Below are positions 1 to 64,000 of a stretch of 64,000 bases of DNA, one piece after another; position 1 is the first letter of the stretch, and every line of letters begins with the position of its first letter. Position numbers and translations under genes: made by a program. The notes under the pieces are model-generated. The model worked only from the letters and a program-made list of their open reading frames with translations. It did no database searches and was not told the DNA's origin. Where the stretch lies: NCBI RefSeq assembly GCF_003151255.1, contig NZ_CP029481.1, positions 3,501,001 to 3,565,000 on the forward strand, given 5' to 3'. This DNA comes from Microvirga sp. 17 mud 1-3. Lineage in GTDB: Bacteria > Pseudomonadota > Alphaproteobacteria > Rhizobiales > Beijerinckiaceae.

Positions 1-1
1 C

Positions 2-274
2 GTAGCCTCGCTGGTCTATTCCTTCGTGCGCGCGATGACCGCGGTCAGCGCCGTCATCTTCCTCGTCACGGCGGAGTACAACATGGCCACGACCTATATC
101 GTCGGCCGCGTCGAGGCGGGCGAGTTCGGCCTTGCCATCGCGTATTCGACGGTGCTCATCTTCGTGATGCTCCTGGCGATCGTCGCCATCCAGTTCGCCG
201 TCGGCGAGCGGCGCCTGGGTCGCCGCAGCGCCGGCACCAACACTGCTCCCATCGCCATCCAGGCTGCGCCATGA
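2..274 (+). CDS. ABC transporter permease, C-terminal fragment (cut by window start)
   Basis: The reading frame is open from base 2, so only about the last 90 residues are present. They contain hydrophobic segments and a typical binding-protein-dependent permease ending (residues such as SAVIFLVTAEYN and VGRVEAGEFGLA), which resembles the second half of fused iron(III) or aminoethylphosphonate-type permeases. The stop codon overlaps the start of the next gene (ATGA), which encodes the matching ATPase, so the two are translationally coupled. It would form the inner-membrane channel of an importer. The substrate cannot be told from this fragment. Confidence 0.85.
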   Translation, partial: VASLVYSFVRAMTAVSAVIFLVTAEYNMATTYIVGRVEAGEFGLAIAYSTVLIFVMLLAIVAIQFAVGERRLGRRSAGTNTAPIAIQAAP

Positions 275-1395
275 ACCAGATGTCCAACGTATCCTCCCTC
301 TCCGTCCCAGGTGCCGCGCGAACGACCCGCAAGGAGGCGGCCTCCGTGGAGTTCCGCAACGTGACCAAGCGCTACGGCAAGGTCACGGCCGTGGACAGCG
401 TGTCCTTCTCGATTGCGCCCGGGGAACTCGTGACCCTGCTCGGCCCGTCCGGCTGCGGCAAGACCACGACCCTGCGCATGATCGCCGGCCTGGAAATGGC
501 AAGCGAAGGCCAGATCCTGATCGGCAACCGGGACGTCACGAACCTCTCGGCCGCCGACCGCGACGTGAGCATGGTGTTCCAGTCCTATGCGCTCTTCCCG
601 CATATGTCGGTGCTGGAGAACGTGGCCTATGGGCCGTCCGTGCAAGGCATCCCGAAGAAGGAAGCCCACGCGATGGCCATGGAGAAGCTCGGCCTCGTAG
701 GCCTTACGGGCCTCGAGAAGCGCGCGCCCTCCGAATTGTCCGGCGGCCAGCAGCAGCGCGTCGCCGTGGCGCGCGCCCTCGTGCTCGAGCCGCAGGTCCT
801 GCTCTTCGACGAGCCCCTCTCCAACCTCGACGCGAAGCTGCGGCGACGGGTGCGTGAGGACATCCGCGAATTGCAGCAGAGCCTGAACCTGACGGTCGCC
901 TATGTGACCCACGACCAGGAAGAGGCGCTCGCGGTCTCCGACCGCATCATCGTGATGTCGAATGCCCGCATCGCCCAGACCGGCGCCCCGCGGGAACTCT
1001 ACGAGGAGCCGGCCGACCTGTTCGTGGCCGACTTCATCGGCGACGCGAACATTCTCGACGGCACGCTCCTCAGCCGGGAGGGCTCCGACGCGCAGGTGCG
1101 CATCGGCGGTGTGGTCCTTACCCTGCCCCATCGCGGCGCGAATCCGGGCCCGGTCAAGCTCGCGGTGCGGCCCGATGCCATCCTTCTGGAGGAAGGCCCG
1201 GCCGGAGAGGGAGTCCTGGCGGGCACTGTCCGGAAGGCCTCCTATCTCGGGACGCAGGTGGAATACGATGTGGAAAGCCCCATCGGCACCCTGTTCGTGG
1301 TTCAGTATGGCCGCAAGGAGCCCATCGCACCGGGCACGCCGGTCTCGATCTCCCTGACGCGCCAGCGCGGCGTGGCGGTCATTCCTAACGCCTGA
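271..1395 (+). CDS. ABC transporter ATP-binding protein (FbpC/PotA-like)
   Basis: A 374-residue ATPase that energises the importer whose permease ends just upstream. It has Walker A GPSGCGKTT at residues 58-66, the signature LSGGQQQR, Walker B LLFDEP followed by the D-loop SNLD, and the H-loop YVTHDQ. The last 110 or so residues look like a TOBE-type domain, as in iron, spermidine/putrescine and phosphonate importers. The start ATG overlaps the permease stop by four bases. A 25-residue tail before the ATPase core is unusual but in frame; a later start is possible. The substrate is unknown. Confidence 0.93.
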   Translation: MNQMSNVSSLSVPGAARTTRKEAASVEFRNVTKRYGKVTAVDSVSFSIAPGELVTLLGPSGCGKTTTLRMIAGLEMASEGQILIGNRDVTNLSAADRDVSMVFQSYALFPHMSVLENVAYGPSVQGIPKKEAHAMAMEKLGLVGLTGLEKRAPSELSGGQQQRVAVARALVLEPQVLLFDEPLSNLDAKLRRRVREDIRELQQSLNLTVAYVTHDQEEALAVSDRIIVMSNARIAQTGAPRELYEEPADLFVADFIGDANILDGTLLSREGSDAQVRIGGVVLTLPHRGANPGPVKLAVRPDAILLEEGPAGEGVLAGTVRKASYLGTQVEYDVESPIGTLFVVQYGRKEPIAPGTPVSISLTRQRGVAVIPNA

Positions 1396-1416
1396 AATGG
1401 TGGGAGCGGCAGGCGC

Positions 1417-2259
1417 CTAAACCTGTCCCTCGTCCGGAATGCTCAGGATGGTCCCGCACGCCTTGCAATGGATCGCATCCCGATCATGGAGGCGGAGGCC
1501 GCAGACGGGACATGGAAAACGGATCTTCGGCGGCCTTAAGAGAACCTGGACCAGCCGCAGGAACAGGGTCACGCCGAAGATCATGATGACGACGGAAACC
1601 AGGCGCCCGACCGTTCCGCTGAGCGTGACGTCGCCGAACCCCGTCGTCGTCAGCGCGGCGACCGTGAAGTAGAGCGCGTCGATGTAATTGCCGATGGCCG
1701 GGTTGGACCGATGCTGGGTCTCGTAGACGAAGCCGGTCATGACAAAAATGAAGACGCCGAGATTGACCGAGGCGACGATGAGATCCTCGTTCCGTCGGAA
1801 GAAGTTGCTGTCGGCTCGGAGGCGCGACAGGAGCTGATAGGTCCGAAGGAGCCTCACCGTGCGAAGAATGCGCAGGAAACCGATTCCTTCACCGACGATG
1901 GGCGCGAGGAAGGACACGATCGCGGCCACATCGGCCCAAGTGCTCGGCCTTGCGAGGTCACGCCACGGGGTTCGGCTGATGGCGAAACGGGCCGAGAAAT
2001 CGGCAAGGATGACGAGACCGATCATGGTGTCGAGCCATTCCATCGCGGCGAAGCGCGGCAGGAAAGAAGACACCACGATGAAAAGGATCGTCGTGACATC
2101 GAAGATCAGGAGCCCATAGCGGAATCGATAAGCCGTGTGCGAATTGCCCTCGTAAAGGGCCCTCACCCTTTCGATCATCTTCCTGAGGCTTCCCCGATGC
2201 ATGCGACGGCGCCGGAAACCTCTCTTGTCAGCCCTGTTCACAACAGGTTTATCGGCCAT
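1417..2259 (-). CDS. Ion channel with voltage-sensor-like domain and C-terminal zinc ribbon
   Basis: A 280-residue membrane protein. The N-terminal part has several transmembrane helices including an arginine-rich S4-like helix (RILRTVRLLR). The pore segment carries the selectivity filter TTTGFGD, the potassium-type signature, followed by the last helix. The C-terminus is soluble with two CxxC pairs (CPVC and CKAC), a zinc-ribbon arrangement. It is probably a six-helix voltage-gated-like potassium channel. The zinc ribbon is not part of the standard channel and may be a regulatory or assembly module. The gene stands alone, converging with the upstream ABC genes. Confidence 0.85.
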   Translation of the reverse strand: MADKPVVNRADKRGFRRRRMHRGSLRKMIERVRALYEGNSHTAYRFRYGLLIFDVTTILFIVVSSFLPRFAAMEWLDTMIGLVILADFSARFAISRTPWRDLARPSTWADVAAIVSFLAPIVGEGIGFLRILRTVRLLRTYQLLSRLRADSNFFRRNEDLIVASVNLGVFIFVMTGFVYETQHRSNPAIGNYIDALYFTVAALTTTGFGDVTLSGTVGRLVSVVIMIFGVTLFLRLVQVLLRPPKIRFPCPVCGLRLHDRDAIHCKACGTILSIPDEGQV

Positions 2260-2370
2260 GGTTTAACCTGTAAGTCTTCGCCCGAACTCTAGCAGGCGCA
2301 CCCGGACCGAACGAGTCGTTCCGGCAGGCGCCATTCCTGGCATATTTTCGAACCGACAAGACCCCATCCG

Positions 2371-3030
2371 ATGCTCAAGGCCCTGATTTTCGACATGGAC
2401 GGTACCCTCGTCCACAGCGACCCGGTTCACCTTCAGGCTTTCGCGGAGGTGCTCGGGCCGGAGGGCGTCGTGATCGACGACGTGGTGTTCCGCAATTCCA
2501 TCATCGGCCACACCAACGAATCCATCTTCGCGACCCTGCTGCCCAACCATTCCGTTTCCGAGCACGAGGAATTCGCGGAGCAGAAGGAAGCGGCCTTCCG
2601 CAGGCTCGCGACGGATCTCAAGCCCCTGGACGGGCTGCCGGAACTCCTCGACTGGGCGGATTCGAAGGGCATCCATGTCGCCCTCGTGACCAATGCGCCG
2701 ATCCTGAACGCCACCCACATGCTCGGCATCATCGGCGTGGCGGAGCGTTTCGCCGTCAAGGTGACGATCGAGGACGTCGTCCGCGGCAAGCCGGATCCCC
2801 TTCCCTATCTCACGGCCCTGGAGCGGCTCGGGATCGATGCCCGGGACGCGATTGCCTTCGAGGATTCGCCGTCCGGCATGAAGGCCGCCAAGGGAGCGGG
2901 GCTGTTCTCCTTCGGCATGCTGACGGGCCTCACCACCGAAGAGATCACGGCCGCGGGCGCCGACCGGACCATCGCGGATTTCCACGACCCTGCCCTCTGG
3001 GACATCCTGGAGGAGCGGATCCGCGCCTGA
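2371..3030 (+). CDS. HAD-superfamily hydrolase, phosphatase/phosphomutase type
   Basis: A 219-residue HAD hydrolase of the beta-phosphoglucomutase/phosphoglycolate phosphatase group. Motif I is DMDGTL near residue 9 with the nucleophile and acid Asp pair, motif II is the VTNAP stretch, the motif III lysine lies in GKPDP, and motif IV is FEDSPSG. A helical cap sits between motifs I and II. It should remove a phosphate from a small sugar or organic phosphate in the cytoplasm; the substrate cannot be predicted. The gene is monocistronic and converges with the HxlR gene 10 bases downstream. Confidence 0.88.
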   Translation: MLKALIFDMDGTLVHSDPVHLQAFAEVLGPEGVVIDDVVFRNSIIGHTNESIFATLLPNHSVSEHEEFAEQKEAAFRRLATDLKPLDGLPELLDWADSKGIHVALVTNAPILNATHMLGIIGVAERFAVKVTIEDVVRGKPDPLPYLTALERLGIDARDAIAFEDSPSGMKAAKGAGLFSFGMLTGLTTEEITAAGADRTIADFHDPALWDILEERIRA

Positions 3031-3040
3031 GTTTTCCAGT

Positions 3041-3442
3041 TCAGGCCGCGTCGGATTGCCGCTCTTCGGGCTGCCCACTTTCCGTTTCGTCGAATCGGTG
3101 GCGGGCCGCCAGGATCTGGTCCCGGTTGCGGATGGCCCAATCGCCAAGGCCGCGCACCGTTTCGAGCAGCGAGCAGCCGAGCGCCGTCAGGCGATATTCG
3201 ACCTTGGGCGGAATCGTCGGATAGACCGTGCGCTGCACCAGCCCGTCGCGCTCCAGGCCGCGCAGGGTCAGGGTCAGCATCCGCTGCGAGATTCCCTCGA
3301 CGATGCGGCGCAGCTCGTTGAAGCGCTTCGGCCCGCTGCCGAGCTGGACGACCACCTGAACGGTCCATTTGTCGCCGACCCGGGACAGGATCTCGGTCAC
3401 GGTTCGGCAGTTGGTGGGAACATGGATGTGACCGGGTGTCAA
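3041..3442 (-). CDS. HxlR-family winged-helix transcriptional regulator
   Basis: A 133-residue protein with the HxlR pattern: a conserved GDKWT near the N-terminus, a winged helix through RFNELRRIVEGISQRMLT, and the wing YPTIPPKVEYRLTALG. HxlR proteins act as dimers and respond to redox or electrophile stress. It is divergent from the FMN reductase at 3546, so that gene is its probable target, with autoregulation likely. An AAGGAGG-like ribosome site lies upstream of the start. There is no conserved cysteine next to the DNA-binding helix as in YodB/HypR, so the signal is unclear. Confidence 0.92.
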   Translation of the reverse strand: MTPGHIHVPTNCRTVTEILSRVGDKWTVQVVVQLGSGPKRFNELRRIVEGISQRMLTLTLRGLERDGLVQRTVYPTIPPKVEYRLTALGCSLLETVRGLGDWAIRNRDQILAARHRFDETESGQPEERQSDAA

Positions 3443-3472
3443 AAAAGTGCCTCCTTGCGGCGGGCTCCAAAA

Positions 3473-3495
3473 GTTACTTTATGAGCCTCGGTAAC
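3473..3495. promoter_or_regulatory. Candidate operator between hxlR-like and FMN reductase genes
   Basis: The divergent intergenic region holds an inverted repeat GTTAC-N13-GTAAC in an AT-rich stretch. It lies upstream of both genes and is the best candidate HxlR binding site, but the arms are only five bases. Confidence 0.35.
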
Positions 3496-3545
3496 AAAAC
3501 GGAACTTAGTTGGTTTTCCGTTTCATGCAATCCCGAGGAGACTCC

Positions 3546-4148
3546 ATGTCGCTGAAGCTTCACACGATCATCGCCAGCACGCGCCCCGGCCGGGTCGGCC
3601 CCGGCGTCGCACACTGGTTTAATGACTTTGCCGCCGAGCATGGCAAGTTCGATCCGGTCCTGGTGGATCTCGCCGATTTCGACCTGCCCGTCTTCAACGA
3701 GCCCGAGCATCCGCGCCTGAGGAACTACCGCCACGCTCACACCAAGGCCTGGAGCGAGAGCGTAGCCTCGGCCGATGCCTTCGTGTTCGTCACGCCCGAA
3801 TACAATTACGGCCCGCCGCCCTCGCTTCTCAACGCCTTGAACTATCTGGCCGTCGAATGGGCCTACACCCCGGCCGGCTTCGTCAGCTATGGCGGTGTCT
3901 CGGGCGGCCTGCGCGCCGTTCAGGTGACCAAGCAGATCCTCACCACCTTCAAGATGATGCCGATTCCGGAAGGCGTGCCGATGCCCATGGTGTTCCCGCA
4001 CCTGGAGAACGGAAAGCTGAAGCCCGAGGAAATCTACAAGACATCCGCCACCGCAATGCTCGACGAGATGTACAAATGGGCAGAGGCGCTCAAGGGTCTC
4101 CGCAGCCAACACAAGGCGTCGCTGCAGACAAAGGCTCAGGCCGCGTAA
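3546..4148 (+). CDS. NADPH-dependent FMN reductase family protein
   Basis: A 200-residue flavodoxin-fold reductase. The N-terminal phosphate-binding loop is IIASTRPGRVG and the second flavin motif is TPEYNYGPP, both typical of the NADPH-dependent FMN reductase/azoreductase group. It likely reduces FMN or quinones for detoxification. The start at 3546 was chosen over one 12 codons earlier because GAGGAG lies five bases upstream. The divergent HxlR gene suggests induction by electrophiles or quinones. A strong terminator follows. Confidence 0.9.
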   Translation: MSLKLHTIIASTRPGRVGPGVAHWFNDFAAEHGKFDPVLVDLADFDLPVFNEPEHPRLRNYRHAHTKAWSESVASADAFVFVTPEYNYGPPPSLLNALNYLAVEWAYTPAGFVSYGGVSGGLRAVQVTKQILTTFKMMPIPEGVPMPMVFPHLENGKLKPEEIYKTSATAMLDEMYKWAEALKGLRSQHKASLQTKAQAA

Positions 4149-4170
4149 TTCGGGAATTGCCGAGCGCAAA

Positions 4171-4208
4171 AAAGGCGCCGTTGCACGGAGCAACGGCGCC
4201 TTTGTTTT
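4171..4208 (+). terminator. Rho-independent terminator, probably bidirectional
   Basis: A perfect 13-bp stem (AAAGGCGCCGTTG pairing with its complement) around a 7-base loop, followed by TTTGTTTT. An A-run on the 5' side would act as a T-run for the opposite strand, so it can also end transcription of the convergent alcohol dehydrogenase operon. Confidence 0.92.
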
Positions 4209-4226
4209 AACCTGTTCGATGGCGGC

Positions 4227-5390
4227 TTACAGCCGGCCCGCCAATGCGGTCTCGTAGAGCCGGCGGGCGCTCTCCTTCGTAATCGGAACCGGGTTGCCGC
4301 CCGCAGTCGGATCGTCCGGGGCCATGGCGGACATCTCGTCGAAGCGGGCTGCGTCGATCTTCAGGCCCTCCAGCGTGTGCGGCACACCGAGATCCTTGCG
4401 CAGCTGCAGCACCCAGTCGAGGAAGGCCTGGAAGCTCGGCTCCAGCCCGATATAGGCGGCGAGCCGCTCGATCCTCTCTTCGATGGCAGCGCGGTTATAG
4501 ACCAGCACGTAAGGCATGAAGACCGCGTTGGTGAGCCCGTGATGGGTGTCGTAGAGTGCGCCCGCAGGATGCGACAGGGCGTGGATGGCGCCCAGCCCCT
4601 TCTGGAACGCGGTGGCGCCCATGGCGGCGGCCGACATCATGTTGGCGCGGGCCTCGATGTCCCGCCCGTCCTTGTAGGCCCGCGGCAGGTATTCCTTCAC
4701 GAGGCGGATGCCCTCCACGGCGATGCCGTCCGCCATCGGGTGATAGCCAGGGGCGCAATAGGCTTCGAGGCAATGGGCGAGCGCATCGAGCCCCGTCCCG
4801 GCCGTGATGTGAGGCGGCATGCCGACCGTCAGCTCCGGGTCGCAGATCGTGATCCTCGGCATCATGAGCGGATGGAAAATCACTTTCTTGGTGTGGGTCG
4901 CCTCCTGGGTGATGACGCCCGCGCGCCCCACCTCCGAGCCGGTGCCGGCCGTGGTCGGCACCGCGATGATCGGCGCGATCCCCTTCGGGTCCGCCCGGGT
5001 CCACCAGTCGCCGATATCCTCGAAATCCCACATGGGCCGCGTCTGGCCCTTCATGAAGGCGATGACCTTGCCGGCATCGAGAGCCGAGCCGCCGCCGAAG
5101 GCCACGACACCGTCATGCCCGCCGGCCCTCAGGGCCTCCAGCCCCTTGTAGACATTGGTCTCGACCGGGTTCGGCTTGATCTCCGAGAAGATTGCGGCCT
5201 TGAGGCCCGCGGCCTTCAGGGCCTCCAGGGCGTTCTTCGTCATGGGCTGGGTGGCGAGGAACGGGTCCGTCACGATGAGCGGCGCCGTCATGCCGACCGA
5301 TTTGCAGGCCTCGGCCAGTTCGGCGATGCGGCCGGCGCCGAAGCGGATCGCGGTCGGGTAGTTCCAGTTGGAGCGGGGAGAAGCGGTCAT
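4227..5390 (-). CDS. Iron-containing alcohol dehydrogenase
   Basis: A 387-residue group III alcohol dehydrogenase. The NAD-binding GGGSALDAGK motif lies near residue 100, and the metal-ligand region HCLEAYCAPGYHPMADGIA plus later histidines (LSHPAGALYDTHHG) follow the family. The start at 5390 sits 11 bases after the aldehyde dehydrogenase stop, so it is the last gene of the five-gene run from 10643. In this context it may oxidise the hydroxyl of a gamma-glutamylated amino alcohol, or the free amino alcohol. The specific substrate is inferred from neighbours only. Confidence 0.92.
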   Translation of the reverse strand: MTASPRSNWNYPTAIRFGAGRIAELAEACKSVGMTAPLIVTDPFLATQPMTKNALEALKAAGLKAAIFSEIKPNPVETNVYKGLEALRAGGHDGVVAFGGGSALDAGKVIAFMKGQTRPMWDFEDIGDWWTRADPKGIAPIIAVPTTAGTGSEVGRAGVITQEATHTKKVIFHPLMMPRITICDPELTVGMPPHITAGTGLDALAHCLEAYCAPGYHPMADGIAVEGIRLVKEYLPRAYKDGRDIEARANMMSAAAMGATAFQKGLGAIHALSHPAGALYDTHHGLTNAVFMPYVLVYNRAAIEERIERLAAYIGLEPSFQAFLDWVLQLRKDLGVPHTLEGLKIDAARFDEMSAMAPDDPTAGGNPVPITKESARRLYETALAGRL

Positions 5391-5401
5391 GTGAGGCGCA
5401 C

Positions 5402-6793
5402 TCAGAGCTGACGGAGATGGAAGGATTTCGGACGGGTGAGCGACTCGTAGGCGAGGCGCGAGAGACTGGCGCCGCGGCCCGTATCCTTCACGCCCGTCCA
5501 CGCGAGAGCCGGATCGAGATAGTCGCAGCGGTTCATGAAGACGGTGCCGGTCTCAAGCCTGTCGCCGATCGCCTCCGCGGCATCCAAGTCGGAGGTCCAG
5601 ATGGCGGCCGAGAGGCCATAGGGCGAGTCGTTCATGAGGCGGATCGCCTCCTCGTCGCCCTTCACCTTCATGATACCGACGGTTGGCCCGAAGCTCTCCT
5701 CGCGCATCACGCTCATGGAATGGTCCACATGCGTGAGCACCTGCGGCGCCAGATAGGCGCTGTCCCCGCGATCCGCCGCGAAACGCTTCGCGTCGATATG
5801 CGCCCTGGCGCCCTTGGCCACGGCCTCGGCGTTCTGCTGGCGCACGAGGTCGGCGAAGCGCTTATGCGCCATCGGCCCGAGGGTCGTCGCCTCGTCGAGC
5901 GGGTTGCCGAGCACGTATGTGTTCACGAGCGCAACCGCACCTTCCACGAATCGGTCATAGTGCTTTTCATGGACGTAGATGCGCTCGATGCCGCAGCAGC
6001 ACTGGCCGGAATTGAAGAAGGCGCCGTCCACCAGGTTCTCGATGGCGTGGCCGATATCCGCATCCTCGCGCACATAGGCCGGGTCCTTGCCGCCGAGTTC
6101 GAGGCCGAGCGACGTGAACGAGCCCGCCGCCGCGCGCTCGATGGCCCGCCCGCCCGCGACCGAACCGGTGAAGTTGCAATGGTCCACGAGACCGCCGCCG
6201 AGAATGCGGCTCGTCTGATCGTGACTGAGATGAAGGTTCTGGAAGAGGCCCTTCGGCAGGCCGGCCCGGTCGGCCGCCATCTGGAAGCGCTCACCCGCCA
6301 AAACGGTCTGCGAGGCGTGCTTGAGCAGAACCGCGTTGCCGGCCATGAGCGCCGGCGCGACGGTGTTGATGGCCGTGAGATAGGGGTAGTTCCAGGGCGC
6401 GACGACCAGCACGAGGCCGACCGGCTCGCGCTTGATCATGCGCCGGAAGCCCGGCTTCTCGTCATCCGGCGGAAGAGCCTTCAGGCTCTCCTCGGCGATG
6501 CGGACCATGTGGCGCGCCCGCTCCTCGACGCCCCGGAACTCGCCGCCGTAGCGGACGGGGCGGCCCATCTGCTGGGCGAGCTCCGGCACCACCTCCTGGT
6601 TCATGGCGACGAGCGCATCGAGCAGGCCCAGAACCTTGGCGGCGCGCTCGGCAAGGGGCACGTGCCGCCAGGCCTTCTGTGCCTCTCGCGCCGCCGCGAT
6701 GGCGGCCTCGATGGCGGTCTCGGACATGATGGGACGGCGAACGAGCTCGCGCCCGTCGATGGGGGAAACGCAGACGATATCGGTGTCGGCCAT
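5402..6793 (-). CDS. NAD(P)-dependent aldehyde dehydrogenase
   Basis: A 463-residue aldehyde dehydrogenase. The catalytic cysteine lies in FFNSGQCCCG and the general-base glutamate in LELGGKDPAYV; APWNYPY is the conserved N-terminal segment. It lies between the glutamine-synthetase-like gene (12-base gap) and the alcohol dehydrogenase (11-base gap). The order fits an alcohol to aldehyde to acid sequence on a gamma-glutamyl intermediate, as PuuC does in putrescine breakdown. Substrate specificity is inferred. Confidence 0.94.
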   Translation of the reverse strand: MADTDIVCVSPIDGRELVRRPIMSETAIEAAIAAAREAQKAWRHVPLAERAAKVLGLLDALVAMNQEVVPELAQQMGRPVRYGGEFRGVEERARHMVRIAEESLKALPPDDEKPGFRRMIKREPVGLVLVVAPWNYPYLTAINTVAPALMAGNAVLLKHASQTVLAGERFQMAADRAGLPKGLFQNLHLSHDQTSRILGGGLVDHCNFTGSVAGGRAIERAAAGSFTSLGLELGGKDPAYVREDADIGHAIENLVDGAFFNSGQCCCGIERIYVHEKHYDRFVEGAVALVNTYVLGNPLDEATTLGPMAHKRFADLVRQQNAEAVAKGARAHIDAKRFAADRGDSAYLAPQVLTHVDHSMSVMREESFGPTVGIMKVKGDEEAIRLMNDSPYGLSAAIWTSDLDAAEAIGDRLETGTVFMNRCDYLDPALAWTGVKDTGRGASLSRLAYESLTRPKSFHLRQL

Positions 6794-6805
6794 GATCGTG
6801 CTTTT

Positions 6806-8197
6806 TCAGATGATCTCGAAATACCGGGCGAGCTGCCAGTCGGTGATGGCTTTCCTGGCCTCCCGTTCCTCCCATTCGCGCGTTGCCGCATAATGGTCAA
6901 CGAAAGTGTCGCCGAAAAGCTGGCGGGCGGGCTTCGAGGCCCTCAGGCGCTCGGCGGCCTCGCCCAGCGAGCGGGGCAGTGCCCGCTTCTTCGGATGCTT
7001 CACCTCGTAGGCATTGCCCTGGATCGGATCGCCGGGCTCGATCCTGTGCTCGATGCCCCAGAGGCCCGACCCGATGGCGGCCGCGAGCGCGATGTAGGGA
7101 TTGATGTCCGCCGCCGCGACCCGGTACTCCACGCGCTGCGATTTCTCGGAGCCGGGGATCACGCGCAAAGCCGTGGTGCGGTTCTCCACGCCCCAGGCCG
7201 CATCGGTCGGCGCCCAGAAGCCCGGGATGAGGCGCGTATAGCTGTTCACCGTGCAGGCAACCATGGCGAGCATCTCGGGCATCAGCTGCTGCTGCCCGCC
7301 CACGAACCAGCGCATCGTGTCCGACATGTTGTGCGGTTTGTCCGGATCGTAGAAGGCGCCCTTGCCGGACTTCACGTCGCGCAGGGAGGTGTGGAGATGG
7401 CCGGACTGCCCCGGCCAGTCGCGGGACCACTTGGCCATGAAGGTCGCCATCCAGCCGCGGCGCTGGGCGAGGATCTTGGTGTAAGTCTTGAACAGGGCAG
7501 CCTTGTCGGCGGCCTGAAGCGCATCGTCGACTCGGATGGCCGCTTCGAGCACGCCGGGGCCGGTCTCCGTGTGGAGGCCCTCGATCTCGAAATCCATCTT
7601 GGCCGCCATGTCGAGCAGGTCGTGATAGAATTCCGAGTGCACGCCCGAGCGCAGCACCGAATAGCCGAAGAAGCCGGGCGTGATGTTTTTCAGGCCGCGA
7701 TAGCTTTTCTCGCGGACGGAATGCGGCGTCTCCTCGAACAGGAAGAACTCGAACTCGGCCGCGGCCGAGACCGCGAAGCCCATGTCGTTTGCCCGGTCGA
7801 GCACCCGGCGCAGGGTCCCGCGGGGACAGGCGGCTTCCGCATAGCCCTCGAACTCGGCCAGGAAGAACGGCAGGTCGTTCTCGAAGGGGATCAGCCGCAT
7901 GGTATCGGGCAGGATCCTTGCCGTGGCGTCCGGATAGGCCGTGTGCCAGCCGGTGAGCGTGGTGTTGTCGTAGAGCTGGTCGTTCGAGTCCCAGCCGAGC
8001 ACCACGTCGCAGAAGCCGAAGCCCTTCTCCAGGGCGGATTCGAACTTGTCCCGGGCCATATACTTCCCGCGCATGATGCCGTCGACATCGACGAGACCGA
8101 TCTTCACGAAGGGCAGGTCGCGGCTGCGCACATAAGCGGCCGCATCGGCCGCCGTCCTGATCTTTGGTATGTCCATGCGAAATGTGGGGGCGTTCAT
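6806..8197 (-). CDS. Glutamine synthetase family ligase (gamma-glutamyl-amine synthetase type)
   Basis: A 463-residue member of the glutamine synthetase superfamily, closer to PuuA/GlnA4-type ligases than to housekeeping GlnA. Seen: an N-terminal beta-grasp region with DVDGIMRGKYM, the EFEFFLFEE metal-binding glutamates, the GQSGHLHTSL segment and the NRTTALRVIPG arginine region. Such enzymes join glutamate to an amine at the expense of ATP; Streptomyces GlnA4 uses ethanolamine and PuuA uses putrescine. The neighbouring ethanolamine-type permease favours ethanolamine. The start at 8197 was chosen from homology to the family N-terminus; its ribosome site is weak. Confidence 0.9.
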   Translation of the reverse strand: MNAPTFRMDIPKIRTAADAAAYVRSRDLPFVKIGLVDVDGIMRGKYMARDKFESALEKGFGFCDVVLGWDSNDQLYDNTTLTGWHTAYPDATARILPDTMRLIPFENDLPFFLAEFEGYAEAACPRGTLRRVLDRANDMGFAVSAAAEFEFFLFEETPHSVREKSYRGLKNITPGFFGYSVLRSGVHSEFYHDLLDMAAKMDFEIEGLHTETGPGVLEAAIRVDDALQAADKAALFKTYTKILAQRRGWMATFMAKWSRDWPGQSGHLHTSLRDVKSGKGAFYDPDKPHNMSDTMRWFVGGQQQLMPEMLAMVACTVNSYTRLIPGFWAPTDAAWGVENRTTALRVIPGSEKSQRVEYRVAAADINPYIALAAAIGSGLWGIEHRIEPGDPIQGNAYEVKHPKKRALPRSLGEAAERLRASKPARQLFGDTFVDHYAATREWEEREARKAITDWQLARYFEII

Positions 8198-8259
8198 GCC
8201 GGAACCCTGGCGAGAAGGAGCAGGAGGGGGAGCGCAGGATCCGCGCTCCCCCAGGTTCA

Positions 8260-9795
8260 TCAATAGGATCTGTACTCGGCCTCGCCCTTGGACACGGCGA
8301 ACTCCTCCTCGGGCGAGAGGATGAGCTTATGACGTCCATGGACCAGGAAATAGGCCATCATGACCGCATAATAGACCGCGACCCCGATCACCGCCGTCTG
8401 GAAGACCGGATCGGTGAACTGGAAGAAGAGCGTGACGGCCGCGATGACCATGCAGATCACCGCGCCCGCGACGCCGAAGGGGCTCACATAGGGCCGATGG
8501 AGATGCGCGAATTTCCGCTTCAGCACGATGTAGGACATGCCCTGCATGAAATAGGCCAGCATCGCGCCCGCCACGGCCATGTTGAGCAGCGTTCCGCCGA
8601 TGACGGAACCGCCCGCATCGGCCCCCAGCGAGAACCAGATGATCATCATCACCAGAAGACCGAGGACGGCTCCGGTGATGAGGGCCACGTGCGGGGTCTT
8701 GCGCTGGCCGTGGGTGATGGACAGGAAGCTGGGGAAGTAGCCCGCCCGCGACAGGGAGTAGATCTGCCGCCCGAACGCGAAGATGATCGTGTGGAACGAT
8801 GCGATGAGGCCGATCACCGCGACCGCCGCGAGGATCTTTGCGATGTCGGAGCCGAACAGGGTGCGGAACCCGTCGAGCAGCGGCTCGGTGGACTTGGCGT
8901 ATCCCATAGCGCCCGGCGCGATGCCCGTGTTCAGGAAGATCACGCAGAACGCGGAGGCGATCAGCGTCAGGATGCCGGCGATGATGCCTTTCGGCATGTC
9001 GCGCTGCGGATCGTGGGATTCCTCTGCGGCCAGGGGCAGCTGCTCGATTGCGAGGAAGAGCCACACGGCAAAGGGCATGGTGGCGAAGATGCCGCCGATG
9101 CCCATGGGCAGGAACGGCCCATTGCCCTCCGGCAGTTCCACGCCGCCCGGCCCCATGTTGAGCGCCCAGCGGGAGAAGTCGTACTGGCCCGAGAACAGCA
9201 CCGACAGGTAGAACACCACGAGGCAGGCGAGCGCCAGCAGCGTGACCGTCACGGTGACCTTGAACGACAGCTCGACCCCGACGATGTTCAGCCCGACGAA
9301 AATGGCATAGCAGACGATCCAGTAGATCGGCTGGTAGGCTGGGCCGGTTTCGAAGATCCCGCTCAGGTAGGAGCCGATGAAGAACACGATCACGGCCGGC
9401 GTGAGCACGAACTCGATGTTCTCCGCGATCCCCGTGATATAGCCCGCCCACGGCCCCATGGACGTGCGGGCAAACGAATACGCGCCGCCCGTGTGCGGCA
9501 GGGCCGGCGACATCTCGGCAATCGAGAAGGTGAGGCCGAGATACATGATGGCGATGATGATGGTCGCGAAGAACATCGAGCCGAAGCCGTTGGCGAGGCC
9601 CAGGTTCCAGCCCGAGTAATGGCCCGAGACCACCGCGCCGACGCCGAGCGCCCAGAGCGACCAGACGCGGGCATGGCGCTTCAGGCGCCGGGCCTCGAAA
9701 TAGCTTTCGTCCACGGTAGTGTAGGTAATGCCGGCGGCGCTCTGCGCACCTGCCGGCGGGGCCTGAACCCCGTGACTCCCTTGTCCGACTGACAT
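8260..9795 (-). CDS. APC-family amino acid/ethanolamine permease
   Basis: A 511-residue inner-membrane transporter with about 12 hydrophobic helices. The segment VVSGHYSGWNLGLANG and the following FSIAEMSPALPHTGGAYSFA match the ethanolamine permease branch (TIGR00908-like) of the APC superfamily. The start at 9795 has GGAGGA seven bases upstream. It lies in the same-strand run between the amidohydrolase-like gene (65-base gap) and the gamma-glutamyl ligase (62-base gap), so it probably imports the amine that the ligase then modifies. Confidence 0.88.
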   Translation of the reverse strand: MSVGQGSHGVQAPPAGAQSAAGITYTTVDESYFEARRLKRHARVWSLWALGVGAVVSGHYSGWNLGLANGFGSMFFATIIIAIMYLGLTFSIAEMSPALPHTGGAYSFARTSMGPWAGYITGIAENIEFVLTPAVIVFFIGSYLSGIFETGPAYQPIYWIVCYAIFVGLNIVGVELSFKVTVTVTLLALACLVVFYLSVLFSGQYDFSRWALNMGPGGVELPEGNGPFLPMGIGGIFATMPFAVWLFLAIEQLPLAAEESHDPQRDMPKGIIAGILTLIASAFCVIFLNTGIAPGAMGYAKSTEPLLDGFRTLFGSDIAKILAAVAVIGLIASFHTIIFAFGRQIYSLSRAGYFPSFLSITHGQRKTPHVALITGAVLGLLVMMIIWFSLGADAGGSVIGGTLLNMAVAGAMLAYFMQGMSYIVLKRKFAHLHRPYVSPFGVAGAVICMVIAAVTLFFQFTDPVFQTAVIGVAVYYAVMMAYFLVHGRHKLILSPEEEFAVSKGEAEYRSY

Positions 9796-9860
9796 AGACT
9801 TTTCCTCCAAGAATAAGTCTGCCCTCTGAAGCCACGGCACACCACGCGCCGTGGCCGTCG

Positions 9861-10643
9861 TCACAGCGTCCGCATTGCCTCCCTCAGCAAGGGTGCGAGA
9901 CGCTTCGCCCACGAGGCCTGTCCGTCTTCCGTGCGGATCAGGTCGTTGCGGATCTCGATCATGAGTGGCGCCAGCCCCCGCCGCACGGCGTGGCGGTCGA
10001 GGGTATGGAAGACCCGGTCGTCCGGGCTGTAGGGTTCGTTCATGCCCACGCAGAGCCCGGCCTCCTGCGCAAGTCCCGCCGAAACGCTGCGGGCGAGGCG
10101 CTTGTCCCGGTCGAAGATGAGGCCGATCTGCCAGGGGCGCGGAACGCCCCGGTAGACGGGCGTGAAGGAATGAATCGACACGACGGCCGCGATCCCGTCT
10201 GCGCGGGAGGCGGCGAAATCCTCAACGGCGCGATGGAACGGCTCATAGACGTCGCTCACCCGCTGCGCCCGCTCCGCAGGCAAAAGCACTGCGTTGCCCG
10301 GAATGGGGGTGTTCTCGCTCACGGGCGCAATCGAATCCGGCGCCGAAGGATCCCGGTTGAGATCGAGAACGAGGCGCGAGACCGTCGCGTGGATCAGCGG
10401 CGCGTCGAGGCTTCCGGACAGGTGCCGCGCCACGCCCAGAGCGCCCGGGTCCCAGGCGATATGGCTTTCCCGCTCATCCGGCCCGAGACCCAGGGTGCCG
10501 TAGCGCGCCGGAATATGGTTGGACGCATGCTCGCAGATGAAGAGAACCGGAAACCGCCCGCCCGCATTCTCGATGCGGGCGACGGCATCCTCGGCGGATC
10601 CGTCGTGCCCGACATCGCTCGGCATCGGTCTCGCATGAGCCAT
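9861..10643 (-). CDS. N-formylglutamate amidohydrolase family protein
   Basis: A 260-residue protein of the N-formylglutamate amidohydrolase (HutG-type) family. Recognisable pieces are FICEHASNHIP with a likely metal-binding His, DLNRDP, SIHSFTP, and the C-terminal ending MIEIRNDLI. The start at 10643 is preceded by GGGAGGG. It is the first gene of the cluster. No other histidine-degradation gene is present, so it may instead hydrolyse the amide in the gamma-glutamyl product (for example gamma-glutamylglycine). That role is inference. Confidence 0.87.
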   Translation of the reverse strand: MAHARPMPSDVGHDGSAEDAVARIENAGGRFPVLFICEHASNHIPARYGTLGLGPDERESHIAWDPGALGVARHLSGSLDAPLIHATVSRLVLDLNRDPSAPDSIAPVSENTPIPGNAVLLPAERAQRVSDVYEPFHRAVEDFAASRADGIAAVVSIHSFTPVYRGVPRPWQIGLIFDRDKRLARSVSAGLAQEAGLCVGMNEPYSPDDRVFHTLDRHAVRRGLAPLMIEIRNDLIRTEDGQASWAKRLAPLLREAMRTL

Positions 10644-10781
10644 GCGGCCCTCCCTTCGTTCGCCCGACAGCGACGAGATGGTGTTTGAACACCCGATACG
10701 TCCCGTCTTTTTGTTGTTGTTTTGGAATTTTTGGTACAGGTTCCGGGTATCGTCAAGAACCGGATGTGGACAGGTCGCCCC
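10644..10781. promoter_or_regulatory. Divergent promoter/operator region between amidohydrolase operon and rpiR-like gene
   Basis: An AT-rich stretch separates the two start codons. It contains a perfect palindrome GTGTT-TG-AACAC at 10681-10692 and, on the minus strand, a direct repeat CCAAAA-ATT-CCAAAA near 10719-10735. Both are candidate RpiR operators. No clear -35/-10 pair could be assigned. Confidence 0.4.
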
Positions 10782-11663
10782 ATGCGCAACGAAAGTACAA
10801 TACATTCCGCTGCGTCACTGACTCTGGCGGATCGCATCCGTCAGGAGATGGAGACCTTCACGCCGACCGAGAAGCGCGCCGCCCACGTGCTCCTGAGCCA
10901 TTATCCCTTCGCGGGCCTCGAAACGGTGGCCGAATTCGCATCCCGCGCAGGCATTTCGGCCCCCTCCGCCCTGCGCTTCGTCAACCGTCTCGGCTTCGGC
11001 GGCTTTCCGGAATTCCAAAGGCATCTGCGCGAGGAGCTGGAGGCTCGCCTCCTGTCCCCGCTCGCCAAGGCCGGACCGAGCGGAACCGGCCAGGCTGCGC
11101 CGGATCTCGCGGCCTTCGCGGAGGCGACGATCGGCAACCTGAGAGCGACGGTCGAGAATATCGCGCCGGCCGAGTTCGAGGCGGTGGTCGCGCTCCTGAG
11201 CGATCCGCGCCGGCGCATCCATTTCACGGGCGGCCGCTTCACGGGAGCGCTCGCCCGCTACGCGGAGAGCCATTTCCGGATCGTGCGCAGCCATGTGGAC
11301 TATATCGACGGACAGCCGGTCCTCTGGCGGGACCGGATGATCGAGATCGGCCGCCGGGACGTGCTCGTCGTGTTCGACATCCGGCGCTACCAGGAGGACG
11401 TGATCGCCCTGAGCGAAACCGCCGCCCGGCAGGGCGCCACCGTGGTGCTCCTCACGGATCCGTGGCTCTCGCCCGTCGCGCGCATCGCCCGCCACGTGCT
11501 GCCGGCCCACATCACCGCTCCCTCCAACTGGGATTCGTCCGCCGGGCTGCTGCTCCTCGCGGAAGCGCTCGTCGGGGCCGTGACGCGGCGTCTCTGGGAA
11601 ACCGCGAAGCCGCGCATGGAGGCGGTCGAACGGCTTCGGGACCAGGGCAGATCAGAGAATTAG
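10782..11663 (+). CDS. MurR/RpiR-family transcriptional regulator
   Basis: A 293-residue regulator with an N-terminal HTH_6 domain (TPTEKRAAHVLL through AGISAPSALRFVNRLGFGGFPEF) and a C-terminal SIS domain (IHFTGGRFTGALARY). Family members sense phosphosugars or related metabolites. It is divergent from the gamma-glutamyl/ethanolamine-type cluster and is the likely controller. The start is uncertain; ATG codons at 10764 and 10722 are also in frame. It converges with the AbrB gene with only five bases between stops. Confidence 0.9.
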   Translation: MRNESTIHSAASLTLADRIRQEMETFTPTEKRAAHVLLSHYPFAGLETVAEFASRAGISAPSALRFVNRLGFGGFPEFQRHLREELEARLLSPLAKAGPSGTGQAAPDLAAFAEATIGNLRATVENIAPAEFEAVVALLSDPRRRIHFTGGRFTGALARYAESHFRIVRSHVDYIDGQPVLWRDRMIEIGRRDVLVVFDIRRYQEDVIALSETAARQGATVVLLTDPWLSPVARIARHVLPAHITAPSNWDSSAGLLLLAEALVGAVTRRLWETAKPRMEAVERLRDQGRSEN

Positions 11664-11668
11664 GCGTC

Positions 11669-12715
11669 TCACTGCGCGGCCGGTGGATCGATCTTCTGCA
11701 GCCAGGCGACCACGAACGGCACCACCAGGCCGATGCCCAGGAACCGGACCAGATGGTGGATGCCCACGTAAAGAGGGTCGAGCCCTAAGACCAGCGCCAG
11801 GATGGTCATGGCCTCCAGGCCGCCGGGCGCGAAGGCGATGAGGCCGTTGGCGAAGCTGACGCCCGCCAGCCAGGCGGCGAGGCCCGCGAAGGCGGTCGCG
11901 ACAACCATGCCGATCGCGAAGGACCCCAGGGCTGCCACGAGCGTGGTGCGTAGGGTCGAGCGCCGCACGTCCCGGAAGCGCTCCGCGATGAAGATCCCGA
12001 TCAGCACGAGGCCTCCGGTCGTGATGACCGGCGGAATGACCCCCGTCACCCATTCGCCCGCATGGCTGACGGTGCTCACCAGGGTGGCGCCGAGCAGGAT
12101 CGGCGCCGCGACCTGCAGGCGCTTGAAGACGAGGCCGACCAGAAGTCCGCCGACGAGGATGAACGCCATCCCGCCGGCGCTCTGGACCGGGAGGCCTTGG
12201 GCGATGAGGGCGCTCCCCGTGCCGCCGCCGCTGAAGACGACCGCGCTCGGCAGGAGCGCGATCAGTACGAAGAGCCGCAGGTTCTGGACGATCGCGATGG
12301 GCGCGACAGCGGCGTTCCGATCGACCGCGATGGCCATGACGGTCGAAAGGGCGCCGGGCACGGAGGCCAGCACCGCATCGTCCCGGCGCCAGCCGGAGAC
12401 CCGCGTGAGCCAGAAGGCGGAGGCGCCCGAAATGGCAATGACGGCGATGACGAGGAGCACCAGGCTCGATGGATAGCGCGCAATGGCCGCGATGGCGGCC
12501 GGCGTCACGGCCGCGCCCATGGAGGCGCCGGAGATCAGCATCGCGGCATCGACCAGAGCCCTGGGCATGGGCAGGGCCCGGCCGGCCCAGTTCCACAGAA
12601 CGATCGCTAGGGCGGAGCCCGACAGCCATGCGGCCGGAACCCCGACCGCGTCGAGCGTCAGGCCGCCGAGGGCAGCGATCAGGATCTGGACGAGATGGGC
12701 AAGAGCGATGCGCAT
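11669..12715 (-). CDS. AbrB-family membrane protein (putative transporter)
   Basis: A 348-residue, very hydrophobic protein with about ten transmembrane segments in two similar halves (the PGALSTVMA motif in the first, the equivalent APGGLEAMT in the second). This matches the AbrB/PF05145 family, often mislabelled ammonia monooxygenase. It is likely an inner-membrane transporter of unknown substrate. It is monocistronic and its ribosome site is weak. Confidence 0.87.
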   Translation of the reverse strand: MRIALAHLVQILIAALGGLTLDAVGVPAAWLSGSALAIVLWNWAGRALPMPRALVDAAMLISGASMGAAVTPAAIAAIARYPSSLVLLVIAVIAISGASAFWLTRVSGWRRDDAVLASVPGALSTVMAIAVDRNAAVAPIAIVQNLRLFVLIALLPSAVVFSGGGTGSALIAQGLPVQSAGGMAFILVGGLLVGLVFKRLQVAAPILLGATLVSTVSHAGEWVTGVIPPVITTGGLVLIGIFIAERFRDVRRSTLRTTLVAALGSFAIGMVVATAFAGLAAWLAGVSFANGLIAFAPGGLEAMTILALVLGLDPLYVGIHHLVRFLGIGLVVPFVVAWLQKIDPPAAQ

Positions 12716-12810
12716 GACAGGAAACCGGGCCCGAACGGCCCGGAAGGCTCAATGGACAGGGATGGCGCTTACGTCAATGCCGCGCCCGAAGATTGGGCCG
12801 CAAAGACCGC

Positions 12811-14013
12811 TCAGCCTGCGATCCTCGGCAGGGCCTCGGCGATGCGGCGGACCGCCTCTTCCAGGTCGGAGGCCTCGCGGGCATAGCAGAGCCGCAGATA
12901 CCCCTCCCCGGCCTCCCCGAAGGCCGAGCCGGGCGCCAGCCCCACTTTCGCCTCCTCGATGAGCGCCATGGCGACCTCCTTCGACGTCCGGCCGCCTTTG
13001 ATCTTCAGGAAGGCGTAGAAGGCGCCGCTCGGAGGCGGCAGGTCGACATATCCCGTGTCGGCCAGCCGTCCCACGATCTCCCGCCCCGTGCGGGCACGGT
13101 CAATCTGATGGGCGACGAAATCCTCGCCATCCTCAAGGGCCGCAATCCCGCCGCGCTGGACGAAGACGGGCGTTCCGGAGGTCTGGTACTGGATGAGGTT
13201 CTCGATGACCTGGCCGAGGGCGGGCGGCGCTTCGAGCCAGCCGAGACGCCAGCCGGTCATGGCCCAGTTCTTCGAGAAGGTCTGGACGAAGAGGATCCGG
13301 TCCTCCGGGGACATCACATCCCGGAAGGATGGGGCACGCCCGTCGATCGCCAGGGCCGGATCGTGGACGAAGCGGCCGTAGATCTCGTCCGCCACGATCC
13401 AGAGCCCATGCCGCCGCGCGAAATCCAGAAGCGCGCGCAGGTCGGACAGGGTGGCGGTCCAGCCGGTCGGGTTGGCGGGCGAGTTGACGAGAATGGCGCG
13501 GCTGCGCGGCGTCACGGAAGCTTCGAGACGCTCGAAATCGAGGTTCCAGCCGTTCTGCCCGAACACCATCGGCACCGCGACCGGGCGGGCGCCCGCCACC
13601 GTGACCGCGCCGACGAAGTTGGGCCAGGCCGGGGTCGGGATCAGCACGTCGTCCCCGTTGCCGGCCACCATGCGCATGGCGATCTGCATGGCCGGCATCC
13701 CGCCGGTGGTGACGAAGAAGCGCTCCGGATCGGAGGGCAGGCCGTAGACGCGCTCGTGATAGCGCGCCAGGGCCTGGCGCAGGTCCGGGATGCCGCGCTG
13801 ATAGGTGTAGAACGTCTCGCCGGCCGCGAGGGAGCGGGATGCCGCATCGCAGATGAAGGCGGGCGTCGGCAGGTCGCCCTCCCCGACCCAGAGCGGGATT
13901 ACGCCCTCCCGACCCCGGGCATGGTTGAACACGTCGACGATCCCGCTCGACGGCGCCTGCTCGGCCTCCGGACGGAGATTGAAAAGCGACGGAACGGACA
14001 CGGATGCGTTCAT
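12811..14013 (-). CDS. Class I/II pyridoxal-phosphate aminotransferase
   Basis: A 400-residue fold-type I aminotransferase. Key sites are NSPANPTGW, VADEIYGRF with the Asp that binds the pyridine nitrogen and the following Tyr, and FSKNWAMTGWRLGW with the Schiff-base lysine. The C-terminal small domain with RLCYARE is complete. It would be an aspartate/aromatic-type enzyme; the substrate is not resolvable. GGGAG lies six bases before the start. It stands alone between unrelated genes. Confidence 0.93.
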   Translation of the reverse strand: MNASVSVPSLFNLRPEAEQAPSSGIVDVFNHARGREGVIPLWVGEGDLPTPAFICDAASRSLAAGETFYTYQRGIPDLRQALARYHERVYGLPSDPERFFVTTGGMPAMQIAMRMVAGNGDDVLIPTPAWPNFVGAVTVAGARPVAVPMVFGQNGWNLDFERLEASVTPRSRAILVNSPANPTGWTATLSDLRALLDFARRHGLWIVADEIYGRFVHDPALAIDGRAPSFRDVMSPEDRILFVQTFSKNWAMTGWRLGWLEAPPALGQVIENLIQYQTSGTPVFVQRGGIAALEDGEDFVAHQIDRARTGREIVGRLADTGYVDLPPPSGAFYAFLKIKGGRTSKEVAMALIEEAKVGLAPGSAFGEAGEGYLRLCYAREASDLEEAVRRIAEALPRIAG

Positions 14014-14122
14014 GAGTAGCTCCCTGACAGGCCATCAGGGTTGGCCGTTCCGTCCCCTAAAGGCAAGTGCCGTTGGCGACCCATCACAAGAAGCGGAGGT
14101 CGCGATCGAAACCCGTGATGGA

Positions 14123-14557
14123 TCAGACGGCCCGCCGGTCCCGCAGGAGGTCGCGGATCTCGCCCAGGAGCTTCACGTCGGCCGGGATCTCGGGAGCCTT
14201 CTTGGCCTCCTCGGCCTTGGCGTCCGCAACCCGCTGCATCCGGTTGATCCCCTTCACGACCAGGAACAGGATGACCGCGATGATCGCGAAGTTGATCGCG
14301 ACCGTGATGAAGTTGCCCCAGGCCAGAACGGCCCCTTGGGCCTTCGCCTGTGCGAGGGCGGGCGCCGTGACGTTCTTGGACAGGGGCGTAAAGTAGTTGG
14401 AGAAATCGAGGCCGCCCGTGATGGCGCCGATGATGGGCATGAAGATGTCGCCCACGAGGGATTCGACGATCCGCCCGAAGGCGGCGCCGATGATGACGCC
14501 GATGGCCAGATCGACCACGTTGCCGCGCAACGCGAACTGCTTGAATTCCTGCCACAT
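14123..14557 (-). CDS. mscL: Large-conductance mechanosensitive channel MscL
   Basis: A 144-residue channel subunit, the usual MscL length. The N-terminal [20 protein letters not shown] and TM1, the periplasmic loop with NYFTPL, TM2 ([20 protein letters not shown]) and the C-terminal helix [11 protein letters not shown] all match. It opens under membrane tension to release solutes on osmotic downshock. The start at 14557 has GGAGGA upstream. It is transcribed alone or with the VOC gene 55 bases upstream. Confidence 0.97.
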
Positions 14558-14612
14558 GGTTCTGGTCCTCCAGCTCCGACCTATGCTTAAGCTGGAGGAA
14601 CCAGGATAGGCG

Positions 14613-15140
14613 TCAAGCCCCCGCTTGGGCGAGAAGGTTGTTGAGGTCGAGGCGGCGGGTGACCATCTGAAGCTGGCCGTCGGGGCTCCGCGGCCATTGC
14701 TCCTCGGGACGGTCCCAGTAAAGCTCAATTCCGTTCCCGTCCGGATCGCGCAGGTAGAGCGCCTCGCTGACGCCGTGGTCGCTCGCGCCTTCCAGGGGAA
14801 TGCCCGCCTCCGCCAACCGGCGCAGGGCATCCGCGAGGGCTCCCCGGGTCGGATAGAGGATCGCCATATGGAAGAGCCCTGTCGTGCCGGGTCCCGGCGG
14901 ATGCCCGCCGGCGCTCTCCCAGGTGTTGAGGCCGATATGGTGGTGGTAGCCGCCCGCCGACACGAAGGCGGCCTGCGCGCCGTAGCGCTGGGTGAGCTCG
15001 AAGCCCAGGACGCCGCAATAGAAATCGAGCGCGCGCTCGAGATCGGCCACTTTCAGGTGCACATGGCCGATGCGGACGCCGGGATGGATGGGGCGCACGG
15101 AAGTCTCCGCGCCGGAGGATGGTTGGGTGATGGAGTTCAT
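14613..15140 (-). CDS. VOC-family protein (glyoxalase/dioxygenase type)
   Basis: A 175-residue protein with a VOC beta-alpha-beta-beta-beta unit: [18 protein letters not shown] with the first metal-ligand His, [11 protein letters not shown], and [16 protein letters not shown] with the Glu ligand. The second half is short, so the metal site may form in a dimer. It follows the DoxX gene by eight bases and the pair is divergent from a LysR gene. A role in quinone or catechol-type detoxification is plausible from context. Confidence 0.9.
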
Positions 15141-15148
15141 GGCCTGCC

Positions 15149-15577
15149 TCACATGGAACGGTTGCCGGACACGGCCGGGATCTTCGCGGGCTTCAGCGCG
15201 AGAGCGCCGTCTCCGATAAGGGCCAGCGCCAGGAGACCGGCGATCCACAGCGCCAGGAATTCCCAGCCGCCCTTCGGGTTGGTGAAGAAGAAGCCGGCCG
15301 GGCCGTGCACCGTGACGATCGCGCCCAGAAGGACCGGGATCAGCGCGAGAGCCGCGACGCGGGCATAATAACCCAGGATGAGCGCCACGCCGCCGACGAT
15401 CTCCACGAGGATCGTCACATAAGCGAGCGCGGGCGGAAGTCCGAGGCTCCCGAAGAATTGGGCGGTTCCGGCAGGCGTGAAGACGAAGAGCTTCAGGCCC
15501 GCATGGGCCAGGAACAGCACGCCCAGGGCGACGCGCAGGATCAGGGACGCATAGGGGGCCGTACGGGTGTCGATCAT
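15149..15577 (-). CDS. DoxX-family membrane protein
   Basis: A 142-residue membrane protein with four predicted helices and the DoxX pattern (LRVALGVLFLAHAGLKLFVF, then GTAQFFGSLGLPP and ILVEIVGGVALILGYY). DoxX-like proteins are linked to quinone or thiol redox reactions at the inner membrane. AAGGAG lies upstream of the start at 15577. It is the first gene of a two-gene unit with the VOC protein and is divergent from the LysR regulator at 15698. Confidence 0.92.
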   Translation of the reverse strand: MIDTRTAPYASLILRVALGVLFLAHAGLKLFVFTPAGTAQFFGSLGLPPALAYVTILVEIVGGVALILGYYARVAALALIPVLLGAIVTVHGPAGFFFTNPKGGWEFLALWIAGLLALALIGDGALALKPAKIPAVSGNRSM

Positions 15578-15697
15578 GGCGATCTCCTTGAAAGGGGCTT
15601 TTGGAAACAAAGTGTCGCTTTCATATGACCTCAAACCTGCGATACGATAATCTTCCGATCAGAATATCAGTTCACACCCTGAGAGTGAGATGAGCCC

Positions 15698-16612
15698 ATG
15701 CTCGACCGTGTCACCAGCATGCAGGTCTTCGCCCGGGTGGCGGCACTCGGCAGCTTCTCGGCGGCCGCGCGGGCCCTGGGCCTGTCCCAGACCATGGTCA
15801 CGAAACATGTGGCTGCCCTGGAGGAGCGCCTCGGGATCAAGCTGCTGCACCGCTCGACCCGCCGGCTCGTCCTGACCGAGGGCGGGCGCCATTATCTTGC
15901 GGCCGTGGAACGGATCCTGGCCGAGATCGAGGAGGCCGAGGCCTCGGCGGGCCTCGACCGGATCGAGCCGCGAGGAACCTTGCGCCTCAACGTGCCCGTC
16001 ACGTTCGGCTTTCGCGAGATCGCGCCTGCCCTTGCGGATTTCAGCCGCCTCTATCCGGACCTGCGCGTCGATCTGGGCCTCGCCGACCGCTATGTGGAGC
16101 TGATCGAAGAAGGCTGGGACCTGGCGATCCGGATCGGACGGCTGAAGGATTCGAGCCTCGTCGCCCGCAAGCTCGCGCCCTGCCGCCTGATGGTCTGCGG
16201 CGCCCCGTCCTATCTCGAGAGGCACGGCCTGCCGCAGAGCGTGGAGGACCTCGCCCGGCACAACTGCCTCGGCTACACCCTGTCGAGCACGATCAGCGCC
16301 GACCGCTGGGTGTTCGGCGCCGACGGGGATTTGGTGGTGCCGGTCAAGGGCAACCTTCGGGCCAATAACGGCGATGCCCTTCTGGCCGCGGCCCTGGCCG
16401 GCCAGGGCCTGATCTACCAACCCACCTTCCTGGTGGGCGACGGCCTGCGCAGCGGCGCATTGGTGCGGGTGCTGCCCGACCTGCCCACCTATGAACTCTC
16501 GGTCCATGCGGTCCTGCCCTCGGGCCGCCAGGCTCCGGCCAAGGTGCGTGCCGTGGTGGCCTTCCTGGCCGACCGCTTCGCGCCCGAACCACCCTGGGAC
16601 CGCGACCTCTGA
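15698..16612 (+). CDS. LysR-family transcriptional regulator
   Basis: A 304-residue LysR regulator of the AaeR/DsdC-like subgroup: an N-terminal winged helix (MQVFARVAALGSFSAAARALGLSQTMV region with the LLHRSTRRL linker) and a PBP2-like effector domain beginning near residue 90. Divergence from the DoxX-VOC pair 120 bases away makes that pair its likely target, probably induced by an aromatic or quinone-like compound. Confidence 0.93.
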   Translation: MLDRVTSMQVFARVAALGSFSAAARALGLSQTMVTKHVAALEERLGIKLLHRSTRRLVLTEGGRHYLAAVERILAEIEEAEASAGLDRIEPRGTLRLNVPVTFGFREIAPALADFSRLYPDLRVDLGLADRYVELIEEGWDLAIRIGRLKDSSLVARKLAPCRLMVCGAPSYLERHGLPQSVEDLARHNCLGYTLSSTISADRWVFGADGDLVVPVKGNLRANNGDALLAAALAGQGLIYQPTFLVGDGLRSGALVRVLPDLPTYELSVHAVLPSGRQAPAKVRAVVAFLADRFAPEPPWDRDL

Positions 16613-16693
16613 CGCATCGCGGCGTCACGGGGCGGTGACAATCCCGCCCGCGAGGGAGTAAACCTGCGTCTGGCTCTCGCAAGGAACCCTGTC

Positions 16694-19600
16694 ATGGTCG
16701 CCAGCTGGGCGGTAATTCTATCGGCCCTGGTCTATATCTGTCTTCTCTTCGCCGTCGCCTATTGGGGCGACAATGGCGGGCGACGCATCTTCAAGGGCCA
16801 TGCGCGTTCCACGATCGCGGCGCTGTCGCTCGGCGTCTATTGCACCTCCTGGACCTTCTTCGGCTCGGTGGGCCTGGCGAGCCATTCGGGCTTCGACTTC
16901 CTCACCATCTATATCGGCCCCATCCTGGTCATCGGCTTCGGCCACCTGCTGGTGTCCCGGGTCGTGCGGATCGCCAAGACCCAGAACATCTCGTCGATCG
17001 CCGACTTCGTCGCCGCGCGCTACGGCAAGAGCGAGCGTGTCGCGGCCATCGTCAGCCTCATCGCCCTCGTGGGGTCCATCCCGTACATCGCGCTCCAGCT
17101 GAAGGCGGTCGCCTCTTCCCTCGACGTGTTCCTGAAGGCCGCGAATGGCTTTACGCCGCAGAGCGTGCCGTTCTTCGGGGATCTCGCCCTTGCGGTCGCG
17201 CTCGTGCTGGCGGGCTTCGCGGTCGCGTTCGGCACGCGCCATACGGACGCGACCGAGCACCAAGACGGCCTCATGCTGGCCATCTCGCTCGAATCCGTCG
17301 TGAAGCTCGCGGCCTTCCTGGTGGTAGGAGGCTACGTCACCTTCATCATGTTCGAGGGGTATGACGGCATCGTGGAGCAGCTGCACGCGCAGGACATCAG
17401 CGCGAGCCTTCTCGGGCGCACCTCCGGCTTCGGCAGCTTCGTCACCTTGATCCTGCTCTCGAGCTGCGCGGCGCTGCTCCTGCCCCGGCAGTTCCACATG
17501 ACCGTGGTGGAGAACCGGGCCATCGAGGACGTGAAGCGCGCCGCCTGGCTCTTCCCGCTCTATCTCGTCGCCATCAACATCTTCGTTATTCCCATCGCGC
17601 TGGGCGGCCTCGCGGTCTTTCCGGAAGGGACTGTGGACCGGGACATGACGGTCCTCGCGCTGCCGCTCATGGAAGGCGCGGGCAAGATCGCCATCATCGC
17701 ATTCCTGGGTGGGTTCTCGGCCGCGACCGCCATGGTCATCGTCGATTCCGTTGCGGTGGCCGTGATGATCTCGAACCACCTGGCGATGCCGATCGTCCTG
17801 CGCCGACGCGCCTTCGCGGGCATCGACCCGGGCCGGTTCGTACTCGCTATGCGACGCATCTCCATCGTCCTGGTGATCCTCCTGGCCTATGCCTATTACC
17901 GGGCCTCGGGCGAGGCCGCCCTGGCGGCTATCGGTCTCCTCTCCTTCGCGGCCATCGCGCAGATCGCCCCGGCCTTCATCGGTGGCCTGATCTGGTCGCG
18001 CGGCACGGCGCTGGGCGCCAGCGTCGGCCTCACGGTCGGCTTCGTCACCTGGGCCTATACGCTGCTGCTGCCGAGCCTCGTGTGGGACGGGGTCTTCTGG
18101 TCGGACGTGGTGGTGACCGGCCCCTTCGGCCTCGTGGCCCTGAAGCCCACCGCCCTCTTCGGAGTCGACCTGCCCCAGCTGACCCACGGGGTCGTCTGGA
18201 GCCTGACCCTCAACATCATCACTTACGTCGTCTTCTCCCTCTGGCGTCCGGCCACCGCCCTGGAGCGGATCCAGGCCCATGTCTTCGTGGGCGAGAACGA
18301 CACCTCCGCGACGCCGAGCTTCCGCCTGTTCCGGCCCAGCATCTCGGTGGAGGAGCTGCGCTCGACCGTGGCGCGGTATCTGGGCGACGAGCGCACGAGC
18401 CGCTCCTTCGAGGGCTTCGCCCACAGCCGCGGCCAGGTGCTCGAACTGCGCGCAGAGGCGGACATCCATCTCCTGCGCTATGCGGAGCATCTCCTGGCCT
18501 CGGCCATCGGCACCGCCTCGTCCCGACTCGCCCTGTCCTTGGTGCTGCGTCGGCGGACGGTCTCGACCAAGGCGGCCCTGAAGCTTCTCGACGACGCCTC
18601 GGCGGCGATCCAGCACAGCCGCGACCTCCTTCAGCACGCCATCAACTATGCCCGGCAGGGCATCACGGTCCTCGACCGGGACCTGCGACTCCTGGCCTGG
18701 AACCAAGCCTTCGTCGACCTCTACGACCTGCCGCCCAACCTGGTGCGCATCGGCGTCGGCATGGACAGCATCATCCGGTTCAACGCGGAGCGCGGTTCCT
18801 ACGGACTCGGCGCGCTGGAAGACCTCGTCGAAGCCCGCATCCATTCCTTCCTGCACGACCTGGAGCCGGTCCGCCTCAAGCTCTATCCTTCCGGAAAGGT
18901 CATCGAGATCCGCTCCAACCCGCTGCCCGACGGGGGCCTCGTCACCACCTATACGGACGTGACCGACACGGTGGCGGCCGAGGAGGAGAGCCGCCGCGCC
19001 AACGAGACCTTGGAGCAGCGCGTCCGCGAGCGCACGGAGGAGCTCACCCGCCTCAACGAGGCGCTGACCCAGGCCAAGGCCGAGGCCGACGAGGCCAACG
19101 TGTCGAAGACCCGCTTCCTGGCGGCCGCCTCCCACGACATTCTCCAGCCCCTCAACGCGGCCCGCCTCTATGCCACCTCCCTGGTCGAGCGCGACCGGGA
19201 GGCGGGCGACGCGACGCTGGCCGAGAACATCGACGCCTCCCTCGATGCCGTCGAGGAAATCCTGACGGCGCTCCTGGACATCTCGCGCCTCGACACGGGC
19301 GCCATGAAGCCGCAATGGTCGAGCTTCCGTATCGACGAACTGTTCCGCCAGCTCCAGCGCGAGTTCGACCCCATCGCGCGCGCCAAGGGGCTGACGCTCA
19401 CCTTCGTGCCCTCGTCGCTCACTGTCCGCTCGGACCGACGCCTCCTGCGCCGGCTTCTGCAGAACCTGATCTCGAACGCCATCAAGTACACGCCCGGCGG
19501 GCGCGTTCTGGTGGGGGCGCGGCGCCAGGGCCATCACCTGACCCTCGAGGTATGGGATACGGGCCTCGGCATCCCGCCCTCGAAGCAGCGGATCGTGTTC

Positions 19601-20203
19601 CGGGAGTTCCAGCGCCTCGACCAGGGCGCCAAGGTCGCGCGCGGCCTCGGCCTCGGCCTGTCCATCGTCGAGCGCCTCGGGCGTGTGCTGGCTCACCCGG
19701 TCACGCTGAAATCGGAGGCCGGGCGCGGCTCGGTGTTCCGGGTTCAGGTGCCGGTGGTGGCGGCCCTTCCGGCGTCCCATGCGGCGCCGGAGGCTCCCGC
19801 GGCCGCCCTGGCGGCCCTGTCGGGCATGCGCGCGCTCGTGATCGACAACGAGCCCGCGATCCTGGAAGGGATGCGCCTCCTGCTGACGAACTGGGGATGC
19901 GAGGTCTGGACCGCCTCCGATCTGGAGGGCGCCCAAGCGGTCATCCGGGCCCAGAAAAGCAAGCCGGACGTGATCATCGCGGATTACCACCTGGACGAGG
20001 GCGACGGACTCGACCTGATCAAGGCCCTGCGCTGGAAGACCCAGGTCGACACGCCGGCCATCCTCGTGACGGCCGACCGCACCCCGGCGGTGCGGGACGC
20101 GGCGGCCGCCATGCATGTGCACGTGCTCAACAAGCCCGTGAAGCCGGCGGCGCTCAGGGCCCTGCTCACCCAGTGGCGCGCCACCCGCGTGGCTGCCGAA
20201 TAG
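16694..20203 (+). CDS. Hybrid sensor kinase: SSS transporter-like domain, PAS, histidine kinase, receiver
   Basis: A 1169-residue membrane sensor. Residues 1 to about 490 form a sodium/solute symporter-like domain with 12-13 helices (start AVAYWGDNGGRRIFKGHARS). A linker resembling the STAC domain follows, then a PAS domain near 650-760, a coiled coil, a HisKA domain with the phospho-acceptor His814 in AAASHDILQPL, an HATPase domain (NLISNAIKYTPGG, DTGLGIP), and a C-terminal receiver with Asp1097. This is the layout of CbrA/CrbS-type sensors, which link nutrient (often acetate or histidine) availability to gene control. No regulator is adjacent; a NarL-type regulator lies at 41773. Confidence 0.93.
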   Translation: MVASWAVILSALVYICLLFAVAYWGDNGGRRIFKGHARSTIAALSLGVYCTSWTFFGSVGLASHSGFDFLTIYIGPILVIGFGHLLVSRVVRIAKTQNISSIADFVAARYGKSERVAAIVSLIALVGSIPYIALQLKAVASSLDVFLKAANGFTPQSVPFFGDLALAVALVLAGFAVAFGTRHTDATEHQDGLMLAISLESVVKLAAFLVVGGYVTFIMFEGYDGIVEQLHAQDISASLLGRTSGFGSFVTLILLSSCAALLLPRQFHMTVVENRAIEDVKRAAWLFPLYLVAINIFVIPIALGGLAVFPEGTVDRDMTVLALPLMEGAGKIAIIAFLGGFSAATAMVIVDSVAVAVMISNHLAMPIVLRRRAFAGIDPGRFVLAMRRISIVLVILLAYAYYRASGEAALAAIGLLSFAAIAQIAPAFIGGLIWSRGTALGASVGLTVGFVTWAYTLLLPSLVWDGVFWSDVVVTGPFGLVALKPTALFGVDLPQLTHGVVWSLTLNIITYVVFSLWRPATALERIQAHVFVGENDTSATPSFRLFRPSISVEELRSTVARYLGDERTSRSFEGFAHSRGQVLELRAEADIHLLRYAEHLLASAIGTASSRLALSLVLRRRTVSTKAALKLLDDASAAIQHSRDLLQHAINYARQGITVLDRDLRLLAWNQAFVDLYDLPPNLVRIGVGMDSIIRFNAERGSYGLGALEDLVEARIHSFLHDLEPVRLKLYPSGKVIEIRSNPLPDGGLVTTYTDVTDTVAAEEESRRANETLEQRVRERTEELTRLNEALTQAKAEADEANVSKTRFLAAASHDILQPLNAARLYATSLVERDREAGDATLAENIDASLDAVEEILTALLDISRLDTGAMKPQWSSFRIDELFRQLQREFDPIARAKGLTLTFVPSSLTVRSDRRLLRRLLQNLISNAIKYTPGGRVLVGARRQGHHLTLEVWDTGLGIPPSKQRIVFREFQRLDQGAKVARGLGLGLSIVERLGRVLAHPVTLKSEAGRGSVFRVQVPVVAALPASHAAPEAPAAALAALSGMRALVIDNEPAILEGMRLLLTNWGCEVWTASDLEGAQAVIRAQKSKPDVIIADYHLDEGDGLDLIKALRWKTQVDTPAILVTADRTPAVRDAAAAMHVHVLNKPVKPAALRALLTQWRATRVAAE

Positions 20204-20254
20204 GCGGCCGCGCCAGCTCTGCGCAGGCCGCCCGCGAGGGCATGCAGCTCTGCC

Positions 20255-20884
20255 TTACGCCGCCGTTTCGGGCGTGTAGGCAGGTCGCCCGCTGGTCAGC
20301 GCATCGTCGAGCAGGTCGAGCCTGTCCTGGCCCCAGAACACCTCGCCGTCGAGCACATAGGCGGGCGACCCGAAGACGTCCCCGGCTACGGCGTTCTCGA
20401 GGTTGAGGGCATAGATCGCCTCGGTGGTGCTGCCCGTCGCCACGTCCATCAGGGAGGCGGAATCCAGCCCCGCCGCCTCGGCGAGTTCTGCGAGGACGAG
20501 CGGGTTCCCCAGGTCGCGCTCCTCCTCCCACAGGGCCTTGAAGGCCCGGCGCAGGAAAGGATCGGCATCCTTGCCTGCCACCGTCACGGCGATGACGAAG
20601 CGATCCGCCAGATTGACCTCGAAGGGCCAGAATTTCGGCTTGATGTTGAAGGTGAGCCCGCGCTTCTCCCGCCAGCGCTGGAGTTCCACGAGGCGGTAGC
20701 GCTGCCGCGCCGGGTGGCGTTGGGCCAGGGGCAGGCCGCCCGTCTCGGCGAAGACCCGGCCGAGGAAGACCGGCTTGTAATTGACCTCGACCCCGTGCCG
20801 CCGGGCGATCTCCATGAAGGGCGTATGGCCGATATAGGCCCAGGGGCTCATCAGCGAAAAATAGTAATCGATGGTGCGGGGCAT
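20255..20884 (-). CDS. 2-hydroxychromene-2-carboxylate isomerase-like DsbA-family protein
   Basis: A 209-residue thioredoxin-fold protein of the NahD/GST-kappa group. The start DYYFSLMSPWAYIGH carries the serine that replaces the DsbA cysteine, and the C-terminal GSPAYVLDGEVFWGQDRL is the cis-Pro region. NahD isomerises a chromene intermediate in naphthalene breakdown using glutathione. No other aromatic-pathway gene is near, so the exact role may differ. It is the last gene of the minus-strand run below 27595. Confidence 0.9.
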   Translation of the reverse strand: MPRTIDYYFSLMSPWAYIGHTPFMEIARRHGVEVNYKPVFLGRVFAETGGLPLAQRHPARQRYRLVELQRWREKRGLTFNIKPKFWPFEVNLADRFVIAVTVAGKDADPFLRRAFKALWEEERDLGNPLVLAELAEAAGLDSASLMDVATGSTTEAIYALNLENAVAGDVFGSPAYVLDGEVFWGQDRLDLLDDALTSGRPAYTPETAA

Positions 20885-20941
20885 GGAATCGTCTTCACCG
20901 TTGCGGCAGGGACAGGAAAGCTACCGCGCCGCCGGGCAGGA

Positions 20942-21490
20942 TCAAGTCGCCTTCTTGAGCGCCTCCTCGGCGGCCAGGAAGGCCGCTACTTCCTCGGAGG
21001 CCTCCGGCGGGCGGGCCTGCAGGCCGATGGCGTCGAACAAACGCTCCACCGCCACGAAGCTCTTGGCCTTCCGGTCGTAGAGGCCGGCGCGCACCAGCGC
21101 GATGGCGTTGATGACGGGGCTGCCGTCCCGCGCTTGGGAGACGAGCCGGTGCTCGATCACCACCCAGGTTTCGGCCCAGGTGACGATCCGGGATTCCATG
21201 ACGAAGGGCTGGAACAGCCTGAGTTCCCGGCGGAAACGGATCTTGCCGGCGCTGACCACCGGCACCCACCCGTTGCGGGTCACGGCCCGCCAGAGGCCGG
21301 AACGGATCATGATGTCGGTGCGGCCGAGATCCATGAGCGTCCAGTAGCGCCCGTTATTCATGTGGAGCGAGGTGTCGAGATCGTGCGGCCAGACCCGAAA
21401 GGACAGGCGCGAGACGTCACGCACCGGGTCGAGCCGCGGGCGGAAGAACGACGCGATGATGAGGTGGAGGACGCGCAGCCAGAGATTCAT
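20942..21490 (-). CDS. Hotdog-fold acyl-CoA thioesterase
   Basis: A 182-residue hotdog-fold protein of the 4-hydroxybenzoyl-CoA thioesterase type: RVWPHDLDTSLHMNNGRYWTL contains the catalytic Asp and the N-x-G helix start. It probably releases free acids from acyl-CoA. It follows the DinB-family gene with a 13-base gap and lies downstream of the beta-oxidation genes, which fits a fatty-acid overflow role. Confidence 0.88.
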   Translation of the reverse strand: MNLWLRVLHLIIASFFRPRLDPVRDVSRLSFRVWPHDLDTSLHMNNGRYWTLMDLGRTDIMIRSGLWRAVTRNGWVPVVSAGKIRFRRELRLFQPFVMESRIVTWAETWVVIEHRLVSQARDGSPVINAIALVRAGLYDRKAKSFVAVERLFDAIGLQARPPEASEEVAAFLAAEEALKKAT

Positions 21491-21503
21491 GGGAAAGCCC
21501 GGA

Positions 21504-22013
21504 TCAGGTTATCCCCATACCTCTGACGCGCTGGAACAGGACGAGGTCGAGGGAGGGCGCATCCTGGCCGAGGCCCGTGAGGAGCGCATGGACCTGTCCG
21601 CGGTGATGGGTCTGATGGTTGAAGAAGTGCAGCAGGGCGGGCGCCAAGGGCTGCTCCACCTCGGTCGGATTGGTGATGGGCCGGTAGCGGAAGCGGGACG
21701 CGAGATCGGTGTCCGACAAGCCTTCCACGTAGCTCATGATCCGCTCGTCCTCCCGCCAGCGGGCGTCCCGGAGCGAGCCGAACTCCTCGAACAGAATCGC
21801 ATCGAGACGCGTGGGCGCCTCCCCCTTCCCGGTAAAGCGCCGCATCCAGATGCGGTCGGCCACGAGGATGTGGTTGAGGGTGCCGTGGATGGACCGGAAG
21901 AACGCGCCGCGGTCAGCCCGGTAATCCGCATCGGGCAGCGCGGCCGCGGCATCGTAAAGGCGCTGGTTGCACCAGGCATTATAGGCCGCCAGCATGACGA
22001 AGTGCTGTTTCAT
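21504..22013 (-). CDS. DinB-family protein
   Basis: A 169-residue four-helix protein of the DinB/YfiT superfamily. The three metal-ligand histidines are visible: one in the middle helix (IHGTLNHILVADRIWMRRF) and two in FNHQTHHRGQVHALL near the end. Members are metal-dependent enzymes, often thiol transferases or hydrolases; most are uncharacterised. The start at 22013 fits the family N-terminus (YNAWCNQRLYD). Confidence 0.9.
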   Translation of the reverse strand: MKQHFVMLAAYNAWCNQRLYDAAAALPDADYRADRGAFFRSIHGTLNHILVADRIWMRRFTGKGEAPTRLDAILFEEFGSLRDARWREDERIMSYVEGLSDTDLASRFRYRPITNPTEVEQPLAPALLHFFNHQTHHRGQVHALLTGLGQDAPSLDLVLFQRVRGMGIT

Positions 22014-22107
22014 GGGGCCTTCTCCGTAACGGGAGACAAAACGAGGCGGACGTGCCGATCCTTTAGCACGTCCGCCGACCACTCGGCCTCTCCAAACGGA
22101 GGGGCAA

Positions 22108-24315
22108 TCAGGCGGCCTTTCGGGCCTCCGCGCGTCCGTAGAAGGTCTCGCCGGAGGCGGCCATGTCCAGGAGCAGCTTCGGCGGCGAGAAGCGGTCGCC
22201 GTGCTTGGCCTGCAGGTTCCGGCACAGCTCCACGAAGGCTTTGGCGCCCATGAAGTCGATGTAGGACAGGACGCCGCCCGTATAGGGCGCGAAGCCGAAG
22301 CCGAGGATGGAGCCCACATCCGCCTCGCGCGGATCGGTGATCACCCCCTCCTCCACCGTGCGTGCTGCTTCCAGCGCCTGGGTCACGAGAAGGCGCTTCT
22401 TCAGCTCCTGCATGTCCAGGGTCTCGGCCTCGAGATGCTTCGGCTGGAGATCCTTCAGGCCGGGCCAGAGACGCTTCTGGCCGTTCTCGGGATAGTCGTA
22501 GAAGCCCTTGCGGTTCTTGCGGCCGAGGCGTCCTTCCTTCTCGACGAGGGTCGTGAGCAGCTGCTCCTGCGCCGGCACGATGGCAGCCTCTCCGAGCTGC
22601 TCCTTGGTGGCCCGCAGGATCTTGAGGCCGAGATCGACTCCGACCTCGTCGTTGAGCGACAGGGGCCCGACCGGCATGCCGGCCTGTTTGCCGGCATTCT
22701 CGATCATGGCCGGCGGCACGCCCTCCAGGAACATCAGGTGGCCTTCGAGGATGTAGCCGAGCACGCAGCGATTGGCGAAGAAGCCGCGGGCATCGTTGAC
22801 GACGATCGGCGTCTTCTTGATGGCGCGCACGAAGTCGAGCGCCGTCGCGAGGGCCTTGTCACCCGTCTGCTTGCCGAGGATGACCTCCACCAGCATCATC
22901 TTCTCGACCGGCGAGAAGAAGTGGATGCCGATGAACTCGTCCGGCCGCTGCGAGGCCTTGGCGAGGCCGCTGATCGGCAGGGTTGAGGTGTTGGACGCGA
23001 AGATGCAATCGGGCCGGATCACCGCCTCGACCTTCTGGATCACCTCGGCCTTCACCTTGGGATCCTCGAACACGGCCTCGATCACGAGGTCGCACCCCTT
23101 CAGGTCGCCGTAATCGGCCGAGGCCGTGATGCGCGCGAGCAGCGCGTCGCGGTCCGCCGTCTTGGCGCGACCCTTCATGATCCGGTCGGTCATCAGCTTG
23201 TGGGAATGGGCCTTGCCCTTCTCGGCGGATTCCATGTCCCGGTCGACGAGCACGACCTCCATGCCGGCACCGGCCGTCACATAGGCGATGCTCGCGCCCA
23301 TGAAGCCCGCGCCAACGACGCCGACCTTCTTGAGGCTCGACGGCGGCACGTTCTTCGGCCGGCGCGCACCCTTGTTCAATTCCTGCATGGACAGGAAGAA
23401 GGTGCGGATCATCGCGGCCGCTTCCTTCGAGCGCAGGATCTTGGCGAAGTAGCGCGACTCCACTTTCAGCGCCTGGTCCATGGGCAGCTGGAGGCCCTGA
23501 TAGACCGCCTCCAGGATGGCGCGGGCTGCCGGGTAATTGTCCTGCGTCTCACGGCGGTAGATGGCGTTGGCCGGGGGCCAGATCTGCATGCCGGCCGCGG
23601 AATAGACCTTGTTGGAGGGCAGCCGGTAACCCTTCTGGTCCCAGGGCGCCTCGGCCGAGCCGCCATTGCGGATCCAGTCCTTCGCGGTCTGCACGAGCTG
23701 GTCACGCGGCACAACCTGATGCACAAGGCCCATATTGCGGGCCATGAGCGAGCGGATCTGGTCGCCCTTGAGCAGCATCTGCAGGGCGTCACCCGTCTGC
23801 ATCAGACGCGCGACGCGCTGAGTGCCGCCGGCGCCCGGGAAGAGGCCGACCTTGATCTCGGGCAGGCCGACCCGGGTTGCGTCCGCGTCCGACACGATCC
23901 GCTGATGGCAGGCGAGTGCCAGCTCGAAGGCGCCGCCAAGGCAGACCCCGTGGATTGCCGCGACGAAGGGTTTACCGCTGGTCTCGAGACGCCGATAGAG
24001 CTGGGAGAGACGGCGGGATTCCTCGAAGAAGGCGGCCATCGCCTCCTCGGGTCCCTTTTCCTTGGCGAGCTTTTCGAACTGCGTCTTCGATTCCTGCAGC
24101 ATCGAGAGATCGGCGCCGCCCGAGAAGCTCTCCTTGCCGGACGTGATGACGCAGCCCTTGATGGCCTCGTCGCCCGCGACTTTCTCGATGATCTGCGCCA
24201 GCTCGCCCATCACCTCGTTGGTGATGACGTTCATGGAGCGGCCGGGCATGTCCCAGGTGGCGAGCGCAATGCCGTCGCCGTCGACCTCGAACCGGAAATT
24301 GGTGAAATTCGTCAT
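22108..24315 (-). CDS. fadJ: Bifunctional enoyl-CoA hydratase / 3-hydroxyacyl-CoA dehydrogenase (FadJ-like)
   Basis: A 735-residue fusion. Residues 1 to about 300 form an enoyl-CoA hydratase domain (SGADLSML oxyanion-hole region, [23 protein letters not shown] with the second Glu region). The second part is a 3-hydroxyacyl-CoA dehydrogenase with the Rossmann loop [14 protein letters not shown] and the catalytic-site motif [12 protein letters not shown]. The C-terminal dehydrogenase domain repeats follow. It performs the hydration and NAD-dependent oxidation steps of beta-oxidation. GGGAGGA precedes the start. It is downstream of the thiolase gene, separated by a palindromic repeat. Confidence 0.95.
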
Positions 24316-24337
24316 GTCGTCCTCCCTACCTCACACC

Positions 24338-24453
24338 GTCATCCCGGGGCCGCATCGCGGAGCCCGGGATCCATAACCGCTGTCGCTGCTGGCTGGAGCG
24401 CGGACAGTGGTTATGGGTTCCGGGCTCGCGCCGAAGGCGCGCCCCGGAATGAC
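24338..24453. repeat. Palindromic intergenic repeat (copy 1)
   Basis: About 116 bp with ends GTCATCCCGGGGC and its near-complement GCCCCGGAATGAC, and inner arms CCATAACC and GGTTATGG. The same architecture recurs at 61198-61342, so this is a dispersed element. It lies between the thiolase and FadJ-like genes and could fold in the mRNA. Confidence 0.85.
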
Positions 24454-24461
24454 AGTCCAAA

Positions 24462-25670
24462 TCAAACCCGCTCGATGATTGTGGCCGTGCCCATGCCGGC
24501 CGCGACGCATAGGGTCACGAGGGCTGTCTGCTTGCCCGTGCGCTCCAATTCGTCGAGCACGGTGCCGAGGACCATGCCGCCCGTGGCGCCGAGCGGATGG
24601 CCCATGGCGATGGCGCCGCCGTTCACGTTGACCTTGGCCGGGTCGAGGCTCAAGGCCTGCATGTAGCGGAGCACCACGGCCGAGAAGGCCTCGTTGATCT
24701 CGAAGAGGTCGATGTCGTCCGTCGTCATGCCGGCTTTCTTCAGCGCGATCTCCGACACCTCGATGGGGCCGGTGAGCATGAGCGCGAGATCGGAGCCGAT
24801 GGACGCGAAGGAACGGATCCTGGCGCGCGGCTTCAGGCCGGCCTTGCGGCCGCCCTCCTGCGAGCCCACGAGAACTGCCGAAGCGCCGTCCACGATGCCC
24901 GAGGAATTGCCCGCATGGTGGACATGGTCGATGAACTCCACGTCCGGATGCGCGGCGATCGCCACCGCGTCGAAGCCGCCCATCTCGCCGATCTGCACGA
25001 AGGCCGCCTTGAGCTGGCCCAGGGACTGCATGTCGGTCTGCGGCCGCATATGCTCGTCCTTGGCCAGGATCGTGAGACCGTTGACGTCCTTGACCGGAAT
25101 GATCGACTTCTTGAAGCGGCCCTCGTCCCAGGCGCGGGCGGCACGCTTCTGCGACTCGACCGCATAGGCGTCCACGTCGTCCCGCGAGAAGCCGTATTTG
25201 GTGGCGATCAGGTCCGCCGAGATGCCCTGGGGCAGGAAGTAGTTGGGAACCGCGATGCCGGGATCGGCCGGCCAGGCGCCGCCGGACGCGCCCATGCCGA
25301 CGCGGCTCATAGATTCGACTCCGCCGCCGATGGCGAGGTCCTTCATGCCGGTCATCACCTGCGCGGCCGCGAGATTCACGGCGTCGAGGCCGGAGGCGCA
25401 GAAGCGGTTGATCTGGATGCCCGGCACCTCCTTGCCGAAGCCCGCCTTGAGCGCCGCCGCGCGGGCGATGTCGCCGCCGGCCTCGCCTACCGGGTCGACG
25501 CAGCCGAGCACCACGTCCTCGACCAGGGTCGGGTCGAGGTCGTTGCGGCTGCGGATCGCCTCGAGGGTCGTCACGGCAAGATCGACCGTCGGCACCTCGT
25601 GCAGCGATCCGTCCGGCTTGCCGCGCCCGCGTGGGGTGCGGACCGCGTCGTAGATATAGGCTTCAGCCAT
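24462..25670 (-). CDS. fadA: Acetyl-CoA C-acyltransferase (thiolase)
   Basis: A 402-residue thiolase. The nucleophilic cysteine lies in [16 protein letters not shown], the His in [15 protein letters not shown], and the second cysteine in [11 protein letters not shown]. It cleaves 3-ketoacyl-CoA to acetyl-CoA and shortened acyl-CoA. GGGAGG precedes the start. It sits between the acyl-CoA dehydrogenase and the FadJ-like protein, so the trio supplies all steps of a beta-oxidation cycle. Confidence 0.95.
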
Positions 25671-25698
25671 GGAGGCCTCCCAGAACTGTCATCTCTCT

Positions 25699-25791
25699 TC
25701 CCGGGCAAGCGAAGCGCGACCCGGGATCGTTTTCAAGTACGTGGACTCGTGGGACGGTCCCGGCGCGGCGCGAGCGCTCGTGCCGGGATGT
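25699..25791. repeat. Degenerate palindromic intergenic repeat
   Basis: Between the acyl-CoA dehydrogenase and thiolase genes lie two short hairpins: TCCCGGG...CCCGGGA at 25699-25726 and GTCCCGGC...GCCGGGAT ending near 25791. The sequence style matches the elements at 24338 and 61198, so it looks like a decayed or partial relative. Confidence 0.55.
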
Positions 25792-25801
25792 CGCCGGTTA
25801 C

Positions 25802-27595
25802 TCAGAATGCTTCCATGGGCATCGCCATGGTCGTGTCGGAACCTGCCGAGATGCGCGCAAGGCGCGTTCCGGTCTCGGGCATCAGGCGCTCCATGAAGAA
25901 GCGGCCCGTGAGCAGCTTTGCGTCCATCTTCTCGGCGACGCCGTTGCCCTGCGCCTTCTTGGCCTGCGCGGCCTTCGCCATCTTGGCCCACATGTAGCCC
26001 ATGGCCACGAGGCCGAAGAGATGCATGTAGTCGGTGGCGCCAGCGCCCGCATTGTCGGGCTTCGCCATGGCGTTCTGCATGAACCACATGGTGGCCTGCT
26101 GGAGATGGCCGAGGCCCTGCTGCAGGGGCGCCACGAAGGCCTTCATGCTCTCGTCGGCGGCGTTCTCCTGGCAGAAGGCGCCGACCTCGTTGAAGAAGGC
26201 CATGATGGCGCGGCCCCCATCCTTGCCGAGCTTGCGGCCGACGAGGTCCATGGCCTGGATGCCGTTGGCGCCCTCGTAGATCATGGTGATGCGGGCATCG
26301 CGCACGAACTGCGACATGCCCGATTCCTCGATATAGCCATGGCCGCCGAACATCTGCTGCGCCCTCACGGCGTTATCGAAGCCGACATCGGTCAGCACGC
26401 CCTTCACGACCGGGGTCAGCAGGCCCATGTGGTCGTCGGCCGACTGGCGCTCCGCCTCGTCGGACGAGCGGTGCGCGACATCGCCCTTGAGGGCCGTCCA
26501 GAGCACGAGCGCGCGGGCAGCCTCGTTGAACGCCTTCATGGTGAGAAGCGTGCGGCGCACGTCCGGATGGACGATGATCGGATCGGCCGGCTTGTCGGGG
26601 AATTTCGGCCCGGTCAGCGAACGGCCCTGGAGACGCTCCTTGGCGTAGGCGACGGCGTTCTGGTAGGCGACCTCGGACTGCGCCAGTCCCTGCACGCCGA
26701 CCGCGAGGCGGGCCTCGTTCATCATCACGAACATGGCGTTGAGGCCGCGGTTTTCCTCACCGATCAGCCAGCCCCTCGCGCCGTCGTAGTTCATCACGCA
26801 GGTGGCGTTGCCGTGGATGCCCATCTTGTGCTCGATGGAGCCGCAGGACACGCCGTTGCGCTCACCGAGCGAGCCATCCTCGTTCACGAGGACCTTCGGC
26901 ACGACAAAGAGCGAGATGCCCTTGGTGCCTGCCGGCGCGCCCTCGATGCGGGCCAGCACCAGATGGACGATGTTTTCGGCCATGTCGTGCTCGCCGGCCG
27001 AGATGAAGATCTTGGTGCCGGTGATCGCATAGGAGCCGTCGCCGTTGGGCACGGCCTTCGTCTTAAGAAGCCCGAGATCGGTGCCGCAATGGGGCTCCGT
27101 GAGGTTCATGGTGCCGGTCCAGGCGCCCTCCACCATCTTGGGCAGGTAGGTCCTCTTGATAGCGTCCGAGCCGTGCACCAGGAGGGCCGCGATGGCGCCC
27201 TGGGTCAGGCCCGGATACATGCCGAGCGCCAGGTTGGCGGCCGACATGAATTCCTGCATCACCGAATTGAGGGTGGTCGGCAGGCCCTGCCCGCCATATT
27301 CCTCGGGGGCCGAAAGTCCCATCCAGCCGCCTGCCGTGAAAGCCTCGTAGGCTTCCTTGAAGCCCTTGGGCGTCGTCACCGACCCATCCGGATGGCGGGT
27401 GCAGCCTTCCTGGTCCCCGCTCAGGTTGAGGGGCGCGAAGACCTCCTCGCAGAGCTTGGCTCCCTCGGCCAGGATCGCCTCCACCGTGTCGGGTGTCGCA
27501 TCCGCGAAGCCCGGCAGGTTGTTGTAGCGCTCGATGGAGAAGACGTCGTTCAGCAGGAACGTCACGTCTTCGACGGGGGCCTTGTAGACCGGCAT
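25802..27595 (-). CDS. Acyl-CoA dehydrogenase with C-terminal extension
   Basis: A 597-residue flavoenzyme, longer than the usual 380-residue family members because of an extra C-terminal domain. Seen: GLSAPEEYGGQGLP near residue 95, the FAD/substrate segment NLTEPHCGTDLGLLKTKA, and QMFGGHGYIEESGM. It introduces the first double bond in acyl-CoA. The start at 27595 has GGGAGGA nearby. It leads the beta-oxidation run. A 16-bp inverted repeat at 27664 lies 68 bases upstream. Confidence 0.94.
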   Translation of the reverse strand: MPVYKAPVEDVTFLLNDVFSIERYNNLPGFADATPDTVEAILAEGAKLCEEVFAPLNLSGDQEGCTRHPDGSVTTPKGFKEAYEAFTAGGWMGLSAPEEYGGQGLPTTLNSVMQEFMSAANLALGMYPGLTQGAIAALLVHGSDAIKRTYLPKMVEGAWTGTMNLTEPHCGTDLGLLKTKAVPNGDGSYAITGTKIFISAGEHDMAENIVHLVLARIEGAPAGTKGISLFVVPKVLVNEDGSLGERNGVSCGSIEHKMGIHGNATCVMNYDGARGWLIGEENRGLNAMFVMMNEARLAVGVQGLAQSEVAYQNAVAYAKERLQGRSLTGPKFPDKPADPIIVHPDVRRTLLTMKAFNEAARALVLWTALKGDVAHRSSDEAERQSADDHMGLLTPVVKGVLTDVGFDNAVRAQQMFGGHGYIEESGMSQFVRDARITMIYEGANGIQAMDLVGRKLGKDGGRAIMAFFNEVGAFCQENAADESMKAFVAPLQQGLGHLQQATMWFMQNAMAKPDNAGAGATDYMHLFGLVAMGYMWAKMAKAAQAKKAQGNGVAEKMDAKLLTGRFFMERLMPETGTRLARISAGSDTTMAMPMEAF

Positions 27596-27663
27596 GGAAG
27601 TCCTCCCAGATCGCATGCCGGCAGCCTCGGTCGCTTCGACCTGACGCCACCGGCCGACAAGAT

Positions 27664-27679
27664 AGTTTACATATAAACT
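27664..27679. promoter_or_regulatory. Candidate operator upstream of the beta-oxidation genes
   Basis: A perfect inverted repeat AGTTTA-CATA-TAAACT in an AT-rich patch, 68 bases before the acyl-CoA dehydrogenase start. Its size and place fit a TetR- or MerR-type operator; the MerR-family gene at 28523 is a candidate binder. Confidence 0.5.
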
Positions 27680-28522
27680 GTCCAGCCGCGCTGGGGAAGA
27701 GGTAGGGCGCCGATTGTCCGGCGGTATGGGGTACGGACTGGGATAACGTGAATGTCAGGGGTGGGAAGCGCAGAGCCGCGACGGCACCTTTGATGATGCT
27801 TCCCCTGAAATTGCCGGACCTGTCGTAGTGGTGGGGCCGTGCACCCGCTGGATGCGGAACTCCGGACGGCCGGCTGTCAGGGCGAAGGCAGGACTGAGCC
27901 CGTTCTCCGGAACCGCAAAATGCCGACAGTAGCCACAGGTTCGCGAGCACAGCCGCAGGGGTGGATCGTGCCGGAAACATACGAGCCCGGACCAGAGACA
28001 GAGCCGGATTTACCACGGCTCTCCCGGGTGAAAGGATGGCACCAGGATGGCCCTTGGCAGGGTCGACAGGCCGCGCGAACCAAATTCGTCCACGAGCCTG
28101 ATCCGCCCCCCCTTCCAGGAGGGCACCGACAGTTTGCCTCACGTCAAAACCGCTCGCCTGACCCTAAGCGCCTCCTATCACCGGGGCGACGAACGCCCTG
28201 CGCAACGGCGCTGACGTCGATACCCTGAAACCGCCTGCCCCATCGCAGAACACTTGTGACTTGAGTTCTTCCGAGTGCTTTCTGCCAGACGACTGTCAAA
28301 TCGGCCGATGGCCCGCCCCGCCAGCCGGTTCTCCCGGAAAGGCAGATGCCGATCCTAAGGCGACTGTATTGCCGCGCACCCAAAGCCGTACAGACGGCCG
28401 AACGCTGCGGCACTGGCCGCAGCGGAACCGGAATGACAGTACGAATGGCCCGAAGACATGTTCCATCGGCCGGGACGCGCTGTGTCGCGTCGCCGACTCG
28501 TCCGGGAAGAGGCGCGCCCGTC
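27680..28522. other. Long intergenic stretch with no recognisable gene
   Basis: About 840 bases between the acyl-CoA dehydrogenase operon and the MerR gene. Open frames exist on both strands but none has a ribosome site or a product that I recognise, and base composition is less skewed to coding periodicity than in its neighbours. I see no tRNA or terminator. It may be a long 5' leader, a decayed gene, or hold an unrecognised RNA. Confidence 0.5.
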
Positions 28523-28948
28523 TCAGGCGGCGTTGGTCAGGCGCGCGCGGCAGGCCCGGAGCTCGACCAGGGCCTCCTCGATCTCGGCCCGCTGCTGCTC
28601 CAGGTGGCTGATCTGATCCTCGACCTGGGAGAGGGACAGGTTGAGATTGGCCGCGACGCCGCCGCTCCCCCGGTCTTCCGCGAGCATGGCGCGGATCTCC
28701 GTCAGGGTGAAGCCGAGATGCTTGCCCTTGAGAATGACCGACAGCCGATCCCGGTCGCGCGCATCGTAAATGCGGGCCGTGCCCTCGCGGCGCGGCGAAA
28801 GGAGGCCGCGATCCTCATAGAAGCGCAAAGTCCTGAGAGTGACGCCGAATTCGCGCGCCAGATCGCCGATGGTGTAAGATTTGGATTCCGCCGTATCCGC
28901 CCGCGTCTCCGCGAGGACAGCGAAGTTCATTGCGACGCCGTTGCTCAT
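28523..28948 (-). CDS. MerR-family transcriptional regulator
   Basis: A 141-residue MerR regulator. The N-terminal winged helix reads YTIGDLAREFGVTLRTLRFYEDRGLL near residues 25-50, then a long dimerisation coiled coil (LSQVEDQISHLEQQRAEIEEAL). There is no cysteine cluster for metal sensing. MerR proteins of this shape (LiuR/PsrA-like in function) control acyl-CoA degradation in many proteobacteria, and the beta-oxidation operon starts about 930 bases downstream on the same strand, so a link is plausible but unproven. Confidence 0.9.
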   Translation of the reverse strand: MSNGVAMNFAVLAETRADTAESKSYTIGDLAREFGVTLRTLRFYEDRGLLSPRREGTARIYDARDRDRLSVILKGKHLGFTLTEIRAMLAEDRGSGGVAANLNLSLSQVEDQISHLEQQRAEIEEALVELRACRARLTNAA

Positions 28949-29023
28949 GTTCTGCCCCGTCTTTTGTTCTGCCTATCGGTCCGGCCTTACTCAGGGTCCG
29001 CCCGAAGCACTTATAATGCAATG

Positions 29024-29037
29024 ATAGAACATTCTAT
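29024..29037. promoter_or_regulatory. Candidate autoregulatory operator of the MerR-family gene
   Basis: A perfect palindrome ATAGAA-CA-TTCTAT lies 76 bases upstream of the MerR start, in the AT-rich part of the region between it and the divergent PodJ-like gene. MerR operators are typically such dyads in promoter spacers. Confidence 0.45.
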
Positions 29038-29279
29038 GCACCTTCCGCAAGTGTCTCTCCGGAAGACGCGGAAGCAGCCAGGGCGATGGGTGCGCCAAAG
29101 TCGGAAGAGGCCCTAAATCCCTCATCTTAACGGCATTTTTACTACGTTTGCCAAAAGCTGCGCCATCGCCTGGGAGGATGGCGGGCGCGAATCACCGCCC
29201 CCCGCAGGCCACCGGAACGGGGGTGACGTGGGGTCACGGCCGTTGCCGGGAGTGTTTTCGCGTCCCCACGAGTGCGGCC

Positions 29280-32177
29280 ATGAGACGACCCGATCCGGCA
29301 TATCTTGACGCCCTCGATCCCGAGACCCGCTCTGCCGCCGAGAAAGCCGCGCGCCGGTCGGGCCTGAGCCTCGAGGACTGGATTACGGCTGCCATGGACC
29401 GGTACGGGCCCGTCACGACCCCGCCGCCCGAAGAGGCGGTCGACGAGACGGATGGCCTGGGACAGGCCTTCGAGACGGCTTTTCCGACCCCGGAGCCGGC
29501 CCGTGAGGAGCCCACTCTCACCGATCAGGCCTCCCGCAACGTGGTGGCGCTGGAGGCCATGGCGCTCTGGATCGAGCAGACGGAAGACCGCCTGAACGAG
29601 ACGGCCAGGAGCGTCGCCGACCGGCAGGAGCGCTTGTCCGAGGCCCTGTCGCGGAACCTGTCCGCTCTCAAGGGGCGCCTGGAAACCGTCGAGCGCCGCA
29701 GCGAGAATCCGACAGGCGAAGCCCTGGCGCCGCTGACCGAGACCCTCGCCGGGCTGCGCACGGACGTCTCGCGGCTTGCGACGCGGATCGACGATCCGTC
29801 CCGGCCGGTCGAGGCGATCCGCCAGGAGATCAACCGCCTGCGCGCCGGAATGGACAGCCTCGCGACCCGCGGCCAGATCGCCACCCTCGACGAGACCTTC
29901 CGGCTCCTCGCACGGGATCTGGAGCGGAGTCCGTCGAGCAAGGACCTGCTCACCCTCGCGGGCTCCGTCGCGGGCCTGAACCGCAAGATCGAAGCCCTGT
30001 CTGAGACTGTTGCGGACAACCTGCACCGGCGGCTCGGCGACGAGATCGAGCAGCTCAAGGGGAAGGTCACGCAGCTTGCCGAGACGAGTGTCGACCGCTC
30101 CGTAATCGACTTCCTCAGCAGCCAGATCGTCGACCTCCGCCAGGACCTTGCGCGGCGGGCCGAGCCACAGCAGATCGACGGCCTGTCCGAATCCGTGGCC
30201 GCCCTGGGCCGGCAAGTAGAGCAGCTCCGGGCCGAGCAGATCGGGCGCAGCGATTTCGCGGCCCTCAGGACCTCCCTCGAAGAGGTCTGCGCGGCCCTGG
30301 GCCGCTCGGTCGCCCTGCAGGAAAAGAACGACGTCCCGGTTCATCTTCAGGACATGAGCCGCCGGCTCGACATCCTGGCGGACCGGCCGGTGCCCGAACC
30401 CGCCAATCTCGACCCCATCGCGGAGCAGCTTGCCGTTCTCACCGAGCGTATGGCGCATATGGCGGATGGGCGCCTCGAACAGGCGGATGCTCTCAACGGG
30501 CGCTTCGACCGGCTCGAGGAGGAACTGCGCAAAGCCGGCTCCGTCGTGCCGGCCCTGGGCGACCTCGAAAGGCGCGTGACCGCCTGTGCCGAGGAACTTG
30601 CCCGGATGCCGGAGACCTGGCGGCAGGCCTTCGACGAGGCCTCAACGCAGATGAAGGACCTCCTGGTCGCGAGGAATGCTGGCCCGGCCGGGCTCACCGA
30701 TCGCGATCTCGACGCCGTCAAGGCCGGGTTCGTCGAGCTGAAGGCCCTCCAGGCCCGGGCGGAGCGGAAGACCCAGCAGACCCTGCTGGCGGTCCACGAC
30801 GCCCTTGAGAGCTTGCTGTCCCGCTGCGATGCACTGCCAACCGCCGCGCTGGCCGGACAGGGGGGCAGCAGGGCGGCGTTGCCATCGGCGGACCGTCTGG
30901 AAGCGGCCGTGCGCCGCCTCCAGGCTTCGGCCCTGTCGCAGATCCAGGACATCGCGGCCACTATCCCGCAGGACTCCTCGGCCACAGACGCCCTGCCCGA
31001 CCGGACACAGGAGCCGGACCTCGACGACGTGCGGGCAAGTTTCATCGCGGCGGCCCGCCGCGCCTCGCGGACCCTGCCAGCTCCGGGAGAATCCGAGACG
31101 GACGAAGTCGTGGCGGAACAGGAACCGGCCACGGAAGTGCTGACAGACCAGGATATCGCCGAAGCGGGATCGGATCTCGCCCCGTCGTTTCTGGAACGGT
31201 TGCGCCGGAAACTCGACAGCCATCGCCGTTCCCTGTTCTTCGGTCTCGCCTGCCTCGTGCTAGCGGCGGGCACGGCACAGATCCTGGCCAGCGCTCCCCG
31301 CTCGCCCGTACCGGCGACCGCCCAGACCGAGCCGACCACGGCGACGGATCCGGCGGGGCGCCCGGAGGTCTCCGCAGCGCCTACGGCCCCGGCATCCCCG
31401 ACCGCGACCGACCTCTTCCAGCCTTCGAGCCTCACGGCGGCGAGCCCTGCCGTCCTCTCTCCTCCCCCAGCGGCAATCCGGTATCCGGTCGATCCGGACA
31501 AACTGGGCGACCTTCCGGCGGACATTCCCGCAGCCCTGCGGCAGGCGGCGCTCTCAGGCGACGGAACGGCCGTCTACGAGATCGCCCTGAGAGCGGCCGA
31601 GGGGCGCGGGATCCCGCAGGATTCGACGCTCGCCCTTCGGCTTTTCGAGCGGGTGGCGCAGGCGGGCCTCGTTCCGGCCCAGGAGCGGCTCGCCCTCATG
31701 TACGACAAGGCCATCGGCACGACCCGAGACGTGAAGCTCGCCGCCGCCTGGTATGAGCGGGCCGCCCAGGGCGGCAACGTCCGGGCCATGCACAATTTCG
31801 CAACCCTGCTCGCCTCAGGCATCGGCGGAAATCCCGATTATGTGGCCGCGGCACGGTGGTTCACCGAAGCAGCGGAAGCGGGCGTCCGGGACAGCCAGTT
31901 CAATATCGCCGTCCTCCATGCCCGCGGCATCGGGACCCGCAAGAGCCCGGCCCAGGCCTACCGGTGGTTCGCCTTGGCGGCCGCCCAGGGCGACGCGGAG
32001 GCGGCCCGGAAGCGCGACGAGATTGCCGGCTACCTGAAGCCGACCGAGCTTACGGCCTTGAAGGCGACGGTTGCGGAGTGGCGCCCGAGGCCGGCCGACC
32101 CGCTCGCCAACGAAGCCCCGCAACCGCCGGCCGAACGCTCAGCGACTTTTGGACTCGGATCGGGCAACCGGATCTGA
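29280..32177 (+). CDS. PodJ-like polar-localisation protein with coiled coils and Sel1 repeats
   Basis: A 965-residue protein. The start PAYLDALDPETRSAAEKAARRSGLSLEDWI is the conserved N-terminal motif of alphaproteobacterial PodJ-type proteins. Residues about 90-560 are long coiled coils, with acidic/proline-rich linkers, then one transmembrane helix near residue 650 (FFGLACLVLAAGTAQILA), a Pro/Ala/Thr linker, and periplasmic Sel1-like repeats from about 755 (AAEGRGIPQDSTLALRLFERVAQAG and several more). No peptidoglycan-binding domain follows. It probably organises a cell pole. The ATG at 29280 was chosen because the conserved motif begins there. Confidence 0.85.
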   Translation: MRRPDPAYLDALDPETRSAAEKAARRSGLSLEDWITAAMDRYGPVTTPPPEEAVDETDGLGQAFETAFPTPEPAREEPTLTDQASRNVVALEAMALWIEQTEDRLNETARSVADRQERLSEALSRNLSALKGRLETVERRSENPTGEALAPLTETLAGLRTDVSRLATRIDDPSRPVEAIRQEINRLRAGMDSLATRGQIATLDETFRLLARDLERSPSSKDLLTLAGSVAGLNRKIEALSETVADNLHRRLGDEIEQLKGKVTQLAETSVDRSVIDFLSSQIVDLRQDLARRAEPQQIDGLSESVAALGRQVEQLRAEQIGRSDFAALRTSLEEVCAALGRSVALQEKNDVPVHLQDMSRRLDILADRPVPEPANLDPIAEQLAVLTERMAHMADGRLEQADALNGRFDRLEEELRKAGSVVPALGDLERRVTACAEELARMPETWRQAFDEASTQMKDLLVARNAGPAGLTDRDLDAVKAGFVELKALQARAERKTQQTLLAVHDALESLLSRCDALPTAALAGQGGSRAALPSADRLEAAVRRLQASALSQIQDIAATIPQDSSATDALPDRTQEPDLDDVRASFIAAARRASRTLPAPGESETDEVVAEQEPATEVLTDQDIAEAGSDLAPSFLERLRRKLDSHRRSLFFGLACLVLAAGTAQILASAPRSPVPATAQTEPTTATDPAGRPEVSAAPTAPASPTATDLFQPSSLTAASPAVLSPPPAAIRYPVDPDKLGDLPADIPAALRQAALSGDGTAVYEIALRAAEGRGIPQDSTLALRLFERVAQAGLVPAQERLALMYDKAIGTTRDVKLAAAWYERAAQGGNVRAMHNFATLLASGIGGNPDYVAAARWFTEAAEAGVRDSQFNIAVLHARGIGTRKSPAQAYRWFALAAAQGDAEAARKRDEIAGYLKPTELTALKATVAEWRPRPADPLANEAPQPPAERSATFGLGSGNRI

Positions 32178-32279
32178 CGCGGCCAATCTCTGTCAGTCTT
32201 TGTTCACGGGAGAGCATCTAGTGTCGGGCAACGGATGACATGACCGGAACGTGGCGGCGCCGGCCGTAGGGGAAGTGGG

Positions 32280-33209
32280 GTGCAAATATATCTGCCTATC
32301 GCCGAGATGCCTGTGAGCGTTCTCCTGATCCTCGGATTGGGAGCGGCGGTCGGGTTCATATCGGGTCTCTTCGGCATCGGCGGCGGCTTTCTGATGACGC
32401 CGCTCCTCATCTTTCTCGGCATTCCGCCGGCGGTGGCGGTCGCGACCCAGTCGGCCCAGATCGTAGCCTCCTCCACCACGAGCGTGCTCAGCGCCCTGCG
32501 GCGCGGCGCCCTGGACTTCAAGCTCGGCGGCATTCTCGTGTTCGGCGGCTTCATCGGCTCGGCCCTCGGCGTCTGGTTCTTCGCTGCGGCCCGCCGGGCC
32601 GGCCAGCTCGACCTCGTGATCGTGGTCTCGTACGTGACCCTCTTCACGGTCGTCGGCAGCCTCATGCTGAAGGAGAGCATCCGGGAGTTCTGGCTCAAGC
32701 ATAAGGGCGCGCCCGCACGGCCGCGCCGCAATGCCGGCAAGCATCCGCCCTATCTGGGCTGGCCCCTGCGCATGCGCTTCTACCGCTCCAAGCTCTATGC
32801 CAGCGTCATTCCCATCGCGGGCATGTCGCTCTTCGTGGGCTTCGCGGGCGCGCTGCTCGGCATCGGCGGCGGCTTCATCGTCGTGCCGGCTTTGCTCTAC
32901 GTCTTCCGCGTGCCGACCGGCGTGGTGGTGGGCACCTCCCAGTTCCAGATCGTCTGCACGACCCTCGTGGCCCTCGTGCTCCACGCGGTCGCCAACCAGG
33001 CGGTCGACATCGTCCTGGCGATCCTGCTCATCGTCGGCGGCGTGTTCGGCGCCCAGTTCGGCGCCAGGGCCGGGCGGAACCTGCGCGCCGAGCTGTTCCG
33101 CTTCCTGCTCGCCATCCTGCTGCTGGCAGTCGGCCTGCGCTTCGCCCTGGAACTCGTGGTGAAGCCGGAGGAGCCCTTTTCGATCACCCAGCAGGAGGCG
33201 CATACGTGA
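32280..33209 (+). CDS. TauE/SafE-family sulfite/organosulfur exporter-like protein
   Basis: A 309-residue membrane protein with about eight helices and the two family repeats (GLFGIGGGFLMTPLLIFLGIP and LLGIGGGFIVVPALLYVF). The GTG start at 32280 gives the N-terminus MQIYLPIAEMPVSV, which is common in rhizobial members. The family moves sulfite, sulfoacetate or related anions. It overlaps the next gene by four bases (GTGA), and this pair with TIGR02186 is a recurring arrangement. Confidence 0.93.
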   Translation: MQIYLPIAEMPVSVLLILGLGAAVGFISGLFGIGGGFLMTPLLIFLGIPPAVAVATQSAQIVASSTTSVLSALRRGALDFKLGGILVFGGFIGSALGVWFFAAARRAGQLDLVIVVSYVTLFTVVGSLMLKESIREFWLKHKGAPARPRRNAGKHPPYLGWPLRMRFYRSKLYASVIPIAGMSLFVGFAGALLGIGGGFIVVPALLYVFRVPTGVVVGTSQFQIVCTTLVALVLHAVANQAVDIVLAILLIVGGVFGAQFGARAGRNLRAELFRFLLAILLLAVGLRFALELVVKPEEPFSITQQEAHT

Positions 33210-33967
33210 GGATCGCTGCCCTGCTCATCCTGCTCCTCGCCGGAGCCACCCCCGCTCTGGCCGAGAGCTTGATCACCTCCCTGTCCAACCATCGGGTTCT
33301 GATCAATTCCAACTATACGGGCACGTCGATCGCCGTCTTCGGCGCCATCGAGCGCGATGCGCAGACCGTCGCCCGCGCCACGGGCTACGACGCGGCGGTC
33401 ACGATCCGGGGCCCGCAGCAATTCCTCGTGGTGCGCGAGAAGGACCGGCTCGGCCCCTTCTGGCTCAACCAGGACCAGCAGAAATTCCCGACCGCGCCGG
33501 CCTATCTGGCGGTCCTGACCTCGCGCCCCATTGCGGAGATCACCAGCGAACAGCTCCGCAGGCGTCAGAAGATCGGGCTTTCGGCCATCGTCCATGCGCC
33601 GGACTTCACCAACGACCGGGGCGGCGCCGACGAGCCGTTCCGCGAGGCGCTGCTCCGGCTCAAGAGCCGGGAGGGCCTCTATCGGGAGAACGAGCGCGGC
33701 GTGACCTTCCTGACGCCCAGCATCTTCAATGCGAGCATCCCCCTGCCGGCGACGGCCCCGCCCGGGACCTACGACGTGGAGGTGGTGCTGCTCGCCGACA
33801 CGGTGATCCTGGCCCGGACCCTGACCCATTTCGAGCTGGTCAAGACCGGCTTCGAGCAGCAGGTGGGCGATGTGGCCCACGACTGGAGCCTTCTGTACGG
33901 GCTCGGCGCCGCCCTGCTGGCCCTGTTCTTCGGCTGGACCGCGAACGCCGTCTTCCGACGCGACTGA
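33206..33967 (+). CDS. TIGR02186-family membrane-anchored protein
   Basis: A 253-residue protein with a signal peptide (LLILLLAGATPALAES), a periplasmic beta-rich domain starting at SLSNHRVLINSNYTGTSIAVFGAIE, and one C-terminal transmembrane helix (LLYGLGAALLALFFGWTANAVF). This matches the TIGR02186 family, which is found beside TauE/SafE exporters. It is probably an accessory subunit of the exporter; its biochemical role is unknown. Confidence 0.9.
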   Translation: MRIAALLILLLAGATPALAESLITSLSNHRVLINSNYTGTSIAVFGAIERDAQTVARATGYDAAVTIRGPQQFLVVREKDRLGPFWLNQDQQKFPTAPAYLAVLTSRPIAEITSEQLRRRQKIGLSAIVHAPDFTNDRGGADEPFREALLRLKSREGLYRENERGVTFLTPSIFNASIPLPATAPPGTYDVEVVLLADTVILARTLTHFELVKTGFEQQVGDVAHDWSLLYGLGAALLALFFGWTANAVFRRD

Positions 33968-33974
33968 CGCCGCC

Positions 33975-34676
33975 TCAATCCCGGCACAGCATGGCGCGGG
34001 CGATGGCGAAGATCCGCTCCGTTCCGATGAGGTGCGCTGTAAATCCATTCGGAAACAACGGCTTGAAGGCCGCGTCGCAGGCGTTCAGGCCGCCCGCATA
34101 GGCCCCGAGCGCCGGCATGATGCAGCGCGACCCGTCGGTGAGAAAGCAGCGCCGGCGCGTGGCGCGCCCGCGCATTACCACCTTGCCGACCGGGTGGAGA
34201 TGGCCGGCGACCTCGGCCTCGGCGCCCGCCAGCGGCTCATGGCGGAGGGTGAGCGCCCCCAGGGCCAGCTCGGCCGCGACCCGCCCGCCGATGCTCGCCG
34301 GCAGCGCATGATCGTGGTTGCCCGTGATCCAGACCCAGTCCCGGCCGCTCTGGACCTGCGCGAGAACGGCACGCTCCTCCTCGCCGAGCCGGTCGGGTCC
34401 GCCCACATCGTGGAAGCTGTCGCCCAGAGCCACCACCATTCGCGGATCGAAGCGGAACACGGCCTCCTTGAGGGCCGCCAGGGTCTCGCGGGTGTCGTAG
34501 GGCGGGAGCATCATGCCGCGCCGCGCGAAGGAGGAGCCCTTCTCGAAATGCAGGTCCGCCACCAGGAGCGCATCTTCGTCGGGCAGGTAGAGAGCCCCGG
34601 TCAGGTCCAGGACCGCCGCCATGCCGTTCAGGCCGATCTCGGTTGTTGTCTGTTTGTTCTTGAGCAAAGCCGTCAC
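33975..34676 (-). CDS. pdeM: Ligase-associated DNA damage response endonuclease PdeM
   Basis: A 233-residue calcineurin-like phosphoesterase. Metal-binding motifs are VADLHFEKGSS, ALGDSFHD, TGNHDH and the late GHLHP. This combination is the PdeM family (TIGR04123-like), a nuclease encoded with the Lhr-like helicase. Its start overlaps the helicase stop by four bases (ATGA). It is expected to act in repair of cross-links or strand breaks with the ligase at 39448. Confidence 0.93.
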   Translation of the reverse strand: MTALLKNKQTTTEIGLNGMAAVLDLTGALYLPDEDALLVADLHFEKGSSFARRGMMLPPYDTRETLAALKEAVFRFDPRMVVALGDSFHDVGGPDRLGEEERAVLAQVQSGRDWVWITGNHDHALPASIGGRVAAELALGALTLRHEPLAGAEAEVAGHLHPVGKVVMRGRATRRRCFLTDGSRCIMPALGAYAGGLNACDAAFKPLFPNGFTAHLIGTERIFAIARAMLCRD

Positions 34677-37363
34677 GCCAAAGCCTCGTCGAGAAGCGCT
34701 GCTTCCGCCTCGGCCAGAATCTCGTCCGCATCGTCGCTATAGACGCGCTCGCGGCCGATCTCCAGCATGACGGACACGCTTAAGGGAGAAACCCGGTCGA
34801 GCGGTTTGTGGATGATTCGCCCCCGGATGCGCGAAAGCATCATGCCGAGGCGCCTCACGTCGAGGAGTCCTGTTGCCGCATCGGCCCGGGCGGCGCGCAG
34901 GAGCACGTGGTCGGGCTCGTGCTTGCGCAGCACGTCGTAGACGAGGTCTGTCGAGATCGTCACCTGACGCTGAGTCTTCTCCTGGCCCGGAAAGCGGCGC
35001 TCGATGAGCCCGGCGATCACTGCGCAATGGCGGAAGGTGCGCTTCATCAGTGCCGCCTCGGCCAGCCAATCCTCCAGGTCGTCGCCCAGCATGTCCTCCG
35101 AGAACAGCTCGTCGAGAAAACCGGGCTCGCGCCCGACCCGCGCGGCGATGTCGCCGTTGCCCCAGACCGCGAGGCCGTAATCGTTCGCCACGAAGCCCAG
35201 GGGTTTCAGGCGCGCCCGCTCCAGGCGCCGGGTGAGGAGCATGCCCAAGGTCTGGTGCGCGAGGCGGCCCTCGAATGGGAAACAGGTCATGTAGAACCGC
35301 CCGCCCCGCGGAAAGGTCTCGACCAGGAGGTCGCGCGGGCCCGGCACGATGGAGCGGCGGCGCTGCTGCAGGAGAAATTCGGTGAGCTGCGCGGGCAGCC
35401 GGTCCCACTCGAAGGGATCGGCCAGGATCTCCCGCACCCGCGCCGCCAGGAACGTCGAGAGCGGAAACTTGCCGCCCTCGTAGGAGGGAATCTTGGGGTC
35501 CGTCCCGGCGCTCGCCCGCGTGACCAGGACCGCGTCCTCGCCAATGCCTTCGAAGCGCAGGACCTCGCCTGCGAACAGGAAGGTGTCGCCGGGCGTCAGG
35601 GTCTCGGCGAAATATTCCTCGATCTCGCCCAGGATCCTGCCGCGCGGCACCACCGTGCCCGGCCGCGTGCGGCTCGTCCGGCCGAGACGCACCTTGATCA
35701 TGGTGGATTCCACGATGGTGCCCACATTCATCCGGTATTGCTGCGCCACGCGGGCATCGCGCACGCGCCAGAACCCGTCCTTGCCCTTCACGATCTTGGC
35801 GAAGCGTTCATAGGCCCGAAGGGCGTAGCCGCCCGTCGCCACGAAGGCGACGCAGGCCTCGAAATCCTCCCACGACAGACCGGCATAGGGCGCGGCCGAG
35901 CGGATTTCCTCGTAGAGCTCCTCCGGGCGGAAGGGGTCCGCGCAGGCCATGCCGAGGATGTGCTGGCAGAGCACGTCGAGGGCGCCGGTCCGCGCATCCG
36001 GCGTGTCCTGCGCGGCCTCGTGCACGGCGTCGAGGGCGGCCCGGCATTCCAGGATCTCGAAGCGGTTCGCCGGCACCAGATAGGCCTGGGACGGCTCGTC
36101 CATGCGGTGGTTCGAGCGTCCGATGCGCTGCATGATGCGGGACGCGCCCTTGGGCGCGCCCACATTCACCACGAGGTCCACGTCGCCCCAGTCGATGCCG
36201 AGATCGAGGGTCGCGGTGCAGACCACGGCGCGCAGCTTTCCGGCGATCATCGCTTCCTCGACACGCCGGCGTTGCGACACGTCGAGAGAACCGTGATGGA
36301 GCGCGATCGCGAGCCCGTCGTCGTTGAGGTTCCAGAGCTCCTGGAAGGTGTATTCCGCCTGCATGCGGGTGTTGACGAAGACGAGCGTCGTCTTGTGCCG
36401 TCGGATCAGGTCGTAGATCGCCGGCATCGACAAGGCCGCGGTGTGGCCGGCAAGCGGCAGGCGCTCGTCGAGATCGAGCATGCGGATGTCCGGCCGGGCG
36501 CCGCCCTCCACCACGACGAGGTCCGCGAGGTCACCTCCCTTCACCTTCCCCTTGAGGGGGGAGGTTGCGCCACGCAAGTCGGATGTTTCCGACTTGCGCA
36601 TGGAAAGCCGAACTCGGGAACACCCGAGTTCGGGGGCGCGGGAGGGGGTGGGATCCTCAACCTCTCCGACGTTGGCGTTACCACCCCACCCCGACCTGTC
36701 GGTCGACCCTCCCCCTCCAGGGGAGGGTGATCCCTGCGGCATCAGGTATTTCCGCAGCTCGTCCGGCTCGCGCACGGTGGCGGACAGTCCCACGGCCGTC
36801 ACCTCGGGCGCGAGGGCGAACAGGCGCGCAAGATCCAGCGAGAGCAGGTCTCCGCGCTTCGACGTGACCAGGGAATGCAGCTCGTCGAGGACGACCCGCC
36901 GCAGGTCCTTGAACAGCTCCCGCGCCTCGCGATGGGCGAGGAGGAGCGCGAGCTGCTCGGGTGTGGTGAGCAGAATGTCGGGCGGCCGCTCGATCTGCCG
37001 GGCGCGCTTGTGGGCGGGCGTATCGCCCGTGCGGGTCTCGATGCGGATCGGCAGACCCATTTCCTGCACGGGGATCTCGAGATTGCGGGCGACGTCCGTC
37101 GCCAGGGCCTTCAGGGGCGAGACATAGAGGGTATGAAGCCCGCGCTTCTCCTTCTTGCCGGCGCCGCGCTCCGAAAGCTCCACGAGGCTCGGCAGGAAGC
37201 CCGCCAGGGTCTTGCCCGCTCCCGTAGGCGCCACGAGCAGGACGGAGCGCCCCGCCTCCGCCTTGGCGACCAGTTCGAGCTGATGCGCCCGGGGCGTCCA
37301 GCCACGGGACCTGAACCAGTCACGGAAGATCTTGGGGAGAATCGTCGCCGAGGGTTTCGCCAT
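34673..37363 (-). CDS. Ligase-associated DEXH-box helicase (Lhr-like)
   Basis: An 896-residue superfamily 2 helicase. Walker A is APTGAGKT at residues 45-52, the DEXH-type box is VVLDELHSLV, motif III is VGLSAT, motif V/VI are IDWGDVDLVVN and QRIGRSNHRMD. The long C-terminal half is the Lhr-type DUF1998-like region. It belongs to the ligase-associated damage response set (TIGR04121-like). About 66 residues (roughly 211-277) between motif III and the second RecA domain are encoded by a palindromic repeat and are absent from what the family normally has there. It is cotranscribed with pdeM. Confidence 0.93.
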   Translation of the reverse strand: MAKPSATILPKIFRDWFRSRGWTPRAHQLELVAKAEAGRSVLLVAPTGAGKTLAGFLPSLVELSERGAGKKEKRGLHTLYVSPLKALATDVARNLEIPVQEMGLPIRIETRTGDTPAHKRARQIERPPDILLTTPEQLALLLAHREARELFKDLRRVVLDELHSLVTSKRGDLLSLDLARLFALAPEVTAVGLSATVREPDELRKYLMPQGSPSPGGGGSTDRSGWGGNANVGEVEDPTPSRAPELGCSRVRLSMRKSETSDLRGATSPLKGKVKGGDLADLVVVEGGARPDIRMLDLDERLPLAGHTAALSMPAIYDLIRRHKTTLVFVNTRMQAEYTFQELWNLNDDGLAIALHHGSLDVSQRRRVEEAMIAGKLRAVVCTATLDLGIDWGDVDLVVNVGAPKGASRIMQRIGRSNHRMDEPSQAYLVPANRFEILECRAALDAVHEAAQDTPDARTGALDVLCQHILGMACADPFRPEELYEEIRSAAPYAGLSWEDFEACVAFVATGGYALRAYERFAKIVKGKDGFWRVRDARVAQQYRMNVGTIVESTMIKVRLGRTSRTRPGTVVPRGRILGEIEEYFAETLTPGDTFLFAGEVLRFEGIGEDAVLVTRASAGTDPKIPSYEGGKFPLSTFLAARVREILADPFEWDRLPAQLTEFLLQQRRRSIVPGPRDLLVETFPRGGRFYMTCFPFEGRLAHQTLGMLLTRRLERARLKPLGFVANDYGLAVWGNGDIAARVGREPGFLDELFSEDMLGDDLEDWLAEAALMKRTFRHCAVIAGLIERRFPGQEKTQRQVTISTDLVYDVLRKHEPDHVLLRAARADAATGLLDVRRLGMMLSRIRGRIIHKPLDRVSPLSVSVMLEIGRERVYSDDADEILAEAEAALLDEALA
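36536..36735. repeat. Composite palindromic repeat inserted in frame in the helicase gene
   Basis: About 200 bases with four hairpins: outer CCTCCC/CCTTCCCC-type arms at both ends (CCCTCCCC...GGGGAGGG near the 3' end), a perfect 11-bp stem at 36573-36598, and a perfect 11-bp stem at 36608-36633. The insert keeps the reading frame and adds a Gly/Ser/Arg-rich segment. The outer arms resemble intergenic elements at 60518-60777 and 61361-61454. Confidence 0.85.
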
Positions 37364-37508
37364 CGAGGTCCAAGATAGGTGCCGTTGATAATTCCGCCAT
37401 GGCCTGTTCGATCATGTCCGGTGTGGATCGTGGGCCGGACGGCTTGCCCCGGCCCGTGAGCCGGGCCACCTTGGCGGCCCGATCCTCAAGCAAGCAACAA
37501 GTTTCGCC

Positions 37509-38327
37509 ATGCCGCAGAATGCCCAGTTCCAGAACGCCGTCGCCATCGTTACCGGAGGCACCCAGGGCCTCGGGGAAACCATCGCCCGTACCCTCGCCGA
37601 GCGCGGGGCTGCGGGTCTCGTGATCTGCGGCCGCAATGCCGAGAAGGGAGCGGCCGTCGCAAAGGACCTGTCGGCGAAAGGCTGCCGCACGGAATTCGTC
37701 CAGGCCGACCTCGCCGATGTGGAGCAGGCCCGCGCGGTCGCGGCCCGGGCCGCCGAGGCCTTCGGCCGGGTGGACGTGCTGGTGAATGCGGCCGGCATGA
37801 CGGATCGCGGCACCATCTTCGACACGAGCCCGGAACTCTTCGACCGCATGTTCGCCGTGAACGTGCGCGCGCCGTTCTTCCTCATGCAGGAGGCCGCCAA
37901 GATCATGCGGCGGGAGAAGATCGAGGGCGCCATGGTCAACATCCTGTCCATGTCGGCCCATGGGGGCCAGCCCTTCATCTCGGCCTATTGCGGCTCCAAG
38001 GGCGCGCTCGCGACCCTGACCAAGAACGCGGCCTTCAGCCTGATGCCCTGGCGCATCCGCGTGAACGGGCTGAACATCGGCTGGATGAACACCCCTGGCG
38101 AGGACCGGATCATGCGCACCTATCACGGCGCCCAGGACGGCTGGCTGGAACAGGCCGTGAAGGATCAGCCCTTCGGCCGCCTGCTCGACCCGGCGGAGGT
38201 CGCGCGCTCCGTGGCTTTCCTGGCGAGCCGGGAATCGGGCCTCATGACCGGGGCCATCATCGATTTCGACCAGTCGGTGGTCGGCTGCTACGAGGCCGCT
38301 CCGCACCCCTCCACGCCCGCAGCCTGA
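37509..38327 (+). CDS. SDR-family oxidoreductase
   Basis: A 272-residue short-chain dehydrogenase/reductase. The cofactor loop is TGGTQGLGETIA, then NAAG, the catalytic Ser in LSMSAHGG, and the YCGSK Tyr-x-x-x-Lys pair. Asn near VNVRA completes the site. The loop composition does not clearly separate NAD from NADP. Its substrate is unknown. It lies between the two halves of the ligase-associated repair set, which is unusual, and it may be an unrelated passenger. Confidence 0.93.
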   Translation: MPQNAQFQNAVAIVTGGTQGLGETIARTLAERGAAGLVICGRNAEKGAAVAKDLSAKGCRTEFVQADLADVEQARAVAARAAEAFGRVDVLVNAAGMTDRGTIFDTSPELFDRMFAVNVRAPFFLMQEAAKIMRREKIEGAMVNILSMSAHGGQPFISAYCGSKGALATLTKNAAFSLMPWRIRVNGLNIGWMNTPGEDRIMRTYHGAQDGWLEQAVKDQPFGRLLDPAEVARSVAFLASRESGLMTGAIIDFDQSVVGCYEAAPHPSTPAA

Positions 38328-38386
38328 GACACGCGCCCGGCGCCGGAGCCCTGACATCCCGTCGCGGCTCCCTATATTCCGGCACC

Positions 38387-39451
38387 ATGGCGCTGCGCTC
38401 CACCGACATCCTCACCCAGACCCCGCAGGGGCTCTTCTGCCCCCTCGGCGACTTCCACATCGACCCGGTCAGGCCCGTGAAGCGGGCCCTGATCACCCAC
38501 GGGCATTCGGACCATGCCCGCTCCGGCCACCGGGCGGTGCTCGCCACCCGGGAGACCCTGCGGATCATGGCCGTTCGCTACGGGGAGGATTTCGCCGGCA
38601 CGACCCAGGAGGCCCCCCTCGGGGAGGATATCCGCCTCGGGGACGTGACCGTGCGCTTCACGCCCGCCGGTCATGTGCTCGGCTCGGCGCAGATCACCCT
38701 GGAGTCAGGCGGCACACGCATCGTCGTCTCGGGGGACTACAAGCGGGCCGAGGACCCCACCTGCCTGCCTTACGAACTCGTGCCCTGCGACGTCTTCATC
38801 ACCGAGGCGACCTTCGGCCTGCCGGTCTTCCGCCACCCGGACACGCGGGGCGAGGTGCGCAAGCTCCTCGATTCCGTCCATCTCTTTCCCGAGCGCGCCC
38901 ATATCGTCGGCGCCTATGCGCTCGGCAAGGCGCAGCGGATCATGGCCCTCCTGCGGGAGGAGGGCTACGACAGGCCGATCTACCTGCACGGCGCCATGGA
39001 GCGCCTGACGGAGCTCTATAAGAGCGAGGGCATTCCCCTGGGCGAGACGCCGAAGGTCGTGGCCGCGGAGCGCTCCCGGCTCGCAGGCGCCGTCGTGCTC
39101 TGCCCGCCCTCCTCGGTCCAGGACCTCTGGTCGCGCCGGTTTCCGGACCCGGTCACCTGCTTCGCATCCGGCTGGATGCGGGTGCGCGCCCGTGCCCGGC
39201 AGAAGGGCGTCGAGCTGCCCCTCGTCATCTCGGACCATTCCGACTGGGACGATCTCTGCCGCACCATTCTCGAGACCGGCGCCGGAGAGGTTTGGGTGAC
39301 GCATGGGCAGGAGGATGCCCTCGTCCATTGGTGCACCATGCAGGGCATCCGGGCACGGCCCCTCCACATGCTGGGCTACGGCGACGAGGGCGAGGCGGAG
39401 GAGACGCCCCATCCTCCCGTCGAGGAGAAGAGCCCGGGAGGCGCCCCATGA
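38387..39451 (+). CDS. Ligase-associated DNA damage response exonuclease (metallo-beta-lactamase fold)
   Basis: A 354-residue MBL-fold nuclease. Metal motif HGHSDHARSGH carries the H-x-H-x-D-H signature; further motifs are FTPAGHVLGSAQ, VSGDYKRAEDPT and the C-terminal SDHSDWDD of the beta-CASP branch. This is the TIGR04122-like member of the ligase-associated set. Its stop overlaps the ligase start (ATGA), so the two are coupled. Confidence 0.92.
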   Translation: MALRSTDILTQTPQGLFCPLGDFHIDPVRPVKRALITHGHSDHARSGHRAVLATRETLRIMAVRYGEDFAGTTQEAPLGEDIRLGDVTVRFTPAGHVLGSAQITLESGGTRIVVSGDYKRAEDPTCLPYELVPCDVFITEATFGLPVFRHPDTRGEVRKLLDSVHLFPERAHIVGAYALGKAQRIMALLREEGYDRPIYLHGAMERLTELYKSEGIPLGETPKVVAAERSRLAGAVVLCPPSSVQDLWSRRFPDPVTCFASGWMRVRARARQKGVELPLVISDHSDWDDLCRTILETGAGEVWVTHGQEDALVHWCTMQGIRARPLHMLGYGDEGEAEETPHPPVEEKSPGGAP

Positions 39452-41184
39452 ACCGGTTCGCGGCCCTTCTCGACCGGCTGGCCTACGAGCCGCGCCGCAA
39501 CGCCAAGCTGCGGCTGCTGGTGGATTACTTCCGCCACACGCCCGATCCCGACCGGGGCTATGCCCTGGCGGCCCTCACCAATTCGCTGATGTTCAAGGAG
39601 GCCAAGCCTGGCCTGATCCGCGGCCTCGTGGAGGAGCGCACCGACCCGGTCCTGTTCCGCATGTCCTATCACTATGTGGGCGACCTGGCCGAGACGACGG
39701 CGCTGATCTGGCCGGGGCCGGCCGATCAGCTCCCCGCCGCGCCCGGCCCCGGTCACAACAACCCGCCCCTTCATGTCCCGACGATCTCGGAGGTCGTCGA
39801 GACGCTCGCGACCACGGGCAAGAGCGAGCTGCCGGCCCGGGTCGCCGGCTGGCTCGACGCCCTCGACGAGACCGGGCGCTGGGCGCTCCTCAAGCTCATC
39901 ACCCGGGAGCTGCGCGTGGGCGTGTCGGCGCGCCTCGCCAAGTCGGCCGTGGCCCAGCTCGGTGGGGTCGAGGCCGATGAGGTGGAGCTGATCTGGCACG
40001 GGCTGGAGGCTCCCTACGAGGACCTGTTCGCCTGGGTCGAGGGGCGTGCCGCGAAGCCCGAGAGCAGCAACCCCGCCCCCTTCCGCCCGCCGATGCTGTC
40101 GCATCCGCTGGAAGAGGAGGACATGGCGAAGCTCGATCCTGGCGAGTTCCTGGGCGAATGGAAATGGGATGGCATCCGCCTCCAGGCGGTCGCAGGCCGC
40201 GACGGCGAGGGCCGCCTCGTCCGGCGCATCTATTCGCGAACCGGGGAGGACGTGTCGGGAGCCTTCCCGGACTTGGTGGAGGCCCTCGCGTTCGAGGGCG
40301 CCATCGACGGGGAGCTCCTCATTGTCCGCGAGGGCCGGGTGCAGAGCTTCAACGTGCTTCAGCAGCGCCTCAACCGGAAGGCTGTGACGCCCAAGCTCAT
40401 GGCCGAATTCCCGGCTCATCTGCGGGTCTACGACATCCTCACCGAAGGGGACGAGGACCTGCGCCACCTGCCCTTCGCGGAGCGGCGCCAGCGCCTCGAA
40501 GCCTTCGTGGCCCGCCTGGACGATCCTCGCATCGAACTCTCGCCCCTGGTGGAATTCTCGTCCTGGGAGACCCTCGCGGATGCCCGGTCCGATCCGGCTT
40601 CCGTTGGGGCGGGCCCCGATGCAGACGCCATTGAGGGCTGCATGGTGAAGCGGGCCGACAGCCCCTATCTGCCGGGACGCCCCAAAGGCTACTGGTACAA
40701 GTGGAAGCGCGACCCCTATCTTGTCGACGCCGTGATGATGTACGGCCAGCGCGGGCACGGGAAGCGCTCGTCCTACTACTCGGACTACACGTTCGGCGTC
40801 TGGCGCGACGGGCCGGGCGGCGAGGAGCTGGTGCCCGTCGGCAAGGCCTATCACGGCTTCACGGACGAGGAGCTCCTGCAGCTCGACCGCTTTGTCCGCA
40901 ACCACACGGTCAACCGCTTCGGCCCCGTGCGGGAGGTAGAATACGGCCGGGATCGCGGCCTCGTGCTGGAGGTGGCCTTCGAGGGGCTGCAACGCTCGAC
41001 CCGGCACAAATCCGGCGTCGCCATGCGTTTTCCCCGGATCAACCGCATCCGCTGGGACAAACCGGCCGCCGAGGCGGACCGCCTCGAGACCCTGGAAAGG
41101 ATCCTCGAACGGGGCGAAAAGGAGATCCACCCGCTCGAGGAGCCGAAGGGCCTCGGCCGGGAAACGGAGGATCAGGAGCCATGA
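39448..41184 (+). CDS. ATP-dependent DNA ligase (cisplatin-response type)
   Basis: A 578-residue ligase. An N-terminal DNA-binding domain precedes the adenylation domain; the nucleophile is Lys239 in EWKWDGIR, then motif III YDILTE, motif IV EGCMVKR, motif V GYWYKWKR. The OB-fold follows. It fits TIGR04120, the ATP ligase encoded with the Lhr-like helicase, PdeM and the MBL exonuclease, and linked to cisplatin tolerance. It overlaps the neighbour genes at both ends (ATGA). Confidence 0.94.
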   Translation: MNRFAALLDRLAYEPRRNAKLRLLVDYFRHTPDPDRGYALAALTNSLMFKEAKPGLIRGLVEERTDPVLFRMSYHYVGDLAETTALIWPGPADQLPAAPGPGHNNPPLHVPTISEVVETLATTGKSELPARVAGWLDALDETGRWALLKLITRELRVGVSARLAKSAVAQLGGVEADEVELIWHGLEAPYEDLFAWVEGRAAKPESSNPAPFRPPMLSHPLEEEDMAKLDPGEFLGEWKWDGIRLQAVAGRDGEGRLVRRIYSRTGEDVSGAFPDLVEALAFEGAIDGELLIVREGRVQSFNVLQQRLNRKAVTPKLMAEFPAHLRVYDILTEGDEDLRHLPFAERRQRLEAFVARLDDPRIELSPLVEFSSWETLADARSDPASVGAGPDADAIEGCMVKRADSPYLPGRPKGYWYKWKRDPYLVDAVMMYGQRGHGKRSSYYSDYTFGVWRDGPGGEELVPVGKAYHGFTDEELLQLDRFVRNHTVNRFGPVREVEYGRDRGLVLEVAFEGLQRSTRHKSGVAMRFPRINRIRWDKPAAEADRLETLERILERGEKEIHPLEEPKGLGRETEDQEP

Positions 41185-41639
41185 CCATGCTGTCGGTCGA
41201 AACCCTCACGGAGGGCAGTGTGACGCAACAGGCCCTGGGGCGCCTGGTGGTCGAGACCCGAGGCCAGGGCTTCACGGAGCTGACGGAGCCGGCGGCCCGG
41301 TGGGTCTTCGGGACCGGGATCCTGCACGGGCTCCTCACGGTCTTTTGCCGCCACACCTCGGCCTCGCTCCTCATCCAGGAGAATGCCGACCCGGACGTGC
41401 GCGAGGATCTGCTCACCGCCCTTGACCGGCTGGCCCCGCGCGACGGCTCCTATGTCCATGCCACGGAAGGCCCGGACGACATGCCGGCGCATATCCGGAC
41501 CATGCTCAGCGCCTCCAGCCTGACCATCCCGGTCACGGAGGGCCAGATGGCCCTCGGGACCTGGCAGGGCCTTTTCCTGGCGGAGCACCGCGACCGGCCG
41601 CACCGGCGCGATATCCTGTTTCACCTGATCGGTGCCTGA
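41181..41639 (+). CDS. YjbQ/UPF0047-family protein
   Basis: A 152-residue beta-barrel protein of the UPF0047 family, with HTSASLLIQENADPDVREDLL and the ending IGTWQGLFLAEHRDRPHRR-type motif GTWQGLFLAEHRDRPH containing conserved histidines. YjbQ has been described as a secondary thiamine-phosphate synthase. The start ATG overlaps the ligase stop by four bases, so it is cotranscribed with the repair genes, for no evident functional reason. Confidence 0.92.
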   Translation: MTMLSVETLTEGSVTQQALGRLVVETRGQGFTELTEPAARWVFGTGILHGLLTVFCRHTSASLLIQENADPDVREDLLTALDRLAPRDGSYVHATEGPDDMPAHIRTMLSASSLTIPVTEGQMALGTWQGLFLAEHRDRPHRRDILFHLIGA

Positions 41640-41772
41640 GGGCCGAGATCCCGTTTCCGGCTCCATCGATCCGGCATTTCGCGGTAGAATGACCGTGTGA
41701 CCTTCCGTTCTCTGCCTTGCCAGGGCAGGCGGGAAACGGATAAGGCTCGAAGGGTTGCGTGGGAGAAGACGA

Positions 41773-42444
41773 GTGCAGGGTCAAAACACCACGATCATCA
41801 TTGCCGACGACCACCCGCTCTTCCGGGGCGCGTTGCGGCAGGCGATCGGCTCCGTCATGCCGAAGGCGCGGGTCATCGAGGCCAACGGCATGGACGAGCT
41901 GAACACCGTGCTGGGGCACGAGCGGGATATCGACCTGATCCTCCTCGACCTGACCATGCCGGGTGTCCAGGGCTTTTCCGGGCTCCTCTCGCTCCGGGCC
42001 CAGCATCCGGAGCTTCCCGTGGTGATCGTCTCGGCCACCGAGGAGGCGACCGTCATCCGCCGCGCCATGGAATTCGGCGCCTCGGGCTTCATCCCGAAAT
42101 CCATCGATATCGACAGCATCGGCGGCGCCATCGGAGCGGTGCTGGCCGGCGACGTCTGGACCCCGCCGGACGTGGACCTCTCGGCCGCCGAGGACAAGGA
42201 GACGGCCGATCTGGTGCGCCGCCTCTCCACCCTCACGCCGCAGCAGGTCCGGGTGCTGACCATGCTCTCCGAGGGGCTCCTCAACAAGCAGATCGCCTAC
42301 GAACTCTCGGTCTCGGAAGCGACCGTGAAGGCCCATGTCTCGGCCATCCTCGACAAGCTCGGCGTCGACAGCCGCACCCAGGCGGTGATCGCCGCCTCGA
42401 AGATCGGCGTCACCCAGCGCCCCTCCCCGGCCAGCGCCGACTAG
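41773..42444 (+). CDS. NarL/FixJ-family response regulator (LuxR-type HTH)
   Basis: A 223-residue regulator: a receiver domain starting TIIIADDHPLFRGAL with the phospho-acceptor Asp in ILLDLTMPG, and a C-terminal LuxR helix-turn-helix (LTPQQVRVLTMLSEGLLNKQIAYELSVSEATVKAHVSAIL). The GTG at 41773 follows GGGAGAAG and is preferred over a TTG six codons earlier. No kinase is adjacent. Its type matches the partners of SSS-domain sensors such as CrbS, one of which lies at 16694. Confidence 0.92.
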   Translation: MQGQNTTIIIADDHPLFRGALRQAIGSVMPKARVIEANGMDELNTVLGHERDIDLILLDLTMPGVQGFSGLLSLRAQHPELPVVIVSATEEATVIRRAMEFGASGFIPKSIDIDSIGGAIGAVLAGDVWTPPDVDLSAAEDKETADLVRRLSTLTPQQVRVLTMLSEGLLNKQIAYELSVSEATVKAHVSAILDKLGVDSRTQAVIAASKIGVTQRPSPASAD

Positions 42445-43272
42445 ATGAAGCCCGGTCCGGATTCCGGACTTTCGCCGTTCGGCCCCTCTCTCGCCCTTTG
42501 GGGGCTCGTGCCCGACGGCGCGCCCATCGCCACGCCGAGCAGCGATCTCCTGCCGGTCCGCCGGGACGGCGAGCCCGCCATGCTCAAGATCCCCCGAGAC
42601 GAGGAAGAGCGCTTCGGCGGTCTTCTGATGGTGTGGTGGGATGGTGACGGGGCGGCACGCGTTCTCGCCCACGACGAAAATGCCCTTCTCCTCGAGCGCG
42701 CGACGGGGCCTCTCTCGCTCGCCGGGATGGTCCGGGCAGGCTGCGACGACGAGGCGAGCCGCATCATCTGCCGGGTCGCATCGAGGCTGCACGCCCCGCG
42801 CCCGAAGCCCCTGCCCGACCTGATCCCCCTGGAGCGCTGGTTTCGCCAGCTCGGCCCCATGGCGGCACGGCAGGGCGGCATCCTCGCCGAGGCCGATGCG
42901 GCGGCGCGCCACCTGCTCGCCACGCAGCGCGACATCGTTCCCCTGCACGGGGACATCCACCACGGCAACATCCTGGATTTCGGGGATCGGGGCTGGCTCG
43001 CCATCGACCCGAAGCGCCTCGTCGGGGAGCGAACCTTCGATTTCGTCAACGTCCTGCGCAATCCCGAGGGCGATGCGGCTTTCGCGCTCGCTCACCTCGG
43101 CCGGCGGTCCGCGATCCTGGCCGAGGCCGCGGGCCTGGACCGGACGCGGCTTCTCCAGTGGCTCCTGGCCTTCGCGGGCCTCTCGGCCGCCTGGTATCTG
43201 GACGACGGCATGGAGCCGACGCTCGACCTCGCCATCGCGGAGCGCGCGGCGGCGGAGCTTTCGCGGTCCTGA
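42445..43272 (+). CDS. Aminoglycoside 6-phosphotransferase-like (APH(6)/StrB family) protein
   Basis: A 275-residue kinase-like protein. The C-terminal active site reads LHGDIHHGNILDFGDRGWLAIDPKRLVGE, the HGD and DP residues of APH enzymes in the APH(6) order. The N-terminal lobe has LLKIP-like ATP-lobe strands (AMLKIPRDEEE). Such enzymes phosphorylate streptomycin, but chromosomal relatives may have metabolic roles. The start ATG directly abuts the stop of the response regulator, so they share a transcript. Confidence 0.88.
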   Translation: MKPGPDSGLSPFGPSLALWGLVPDGAPIATPSSDLLPVRRDGEPAMLKIPRDEEERFGGLLMVWWDGDGAARVLAHDENALLLERATGPLSLAGMVRAGCDDEASRIICRVASRLHAPRPKPLPDLIPLERWFRQLGPMAARQGGILAEADAAARHLLATQRDIVPLHGDIHHGNILDFGDRGWLAIDPKRLVGERTFDFVNVLRNPEGDAAFALAHLGRRSAILAEAAGLDRTRLLQWLLAFAGLSAAWYLDDGMEPTLDLAIAERAAAELSRS

Positions 43273-43273
43273 C

Positions 43274-44215
43274 TCAGAGCCCGTTCACGAAGGCATCGAT
43301 CCGCGCCAGGGCCCGCTCGGTCATGGCGCTCTCGTAGCGGATGAACACGTGGCAGCCGCCCGGCCAGATTGCGAGTTCGGTCCGATTGGCGAAGGAAGCC
43401 CAGCGCGCCGCCATGAACAGGGTGTCGTCGAGGAGGAGATCCCGGGTTCCGACAGAAAACAGGGCCGGCGGCATTCCCTTGAGATCAGCGTAGAGGGGCG
43501 AGAGATCCGGATCGCGCCGGTCCGGGTGCGGACCGCACAGGTTGTCGGCGAAGATCCGCACGTCTCGCGTGTTGAGGACGAGCTTGTCGGTACCCCAGTT
43601 CAGGACGCTCGGGGTCAGGCTCAGGTCGTAGCAGCCTGCAAAAAGGTTTGCGCCCCGGAACGGGGTCAGCCCGTGCCGGTCGCGCAGGCGCAGCAGGGTC
43701 GCGGCCGAGAGATGCGCCCCGGCCGATTCGCCGCCAATGAAGAGACGCTCGGTCCCGAAGCGGGCCTTCGCCTCGCGGACGACCCAGAGGGCCGCGGCCT
43801 CGCAATCGTCATGGGCAGCCGGATACGGATTTTCGGGCGCGAGCCGGTATTCCACCGAGACCACCGCCAAGCCGCAATGGTCGGCCATCCGGTCGAGATA
43901 GGGATCCTGCTCGTCGGCGGTGCCCCAGGTCCACCCCCCGCCATGGATGTGGAAATAGACCCCCTTGGGGTTCTCGGGCACGATCAGCCGCAGGGGCAGA
44001 GGGCCTGCGGGCCCGTCGATCTCGATCGTCTTCGCGCGCGGGCTCTTCGGCAGCGGCGGGAACGGGCCGAGGCCCTGCCGCCGGGCCTCGCGTACGGCCT
44101 CGACCGGGACCGACCAGGGGTCGGGAGATGCGGACAGCCGGGCCAGGATCTCGGCATTCTGCGCCTCGATTTCCTCGCTGACGCTCGAAGGGTCGAAAAG
44201 AGTAGGGTCGATCAT
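43274..44215 (-). CDS. Alpha/beta hydrolase, hormone-sensitive-lipase group
   Basis: A 313-residue esterase. The oxyanion-hole motif is FHIHGGGWTWG near residue 90, the nucleophile Ser lies in GESAGAH, and the C-terminal GGCHVF region supplies the catalytic His. It likely hydrolyses small acyl esters in the cytoplasm. It converges with the APH-like gene with one base between the stops and is divergent from the small membrane protein gene at 44315. Confidence 0.92.
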   Translation of the reverse strand: MIDPTLFDPSSVSEEIEAQNAEILARLSASPDPWSVPVEAVREARRQGLGPFPPLPKSPRAKTIEIDGPAGPLPLRLIVPENPKGVYFHIHGGGWTWGTADEQDPYLDRMADHCGLAVVSVEYRLAPENPYPAAHDDCEAAALWVVREAKARFGTERLFIGGESAGAHLSAATLLRLRDRHGLTPFRGANLFAGCYDLSLTPSVLNWGTDKLVLNTRDVRIFADNLCGPHPDRRDPDLSPLYADLKGMPPALFSVGTRDLLLDDTLFMAARWASFANRTELAIWPGGCHVFIRYESAMTERALARIDAFVNGL

Positions 44216-44314
44216 GCCACGCTCGTGTGAGGTTGCCTTAGCGGCCGTCCCTTGCGATGAAGCACACGCAACGGCCGCGGTCCAGCACCGCGAAGGGATG
44301 AGGAAAAAGGGACG

Positions 44315-44575
44315 ATGTCCAACATGAACCGGTTACTCGGCGGCGCGCCCGGCTCCGTGCTGGTCAAGCTGATCTTCCTGTCCCTCCTGGTCGGCGCCTT
44401 CATGGCATTTCTCGACATCACGCCCTTCGGCCTGGTGGAGGGGATCTACAACTGGCTGCGCTCGCTTCTGGGGCTCAGTATGGATACGGTGGTCGAGATC
44501 GGGCGTTGGATCGCCTATGGTGCGATCATCGTCGTTCCGCTCTGGCTGATCGCGCGGATCTTCGGCCGGCACTGA
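44315..44575 (+). CDS. Small two-helix membrane protein (DUF6460-like)
   Basis: An 86-residue protein with two hydrophobic helices (VLVKLIFLSLLVGAFMAFL and the C-terminal IAYGAIIVVPLWLIARIF) separated by an amphipathic stretch. The N-terminus NRLLGGAPGSVLVKL resembles rhizobial DUF6460 proteins. Function unknown. The start at 44315 has an AAGG ahead; 44324 is also possible. The MATE pump gene starts 11 bases downstream. Confidence 0.8.
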   Translation: MSNMNRLLGGAPGSVLVKLIFLSLLVGAFMAFLDITPFGLVEGIYNWLRSLLGLSMDTVVEIGRWIAYGAIIVVPLWLIARIFGRH

Positions 44576-44586
44576 GGATTTTTCCC

Positions 44587-45924
44587 ATGGAAGGTTCCGT
44601 TTCGTCGCGGCGGATTGTCGTCACGCACCGGCGCATGCTCGCGCTCGCGCTGCCCATGACCCTGTCCCATGTCACGACGCCGCTGCTCGGCCTCGTAGAC
44701 GCAACCGTGATCGGGCGGCTGGGGCAGGCGCATCTGCTGGGAGCCGTCGCTCTCGGCGCCGTGGTCTTCGATTTCGTGTTCTGGAGCTTCGGCTCCCTGC
44801 GCATGGCGACCGCCGGCATGACCGCGCAGGCAACCGGCGCCGGCGACCGGCACGAGGTGGACAGGGCGCTTGCCCGCGCCCTGCTCGTCGCGGCCGTCAC
44901 GGGCCTCCTGCTGATCCTGCTGCAATGGCCCATCGCCCTGGTGGCCTTCCCGCTGACCGGCGCCAGCGACGCCGTGCAGGGGGCGCTCGCGACCTACTTC
45001 TACATCCGCATCTGGGCCGCGCCCTTCACCTTGGCGAACTACGTCATCCTCGGCTCGACCCTCGGGCGAGGACGTACGGATCTCGGCCTGTTCCTGCAGG
45101 TCGCCATCAACGTGGCGAACATCCTGCTCACCTCCGTGCTGGTCCTCGTCTTCCAATGGAGCGTCGCGGGCGCGGCCATCGGCACGGCGATTGCGGAGGT
45201 CTTCGGTGTCGGCCTCGGCATCCTCGTTCTGCGGCGGCTGGGCTCGAACCCCTTCTCGGTCGCCTGGCGCGAGATCCTCAACCGCGCCGCCATGCTGCAG
45301 ACCCTGAGCATGAACCGGGACATCATGATCCGCAACATCGCGCTTATGATGGCCTTCGCGGTCTTCAGCGCCATGGGGGCCCGCACGGGCGACGTGACGC
45401 TCGCGGCCAATGCGGTGCTCTACAACATGTTCATGATCGGCGGCTATTTCCTCGACGGGTTCGCGACCGCGGCCGAGACCCTGTGCGGCCAGAGCATCGG
45501 CGCCCGCGATGCGCGCGGCTTCCGCCGCGCCGTCACCTTGAGCCTCGGCTGGAGCTTCGGGTTCGGCCTCGCGGTGTCGGCCGCCTTCCTCGTTGGGGGC
45601 CGGATGTTCATCGACTTCGTCACCACGAGCCCGGACGTGCGTGCCTATGCGCGCGACTATCTCGTCTATGCGGCGCTCACGCCCCTCGTGGGCGCGGCCG
45701 CCTTCGTGTTCGACGGGATCTATACCGGAGCGACCTGGACCAAGGCGATGCGCGACCTCATGCTCCTCGCCATCGTAGTCTACGGCGCGGTGATTTTCGC
45801 GGCGGGCTCGCTCGGGAATACGGGTCTGTGGATTGCGCTTCTCGTCTTCCTGGGCACCCGCGGCCTCGGCCAGGCCGCGCTCTGCCCCCGGCTAACCCGC
45901 AGGACCTTCGCGGGCGAGGCCTGA
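44587..45924 (+). CDS. MATE-family efflux transporter (DinF-like)
   Basis: A 445-residue protein with 12 predicted transmembrane helices. The N-terminal LALPMTLSHVTTPLLGLVDATVIGRLG is the first MATE signature, and the second half repeats it around the MNRDIMIRNIALM region. DinF-type MATE proteins export toxic organic cations or other compounds by cation antiport. The start at 44587 follows the small membrane protein directly. Confidence 0.93.
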   Translation: MEGSVSSRRIVVTHRRMLALALPMTLSHVTTPLLGLVDATVIGRLGQAHLLGAVALGAVVFDFVFWSFGSLRMATAGMTAQATGAGDRHEVDRALARALLVAAVTGLLLILLQWPIALVAFPLTGASDAVQGALATYFYIRIWAAPFTLANYVILGSTLGRGRTDLGLFLQVAINVANILLTSVLVLVFQWSVAGAAIGTAIAEVFGVGLGILVLRRLGSNPFSVAWREILNRAAMLQTLSMNRDIMIRNIALMMAFAVFSAMGARTGDVTLAANAVLYNMFMIGGYFLDGFATAAETLCGQSIGARDARGFRRAVTLSLGWSFGFGLAVSAAFLVGGRMFIDFVTTSPDVRAYARDYLVYAALTPLVGAAAFVFDGIYTGATWTKAMRDLMLLAIVVYGAVIFAAGSLGNTGLWIALLVFLGTRGLGQAALCPRLTRRTFAGEA

Positions 45925-45930
45925 TCCGTC

Positions 45931-47007
45931 TTAAAAGCGGCCTTCCGCAATAAGGGCGGCATCGCGCCCGAGCGCAGCGTCCAGGGACGTGTTCTCCCGG
46001 TCGAGGATCCGCGCAAGGCCCCGCTTGATCTCGGCAACGAGGCCGGGGCCCTTGTAGACCAGAGCCGAATAGAGCTGCACGAGACTCGCGCCCGCGCGGA
46101 TCTTGGCCCAGGCCGCCTCGGGGGAATCGACCCCGCCGACACCCACCAGGGGAAGCTTCCGCCCGACCCGCAGATAGGTTTGCGCCAGGAGGATCGTGGA
46201 AGGCGCGAAGAGCGGCTTTCCGGACAGGCCGCCAGTCTCCCGGGCCAGCGTCTTCTCCTGAAGGCTTTCGGGGCGCGCCACAGTGGTGTTCGACACGATC
46301 AGCCCGTCGACCCCGCGCCGCAGGGCGGTTGCCACGATGGCGTCGAGGGTTTCCAGGGAGATGTCGGGCGCGATCTTCAGGAGGACCGTGGTCTTCCGGT
46401 CGACCTCGTCCCGCGCCGCGACGCAGCGGGCGAGAAGATCGTCGAGGAAGGCTTCGCCCTGAAGGTCGCGCAGGCCCGGCGTATTGGGCGACGAGACATT
46501 GATCGTGAGGAAATCCACGAGGCCCGCAAGGGCGCGCACGCATTGGGCGTAGTCGGCGATACGATCCGTCGATTCCTTGTTGGCCCCGATATTGATTCCG
46601 ACGATACCGGGGCGGCCGCGCCGGGCCGCAAGGCGGCGGCGGATGACGTCCAGCCCCTCGCTGTTCATCCCGAAGCGGTTGATGACCGCTTCGTCGCGGG
46701 CGAGCCGGAACACCCGCGGCCGCGGGTTCCCCTCCTGAGGCTTGGGCACGACGGCGCCGAGCTCCACGAAGCCGAACCCCAGGGACAGAAGCTGGTCGGC
46801 CACCTCGCATTGCTTGTCGAAGCCCGCCGCGAGGCCGACCGGATTGGGAAAGCGGCGCCCGAACACCTCGACCGCGAGTCGCGGATCGTCCGGCGCCGGA
46901 GAGCGCGGCGGCAGCAGCGAGAGGCTGCGGATCGTGAGGTGGTGGGCCGTCTCCGCATCGAGCGCATGGAGGACCGGCTTGGCGAAGGGGAACAGGCTGG
47001 CGATCAT
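45931..47007 (-). CDS. pyrD: Dihydroorotate dehydrogenase (quinone), class 2
   Basis: A 358-residue class 2 PyrD. It has the N-terminal membrane-association helices, [21 protein letters not shown], the catalytic-base Ser in [12 protein letters not shown], and the FMN-binding [13 protein letters not shown]. It oxidises dihydroorotate to orotate at the inner membrane, feeding electrons to quinone. The start overlaps the DUF952 gene by four bases (ATGA-type), so they are cotranscribed. Confidence 0.96.
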
Positions 47008-47348
47008 GCGGAGAGATCCGGAAACACGTGGCGGCCGTCCTCGGCGAGGGGCAGCGGCTTCACCCATAGCACGGCCGAGAGAGGCAGCGACCCATAGAGA
47101 TGGGGAAACAGATCCCCGCCGCGCGACGGCTCGTAGCGCAGGGCATCGCCGAGGCGCTCCGCCTCGACCGCCACGAGGACGAGATCGTCCTGGCCGGCGA
47201 AATGCTTCTCGGCCGTCTCCCGCGCCTGTGCGGCCGTGGAAAAGTGGATGTACCCATCCTGGAGGTCGATGGGTGCTCCTTCGAAGACTTTTGCGGCCTC
47301 CGCAGCCTTCCAGAGCGGCCGGGAACAGATTTTATAGATGATTGCCAT
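47004..47348 (-). CDS. DUF952-family protein
   Basis: A 114-residue protein with the DUF952 pattern: [47 protein letters not shown]. Its fold is related to ADP-ribosyl transferases. Often found before pyrD in rhizobia. Its biochemical role is unknown. The start at 47348 fits the family N-terminus. Confidence 0.92.
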
Positions 47349-47414
47349 GGCGCATTTGAGTAGCGCCGGGCCCGAACGAGAGCAACCGGAAGATGGACGC
47401 GTTGTCGCTAGCCC

Positions 47415-47444
47415 TTGTTCTCCCTCGCGGGAGCCATAGAACAA
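47415..47444. promoter_or_regulatory. Candidate operator with nested inverted repeats upstream of the S24 regulator
   Basis: Outer arms TTGTTCT and AGAACAA are 16 bases apart, and between them CTCCC-TCGC-GGGAG forms a second dyad. The site is 65-95 bases upstream of the CI/LexA-like gene at 47510 and could serve autoregulation. It is not of the LexA GTTC-N7-GTTC type. Confidence 0.45.
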
Positions 47445-47509
47445 CCTTAATTCCTAATCATAGGTTCGGTTTCCAGTAGAGTTTTTGGCACCTCTCGAAG
47501 GTTCATCAT

Positions 47510-48145
47510 ATGTTGTCCCATGAGCGCGTTTGGGCCGCTATCGATGCCCTGGCTTCCCGCCACGGCATGACCGCATCGGGCCTCGCCCGCAAAGCCGGGC
47601 TCGACGCCACCAGCTTCAACAAGTCGAAGCGCACCAGTCCCGAGGGCCGGGATCGCTGGCCCTCGACCGAGTCGATCGCCAAGATTCTCCGCGCAACAGG
47701 CGCGACCCTGGAGGATTTCCTGCGTCTGGTGGAGCCTTCGGGCTCCCTGCGCCGCTCGACGATTCCCCTGATCGGCCTGACGCAGGCGGCCTCCGGCGCC
47801 AAACTCTTCACCGAAGAGGGCCTGCCGGTCGGAGGACCGGGCTGGGACGAGATCGACTTTCCGGATTTCGGCCAGGAGAAGGTGTTCGCCATCGAGGTGA
47901 CCGGCGACTCCATGGCGCCGCTCTACCGCGACGGTGATATCCTCATCGTCTCCCCGACCGCCGGCCTTCGCAAAGGCGACCGGGTGGTCTTCCGCCTGAA
48001 CAGCGGCGAGATCCTCGCGAAGGAACTCCGCCGCCGCTCGGCCAAGACCCTGGAAGTCGGCGCTTTCGAGCCCGGACAGGAAGACCGGGCGATCCCGGCA
48101 GAAGACGTCGCCTGGGTCGCCCGGATCATGTGGGCCCGCCAATAG
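47510..48145 (+). CDS. S24/LexA-like transcriptional regulator with HTH domain
   Basis: A 211-residue protein with an N-terminal phage-CI-like helix-turn-helix (TASGLARKAGLDATSFNKSKR near residues 21-41) and a C-terminal S24 peptidase domain with the Ser134/Lys171 dyad (TGDSMAPLY and ILAKELRRR). No clear Ala-Gly cleavage site lies between the domains, only a weak SGA. It may be a self-cleaving stress repressor or a non-cleaving relative. It converges with lysK seven bases downstream. Confidence 0.92.
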   Translation: MLSHERVWAAIDALASRHGMTASGLARKAGLDATSFNKSKRTSPEGRDRWPSTESIAKILRATGATLEDFLRLVEPSGSLRRSTIPLIGLTQAASGAKLFTEEGLPVGGPGWDEIDFPDFGQEKVFAIEVTGDSMAPLYRDGDILIVSPTAGLRKGDRVVFRLNSGEILAKELRRRSAKTLEVGAFEPGQEDRAIPAEDVAWVARIMWARQ

Positions 48146-48152
48146 GGCCGGG

Positions 48153-49886
48153 TCAGGCCGCCCGCTCGGCGCCCCTCGCCTTCAGGAAGGCCTCGTGTTC
48201 GCTCACGAGCTTGCCCTCGAGAGCCTTCTGGATCAGCTCCCGCGTCTCCTTCACGCCGAACAGGGCCACGAACGAGCCGAAGCGCGGGCCGCGCGGCTCT
48301 CCCAGAAGCACCTGGTAGATCGTGTTGAACCACTCGATCGAGACGCCGGGCCGCTCGGGTGTGGCGCCCTTCGCCTTGAAGTCCTGGTAGCGCGGCTCGG
48401 CCCGGCCGACATTGTAGATCTCTTCCTGGATCGCCTCGGCCGTCACCGGACGCTCGCCGGTTTCGAAGGCGCCGAGGACCTCCCGGAGCTTGCTCAAGGA
48501 TGCGGCCTCGACCTCGTCCGCCAGGCGATAGGCCTTCTGCGGCTTCACGAAATCCTCGAAATAGCGCGCGGCGCGCTTCACGAGGCCGTCGAGACGGGGA
48601 TGGGTCTCGGGCGAGACCGTCGGCGCGTAGCGGCGGATGAAGCCCCAGATCACGCCCGGATCCTCCGAGTTCGCCACCGCCACCAGGTTGAGCAGCATCG
48701 AGAAGGAGATCGTGGTGCCGGGCTGGTTGCCGCCGCCCGAGGAGACGAGCTCCGGCGCGGGCGGATGACCCGCGTGGAGATGCCAGACCGGATTCATCAG
48801 GCGCGCCTTGGCGTCCTGCGCCGGGTACTTCTCCAGGAAGGTCAGATAATCGTCCACCTGCCGGGGGATGACGTCGAAATAGAGCTTCTTGGCCTCGCGC
48901 GGCTTGTTGAACATGAACAGGCCCAGGCTGTCCGGCGTACCATAGGTGAGCCACTCGTCGATGGTCAGCCCATTGCCCTTGGACTTGGAGATCTTCTGCC
49001 CCTTCTCGTCCAGGAAGAGCTCGTAGTTGAACCCTTCCGGCGGCAGGCCGCCGAGGGCCTTGGCGATCTCGCCCGAGAGCTTCACGCTGTCGATCAGGTC
49101 CTTGCCGGCCATCTCGTAATCGACGCCGAGCGCAACCCAGCGCATGGCCCAGTCGGGCTTCCATTGCAGCTTGGCATGGCCCCCCGTCACTGGCGTCTCG
49201 AAGCGCTCGCCCGTCTCCGGATCGCGCCAGACGATGGTGCCCGCATCGAGCTTGCGCTCGTCGATGGGCACCTGCATCACGATCCCGGTCTTCGGGTGGA
49301 TGGGCAGGAAGGGCGAGTAGGATTGCTGCCGCTCCTCGCGGAGCGAGGGCAGCATGATGGCCATCACGGCGTCGTAGCGCTCCAGCACCGTGAGCAGGGC
49401 CTTGTCGAACCGGCCCGCCTTGTAGCACTCCGTCGCCGACAGGAACTCGTAGTCGAACCCGAAGGCATCGAGGAATTCACGCAGGCGCGCATTGTTGTGG
49501 TGCGCAAAGCTCTCATGGGTGCCGAAAGGATCCGGCACCTGCGTCAGGGGCTTGCCGAGGGAGGCGCCGACCAGCTCCTTGTTCGGGATGTTGTCCGGCA
49601 CCTTGCGCAGGCCGTCCATGTCGTCCGAGAAGGCGAAGAGCCGCGTCGGGATGGTATCGCCGGTCAGCACGCGGAAGGCGTGGCGCACCATGCTGGTGCG
49701 GGCGACCTCGCCGAAGGTCCCGATATGCGGCAGGCCCGAGGGGCCGTAGCCGGTCTCGAACAGCACTTCCTTCTTGCCGGTCCGTTTGAGCCGTTCCACG
49801 AGCTTGCGGGCCTCCTCGAAGGGCCAGGCGGTCGCGGTTTGAGCGGCATCGATCAGAGCGGAGTCGAGTGAAAGCGGTTGGGACAT
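48153..49886 (-). CDS. lysK: Lysyl-tRNA synthetase, class I
   Basis: A 577-residue class I LysRS, the form used by archaea and most alphaproteobacteria. The HIGH-type motif is [10 protein letters not shown] near residue 54 and the KMSKS-type motif is KISKSKGNG near residue 298. It charges tRNA-Lys. It is monocistronic and convergent with the S24 regulator. The ATG at 49886 is the only plausible start. Confidence 0.97.
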
Positions 49887-50061
49887 GTGACCAGAAGCTG
49901 ATGGGAAACGCAGTAACCTAGAGCGGTTTTCGTCACGATGGAACCGAAACCCGCCCGGGCGGAAGGAAAGCAGGATCGACCGGGCCTAAGGCCCGGCAAT
50001 CGCTTGCCCGATCAGTCCTCTAGGCACCCGGCCGTCCGGGGTCAATGCGGCTTAACGCGGC

Positions 50062-50970
50062 TCAATAGAGACCGACGGGGAAGAAGCGCAGGTAAAGCTC
50101 CGCATATTTGCCGTCCTTCCAGAGCTGCTGGAGCGCGTAATCGAAGGCCCGGCGCAGGTTCTCCTCGTCCTGGCGGACGATGAAGGCGATCCCCTCACCG
50201 AAGAACCGGCTCTCCAGATAGGGGCCGCCGGCGAAGTCGCAGCACCCCTCCGAAGCCTCGCCGCCGATCCATAGGGCGAGGCCCAGGCCGTCGGCGAAGA
50301 GGTAGTCGATCTTCCCGTCCTTGAGGGCGCCCTGCGCCTCCGCCAGATCCCCGAACGGCTTGAGGACGGCCCCCGGCATGAAGGCCTTGGCATAGGCCTC
50401 GTGCGCGGTGCCCCCCACGATTCCGACAATCTTACCCGCCAGCACCTTGGCGGTGGGCGGCGGCAGGTTGCGGTCTTTCCTCGTCGCGAAGCGGGCCGGG
50501 ATCTTGAAATACGGGCCCGTCACGGAGAAGCGCTGCCGCAAGGATGCCGTGACCGGGATGGCGGCCGCCACCACGTCGCCCTGCCTGTCCGCAAGGGCAT
50601 CGAGCAGGGTGTCGAAGCGGCGGACCTGGACCGTGCAGGCGATGGCCAGCCGCTCGCAGATGGCCCGCGCGAGCTCCACCGAAAAGCCCGTGGGATTGCC
50701 GTCGAGACCGCTGAAGTGCAGGGGCGGGAAATCGTCGTCCACGAGAAAGCGGATCGGGCGCAGGCCCGTCAGGTCCGGCCGCTCGAGCTGCGCCTTCGGG
50801 TCCCAGAAATTGGGGATCGCGACGTCGTCTGCCACTGCCGGCGCCGGAGACAGCCCAAGGGTCAGGCAGAGGGCCAGGCCGAGCGCCGGCAGAACCGCTC
50901 CCAGAGCCGGGCGCTTGATCTTGCGGACGAAGCGGGCGATGGTCGAAGCAACATTATATCTTTTTGGCAC
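50062..50970 (-). CDS. Amino-acid-type periplasmic substrate-binding protein
   Basis: A 302-residue SBP_bac_3 protein. The GTG at 50970 has AAGAGGA upstream and gives a clear signal peptide (PALGAVLPALGLALCLTLGL then AVA-DD). The mature part follows the family: PIRFLVDDDFPPLHFSGLDGN, SVELARAICERL, GKIVGIVGGTAHEAYAKAF, GQLE-like QGALKDGKIDYLFAD. No transporter genes are adjacent, so it is an orphan or serves as a sensor. The start overlaps the divergent glycosyltransferase frame. Confidence 0.88.
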   Translation of the reverse strand: MPKRYNVASTIARFVRKIKRPALGAVLPALGLALCLTLGLSPAPAVADDVAIPNFWDPKAQLERPDLTGLRPIRFLVDDDFPPLHFSGLDGNPTGFSVELARAICERLAIACTVQVRRFDTLLDALADRQGDVVAAAIPVTASLRQRFSVTGPYFKIPARFATRKDRNLPPPTAKVLAGKIVGIVGGTAHEAYAKAFMPGAVLKPFGDLAEAQGALKDGKIDYLFADGLGLALWIGGEASEGCCDFAGGPYLESRFFGEGIAFIVRQDEENLRRAFDYALQQLWKDGKYAELYLRFFPVGLY

Positions 50971-52910
50971 GCACCGTCCTCTTGCAAGCAGCCCCGCCAC
51001 CGTCGTCCCGGCCGCCCGTCTCCTGGCAGGAGGGTCTAGCGGAGGTCCGCCGACAGTCAACTCTCGCAGACGCCGCCCTGCCGGCCGAAATCGCCTTTCT
51101 GGCCGCACACGGCATCGCGCCCACCCTCCTGCGAGAAGCATCCCTCCGTGCCGCAGCCTCCGGCGTTGCGGCCGACGTCTTCCTCCTTCGGAACGGCCTC
51201 GTCGGAGAAACCACATTCTACCGGGCCCTGGCCATGGAACTCGGGCTCCCCTTCACGCTCTCGCCGCGCCTGTCGAGACATGCCCGCTATCCGGAGAGCC
51301 TCCTCGCCGGCCTCGCGCCGCTTTACGGGATGCAGGGCTTCGCGGCGGCCCCATCGGGCCCGTCCCTCGCCTGGCTCCTCGGGCATCGGAACCGGGCCGC
51401 CGGGAAGCTCGTCGTCACGACGCCTTCCGCGCTGCGCCGCGCCGCCATGCGGGCCTCTTCCCGCGCCATCGCCCATGAGGGCGCGAACGCCCTGTGCGAG
51501 GCGGCGCCTGATCTCTCGATCCGGGACGGGCTCGACGCGCGCCAGGTGGCGACCTTAAGCGCCCTTTCGGGCCTTCTCGCCTATGGCGGGATCTCGGCGC
51601 CCAGCGCGACCCTGGCATTCCTGGCGGCGAGTTTGAGCCCGATCTTCTTCACGGCCGTGACCTTACGTCTCGCGGCGGTGCTGCTGCGCATTCCCGTCTC
51701 TCCGGCAAGGCCGGAAGCGCGCCTGGAGGATGCCGCCCTGCCGGTCTACACGATCATCGCGCCGCTCTACCGGGAGCAACGGATCGCGACCCGGCTCGTG
51801 GCGGCCCTCTCCCGGCTCGACTATCCGGCCGCCAAGCTCGACATCAAATTCGTCCTGGAGGCAGATGACCCGGAGACGCCCGCGGCCCTCGCGAAAGTGC
51901 CCATGCCGGGCTTCGTGGAAGTGATCGTCGCGCCGCCGGGGCAGCCGCGTACCAAGCCGCGGGCGCTCAACATCGCCCTGCCCCTGGCCCGCGGGCTCTA
52001 CACGGTGGTCTACGACGCCGAGGACGTGCCGGATCCGGGCCAGCTGCGCCAGGCCGTCTCGGCCTTTGCGTCGGCCCGGCCGGATACGGCCTGCCTCCAG
52101 GCCCGTCTGACCATCGACAACACGGACGATACCTGGCTGACGCGCCTCTTCACCATCGAGTACGCGGTGCTTTTCGACGTGTTCAATCCGGGGCTCGCAG
52201 AGATCGGCAGCCCGGTGGCACTCGGCGGCACCTCCAACCATTTCCGCACCACCCTGCTCCGCCGCGCCCATGGCTGGGACGCCTGGAACGTGACGGAAGA
52301 CGCGGATCTCGGCATCCGCCTGGCGCGGCTGGGCTATCGGGTGCTGGACTTGCCCTCCTCGACCTTCGAGGAGGCGCCCGGGACGCTCAGGGCCTGGATG
52401 AACCAGCGGACCCGCTGGATGAAAGGCTTCATGCAGACCGGGATCTGCCATTTCCGCCACCCGCTCAGAACAGCCGCGCAGCTCGGGCCCTGGGGTTTTC
52501 TGAGCGCCCTTGCGCTGACCTGGGGAACGGTTCTGAGCGCCCTGGGCTTTCCTCTTCTCACAGGGCTTTTCGTGGCGGCACGGCTCGCGAGCGTTTCCCA
52601 GCGTACGTCCCTGTTGGATCTCGCGAGCGGCGTGCTGTTCGTGACCGGGCTCGCGGCCATCCTGCTGCCGGCCATGGCAGCCCTGCGGCGGCGGCGCCTG
52701 TGGCGGCTCGGACCCTGGGTGCCGCTTCTGCCGTTCTATTATCTGCTCGTGAGCGCGGCGGCCTGGCGGGGATTATGGGAGGTGACGCGGGAGCCATTCC
52801 GCTGGAACAAGACCAGCCACGGCCTGGCGCGTACGTCGCGAAGCGGCTGGCTTCAGAAGCACCAGGCGAGCGCCGACGAGACCACGTCGCTGAACACGGC
52901 CGCGCCCTGA
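50964..52910 (+). CDS. Membrane glycosyltransferase family 2 protein
   Basis: A 648-residue protein. An N-terminal soluble region (EIAFLAAHGIAPTLLREASL and a type II secretion E-like mixed domain ending ELGLPFTLS) precedes two hydrophobic helices, a GT2 catalytic domain (ADDPETP, VYDAEDVPDPGQL, DADLG with the later QRTRWMKGFMQT), and C-terminal helices. The QxxRW motif marks processive synthases. It may make or export an extracellular polysaccharide. The start is uncertain: TTG at 50964 or 50982, with no ATG in frame. Confidence 0.85.
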   Translation: MARTVLLQAAPPPSSRPPVSWQEGLAEVRRQSTLADAALPAEIAFLAAHGIAPTLLREASLRAAASGVAADVFLLRNGLVGETTFYRALAMELGLPFTLSPRLSRHARYPESLLAGLAPLYGMQGFAAAPSGPSLAWLLGHRNRAAGKLVVTTPSALRRAAMRASSRAIAHEGANALCEAAPDLSIRDGLDARQVATLSALSGLLAYGGISAPSATLAFLAASLSPIFFTAVTLRLAAVLLRIPVSPARPEARLEDAALPVYTIIAPLYREQRIATRLVAALSRLDYPAAKLDIKFVLEADDPETPAALAKVPMPGFVEVIVAPPGQPRTKPRALNIALPLARGLYTVVYDAEDVPDPGQLRQAVSAFASARPDTACLQARLTIDNTDDTWLTRLFTIEYAVLFDVFNPGLAEIGSPVALGGTSNHFRTTLLRRAHGWDAWNVTEDADLGIRLARLGYRVLDLPSSTFEEAPGTLRAWMNQRTRWMKGFMQTGICHFRHPLRTAAQLGPWGFLSALALTWGTVLSALGFPLLTGLFVAARLASVSQRTSLLDLASGVLFVTGLAAILLPAMAALRRRRLWRLGPWVPLLPFYYLLVSAAAWRGLWEVTREPFRWNKTSHGLARTSRSGWLQKHQASADETTSLNTAAP

Positions 52911-53026
52911 CGCCACCAGAGCAGGCCGCCGGCGCCGACGAGGCAGAGGGTCGCCGCCACGATGAGGCCGCGGCCGATCAGCCGCTCCTGCCGTTCCGCT
53001 TTCGAGATGTCCGATCCGATGCTCAT
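52853..53026 (-). CDS. Small single-helix membrane protein
   Basis: A 57-residue protein with an N-terminal basic/acidic segment (MSIGSDISKAERQERLIGRG), a transmembrane helix (LIVAATLCLVGAGGLLWW) and a short tail. It overlaps the 3' end of the convergent glycosyltransferase by 58 bases. Function unknown. The coding call rests on the clear hydrophobic helix and the start context, so confidence is moderate. Confidence 0.55.
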   Translation of the reverse strand: MSIGSDISKAERQERLIGRGLIVAATLCLVGAGGLLWWRQGAAVFSDVVSSALAWCF

Positions 53027-53055
53027 GCTTCTATCATAGGCGGACTTGCGGCCAC

Positions 53056-53089
53056 AAAAAAGGGGACGCTGTCGAGCGTCCCCTTTCGG
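53056..53089 (-). terminator. Rho-independent terminator for the ERF-like gene
   Basis: A 12-bp perfect stem (AAAGGGGACGCT with its complement, loop GTCG-type tetraloop) followed on the minus strand by TTTTTTG. It ends the transcript of the gene at 53106-53756. Confidence 0.92.
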
Positions 53090-53105
53090 CTTGGATTGCA
53101 CCGGA

Positions 53106-53756
53106 TCATGCGGCCTTCTTGGTGGGCCAGCCGAGCTCCACCAAGCGGGCCTTGGCGAAATCGCGGATCTCGTCGCGCACGCCCTCCGGCAGGTCGTTCA
53201 GGATGCGCTGCGTATCCGCATGCAGCATCAGGTCCGTCACGGCATTGATGCTCTTCGCCTTGCCGATCTTCTCTTTGAGACCGGCCTCGACATCCGCATC
53301 GGACCCGACGATCTCGACCGCGTTCTTGTCGGCCGCGGGAAGCGGCTCCCCATGGGCCGGGCGGCTGTTCTTGAACTCGTCCGCCTCCTCCTCGGAATAG
53401 ACGAGCCCGTGAAGCTCGATGAGCTTCAGGATCACACGGTCCTTCGCCCGCTTCTCGGCCATGGCATAGACATAGGCTGCCTGCTTGCCCGAGACCCGGT
53501 AATTCGTGCCCACGAGAGCCTCGCCAATGGACCATTCCAGCCGCTCGCCCATGCGGCCCGTCACCAGGATGACGGCCTCGTCCCGTTCAGCGCGGACGAT
53601 GGTCGGCGGTTCGAACTGGATCGCGGCCTGGGCGGCGATGCGCTCCAGCGCCTTGTGGTAAATCACGGCCGTGCCCTGGACCCGCCAGACATTGCCCGCC
53701 ATCGGCTCGCCGAACTTGGCCAAAACCTCGGCAATCTTCTTGTCGGTCGTATTCAT
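53106..53756 (-). CDS. ERF/Rad52-like single-strand annealing protein (putative)
   Basis: A 216-residue cytoplasmic protein. Residues about 30-125 show the pattern of single-strand annealing proteins: strands around RAERDEAVILVTGRM and the helix YVYAMAEKRAKDRVILKLI, which parallels the AE-x-R-A-x-x-R motif of ERF/Rad52-type annealases. The C-terminal part is acidic, then basic. A LexA box at 53828 lies 72 bases upstream, and GAGGAA precedes the start. Homology is judged by eye, so annealing activity is an inference. Confidence 0.6.
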   Translation of the reverse strand: MNTTDKKIAEVLAKFGEPMAGNVWRVQGTAVIYHKALERIAAQAAIQFEPPTIVRAERDEAVILVTGRMGERLEWSIGEALVGTNYRVSGKQAAYVYAMAEKRAKDRVILKLIELHGLVYSEEEADEFKNSRPAHGEPLPAADKNAVEIVGSDADVEAGLKEKIGKAKSINAVTDLMLHADTQRILNDLPEGVRDEIRDFAKARLVELGWPTKKAA

Positions 53757-53827
53757 GCTCGTTCCTCGTCTCGCAAGGTGCGCGCACCGGCTCCAAAGCC
53801 TTCGAAAGGGACCGCCACGACACGCTT

Positions 53828-53842
53828 GTTCTTTGTTTGTTC
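53828..53842. promoter_or_regulatory. LexA (SOS) box upstream of the ERF-like gene
   Basis: GTTC-TTTGTTT-GTTC, an exact match to the alphaproteobacterial LexA consensus GTTC-N7-GTTC. A TATAGA hexamer on the minus strand overlaps it, so LexA would block the promoter. Confidence 0.85.
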
Positions 53843-54035
53843 TATATCAGATCGGACCTCCCCGATCCAGTTTCAAGGCAGTATTGCCAAGGTTAAAACC
53901 CCTTATTTTCCAGCATTATGCGCCTCAGCGTCGTTTTGCCTCAAGGTCATAGGAAAGATCACGAAAGACGGCACCTCGCCGCGTTGGGTCCGACAACCGC
54001 GAAAGAGGCCTGCTGGAATTGACGCCCCGGCCTTC

Positions 54036-54050
54036 GTTCTATATTTGTTC
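54036..54050. promoter_or_regulatory. LexA (SOS) box upstream of the TnsA-like gene
   Basis: GTTC-TATATTT-GTTC, exact consensus. A TTGACG at 54019-54024 and TATATT at 54040-54045 make a promoter whose -10 lies in the box. It is 62 bases before the start at 54112. Confidence 0.87.
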
Positions 54051-54111
54051 GCATGAAATCCAGCTCGAAAACCCGGCTCCCGGCCCGGAAGCCGCCGTTC
54101 CGGAGGACCGG

Positions 54112-54765
54112 ATGACCGCGCAAGCCCTTCCCGACCATCTTCCCTCGCGCCGCATCGCCCGCGCCGGAACGAAGCGCGCCCGCGGCAGAGCCTCGGCCCC
54201 GCCTGCCGCCCGCCCTGCCCTGATCGCGGATTTCCTCGCCATCTGCGAGCTCGATCCGGAAATCGAGGCCCTGCGGGCACCTGCCTCCGCGGCCACTTTC
54301 ACGCTGGGGGACGAGACCATCGCGCACATGGCGGATTTCGAGATCGTCCGCGACGGTGCATCCTTCCTCGTCGACGTGGTGACGGAAGAGGATCTTCTGC
54401 GGCATCCCTTACGCGCCGCAGCGCTTCACGGCTTCATGGCCGAAGACGGGCGTCCCTTCGCGTTCGAGACGGCCGCGAGCATCCGCGCGGAGCCGCGCTT
54501 CACCACCGTGCGCCTCGTCACGGCCTGCAAGCGCACCCTCGTGACGGCAGGCGACCGGGTGCGCATACTCCACCAGCTCGACGAATGCGGGACCATGCGG
54601 CTGGTGGATTGCGCAAGCGCGGCCATGAACGCAGCCGACGGCGTCGCGGCCGTCCTGGCACTTGCCTGCGAGGGGCTGGTCGCGGTCGACATCAACCGTC
54701 CGATCCTGCCCGAGACACCGGTGCGACGGCGCCGCCTGCCTTACTCGGACCCCTTCGCTTTTTAA
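54112..54765 (+). CDS. TnsA-endonuclease-like protein, SOS-controlled (putative)
   Basis: A 217-residue protein. The start has GGAGGA five bases upstream. Residues about 35-95 resemble the TnsA N-terminal nuclease fold: DFLAICELDPEIEAL, then FTLGDETIAHMADFEIVRDG and FLVDVVTEED. The conserved Asp (Asp75) and the VDV strand are present, but the usual lysine of the E/D-x-K motif is replaced (VDVV). The C-terminal part (MRLVDCASAAMNAADG, CEGLVAVDINRPILPETPV) looks like the TnsA winged helix. It could be an inactive or divergent nuclease. The LexA box at 54036 implies damage induction. Confidence 0.6.
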   Translation: MTAQALPDHLPSRRIARAGTKRARGRASAPPAARPALIADFLAICELDPEIEALRAPASAATFTLGDETIAHMADFEIVRDGASFLVDVVTEEDLLRHPLRAAALHGFMAEDGRPFAFETAASIRAEPRFTTVRLVTACKRTLVTAGDRVRILHQLDECGTMRLVDCASAAMNAADGVAAVLALACEGLVAVDINRPILPETPVRRRRLPYSDPFAF

Positions 54766-54772
54766 CACTCGG

Positions 54773-55771
54773 TCAAGTGCGGGCGTGCCGCTCCACCGCT
54801 TCGTCGAGAAGCGAGCGCACGATGGCGCGCACCGCATCCGATGCCTCGCCGGCGGAGAACCGCGTCTCGATCTCGTCGCGCAGGATGGCGCCGTCGCCGC
54901 TCCGCTTCAGCTCGGTCGCGGTCTCGGCCTGGAGCAGGGTCACGAAGGCGCTCTCGACCGCCTGCGCCACCGCCGCCTCGTCGGCGGCCTCGACCATGCG
55001 CCCCGTGAGATCGAACACATCGGCCTGGAAGGGCAGCGGCTGCGGGCTCAAACTCCCGTCGGCGCCGAGGATCCAGGCGCGCGGCACATGGTCCACCAGG
55101 TCGACGGATTGGCGCGTGATATTGCCGGGATTCATCCAGCGGGTCCGGCCGGCCGTCACGCTCTTCTGCGTCTTGTGGATGTGGCCGTTGACCAGAAGAT
55201 CGCATCCCTCCACGGCGAAGGGCGGAACCGCGCCCGGATAGCCGCCCTCGAAGGCGATGTCGTGGTGGCTGAACCAGGCCTGCCAGTCCACATCCGTGAA
55301 GGAGCCGCGGATGTCGGTGGGAATGTCCTGTCCGTAGGGCGTCATGCCGATGCCGATGCGGCGCTCGCCGATGCGGTAGGCAGCGACCGGCGCTGACGCC
55401 GCAACCACATCGACCACGTCGCACAGGCCGAGGAGCGCGAGGCTGTCTCCGTCCGTCAGGGTCATGTGCCGGATGTCGTGGTTGCCCACATTCACGACGG
55501 GACGATGTTTGAAGCCCTTCAGGATGCGGACGAGCTGGTTCTTCAACGCCACGTCGGTCTCGACCGGGCGGTCGAACAGGTCGCCCAGGATGACCACCGC
55601 GAGGTCCTGCGCATTGGCGATGCCGACGCAATGTTCGAGCTTCGCCAGGACAGGCTGCGGCCAGAGTTCGTCCTTGCGCCGGCCCGGACGGCGGGAGCCC
55701 ACATGGGGATCACCGATCACCAGAAGGCCGTTGCAGGCGCGGGGTTCGAGGCGGTCACCGGAGAGGATCAT
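54773..55771 (-). CDS. Mre11/SbcD-like metallophosphoesterase
   Basis: A 332-residue calcineurin-like phosphoesterase. Metal ligands: Asp21 and His23 in IGDPHVGS, Asp64 in LGDLFDR, Asn97/His98 in GNHD, a His in WFSHHD (169-170), and His197/His199 in NGHIHK. All positions of an active two-metal site are present. The C-terminal 70 residues are helical and may bind the ATPase. Its ATG overlaps the ATPase stop by four bases, so the pair is coupled as in sbcD-sbcC. It probably acts as a nuclease on broken or branched DNA. Confidence 0.9.
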   Translation of the reverse strand: MILSGDRLEPRACNGLLVIGDPHVGSRRPGRRKDELWPQPVLAKLEHCVGIANAQDLAVVILGDLFDRPVETDVALKNQLVRILKGFKHRPVVNVGNHDIRHMTLTDGDSLALLGLCDVVDVVAASAPVAAYRIGERRIGIGMTPYGQDIPTDIRGSFTDVDWQAWFSHHDIAFEGGYPGAVPPFAVEGCDLLVNGHIHKTQKSVTAGRTRWMNPGNITRQSVDLVDHVPRAWILGADGSLSPQPLPFQADVFDLTGRMVEAADEAAVAQAVESAFVTLLQAETATELKRSGDGAILRDEIETRFSAGEASDAVRAIVRSLLDEAVERHART

Positions 55772-57594
55772 GCGGTCATGCGCTCCATGGCGGAATGGGC
55801 CTGGTGGTCCAGAAGAGTCTCGGCGCTCACGGGGCCGCCGCAGGTCGGGCAGAGGCCGCCGCTTTCCTCGACGAGCTGCGCCATCTCGGCTCGAAGGACT
55901 TCAGCTTCGGCATCGATCCGGGTCAGGCGCTCGCGCGCATCGGCGCCGCCGCGCGCCAGATCGGCGATGTGGGTCAGGATGTCTTGCGCCGGCGCGGGAT
56001 TTTCAAGGCCCGGCAATGCGCCCGGCAAAGCCTGCAGGCAGGACAGGCGCGCCTCGGCACGGCGCAGGCGCTCCGTGGTTTCAAGAACCGCGCGGGCAAT
56101 GCGCTGCCGCTCCCCGTGCCGCTGCAGCTGAAGGCCAAGGGCCGCGACGCTTGCCGGATCGGGCAGCGCCGCCGTGGCCTGCGTCCGGGCCCGGGCCCGT
56201 GACAGATTGCGGGCGAGATCCTGCAGCAGGGTGTGCACACGCCCAAGGGAATCGAGGCGCCGTTCCGCGTCCCCGATCGCGACGGCGCGCTTCTGCGCGT
56301 CCGCGAGAGCGGCCTTCAGGCCGTCGAGGACCGTAAGAGATTCGAGTTCCTCCTGCAGGGCCGCGAGCTCCCGCTCACCGTTGCGCACCAGCGCATTGTC
56401 GCGGGTGCAGCGCTCGCGGTGGATCGCCAGCATGTCGCGAATGTAGCCGGCCTCCTGCCCGATGGAGAGAACGGCCGAGCGGCGCGAGGCGGGCTCACCC
56501 AACAGGAAGACCGGAAACTTCTGGTGCGCGATGTGGACGTCGAGATCCTCAACCTTCCGGATCTGGAACAGCTCCGCCACCCAGTCCGGCACCGCGCGCC
56601 CGCCGGACTCGTAGCGCATGCCCTGCCGCTCCACGACGCTGCCGTCCGCTTCGTGCAGCGACCAGACATTGACGGGCGTGCGGCGCGGCTGGCGCGTGAA
56701 GCGCAAGATCCGCCGTCCGGCGACGCCGATCTCGACAATCGCGGCCTTCGCGCCGGCGCGCACGAGACTGTCGCGCGCCTCGCCGTAGAACACCGCGCGC
56801 AGGGCACGGATGAAGGTGGACTTGCCGCGATTGTTCGGCCCGATCAGCGCATTGACGCCCGGGCTCAAGGGAAGCGTCGCGTCCGCATAGGCCTGGACAT
56901 TGACGAGGCGGATGAAGCGCAGCCCCGGCGCCGCATCGTCGTCCCAGAGCGCATCGCAATCCGTGGTCTCGACCGTGACGCCGGACATGGGCTCGCCGGA
57001 AATGCGCGCGATGTGGAAGCGGTCGGAGAATTCCGACAGGTCGTGATGCGAAACCGCGAAGCACTGCACGCCGAGCCGCCGGGCGCCGTCCTCGAGAACA
57101 CGGTAGAACGACGCGACCCGCTCGGGCGCGATCCAGCAATCGGCCTCGTCGAGAGCGAGGAAACGCGCGACATCGGCCTTCACGACCGCGATAAGCCGCA
57201 AAGCCATGCCGACCACATTGGTGAGCGCGCCGCCATTGTCTTCCAGCACATCCTCGAGATTGCCGTCGGGACGCCGCACGCAGATGTCGAGCGCCGCAAG
57301 GCCACGCTCGGTCGACAGGTCGAGAGCAACCGGCTTCTCGCCCGGCAGGACCTCCTGCACCAGGGCCGAGAGGAGCGTCTCGAACGCTTCCAGGTTGCGC
57401 CGGCTGGCGCTGCCATGAACGGCCTCGATGAAGGCCTCCACCTCGTCCTTTACGGCAAGGCGGCCCTTGGCAAGTTCGATCTCTCGCGTCAGCTCGTCGC
57501 TGCGTGTCTTCAAGGCGTCGCGCCGCCCGTCGAGCCGCGCCAGCGCCGCCGCCGCGCGGGCGACTCTCTGGCCGACCATCCCGGCATCCGTCAC
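55768..57594 (-). CDS. SbcC/Rad50-like ATPase with circularly permuted domain order
   Basis: A 608-residue ABC-type ATPase. Motifs in sequence order: short N-terminal coiled coil (1-60), signature-like NGGAL (120-124), Walker B FLALDEAD (145-152), H-loop AVSHHD (180-185), then Walker A GPNNRGKST (252-260), Q-loop Gln358 in HIAHQKFPVFLLGEP, a long coiled coil (about 390-580), and a zinc-hook motif CPTCGGP (582-588) near the C-terminus. Normal SbcC/Rad50 runs Walker A, coil, hook, coil, signature, Walker B, so this chain is permuted with its ends at the hook. GTG start overlapping the upstream gene (GTGA). It likely works with the Mre11-like partner in break processing. Confidence 0.88.
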   Translation of the reverse strand: MTDAGMVGQRVARAAAALARLDGRRDALKTRSDELTREIELAKGRLAVKDEVEAFIEAVHGSASRRNLEAFETLLSALVQEVLPGEKPVALDLSTERGLAALDICVRRPDGNLEDVLEDNGGALTNVVGMALRLIAVVKADVARFLALDEADCWIAPERVASFYRVLEDGARRLGVQCFAVSHHDLSEFSDRFHIARISGEPMSGVTVETTDCDALWDDDAAPGLRFIRLVNVQAYADATLPLSPGVNALIGPNNRGKSTFIRALRAVFYGEARDSLVRAGAKAAIVEIGVAGRRILRFTRQPRRTPVNVWSLHEADGSVVERQGMRYESGGRAVPDWVAELFQIRKVEDLDVHIAHQKFPVFLLGEPASRRSAVLSIGQEAGYIRDMLAIHRERCTRDNALVRNGERELAALQEELESLTVLDGLKAALADAQKRAVAIGDAERRLDSLGRVHTLLQDLARNLSRARARTQATAALPDPASVAALGLQLQRHGERQRIARAVLETTERLRRAEARLSCLQALPGALPGLENPAPAQDILTHIADLARGGADARERLTRIDAEAEVLRAEMAQLVEESGGLCPTCGGPVSAETLLDHQAHSAMERMTA

Positions 57595-57887
57595 GGTTCG
57601 CTCCCCAATTGCCGCAGACGGGTCTCGACCTCGCGCAGGACGGAATCGAATTCCTCGACACGTTTCGCATTCTCGGACAGGGCCGCGTCGATCAGTCGCC
57701 GCAGCTCTGCTTCGTCGTCGGTGCCGAATTCCTCGCGTGCCCTGGTGCGGGCCTGGTCGAGCTCACGCGCCAGCCTGTCGACCTCGCCTTCAGCGCGGAT
57801 CCGTTCGGCACGCAGGCGCTCGAAGGTGGCGCGCATCTTCTCCAGCCGCCCGAGACTGTCGTTCTCCGGGCGTTTCAGGCTCGTCAT
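57591..57887 (-). CDS. Small coiled-coil protein, partner of the permuted ATPase
   Basis: About 98 residues, almost all alpha-helical coiled coil (LEKMRATFERLRAERIRAE, LARELDQARTRAREEFG, then a second helix pair). No cysteine, so no zinc hook. The stop overlaps the ATPase GTG by four bases, so it is translated together with it. It could be the missing part of the descending arm or a regulator of the complex. The ATG at 57887 has GGAG upstream; an earlier ATG at 57923 lacks one. Function is inferred from position. Confidence 0.75.
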   Translation of the reverse strand: MTSLKRPENDSLGRLEKMRATFERLRAERIRAEGEVDRLARELDQARTRAREEFGTDDEAELRRLIDAALSENAKRVEEFDSVLREVETRLRQLGSEP

Positions 57888-58064
57888 CGTCGGGCGTCTC
57901 CATTCCACGGTGCGGCGATTCATCCATCAAGCTGAGCAGTAAAGAGCCGCGAGAACTTTTGTCGTCATCTCGCAGGCCGCCAGCACGATCCCTTTAATCC
58001 TACGCCACTGTTTCCCACATAATATCCGTTACTCCGAGATTACAGCCCGCGCGAGCGCATTTGC

Positions 58065-58104
58065 TTGACACCGAATCTCGCAGGCGTATGTTCTCATTTT
58101 GTTC
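58065..58104 (+). promoter_or_regulatory. Sigma70 promoter with overlapping LexA box
   Basis: TTGACA at 58065-58070, a 16-base spacer, TATGTT at 58087-58092, and GTTC-TCATTTT-GTTC at 58090-58104 overlapping the -10. It drives the gene at 58174. Because it lies in the divergent region, LexA bound here may also affect the ATPase/Mre11-like operon that starts near 57900. Confidence 0.85.
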
Positions 58105-58173
58105 CTGTTTCAACTCATGCGCGTCGGTGATGGCGCCTTTATGGCGTCGGATGAATACCGGGAGGATGTCGGA

Positions 58174-58770
58174 ATGACGGCCGTAGCGGACGAACAATCG
58201 ATCGTCGGGAACGAGGCGATCTTCGAGAACGAAGACTGGCTCGTGACCGCAAGCGGCCTCGAGCACAAGGGAACGGGCTATTTCATCGGCCGGGAGAGCC
58301 TGGGCTCCAGGCGCGGCGACGGGCTCTGGGCCTGGCCGCTGCACATGGCCGAGAAGAGCTGGTGCGCCATGACGCCCTTCTCGGAGGCTTTCGCCTGCGC
58401 GGTGGCTTTTCACCGGATCGATTCGGACATCGACCTCGCCCGAAGCTTCACCATTGCCCGGCGGGATATCGCCTCCTGGCCGCAGGCGGCCGAGGCCGAA
58501 AAATCGGTCCCGTCCCCCCTCATGACCTTGCAACGGACGCCCCGGAATCCCATCTATGTAGGACGCAAATACGCAGACAATTCAGAGAATTGCGAGGCTT
58601 CCAGGCCCTCCGCGAATCCTCGCTTCCGCGACCCCGATGGCCTCCGCGCCTCCCCGTCCCGGACGCGCCTTCGTTCCTCCCGCTTCGATCTCGTGCGGGC
58701 CCCGAAGCGGATCCGCAGGACTGGTACGAAGCTCGTTCGGATGATCCAAGCCGCATGGAACATAAAGTGA
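58174..58770 (+). CDS. Conserved-looking hypothetical protein, SOS-controlled
   Basis: 198 residues; GGGAGGA lies upstream of the start. Residues 1-105 look like a folded domain rich in Trp and acidic residues (NEAIFENEDWLVTASGLEH, GLWAWPLHMAEKSWCAM). The last 70 residues are basic and low in complexity and may not be structured. I do not recognise a family. The start sits 70 bases downstream of a LexA box, so it is likely a DNA-damage-induced protein of unknown role. An earlier in-frame ATG at 58099 is less likely. Confidence 0.7.
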   Translation: MTAVADEQSIVGNEAIFENEDWLVTASGLEHKGTGYFIGRESLGSRRGDGLWAWPLHMAEKSWCAMTPFSEAFACAVAFHRIDSDIDLARSFTIARRDIASWPQAAEAEKSVPSPLMTLQRTPRNPIYVGRKYADNSENCEASRPSANPRFRDPDGLRASPSRTRLRSSRFDLVRAPKRIRRTGTKLVRMIQAAWNIK

Positions 58771-58772
58771 AC
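58758..58772. promoter_or_regulatory. LexA (SOS) box upstream of the HhH-like protein gene
   Basis: GAAC-ATAAAGT-GAAC, exact consensus on the other strand. It covers the end of the gene at 58174-58770 and lies 70 bases before the start at 58842, so it could control an internal promoter. Confidence 0.75.
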
Positions 58773-58841
58773 TTATGGCCAAGCTCGCCCCCTGCCCGGT
58801 CGGCCGAGAGGTCGTTTCGCCGGGCTGGTGGAACGCACGAC

Positions 58842-59183
58842 ATGACGGCTCCGCCGGAGACCGCTGAGGACTTCGCCGGGCACGTGATCTTCGCGATCTG
58901 CCAGGCGAGCGTCACGCCCTCCGTCGGGCGGCGAGCCCATGAGCAGTGCATGCGCGCGCTCGCCATGGGCGCCACGGCCCGGCTGGGTTTTCGCCACCCC
59001 GGCAAGGCGGATGCGATCGACCGCGTCTGGCGCGAGCGCGACCGCCTCTTCGCTGATTACCTGGCGAGCAACGACAAGCTCTCGTTCCTGGCGAACCTGC
59101 CGTGGATCGGCCCCGTGACGAAGAGAACCCTGGCCCGCCGGCTCGGCCTCATGGCCGCGCAGGAGCATCGGGCCGTTGCCTGA
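58842..59183 (+). CDS. Small protein with a helix-hairpin-helix-like motif
   Basis: 113 residues. The C-terminal LPWIGPVTKRTLARRLGL reads as a helix-hairpin-helix (consensus LPGIGPxTAxxLxxxLG), a non-sequence-specific DNA-binding element. The N-terminal half is helical with a conserved-looking HEQCMRALAMGATARLGFRHPGKADAID pattern. A LexA box lies upstream. It is probably a DNA-binding accessory factor; a specific role is unknown. An ATG at 58755 would add 29 residues but overlaps the LexA box. Confidence 0.65.
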   Translation: MTAPPETAEDFAGHVIFAICQASVTPSVGRRAHEQCMRALAMGATARLGFRHPGKADAIDRVWRERDRLFADYLASNDKLSFLANLPWIGPVTKRTLARRLGLMAAQEHRAVA

Positions 59184-59217
59184 AACCGAAGAAGAACGAC
59201 AAGAAGAGGTGTCACCG

Positions 59218-59493
59218 ATGTCCAAGGAACGTGCAAGCGATGTGGGATTCTGCGTCGTCGACAGCAATGCCGACGTCATCGCCGATAACCTCATCCACCG
59301 GATCCGCGAAAACGCCGTCGAAATGGAAAGCCAGGTCAACCGGCTCTATCGCGGCCGTCATGCCTACGATCTCGGCGAAGGGTCTAGAGCCGATCTCGGC
59401 AAGCTCATCGAGCGGCTGAACTACATGGCCAGGACCCTGCGCGAGATCGAGGGCGCGCAGTCGAACGTCGTCTATCTCCAGGCGGCTGAGTAA
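59218..59493 (+). CDS. Small hypothetical protein in the SOS island
   Basis: 91 residues, acidic and largely helical (ADNLIHRIRENAVEMESQVNRL, KLIERLNYMARTLREIE). AGAGGTG lies before the start at 59218. It follows the HhH-like gene by 34 bases and ends at a strong terminator, so it belongs to the same transcript. No family recognised. Confidence 0.65.
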   Translation: MSKERASDVGFCVVDSNADVIADNLIHRIRENAVEMESQVNRLYRGRHAYDLGEGSRADLGKLIERLNYMARTLREIEGAQSNVVYLQAAE

Positions 59494-59513
59494 TCCTTCG
59501 CCAGACCTTTTTC

Positions 59514-59541
59514 TCCGCCGCGATCCCGCGGCGGATTTTTT
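59514..59541 (+). terminator. Rho-independent terminator ending the SOS island transcript
   Basis: A 9-bp perfect stem TCCGCCGCG with tetraloop ATCC, followed by TTTTTT. Confidence 0.93.
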
Positions 59542-59838
59542 ATGCGCATTGTCCCTCGCATCGTGCCGGGAAGCGGACCCGACTTCCCGCAGGTGCAACC
59601 CTTCGGAGCGTTTTGAACGATCCGCAGATCAAGGACGAGCATCGGATCAGCGTCGAGACGGCCTCCATGGTTGGATCCCCTGCCCGGCGCCTGCGGCCTC
59701 GCGTTTTGGCCCGCATCGCGCCTTCCTTTCCGGTCTCCACCCTACAGCCCTCGTCCTGTTCCCCACTCCTTCCACAGTGAAGCTTCTCAACGCTCGCCCG
59801 GTCGCCCGCCGGCCGACACTGCCCTTGCCATTTTCCAA
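59542..59838. other. Non-coding stretch before ssb
   Basis: About 300 bases between the terminator and the ssb LexA box. Open frames on both strands show no ribosome sites or recognisable products. I see nothing specific in it apart from the ssb promoter region at its 3' end. Confidence 0.5.
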
Positions 59839-59853
59839 GAACAAATATAGAAC
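59839..59853. promoter_or_regulatory. LexA (SOS) box of ssb
   Basis: GAAC-AAATATA-GAAC, exact consensus, overlapping TATAGA at 59846-59851 with TTGCCA at 59825-59830 as a -35 candidate. It places ssb under LexA. Confidence 0.88.
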
Positions 59854-59931
59854 GGAACCGATGTCCTCGTTCGGGGCAGGAGAGCGAAACCGACCTGACA
59901 GACGTCAGGAGAGATGAAGTGGAGATGTCCC

Positions 59932-60438
59932 ATGGCGGGCAGTGTGAACAAGGTGATATTGGTGGGGAACCTGGGGCGTGACCCTGAGGTGCGCCGGCTG
60001 AATTCGGGCGAGCCGGTGGTAAACCTGCGGATCGCCACCTCGGAGACCTGGAAGGACAAGGCCTCGGGCGAGCGCAAGGAAAAGACCGAGTGGCACTCGG
60101 TGGTAATCTTCAACGAGAACCTGGCCCGGGTGGCCGAGCAGTACCTGAAGAAGGGCTCGAAAGTCTATATCGAGGGGCAGCTGCAGACCCGCAAATGGCA
60201 GGACCAGAGCGGGGCCGAGAAATACACCACCGAGGTGGTGCTGCAGCGCTTCCGCGGCGAGCTGACGATCCTGGACAGCCGCGGCGGCGGCTCGTCGGAA
60301 TATGGCGAGGAGGAGCAAGGCCAGGTCAGCCGCGGCGGCGAGTTCGGCCGCTCCTCGCCGATGGAGCGCCGTCCGGCGGCCGCACCGAGCGGCGGCGGCT
60401 CGCGCTTCAACGACCTCGACGACGACATTCCGTTCTAG
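59932..60438 (+). CDS. ssb: Single-stranded DNA-binding protein
   Basis: A 168-residue SSB. The OB-fold begins [18 protein letters not shown] and ends near residue 110; a Gly/Ser/Arg-rich linker follows, and the acidic tip is DLDDDIPF, the docking peptide for repair partners. The start at 59932 follows the family N-terminus, with GGAG upstream; 59914 is another possible start. It coats single-stranded DNA in replication, repair and recombination. The LexA box at 59839 implies damage induction, and a terminator follows. Confidence 0.97.
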
Positions 60439-60453
60439 GTCGCGCCCCTCTCC

Positions 60454-60485
60454 CGGATCCCGGATGTTTCCGGGATCCGTTTTTG
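60454..60485 (+). terminator. Rho-independent terminator of ssb
   Basis: A 10-bp perfect stem CGGATCCCGG with loop ATGTTT, followed by TTTTTG. Confidence 0.92.
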
Positions 60486-60517
60486 TATGCGCAACCCGGA
60501 ATCATTCGCATTGCGTC

Positions 60518-60777
60518 GGGAGAGGGTCGGGGTGAGGGCGCGACCTCTCCGGAGAAGCCGCAACCCTCACCCGGTGCTGCGCACCGACCTCTCCCTCCAG
60601 GAGAGGTGAAGGAAGCGCTACTCCGCTCTCCTTCCGCAATCTCGGATAGGCGTAGGAAGCGCTGCCCTGCTCTCCTCCCCCTTGTGGGGAGGAGCTGGAG
60701 GTGGGGGTGTCGGCGCTGAGCCGAATCCAGGCTGGCGCTCACACCCCCACCCTGACCCTCCCCACAAGGGGGAGGGA
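60518..60777. repeat. Composite palindromic intergenic repeats
   Basis: Several GGGAGAGG/CCTCTCCC and CCTCCCC...GGGGAGG hairpins in tandem, with the recurring edge GTGGGGGTGT. It belongs to the same class as the insert in the helicase gene at 36536 and the block at 61361. No gene is seen in it. Confidence 0.7.
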
Positions 60778-60800
60778 ATGCCGGCGTGCTTGCTCTGTCT

Positions 60801-60844
60801 GTTCCGCTTTCGTTCTTGACAGGCCGAGCTAGCTAAGCTATATC
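60801..60844 (+). promoter_or_regulatory. Orphan sigma70 promoter with LexA box
   Basis: GTTC-CGCTTTC-GTTC (60801-60815) sits directly upstream of TTGACA (60816-60821), a 17-base spacer and TATATC (60839-60844). This is a near-ideal promoter with a consensus LexA site at its -35 edge. No recognisable coding gene begins downstream before 61.5 kb. Confidence 0.7.
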
Positions 60845-60850
60845 CTTGCG

Positions 60851-61160
60851 CATCCGGTCCCGCCGAGGGACGCGCTCGCGAGGCGTCGCCGAATGCGGGG
60901 GCCGGAACGGTCCTGCGGTCCCACCCGACGCAAGGTGGCGCCCAGGGGGCCCCGGCGCCGCTCGCGTTCTCGACACGCGACGCCGCGACCGGGCAGTACG
61001 TGACCCTTCCGCCGCCGGTCCGCCGAAACAAACCGTGCGCGCTGAGGCTTCGGCTCACCGCATTTCCCCATCCCCCCATCCGAGCCGGAGCGATCCAGAG
61101 CGTCCCCCTCGATCCTGCTTCACCCTCCGGGCCGAACAGCCCGGAGGGTGAAGCGGCATG
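60851..61160 (+). ncRNA. Candidate SOS-controlled non-coding transcript
   Basis: About 300 bases downstream of the orphan promoter. They contain CCTTGCG at 60845 pairing with CGCAAGG near 60930, many local stems, and at 61117-61154 a perfect 16-bp hairpin (GCTTCACCCTCCGGGC and complement, loop CGAACA). No T-run follows, so it is not a classic terminator. GC-rich sequence folds easily, and a start codon TTG at 60846 opens a 101-codon frame of unlikely composition. RNA is the more likely product, but this is weak. Confidence 0.3.
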
Positions 61161-61197
61161 CCTTCAAGGCGCCATCGTCATTGCAAACCGCTTCCCC

Positions 61198-61342
61198 GTC
61201 ATTCCGGGGCAGTGCGAAGCGTTGGGCCCGGAACCCATAACCATTGAGCTTTCCAAGAAAGGCGAGGTGGTTCTTACAGCTCCTTATTCCGCACCGTCAG
61301 CGGTTATGGGTTCCGGGCTCGCCTTCGGCGCCCCGGAATGAC
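61198..61342. repeat. Palindromic intergenic repeat (copy 2)
   Basis: About 145 bp with ends GTCATTCCGGGGC and GCCCCGGAATGAC and inner arms GGAACCCATAACC and GGTTATGGGTTCC. It has the same build as the element at 24338-24453, with different central sequence. Confidence 0.88.
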
Positions 61343-61360
61343 GGAGGAAGCGCGACACCT

Positions 61361-61454
61361 CCCCTCCCCCTTGGGGAGGGCCAGGGTGGGGGTGTGAGCG
61401 CTACGGTCTGAAAGTCCAGCCCCCTCTCCAACTCTCCCCCACAAGGGGGGAGAG
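61361..61454. repeat. Composite GGGGAGG-type palindromic repeat
   Basis: Hairpin CCCCTCCCC-CTTGG-GGAGGG at one end, the GGGTGGGGGTGTGAGCG edge seen also near 60700, and CTCTCCCCCAC-AAGGGGGGAGAG at the other end. Same family as 60518-60777. Confidence 0.75.
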
Positions 61455-61566
61455 CAACGCGGCGCATCCGATGGACGCCTGAGATCCGTGAAGGGAGAGC
61501 CGTGTTGCCCTCCGAGAACTCTTGAGACCCATGGGGCAGGCACGAAACAATCCCCCACTCCCGCCC

Positions 61567-62454
61567 CTAATCCGGCCCGACCCGAGCCCGGGCAGCCCGC
61601 TCGGCCTGGCGCAGGCGGCGGGCGGCTTCGCGCAGCTCCTCCCGGTCCGGGAGCCACCAGCCCCGGCTTGCCCTGAGACCGGGCTCGTCCGGCTCCCGCG
61701 CGGGCCGGGCACGATAGAGTTCCTGCAGGACGGGCCGGCGCCAATGCGCCCAGGCATACCGTCCCAGGTGTTCCTCCAGATGCGGATAGAGATCTCTGAG
61801 ACCTGGATCCGACAGAGGCTCGGCCGCGATCTCCTCGAACACCACGATGCCCCAGGACCGGGTCGCCACGGGCTGCTCCAGAGGCGGCAGGTCGTCGCCG
61901 GGCACAGGGTAGCGCTGCCGTCGGCGCTCGGCCTGCACGATGCGGATCGCCTCCTGCGCCTGCGGGCTCAGGCGCCGTGCCCGCCGGGCCTCCGGCTCGT
62001 TGCGGCGGGCCGCCTCCTCGATCTCCGGCCACAGGGTGAGCAGATCCTCATAGGACCGGAACGGCACGCGCCAGGCCTTCCCTGCGGGATCCCAGCGGGC
62101 CCAGGGGATCCGCCGCATAGCCTCGACGACCGTGCGGGAATAGGGCGTGCGCACGACCAGATCGTCCCCCACCGTGAGATAGGGGCTCTCCAGGGGCTCG
62201 AACGCGAAGGCATCCCGCCCCCGGTCGTCCGCATGGCGGTCCAGGGTCTGGAGCTCCCGCGAAATCCAGGTATCCAGACGGCGCAGCGCCGTGGTCCCGG
62301 GCACGAACCAGCATTGCTCCTCGGATCTCCAGCGGGCGCGCGGAAACGCGTCCCGGAAGCGGCGCACCAAGTCACGGTCATACGGGAAAACCGCGAAGGC
62401 GCCCGGCCTCTCGCCCTCGGCCGGGGTTACGCGGAAGGCCGATGCGATCTCCAT
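61567..62454 (-). CDS. Protein with two HARP-like repeats, no helicase domain
   Basis: A 295-residue protein. Two HARP-type modules occur: residues about 22-66 (FPYDRDLVRRFRDAFPRARW then CWFVPGTT) and about 99-148 (VRTPYSRTVVEAMRRIPWARW then AWRVPFRSYEDLL). HARP domains in SMARCAL1 are DNA-branch-binding elements next to a SNF2 helicase; none is present here. The remaining 150 residues are helical and basic. It is probably a DNA-binding protein. The start at 62454 fits the first module; upstream sites are weak. Confidence 0.8.
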   Translation of the reverse strand: MEIASAFRVTPAEGERPGAFAVFPYDRDLVRRFRDAFPRARWRSEEQCWFVPGTTALRRLDTWISRELQTLDRHADDRGRDAFAFEPLESPYLTVGDDLVVRTPYSRTVVEAMRRIPWARWDPAGKAWRVPFRSYEDLLTLWPEIEEAARRNEPEARRARRLSPQAQEAIRIVQAERRRQRYPVPGDDLPPLEQPVATRSWGIVVFEEIAAEPLSDPGLRDLYPHLEEHLGRYAWAHWRRPVLQELYRARPAREPDEPGLRASRGWWLPDREELREAARRLRQAERAARARVGPD

Positions 62455-62639
62455 GGGCACGCGAACGTCGCTCCCTCCTCTGCCTGGACAACACCCGCGT
62501 CCCGCCTTTCGATCCCGCAGCGGGCGGGATGCGCCCCATGGCCCCGGCCCCTGGGCGAATGCCGATCTTCCCCTACAAAGGAGGGGAACGGAAACGGTCC
62601 AGCTCCGGCTGGATGCCGTTTCGCCCATTGAGCAGACCC

Positions 62640-64000
62640 ATGACCGACCAGAGCTTTCGCCTGAAATGGCTTTCACGCCCCGCCTTCCGCCTCGCCAGGA
62701 AGGCCATGCCCGGCCTCTCGGCCACCGAGCGCGAGGCGATCGAGGCCGGCGACGTGTGGTGGGACGGCGACCTGTTCACCGGCAACCCGGACTGGGACAA
62801 GCTCCTGGCCGTGCCGCCCGCCAGCCTGTCAGCGGATGAGGAAGCCTTTCTGGCCGGTCCGGTCCAGACTCTGTGCGGGATGCTGGACGACTGGCGCATC
62901 ACCTGGACCGACCGGGACCTGCCGGAGGAGGCCTGGGACTTCCTGAAACGGCACCGCTTCTTCGGCATGATCATTCCCAAGGAGCACGGCGGCCTCGGCT
63001 TCTCGGCCTATGCCCATTCGGAGGTGGTGCGGACCATCTCGACCCGCTCGGTCGCGGCCGCAGTCGCGACCATGGTGCCCAACTCCCTCGGCCCGGGCGA
63101 GCTGCTCCTCCGCTTCGGCACAAAGGAGCAGCAGGATTACTGGCTTCCCCGCCTCGCCGACGGGCGGGAGATCCCCTGCTTCGGCCTCACCAGCCCGGAA
63201 GCCGGATCGGACGCCGCCTCGATGACCGATACGGGCATCGTCTGCCGCGGCGAGCACGAGGGCCGCGAGGTTTTGGGCATCCGCCTCAACTGGCACAAGC
63301 GCTACATCACGCTTGGCCCCGTCGCGACCGTGCTCGGCCTTGCATTCAAGCTGCGCGATCCCGAGCGCCTCCTCGGACAGGAGGAGGAGATCGGCATTAC
63401 GGTCGCGCTGGTGCGCACGAACACGCCGGGCGTCGAGATCGGCCGGCGGCACATTCCCTGCTTCCAGATGTTCCAGAACGGCCCGAACGAGGGACGGGAC
63501 GTGTTCATCCCCCTCGACGACGTGATCGGCGGGCGCGAGCGCGTCGGCCAGGGCTGGCGCATGCTCATGAGCGCGCTCGCGGCCGGGCGCGGGATCTCGC
63601 TGCCGTCCCTCTCGGCAGCCGGCGCCGCCTTCGCGGCCCATACGTGCGGCGCCTATGCGCGGGTGCGCGAGCAGTTCCACATTCCCATCGGCAAGTTCGA
63701 GGGCGTGCAGGAGAAGCTCGCGGCCATTGCGGGCACGGCCTATCAACTTGACGCTGCGCGGCGGCTTACCTGCGCGGGCCTCGACCAGGGCCATCACCCG
63801 GCCGTGGTCTCCGGCATCATGAAGCTCCAGGCCACGGAGCGCATGCGCACGGCCCTGAACGACGCCATGGACATTCATGGCGGCAAGGCAGTGATCGACG
63901 GGCCGCTCAACTATCTCGGCAATTTCTACCGGGCCATTCCGGTCGGCATCACGGTCGAGGGCGCGAATATCCTGACCCGCTGCCTCATCGTCTTCGGCCA
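62640..64000 (+). CDS. fadE: FadE-type acyl-CoA dehydrogenase, N-terminal part (cut by window end)
   Basis: The frame is open from the ATG at 62640 to the window end, 453 codons. It matches the large FadE-type enzymes: DLPEEAWDFLKRHRFFGMIIPKEHGGLGFS region, GLTSPEAGSDAASM, the segment FPDQM-like CFQMFQNGPNEGRDVF, and KLQATERMRTALNDAMDIHGGKAVI. It performs the first, FAD-dependent step of long-chain beta-oxidation. The C-terminal domain lies outside the window. It is divergent from the HARP protein gene. Confidence 0.95.
   Translation, partial: MTDQSFRLKWLSRPAFRLARKAMPGLSATEREAIEAGDVWWDGDLFTGNPDWDKLLAVPPASLSADEEAFLAGPVQTLCGMLDDWRITWTDRDLPEEAWDFLKRHRFFGMIIPKEHGGLGFSAYAHSEVVRTISTRSVAAAVATMVPNSLGPGELLLRFGTKEQQDYWLPRLADGREIPCFGLTSPEAGSDAASMTDTGIVCRGEHEGREVLGIRLNWHKRYITLGPVATVLGLAFKLRDPERLLGQEEEIGITVALVRTNTPGVEIGRRHIPCFQMFQNGPNEGRDVFIPLDDVIGGRERVGQGWRMLMSALAAGRGISLPSLSAAGAAFAAHTCGAYARVREQFHIPIGKFEGVQEKLAAIAGTAYQLDAARRLTCAGLDQGHHPAVVSGIMKLQATERMRTALNDAMDIHGGKAVIDGPLNYLGNFYRAIPVGITVEGANILTRCLIVFG

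Follow-up and report, generated by a model that had tools for sequence, protein, structure and literature searches.

Canonical SbcC/Rad50 proteins carry their elements in the order N-lobe, coil, hook, coil, C-lobe within one chain, and models of Rad50 and SMC proteins place both coil strands and both lobes in a single chain that folds back at the hook or hinge. The consensus of the canonical ATPase signature is LSGG, and the catalytic motifs of SbcD/Mre11 are DxH, GD, GNHD, H, and GHxH. Natural permutation of a P-loop NTPase is represented by the circularly permuted GTPases, which belong to another P-loop branch and have neither a coil nor a hook.

Neither a permuted nor a split form of SbcC, Rad50, or SMC was found described in the literature covered, which included the available portions of PMC7824862, PMC3175470, and PMC10853773, with most subscription papers, and bioRxiv preprints, outside its scope. 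For the SbcD/SbcC fusion A7KV18 of the Bacillus phage 0305phi8-36, reported in 2011, one P-loop ATPase segment was not observed, according to the available part of that report (PMC3175470).

The window analyzed here, a stretch of 64,000 nucleotides from Microvirga sp. 17 mud 1-3, encodes a natural circular permutation of an SbcC/Rad50-type ATPase that is real and conserved, and that lies in the middle of a three-gene SbcCD-like operon comprising a small hairpin protein, the permuted ATPase, and an SbcD-like phosphoesterase. The ATPase is read from the minus strand (frame 57594–55768, exact); the plus-strand reading of 55768–57594 is broken by a stop. Its ORF shares 4 bases with the small-protein ORF upstream and 4 bases with the phosphoesterase ORF downstream. 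The features are as follows, with the basis of each assignment in parentheses:

57591..57923, minus strand: small protein, 110 aa, predicted helical hairpin (AF2; conserved upstream in relatives)
55768..57594, minus strand: permuted SbcC/Rad50-like ATPase, 608 aa, GTG start (reading frame, homologues, alignment, AF2)
56950..57594, minus strand: residues 1–215, putative descending-coil stub and C-lobe (AF2, Foldseek 1f2u_B, phrog_15167 match to residues 9–192)
57229..57237, minus strand: signature-like NGG, residues 120–122, with the Ser replaced (motif alignment)
57145..57162, minus strand: Walker B FLALDE, residues 145–150 (alignment)
57046..57048, minus strand: H-loop His183, within SHH 182–184 (alignment)
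56461..56931, minus strand: N-lobe, residues 222–378
56818..56841, minus strand: Walker A GPNNRGKS, residues 252–259 (alignment)
56521..56523, minus strand: Q-loop Gln358 (alignment)
55864..56457, minus strand: ascending coil, residues 380–577, four predicted helices (AF2)
55840..55851, minus strand: zinc-hook-like CPTC, residues 582–585, near the C terminus (alignment; canonical-hook alignment of low probability)
54773..55771, minus strand: SbcD/Mre11-like metallophosphoesterase, 332 aa, five catalytic motifs intact (PF00149, phrog_100, motifs)

According to the original prediction, Walker A and the Q-loop come after the signature, Walker B, and H-loop, and this order is invariant in all 67 rows of a motif alignment that spans three proteobacterial classes and includes the window protein. 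G122, D149, E150, H183, G252, G257, K258, Q358, C582, and C585 are identical in every row, so the motif order is not due to chance. Walker B and the H-loop fall in the C-lobe in 67/67 rows and Walker A and the Q-loop in the N-lobe in 67/67, in agreement with Foldseek and VIA (VIA informs chiefly on the N-lobe and long helices, so the lack of other folds there carries no meaning). The claimed signature lies ahead of Walker B, as proposed, and its GG positions are conserved in 66 and 67 of the 67 rows (NGGA, residues 120–123, in the window protein), but it is atypical, since Ser never precedes the GG (31 Asn, 22 Lys, 6 Gln, 6 Arg, 2 Leu; Ser 0/67). The proposal that both chain ends lie at the hook is borne out for the C terminus, where the CxxC is present in 67/67 rows with 7–58 residues beyond it, but not for the N terminus, where AF2 predicts a helix of about 45 residues (4–47). 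This predicted helix is interpreted as the stub of a descending coil, the distal part of which would be absent from the ATPase chain. The ascending coil (380–577; 55864–56457) is predicted as helices with breaks, a mid-part of lower confidence, and Leu-Pro stretches, unlike one continuous coil.

The swapped lobes were recovered by HMMER, by hhalign, and by AF2 with Foldseek/VIA. Separate profile searches combined with the predicted structure place the C-lobe at about residues 50–208, ahead of the N-lobe at 222–378; individual C-lobe sequence matches are weak in several cases. The predicted C-lobe matches 1f2u_B (Foldseek E 5.5e-5, TM 0.68 by target), and no profile result arguing that residues 1–220 are anything other than an ABC C-lobe turned up. 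When aligned by hhalign to five canonical-order proteins, the N-part matched the N-end in all five (probabilities 3 to 95%), the C-part matched the C-end in four (3 to 94%; none for L158), and the hook was aligned in three (1 to 20%), with no reverse-placed lobe match among the five. Both lobes were strong only for L159 and L160, taken to be SMC proteins from their length and sequence. Of the four matched proteins, three gave a slightly higher score with the rotated profile than with the native one, and the fourth gave equal scores. Covariation between the lobes (263 pairs, Neff 78) left the expected strand pair unsupported, with artefact columns 222–225 common to both pieces. TIGR00618 (SbcC) is absent from the 17 NCBIfam families found for the permuted ATPase at E ≤1.

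Such a layout might result from a frameshift, from misassembly, or from the single-chain reading of a broken tandem duplicate, the last of which would join two incomplete lobes. The source genome is a single 4.40 Mb contig with one copy of the gene, however, and 42 of 48 Microvirga-genus genomes carry it with no internal stop in any match, upholding the earlier claim of an unbroken frame; the motifs are also invariant across the 67 rows from three classes, and orthologs keep the same swapped lobe order. Conservation across relatives thus rules out a frameshift or assembly artefact, and we regard an artefactual origin of any of these kinds as vanishingly improbable.

A protein search in which 7,993 candidates were scored gave 391 matches at E 1e-3; among the 120 of these listed, 119 are 601–615 aa and one is 711 aa. 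A profile built from six plasmid proteins gave 66 matches, 63 of them 619–661 aa and three 345–368 aa. The permuted ATPase is rare in evenly drawn samples, being present in 1/289 genomes of the class sample (the window's own) and 2/398 of the phylum sample (that genome plus another from its family). Plasmid records with a match number 24, and 15 of the 16 examined carry the permuted gene: Bosea (2), Rhizobium, Methylorubrum, Variovorax, Acidiphilium, Pseudomonas (4), Vibrio, Alteromonas (2), and Aeromonas (2). Two Thermus plasmid records match residues 228–269 only.

The three-gene operon is complete in 46 of 51 genome loci (L013–L063, the canonical-order protein L064 being set aside from this count), and the remaining five stop at contig ends; in L029 the phosphoesterase is split over two reading frames. 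An SSB gene (window 59914–60438) lies about 2 kb upstream of the operon, and a second copy at another place in the genome matches it with 99% identity over 511 bases. In 10 of the 51 fetched loci the contig ends 2.1–3.1 kb before the ATPase match, which may be due to this duplication. A 216-aa protein near the operon (window 53106–53756) gave no Pfam or NCBIfam match at E 1 and a PHROG match at chance level (E 0.18).

The phosphoesterase matches PF00149 above cut-off (29.8 versus 21.5 bits) and the SbcD-like family phrog_100, and scores below cut-off against TIGR00619 (SbcD; 15 versus 77.65 bits). All five motifs (DxH, GD, GNHD, H, GHxH) are intact in 10/10 aligned alpha- and betaproteobacterial phosphoesterases, including that of the window. 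GNHD, GHxH, and the full DxH are lost in 8/8 aligned gammaproteobacterial plasmid phosphoesterases (L002, L004, L005, L006, L012, L162, L163, L164; at least three of five motifs lost in each, with GD kept by three from Pseudomonas; a ninth, L161, was left out of the motif alignment), whose ATPase motifs stay. These patterns suggest that the window's phosphoesterase is likely an active nuclease and that the gammaproteobacterial ones are probably inactive and possibly dead partners. The loss of catalytic motifs beside a preserved ATPase would also fit a machine acting mainly as an SMC-like tether or condenser, with nuclease activity secondary or lost; the intact motifs of all ten alpha- and betaproteobacterial partners, the window's among them, argue against such a structural role, which we consider unlikely.

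AF2 predicts the small protein as a hairpin (helices 19–66 and 71–107; pLDDT 90.2, pTM 0.58) rather than a single helix. The idea that it is a remnant of the canonical descending coil gained no support and stays a conjecture: hhalign against five canonical-order proteins gave nothing at ≥2% probability, and a reversed control did equally well or better for L158 and L064. A natural fusion of small protein and ATPase was likewise rejected; it would rest on one protein, P0098 (711 aa), in which the second half of the small part appears to be out of frame.

Canonical SbcC was judged by E-value, because the TIGR00618 cut-off is rarely reached even in controls (0/21 genomes and only 1/14 control genomes exceed it). 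The source genome has two short TIGR00618 matches, to the profile start only, in 494-aa and 1163-aa frames, and no match to TIGR00619; the permuted operon may therefore be its only SbcCD-like system. Among the 21 genomes, strong TIGR00618 matches were found only in G013 and G020 (E about 1e-40), in both cases adjoining an SbcD above cut-off, and six other genomes of the genus have weaker TIGR00619 matches. The operon is dispensable in the genus, as six of the 48 genomes are without the permuted gene. That it replaces canonical SbcCD is not supported, since these six show only weak and short SbcC matches.

PHROG profiles match the two halves of the ATPase as two families, phrog_16465 ("exonuclease") and phrog_15167 ("ATPase"), and in many phages the halves are separate genes, one for an N-lobe/coil chain that terminates at the hook and the other for a C-lobe chain of about 200 aa. 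In Bacillus phage vB_BboS-125, for example, the N-chain has 471 aa and finishes with the hook, the small protein has 78 aa, and the C-lobe protein has 211 aa. A single phage, ctYh54, supplies both halves (359 aa and 219 aa) in the viral fold library. In phage records L069 and L071 an N-chain is present with no C-lobe frame within the stretch covered. A Cetobacterium plasmid record (L007:5965–8027), the remaining one of the 16 examined, is also of the split form, its N-chain lying in two overlapping frames.

Gene order was examined in three viral scans, which overlap in contigs, so that their counts are not additive (80 of 222 loci kept in the first, 80 of 326 in the second, and 62 loci in the third); we write N for the N-chain, M for the phosphoesterase, s for the small protein, and C for the C-lobe. 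In the first scan an N-chain frame was found in 74/80 loci, of which 73 end 2–23 aa past the CxxC and none contains a C-lobe. A C-lobe frame was found in 59 loci, always on the same strand as and downstream of the N-chain, and was lacking in 21. In 45 of the 59, a small frame occurs no more than 60 bases from the C-lobe start; in 12 it is up to 900 bases upstream, and in two none was found. The orders are N-s-C-M in 30 and N-M-s-C in 29. The second scan, of one phage group, found a C-lobe in 79/80 loci and N-M-s-C in all 69 with an N-chain; the third found C in 62/62, N in 60, and N-s-C-M in 50. N-chains ending no more than 40 aa past the CxxC number 73/74, 68/69, and 59/60 in the respective scans, and no locus of the three contains a frame with both N and C. 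None of the C-lobe frames in the first scan's 80 loci was matched by the small-protein profile. A stand-alone C-lobe profile, with candidates confined to about 120–383 aa, matched 3,091 proteins, the best 120 of which are 200–211 aa, too short to contain the small protein. The permuted form itself was not found in phages by tblastn across 50,697 records, nor among 36 stretches of viral contigs, within the sensitivity of these scans; two viral loci found by profile are not permuted, their frames starting with the N-lobe or being of another kind.

In five loci (L289, L296, L298, L301, L303) the phosphoesterase and N-chain matches share a frame length and are taken to be a single frame; the one locus whose frames were read out is L298. 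Its sequence (1678–5714) encodes a 769-aa SbcD::N-lobe fusion, then a 99-aa small frame, then a 236-aa C-lobe frame about 1 kb downstream of the fusion. The fusion equals A7KV18 in length (769 aa), A7KV18 is the top viral fold match, and L298 is taken from this length to be phage 0305phi8-36. The separate 236-aa C-lobe gene may then be the segment missing from the 2011 report (PMC3175470).

The separate phage genes suggest an explanation of the swapped layout. Rotating N-M-s-C by two steps gives s-C-N-M, which is the permuted operon s-C::N-M after fusion of C and N; rotating N-s-C-M does not yield it. This cyclic relationship suggests an origin by gene fission, rotation of gene order, and a single C::N fusion, in which the rotation could have proceeded, for example, by tandem duplication of N-M-s-C with later loss of the outer pieces. 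No intermediate between the split phage order and the permuted operon was seen among the loci surveyed. In each lobe tree (N-lobe, 28 of 104 rows; C-lobe, 28 of 84) the permuted proteins group as a single clade with SH-aLRT 99, which fits one fusion. The trees were made by a quick method without bootstrap, several long branches were flagged, and the root is placed by five distant canonical proteins, so that any direction of change read from them is tentative.

In the permuted ATPase the C-lobe is fused directly to the N-lobe, after which one coil strand leads to the CxxC zinc hook near the chain end. We propose that the two lobes of one chain would pair in cis, and that two heads would most likely engage around ATP as in Rad50. 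The small hairpin protein would probably pack against the coil at the place left by the absent distal part of the descending strand, and the ATPase and phosphoesterase together would process or tether DNA ends. The operon most likely encodes an SbcCD-type DNA-end nuclease or tether with a multi-chain coil. The heads could instead form in trans by domain swapping, the C-lobe of one chain pairing with the N-lobe of another: the prediction gives the lobe folds and not their pairing, and the phage lobes sit on separate chains, making inter-chain pairing possible in the family. The joint between the lobes is predicted to be ordered, however (residues 201–230, block mean pLDDT 90–94), which fits a fixed cis arrangement, and we think the swapped assembly rather improbable. 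Overall, a permuted SbcC/Rad50-type ATPase in an SbcCD-like operon, with function and origin as we infer them, is the best explanation, and one in which we have good confidence. More tentatively, and with somewhat less than even expectation, the operon may be a rotated and fused descendant of an open-ended, multi-chain Rad50 class found mainly in phages, with a chain ending at the hook, a separate C-lobe, and a detachable hairpin completing the arm, such that no continuous antiparallel coil would be needed and the nuclease partner would be dead in some lineages.

The natural permutation and the split phage forms provide ready-made tests of which connections matter when ATP is engaged, the hook opens, and DNA ends are processed, and the operon suggests an operon-level route to circular permutation. 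If the 3,091 proteins matching the C-lobe profile are mostly of the split kind, a large set of phage proteins could be re-annotated as halves of a split SbcC. The split genes also offer an account of the unobserved ATPase segment of the 2011 phage fusion (PMC3175470).

Compared with the phage split forms (phrog_16465/phrog_15167), the permuted operon is similar in that the hook ends the N-chain, the phage C-lobe chain aligns with residues 9–192, a small-protein gene precedes the C-lobe, and an SbcD-like gene occurs in the viral loci. It differs in that the phage N and C are separate genes, N upstream of C, and unfused in all three scans. The 0305phi8-36 fusion A7KV18 resembles the permuted system in having an N-lobe chain that ends at the hook and an SbcD-like domain, but there SbcD is fused to the N-lobe and the C-lobe is apparently a separate gene (PMC3175470).

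Like canonical SbcC/Rad50 of bacteria, archaea, and eukaryotes, the permuted ATPase has an ABC-type head (Walker A, Walker B, H-loop, Q-loop), a coil, and a CxxC hook, and its gene adjoins that of an SbcD/Mre11-like partner. In contrast to canonical SbcC/Rad50, its order is C-lobe, N-lobe, coil, and hook, the last lying close to the chain end; it lacks the distal descending coil, its signature is atypical, an extra small hairpin gene accompanies it, and TIGR00618 is not matched at E ≤1. Since it departs from canonical SbcC in both order and signature, we consider it a variant, though one that is most likely SbcCD-like in action.
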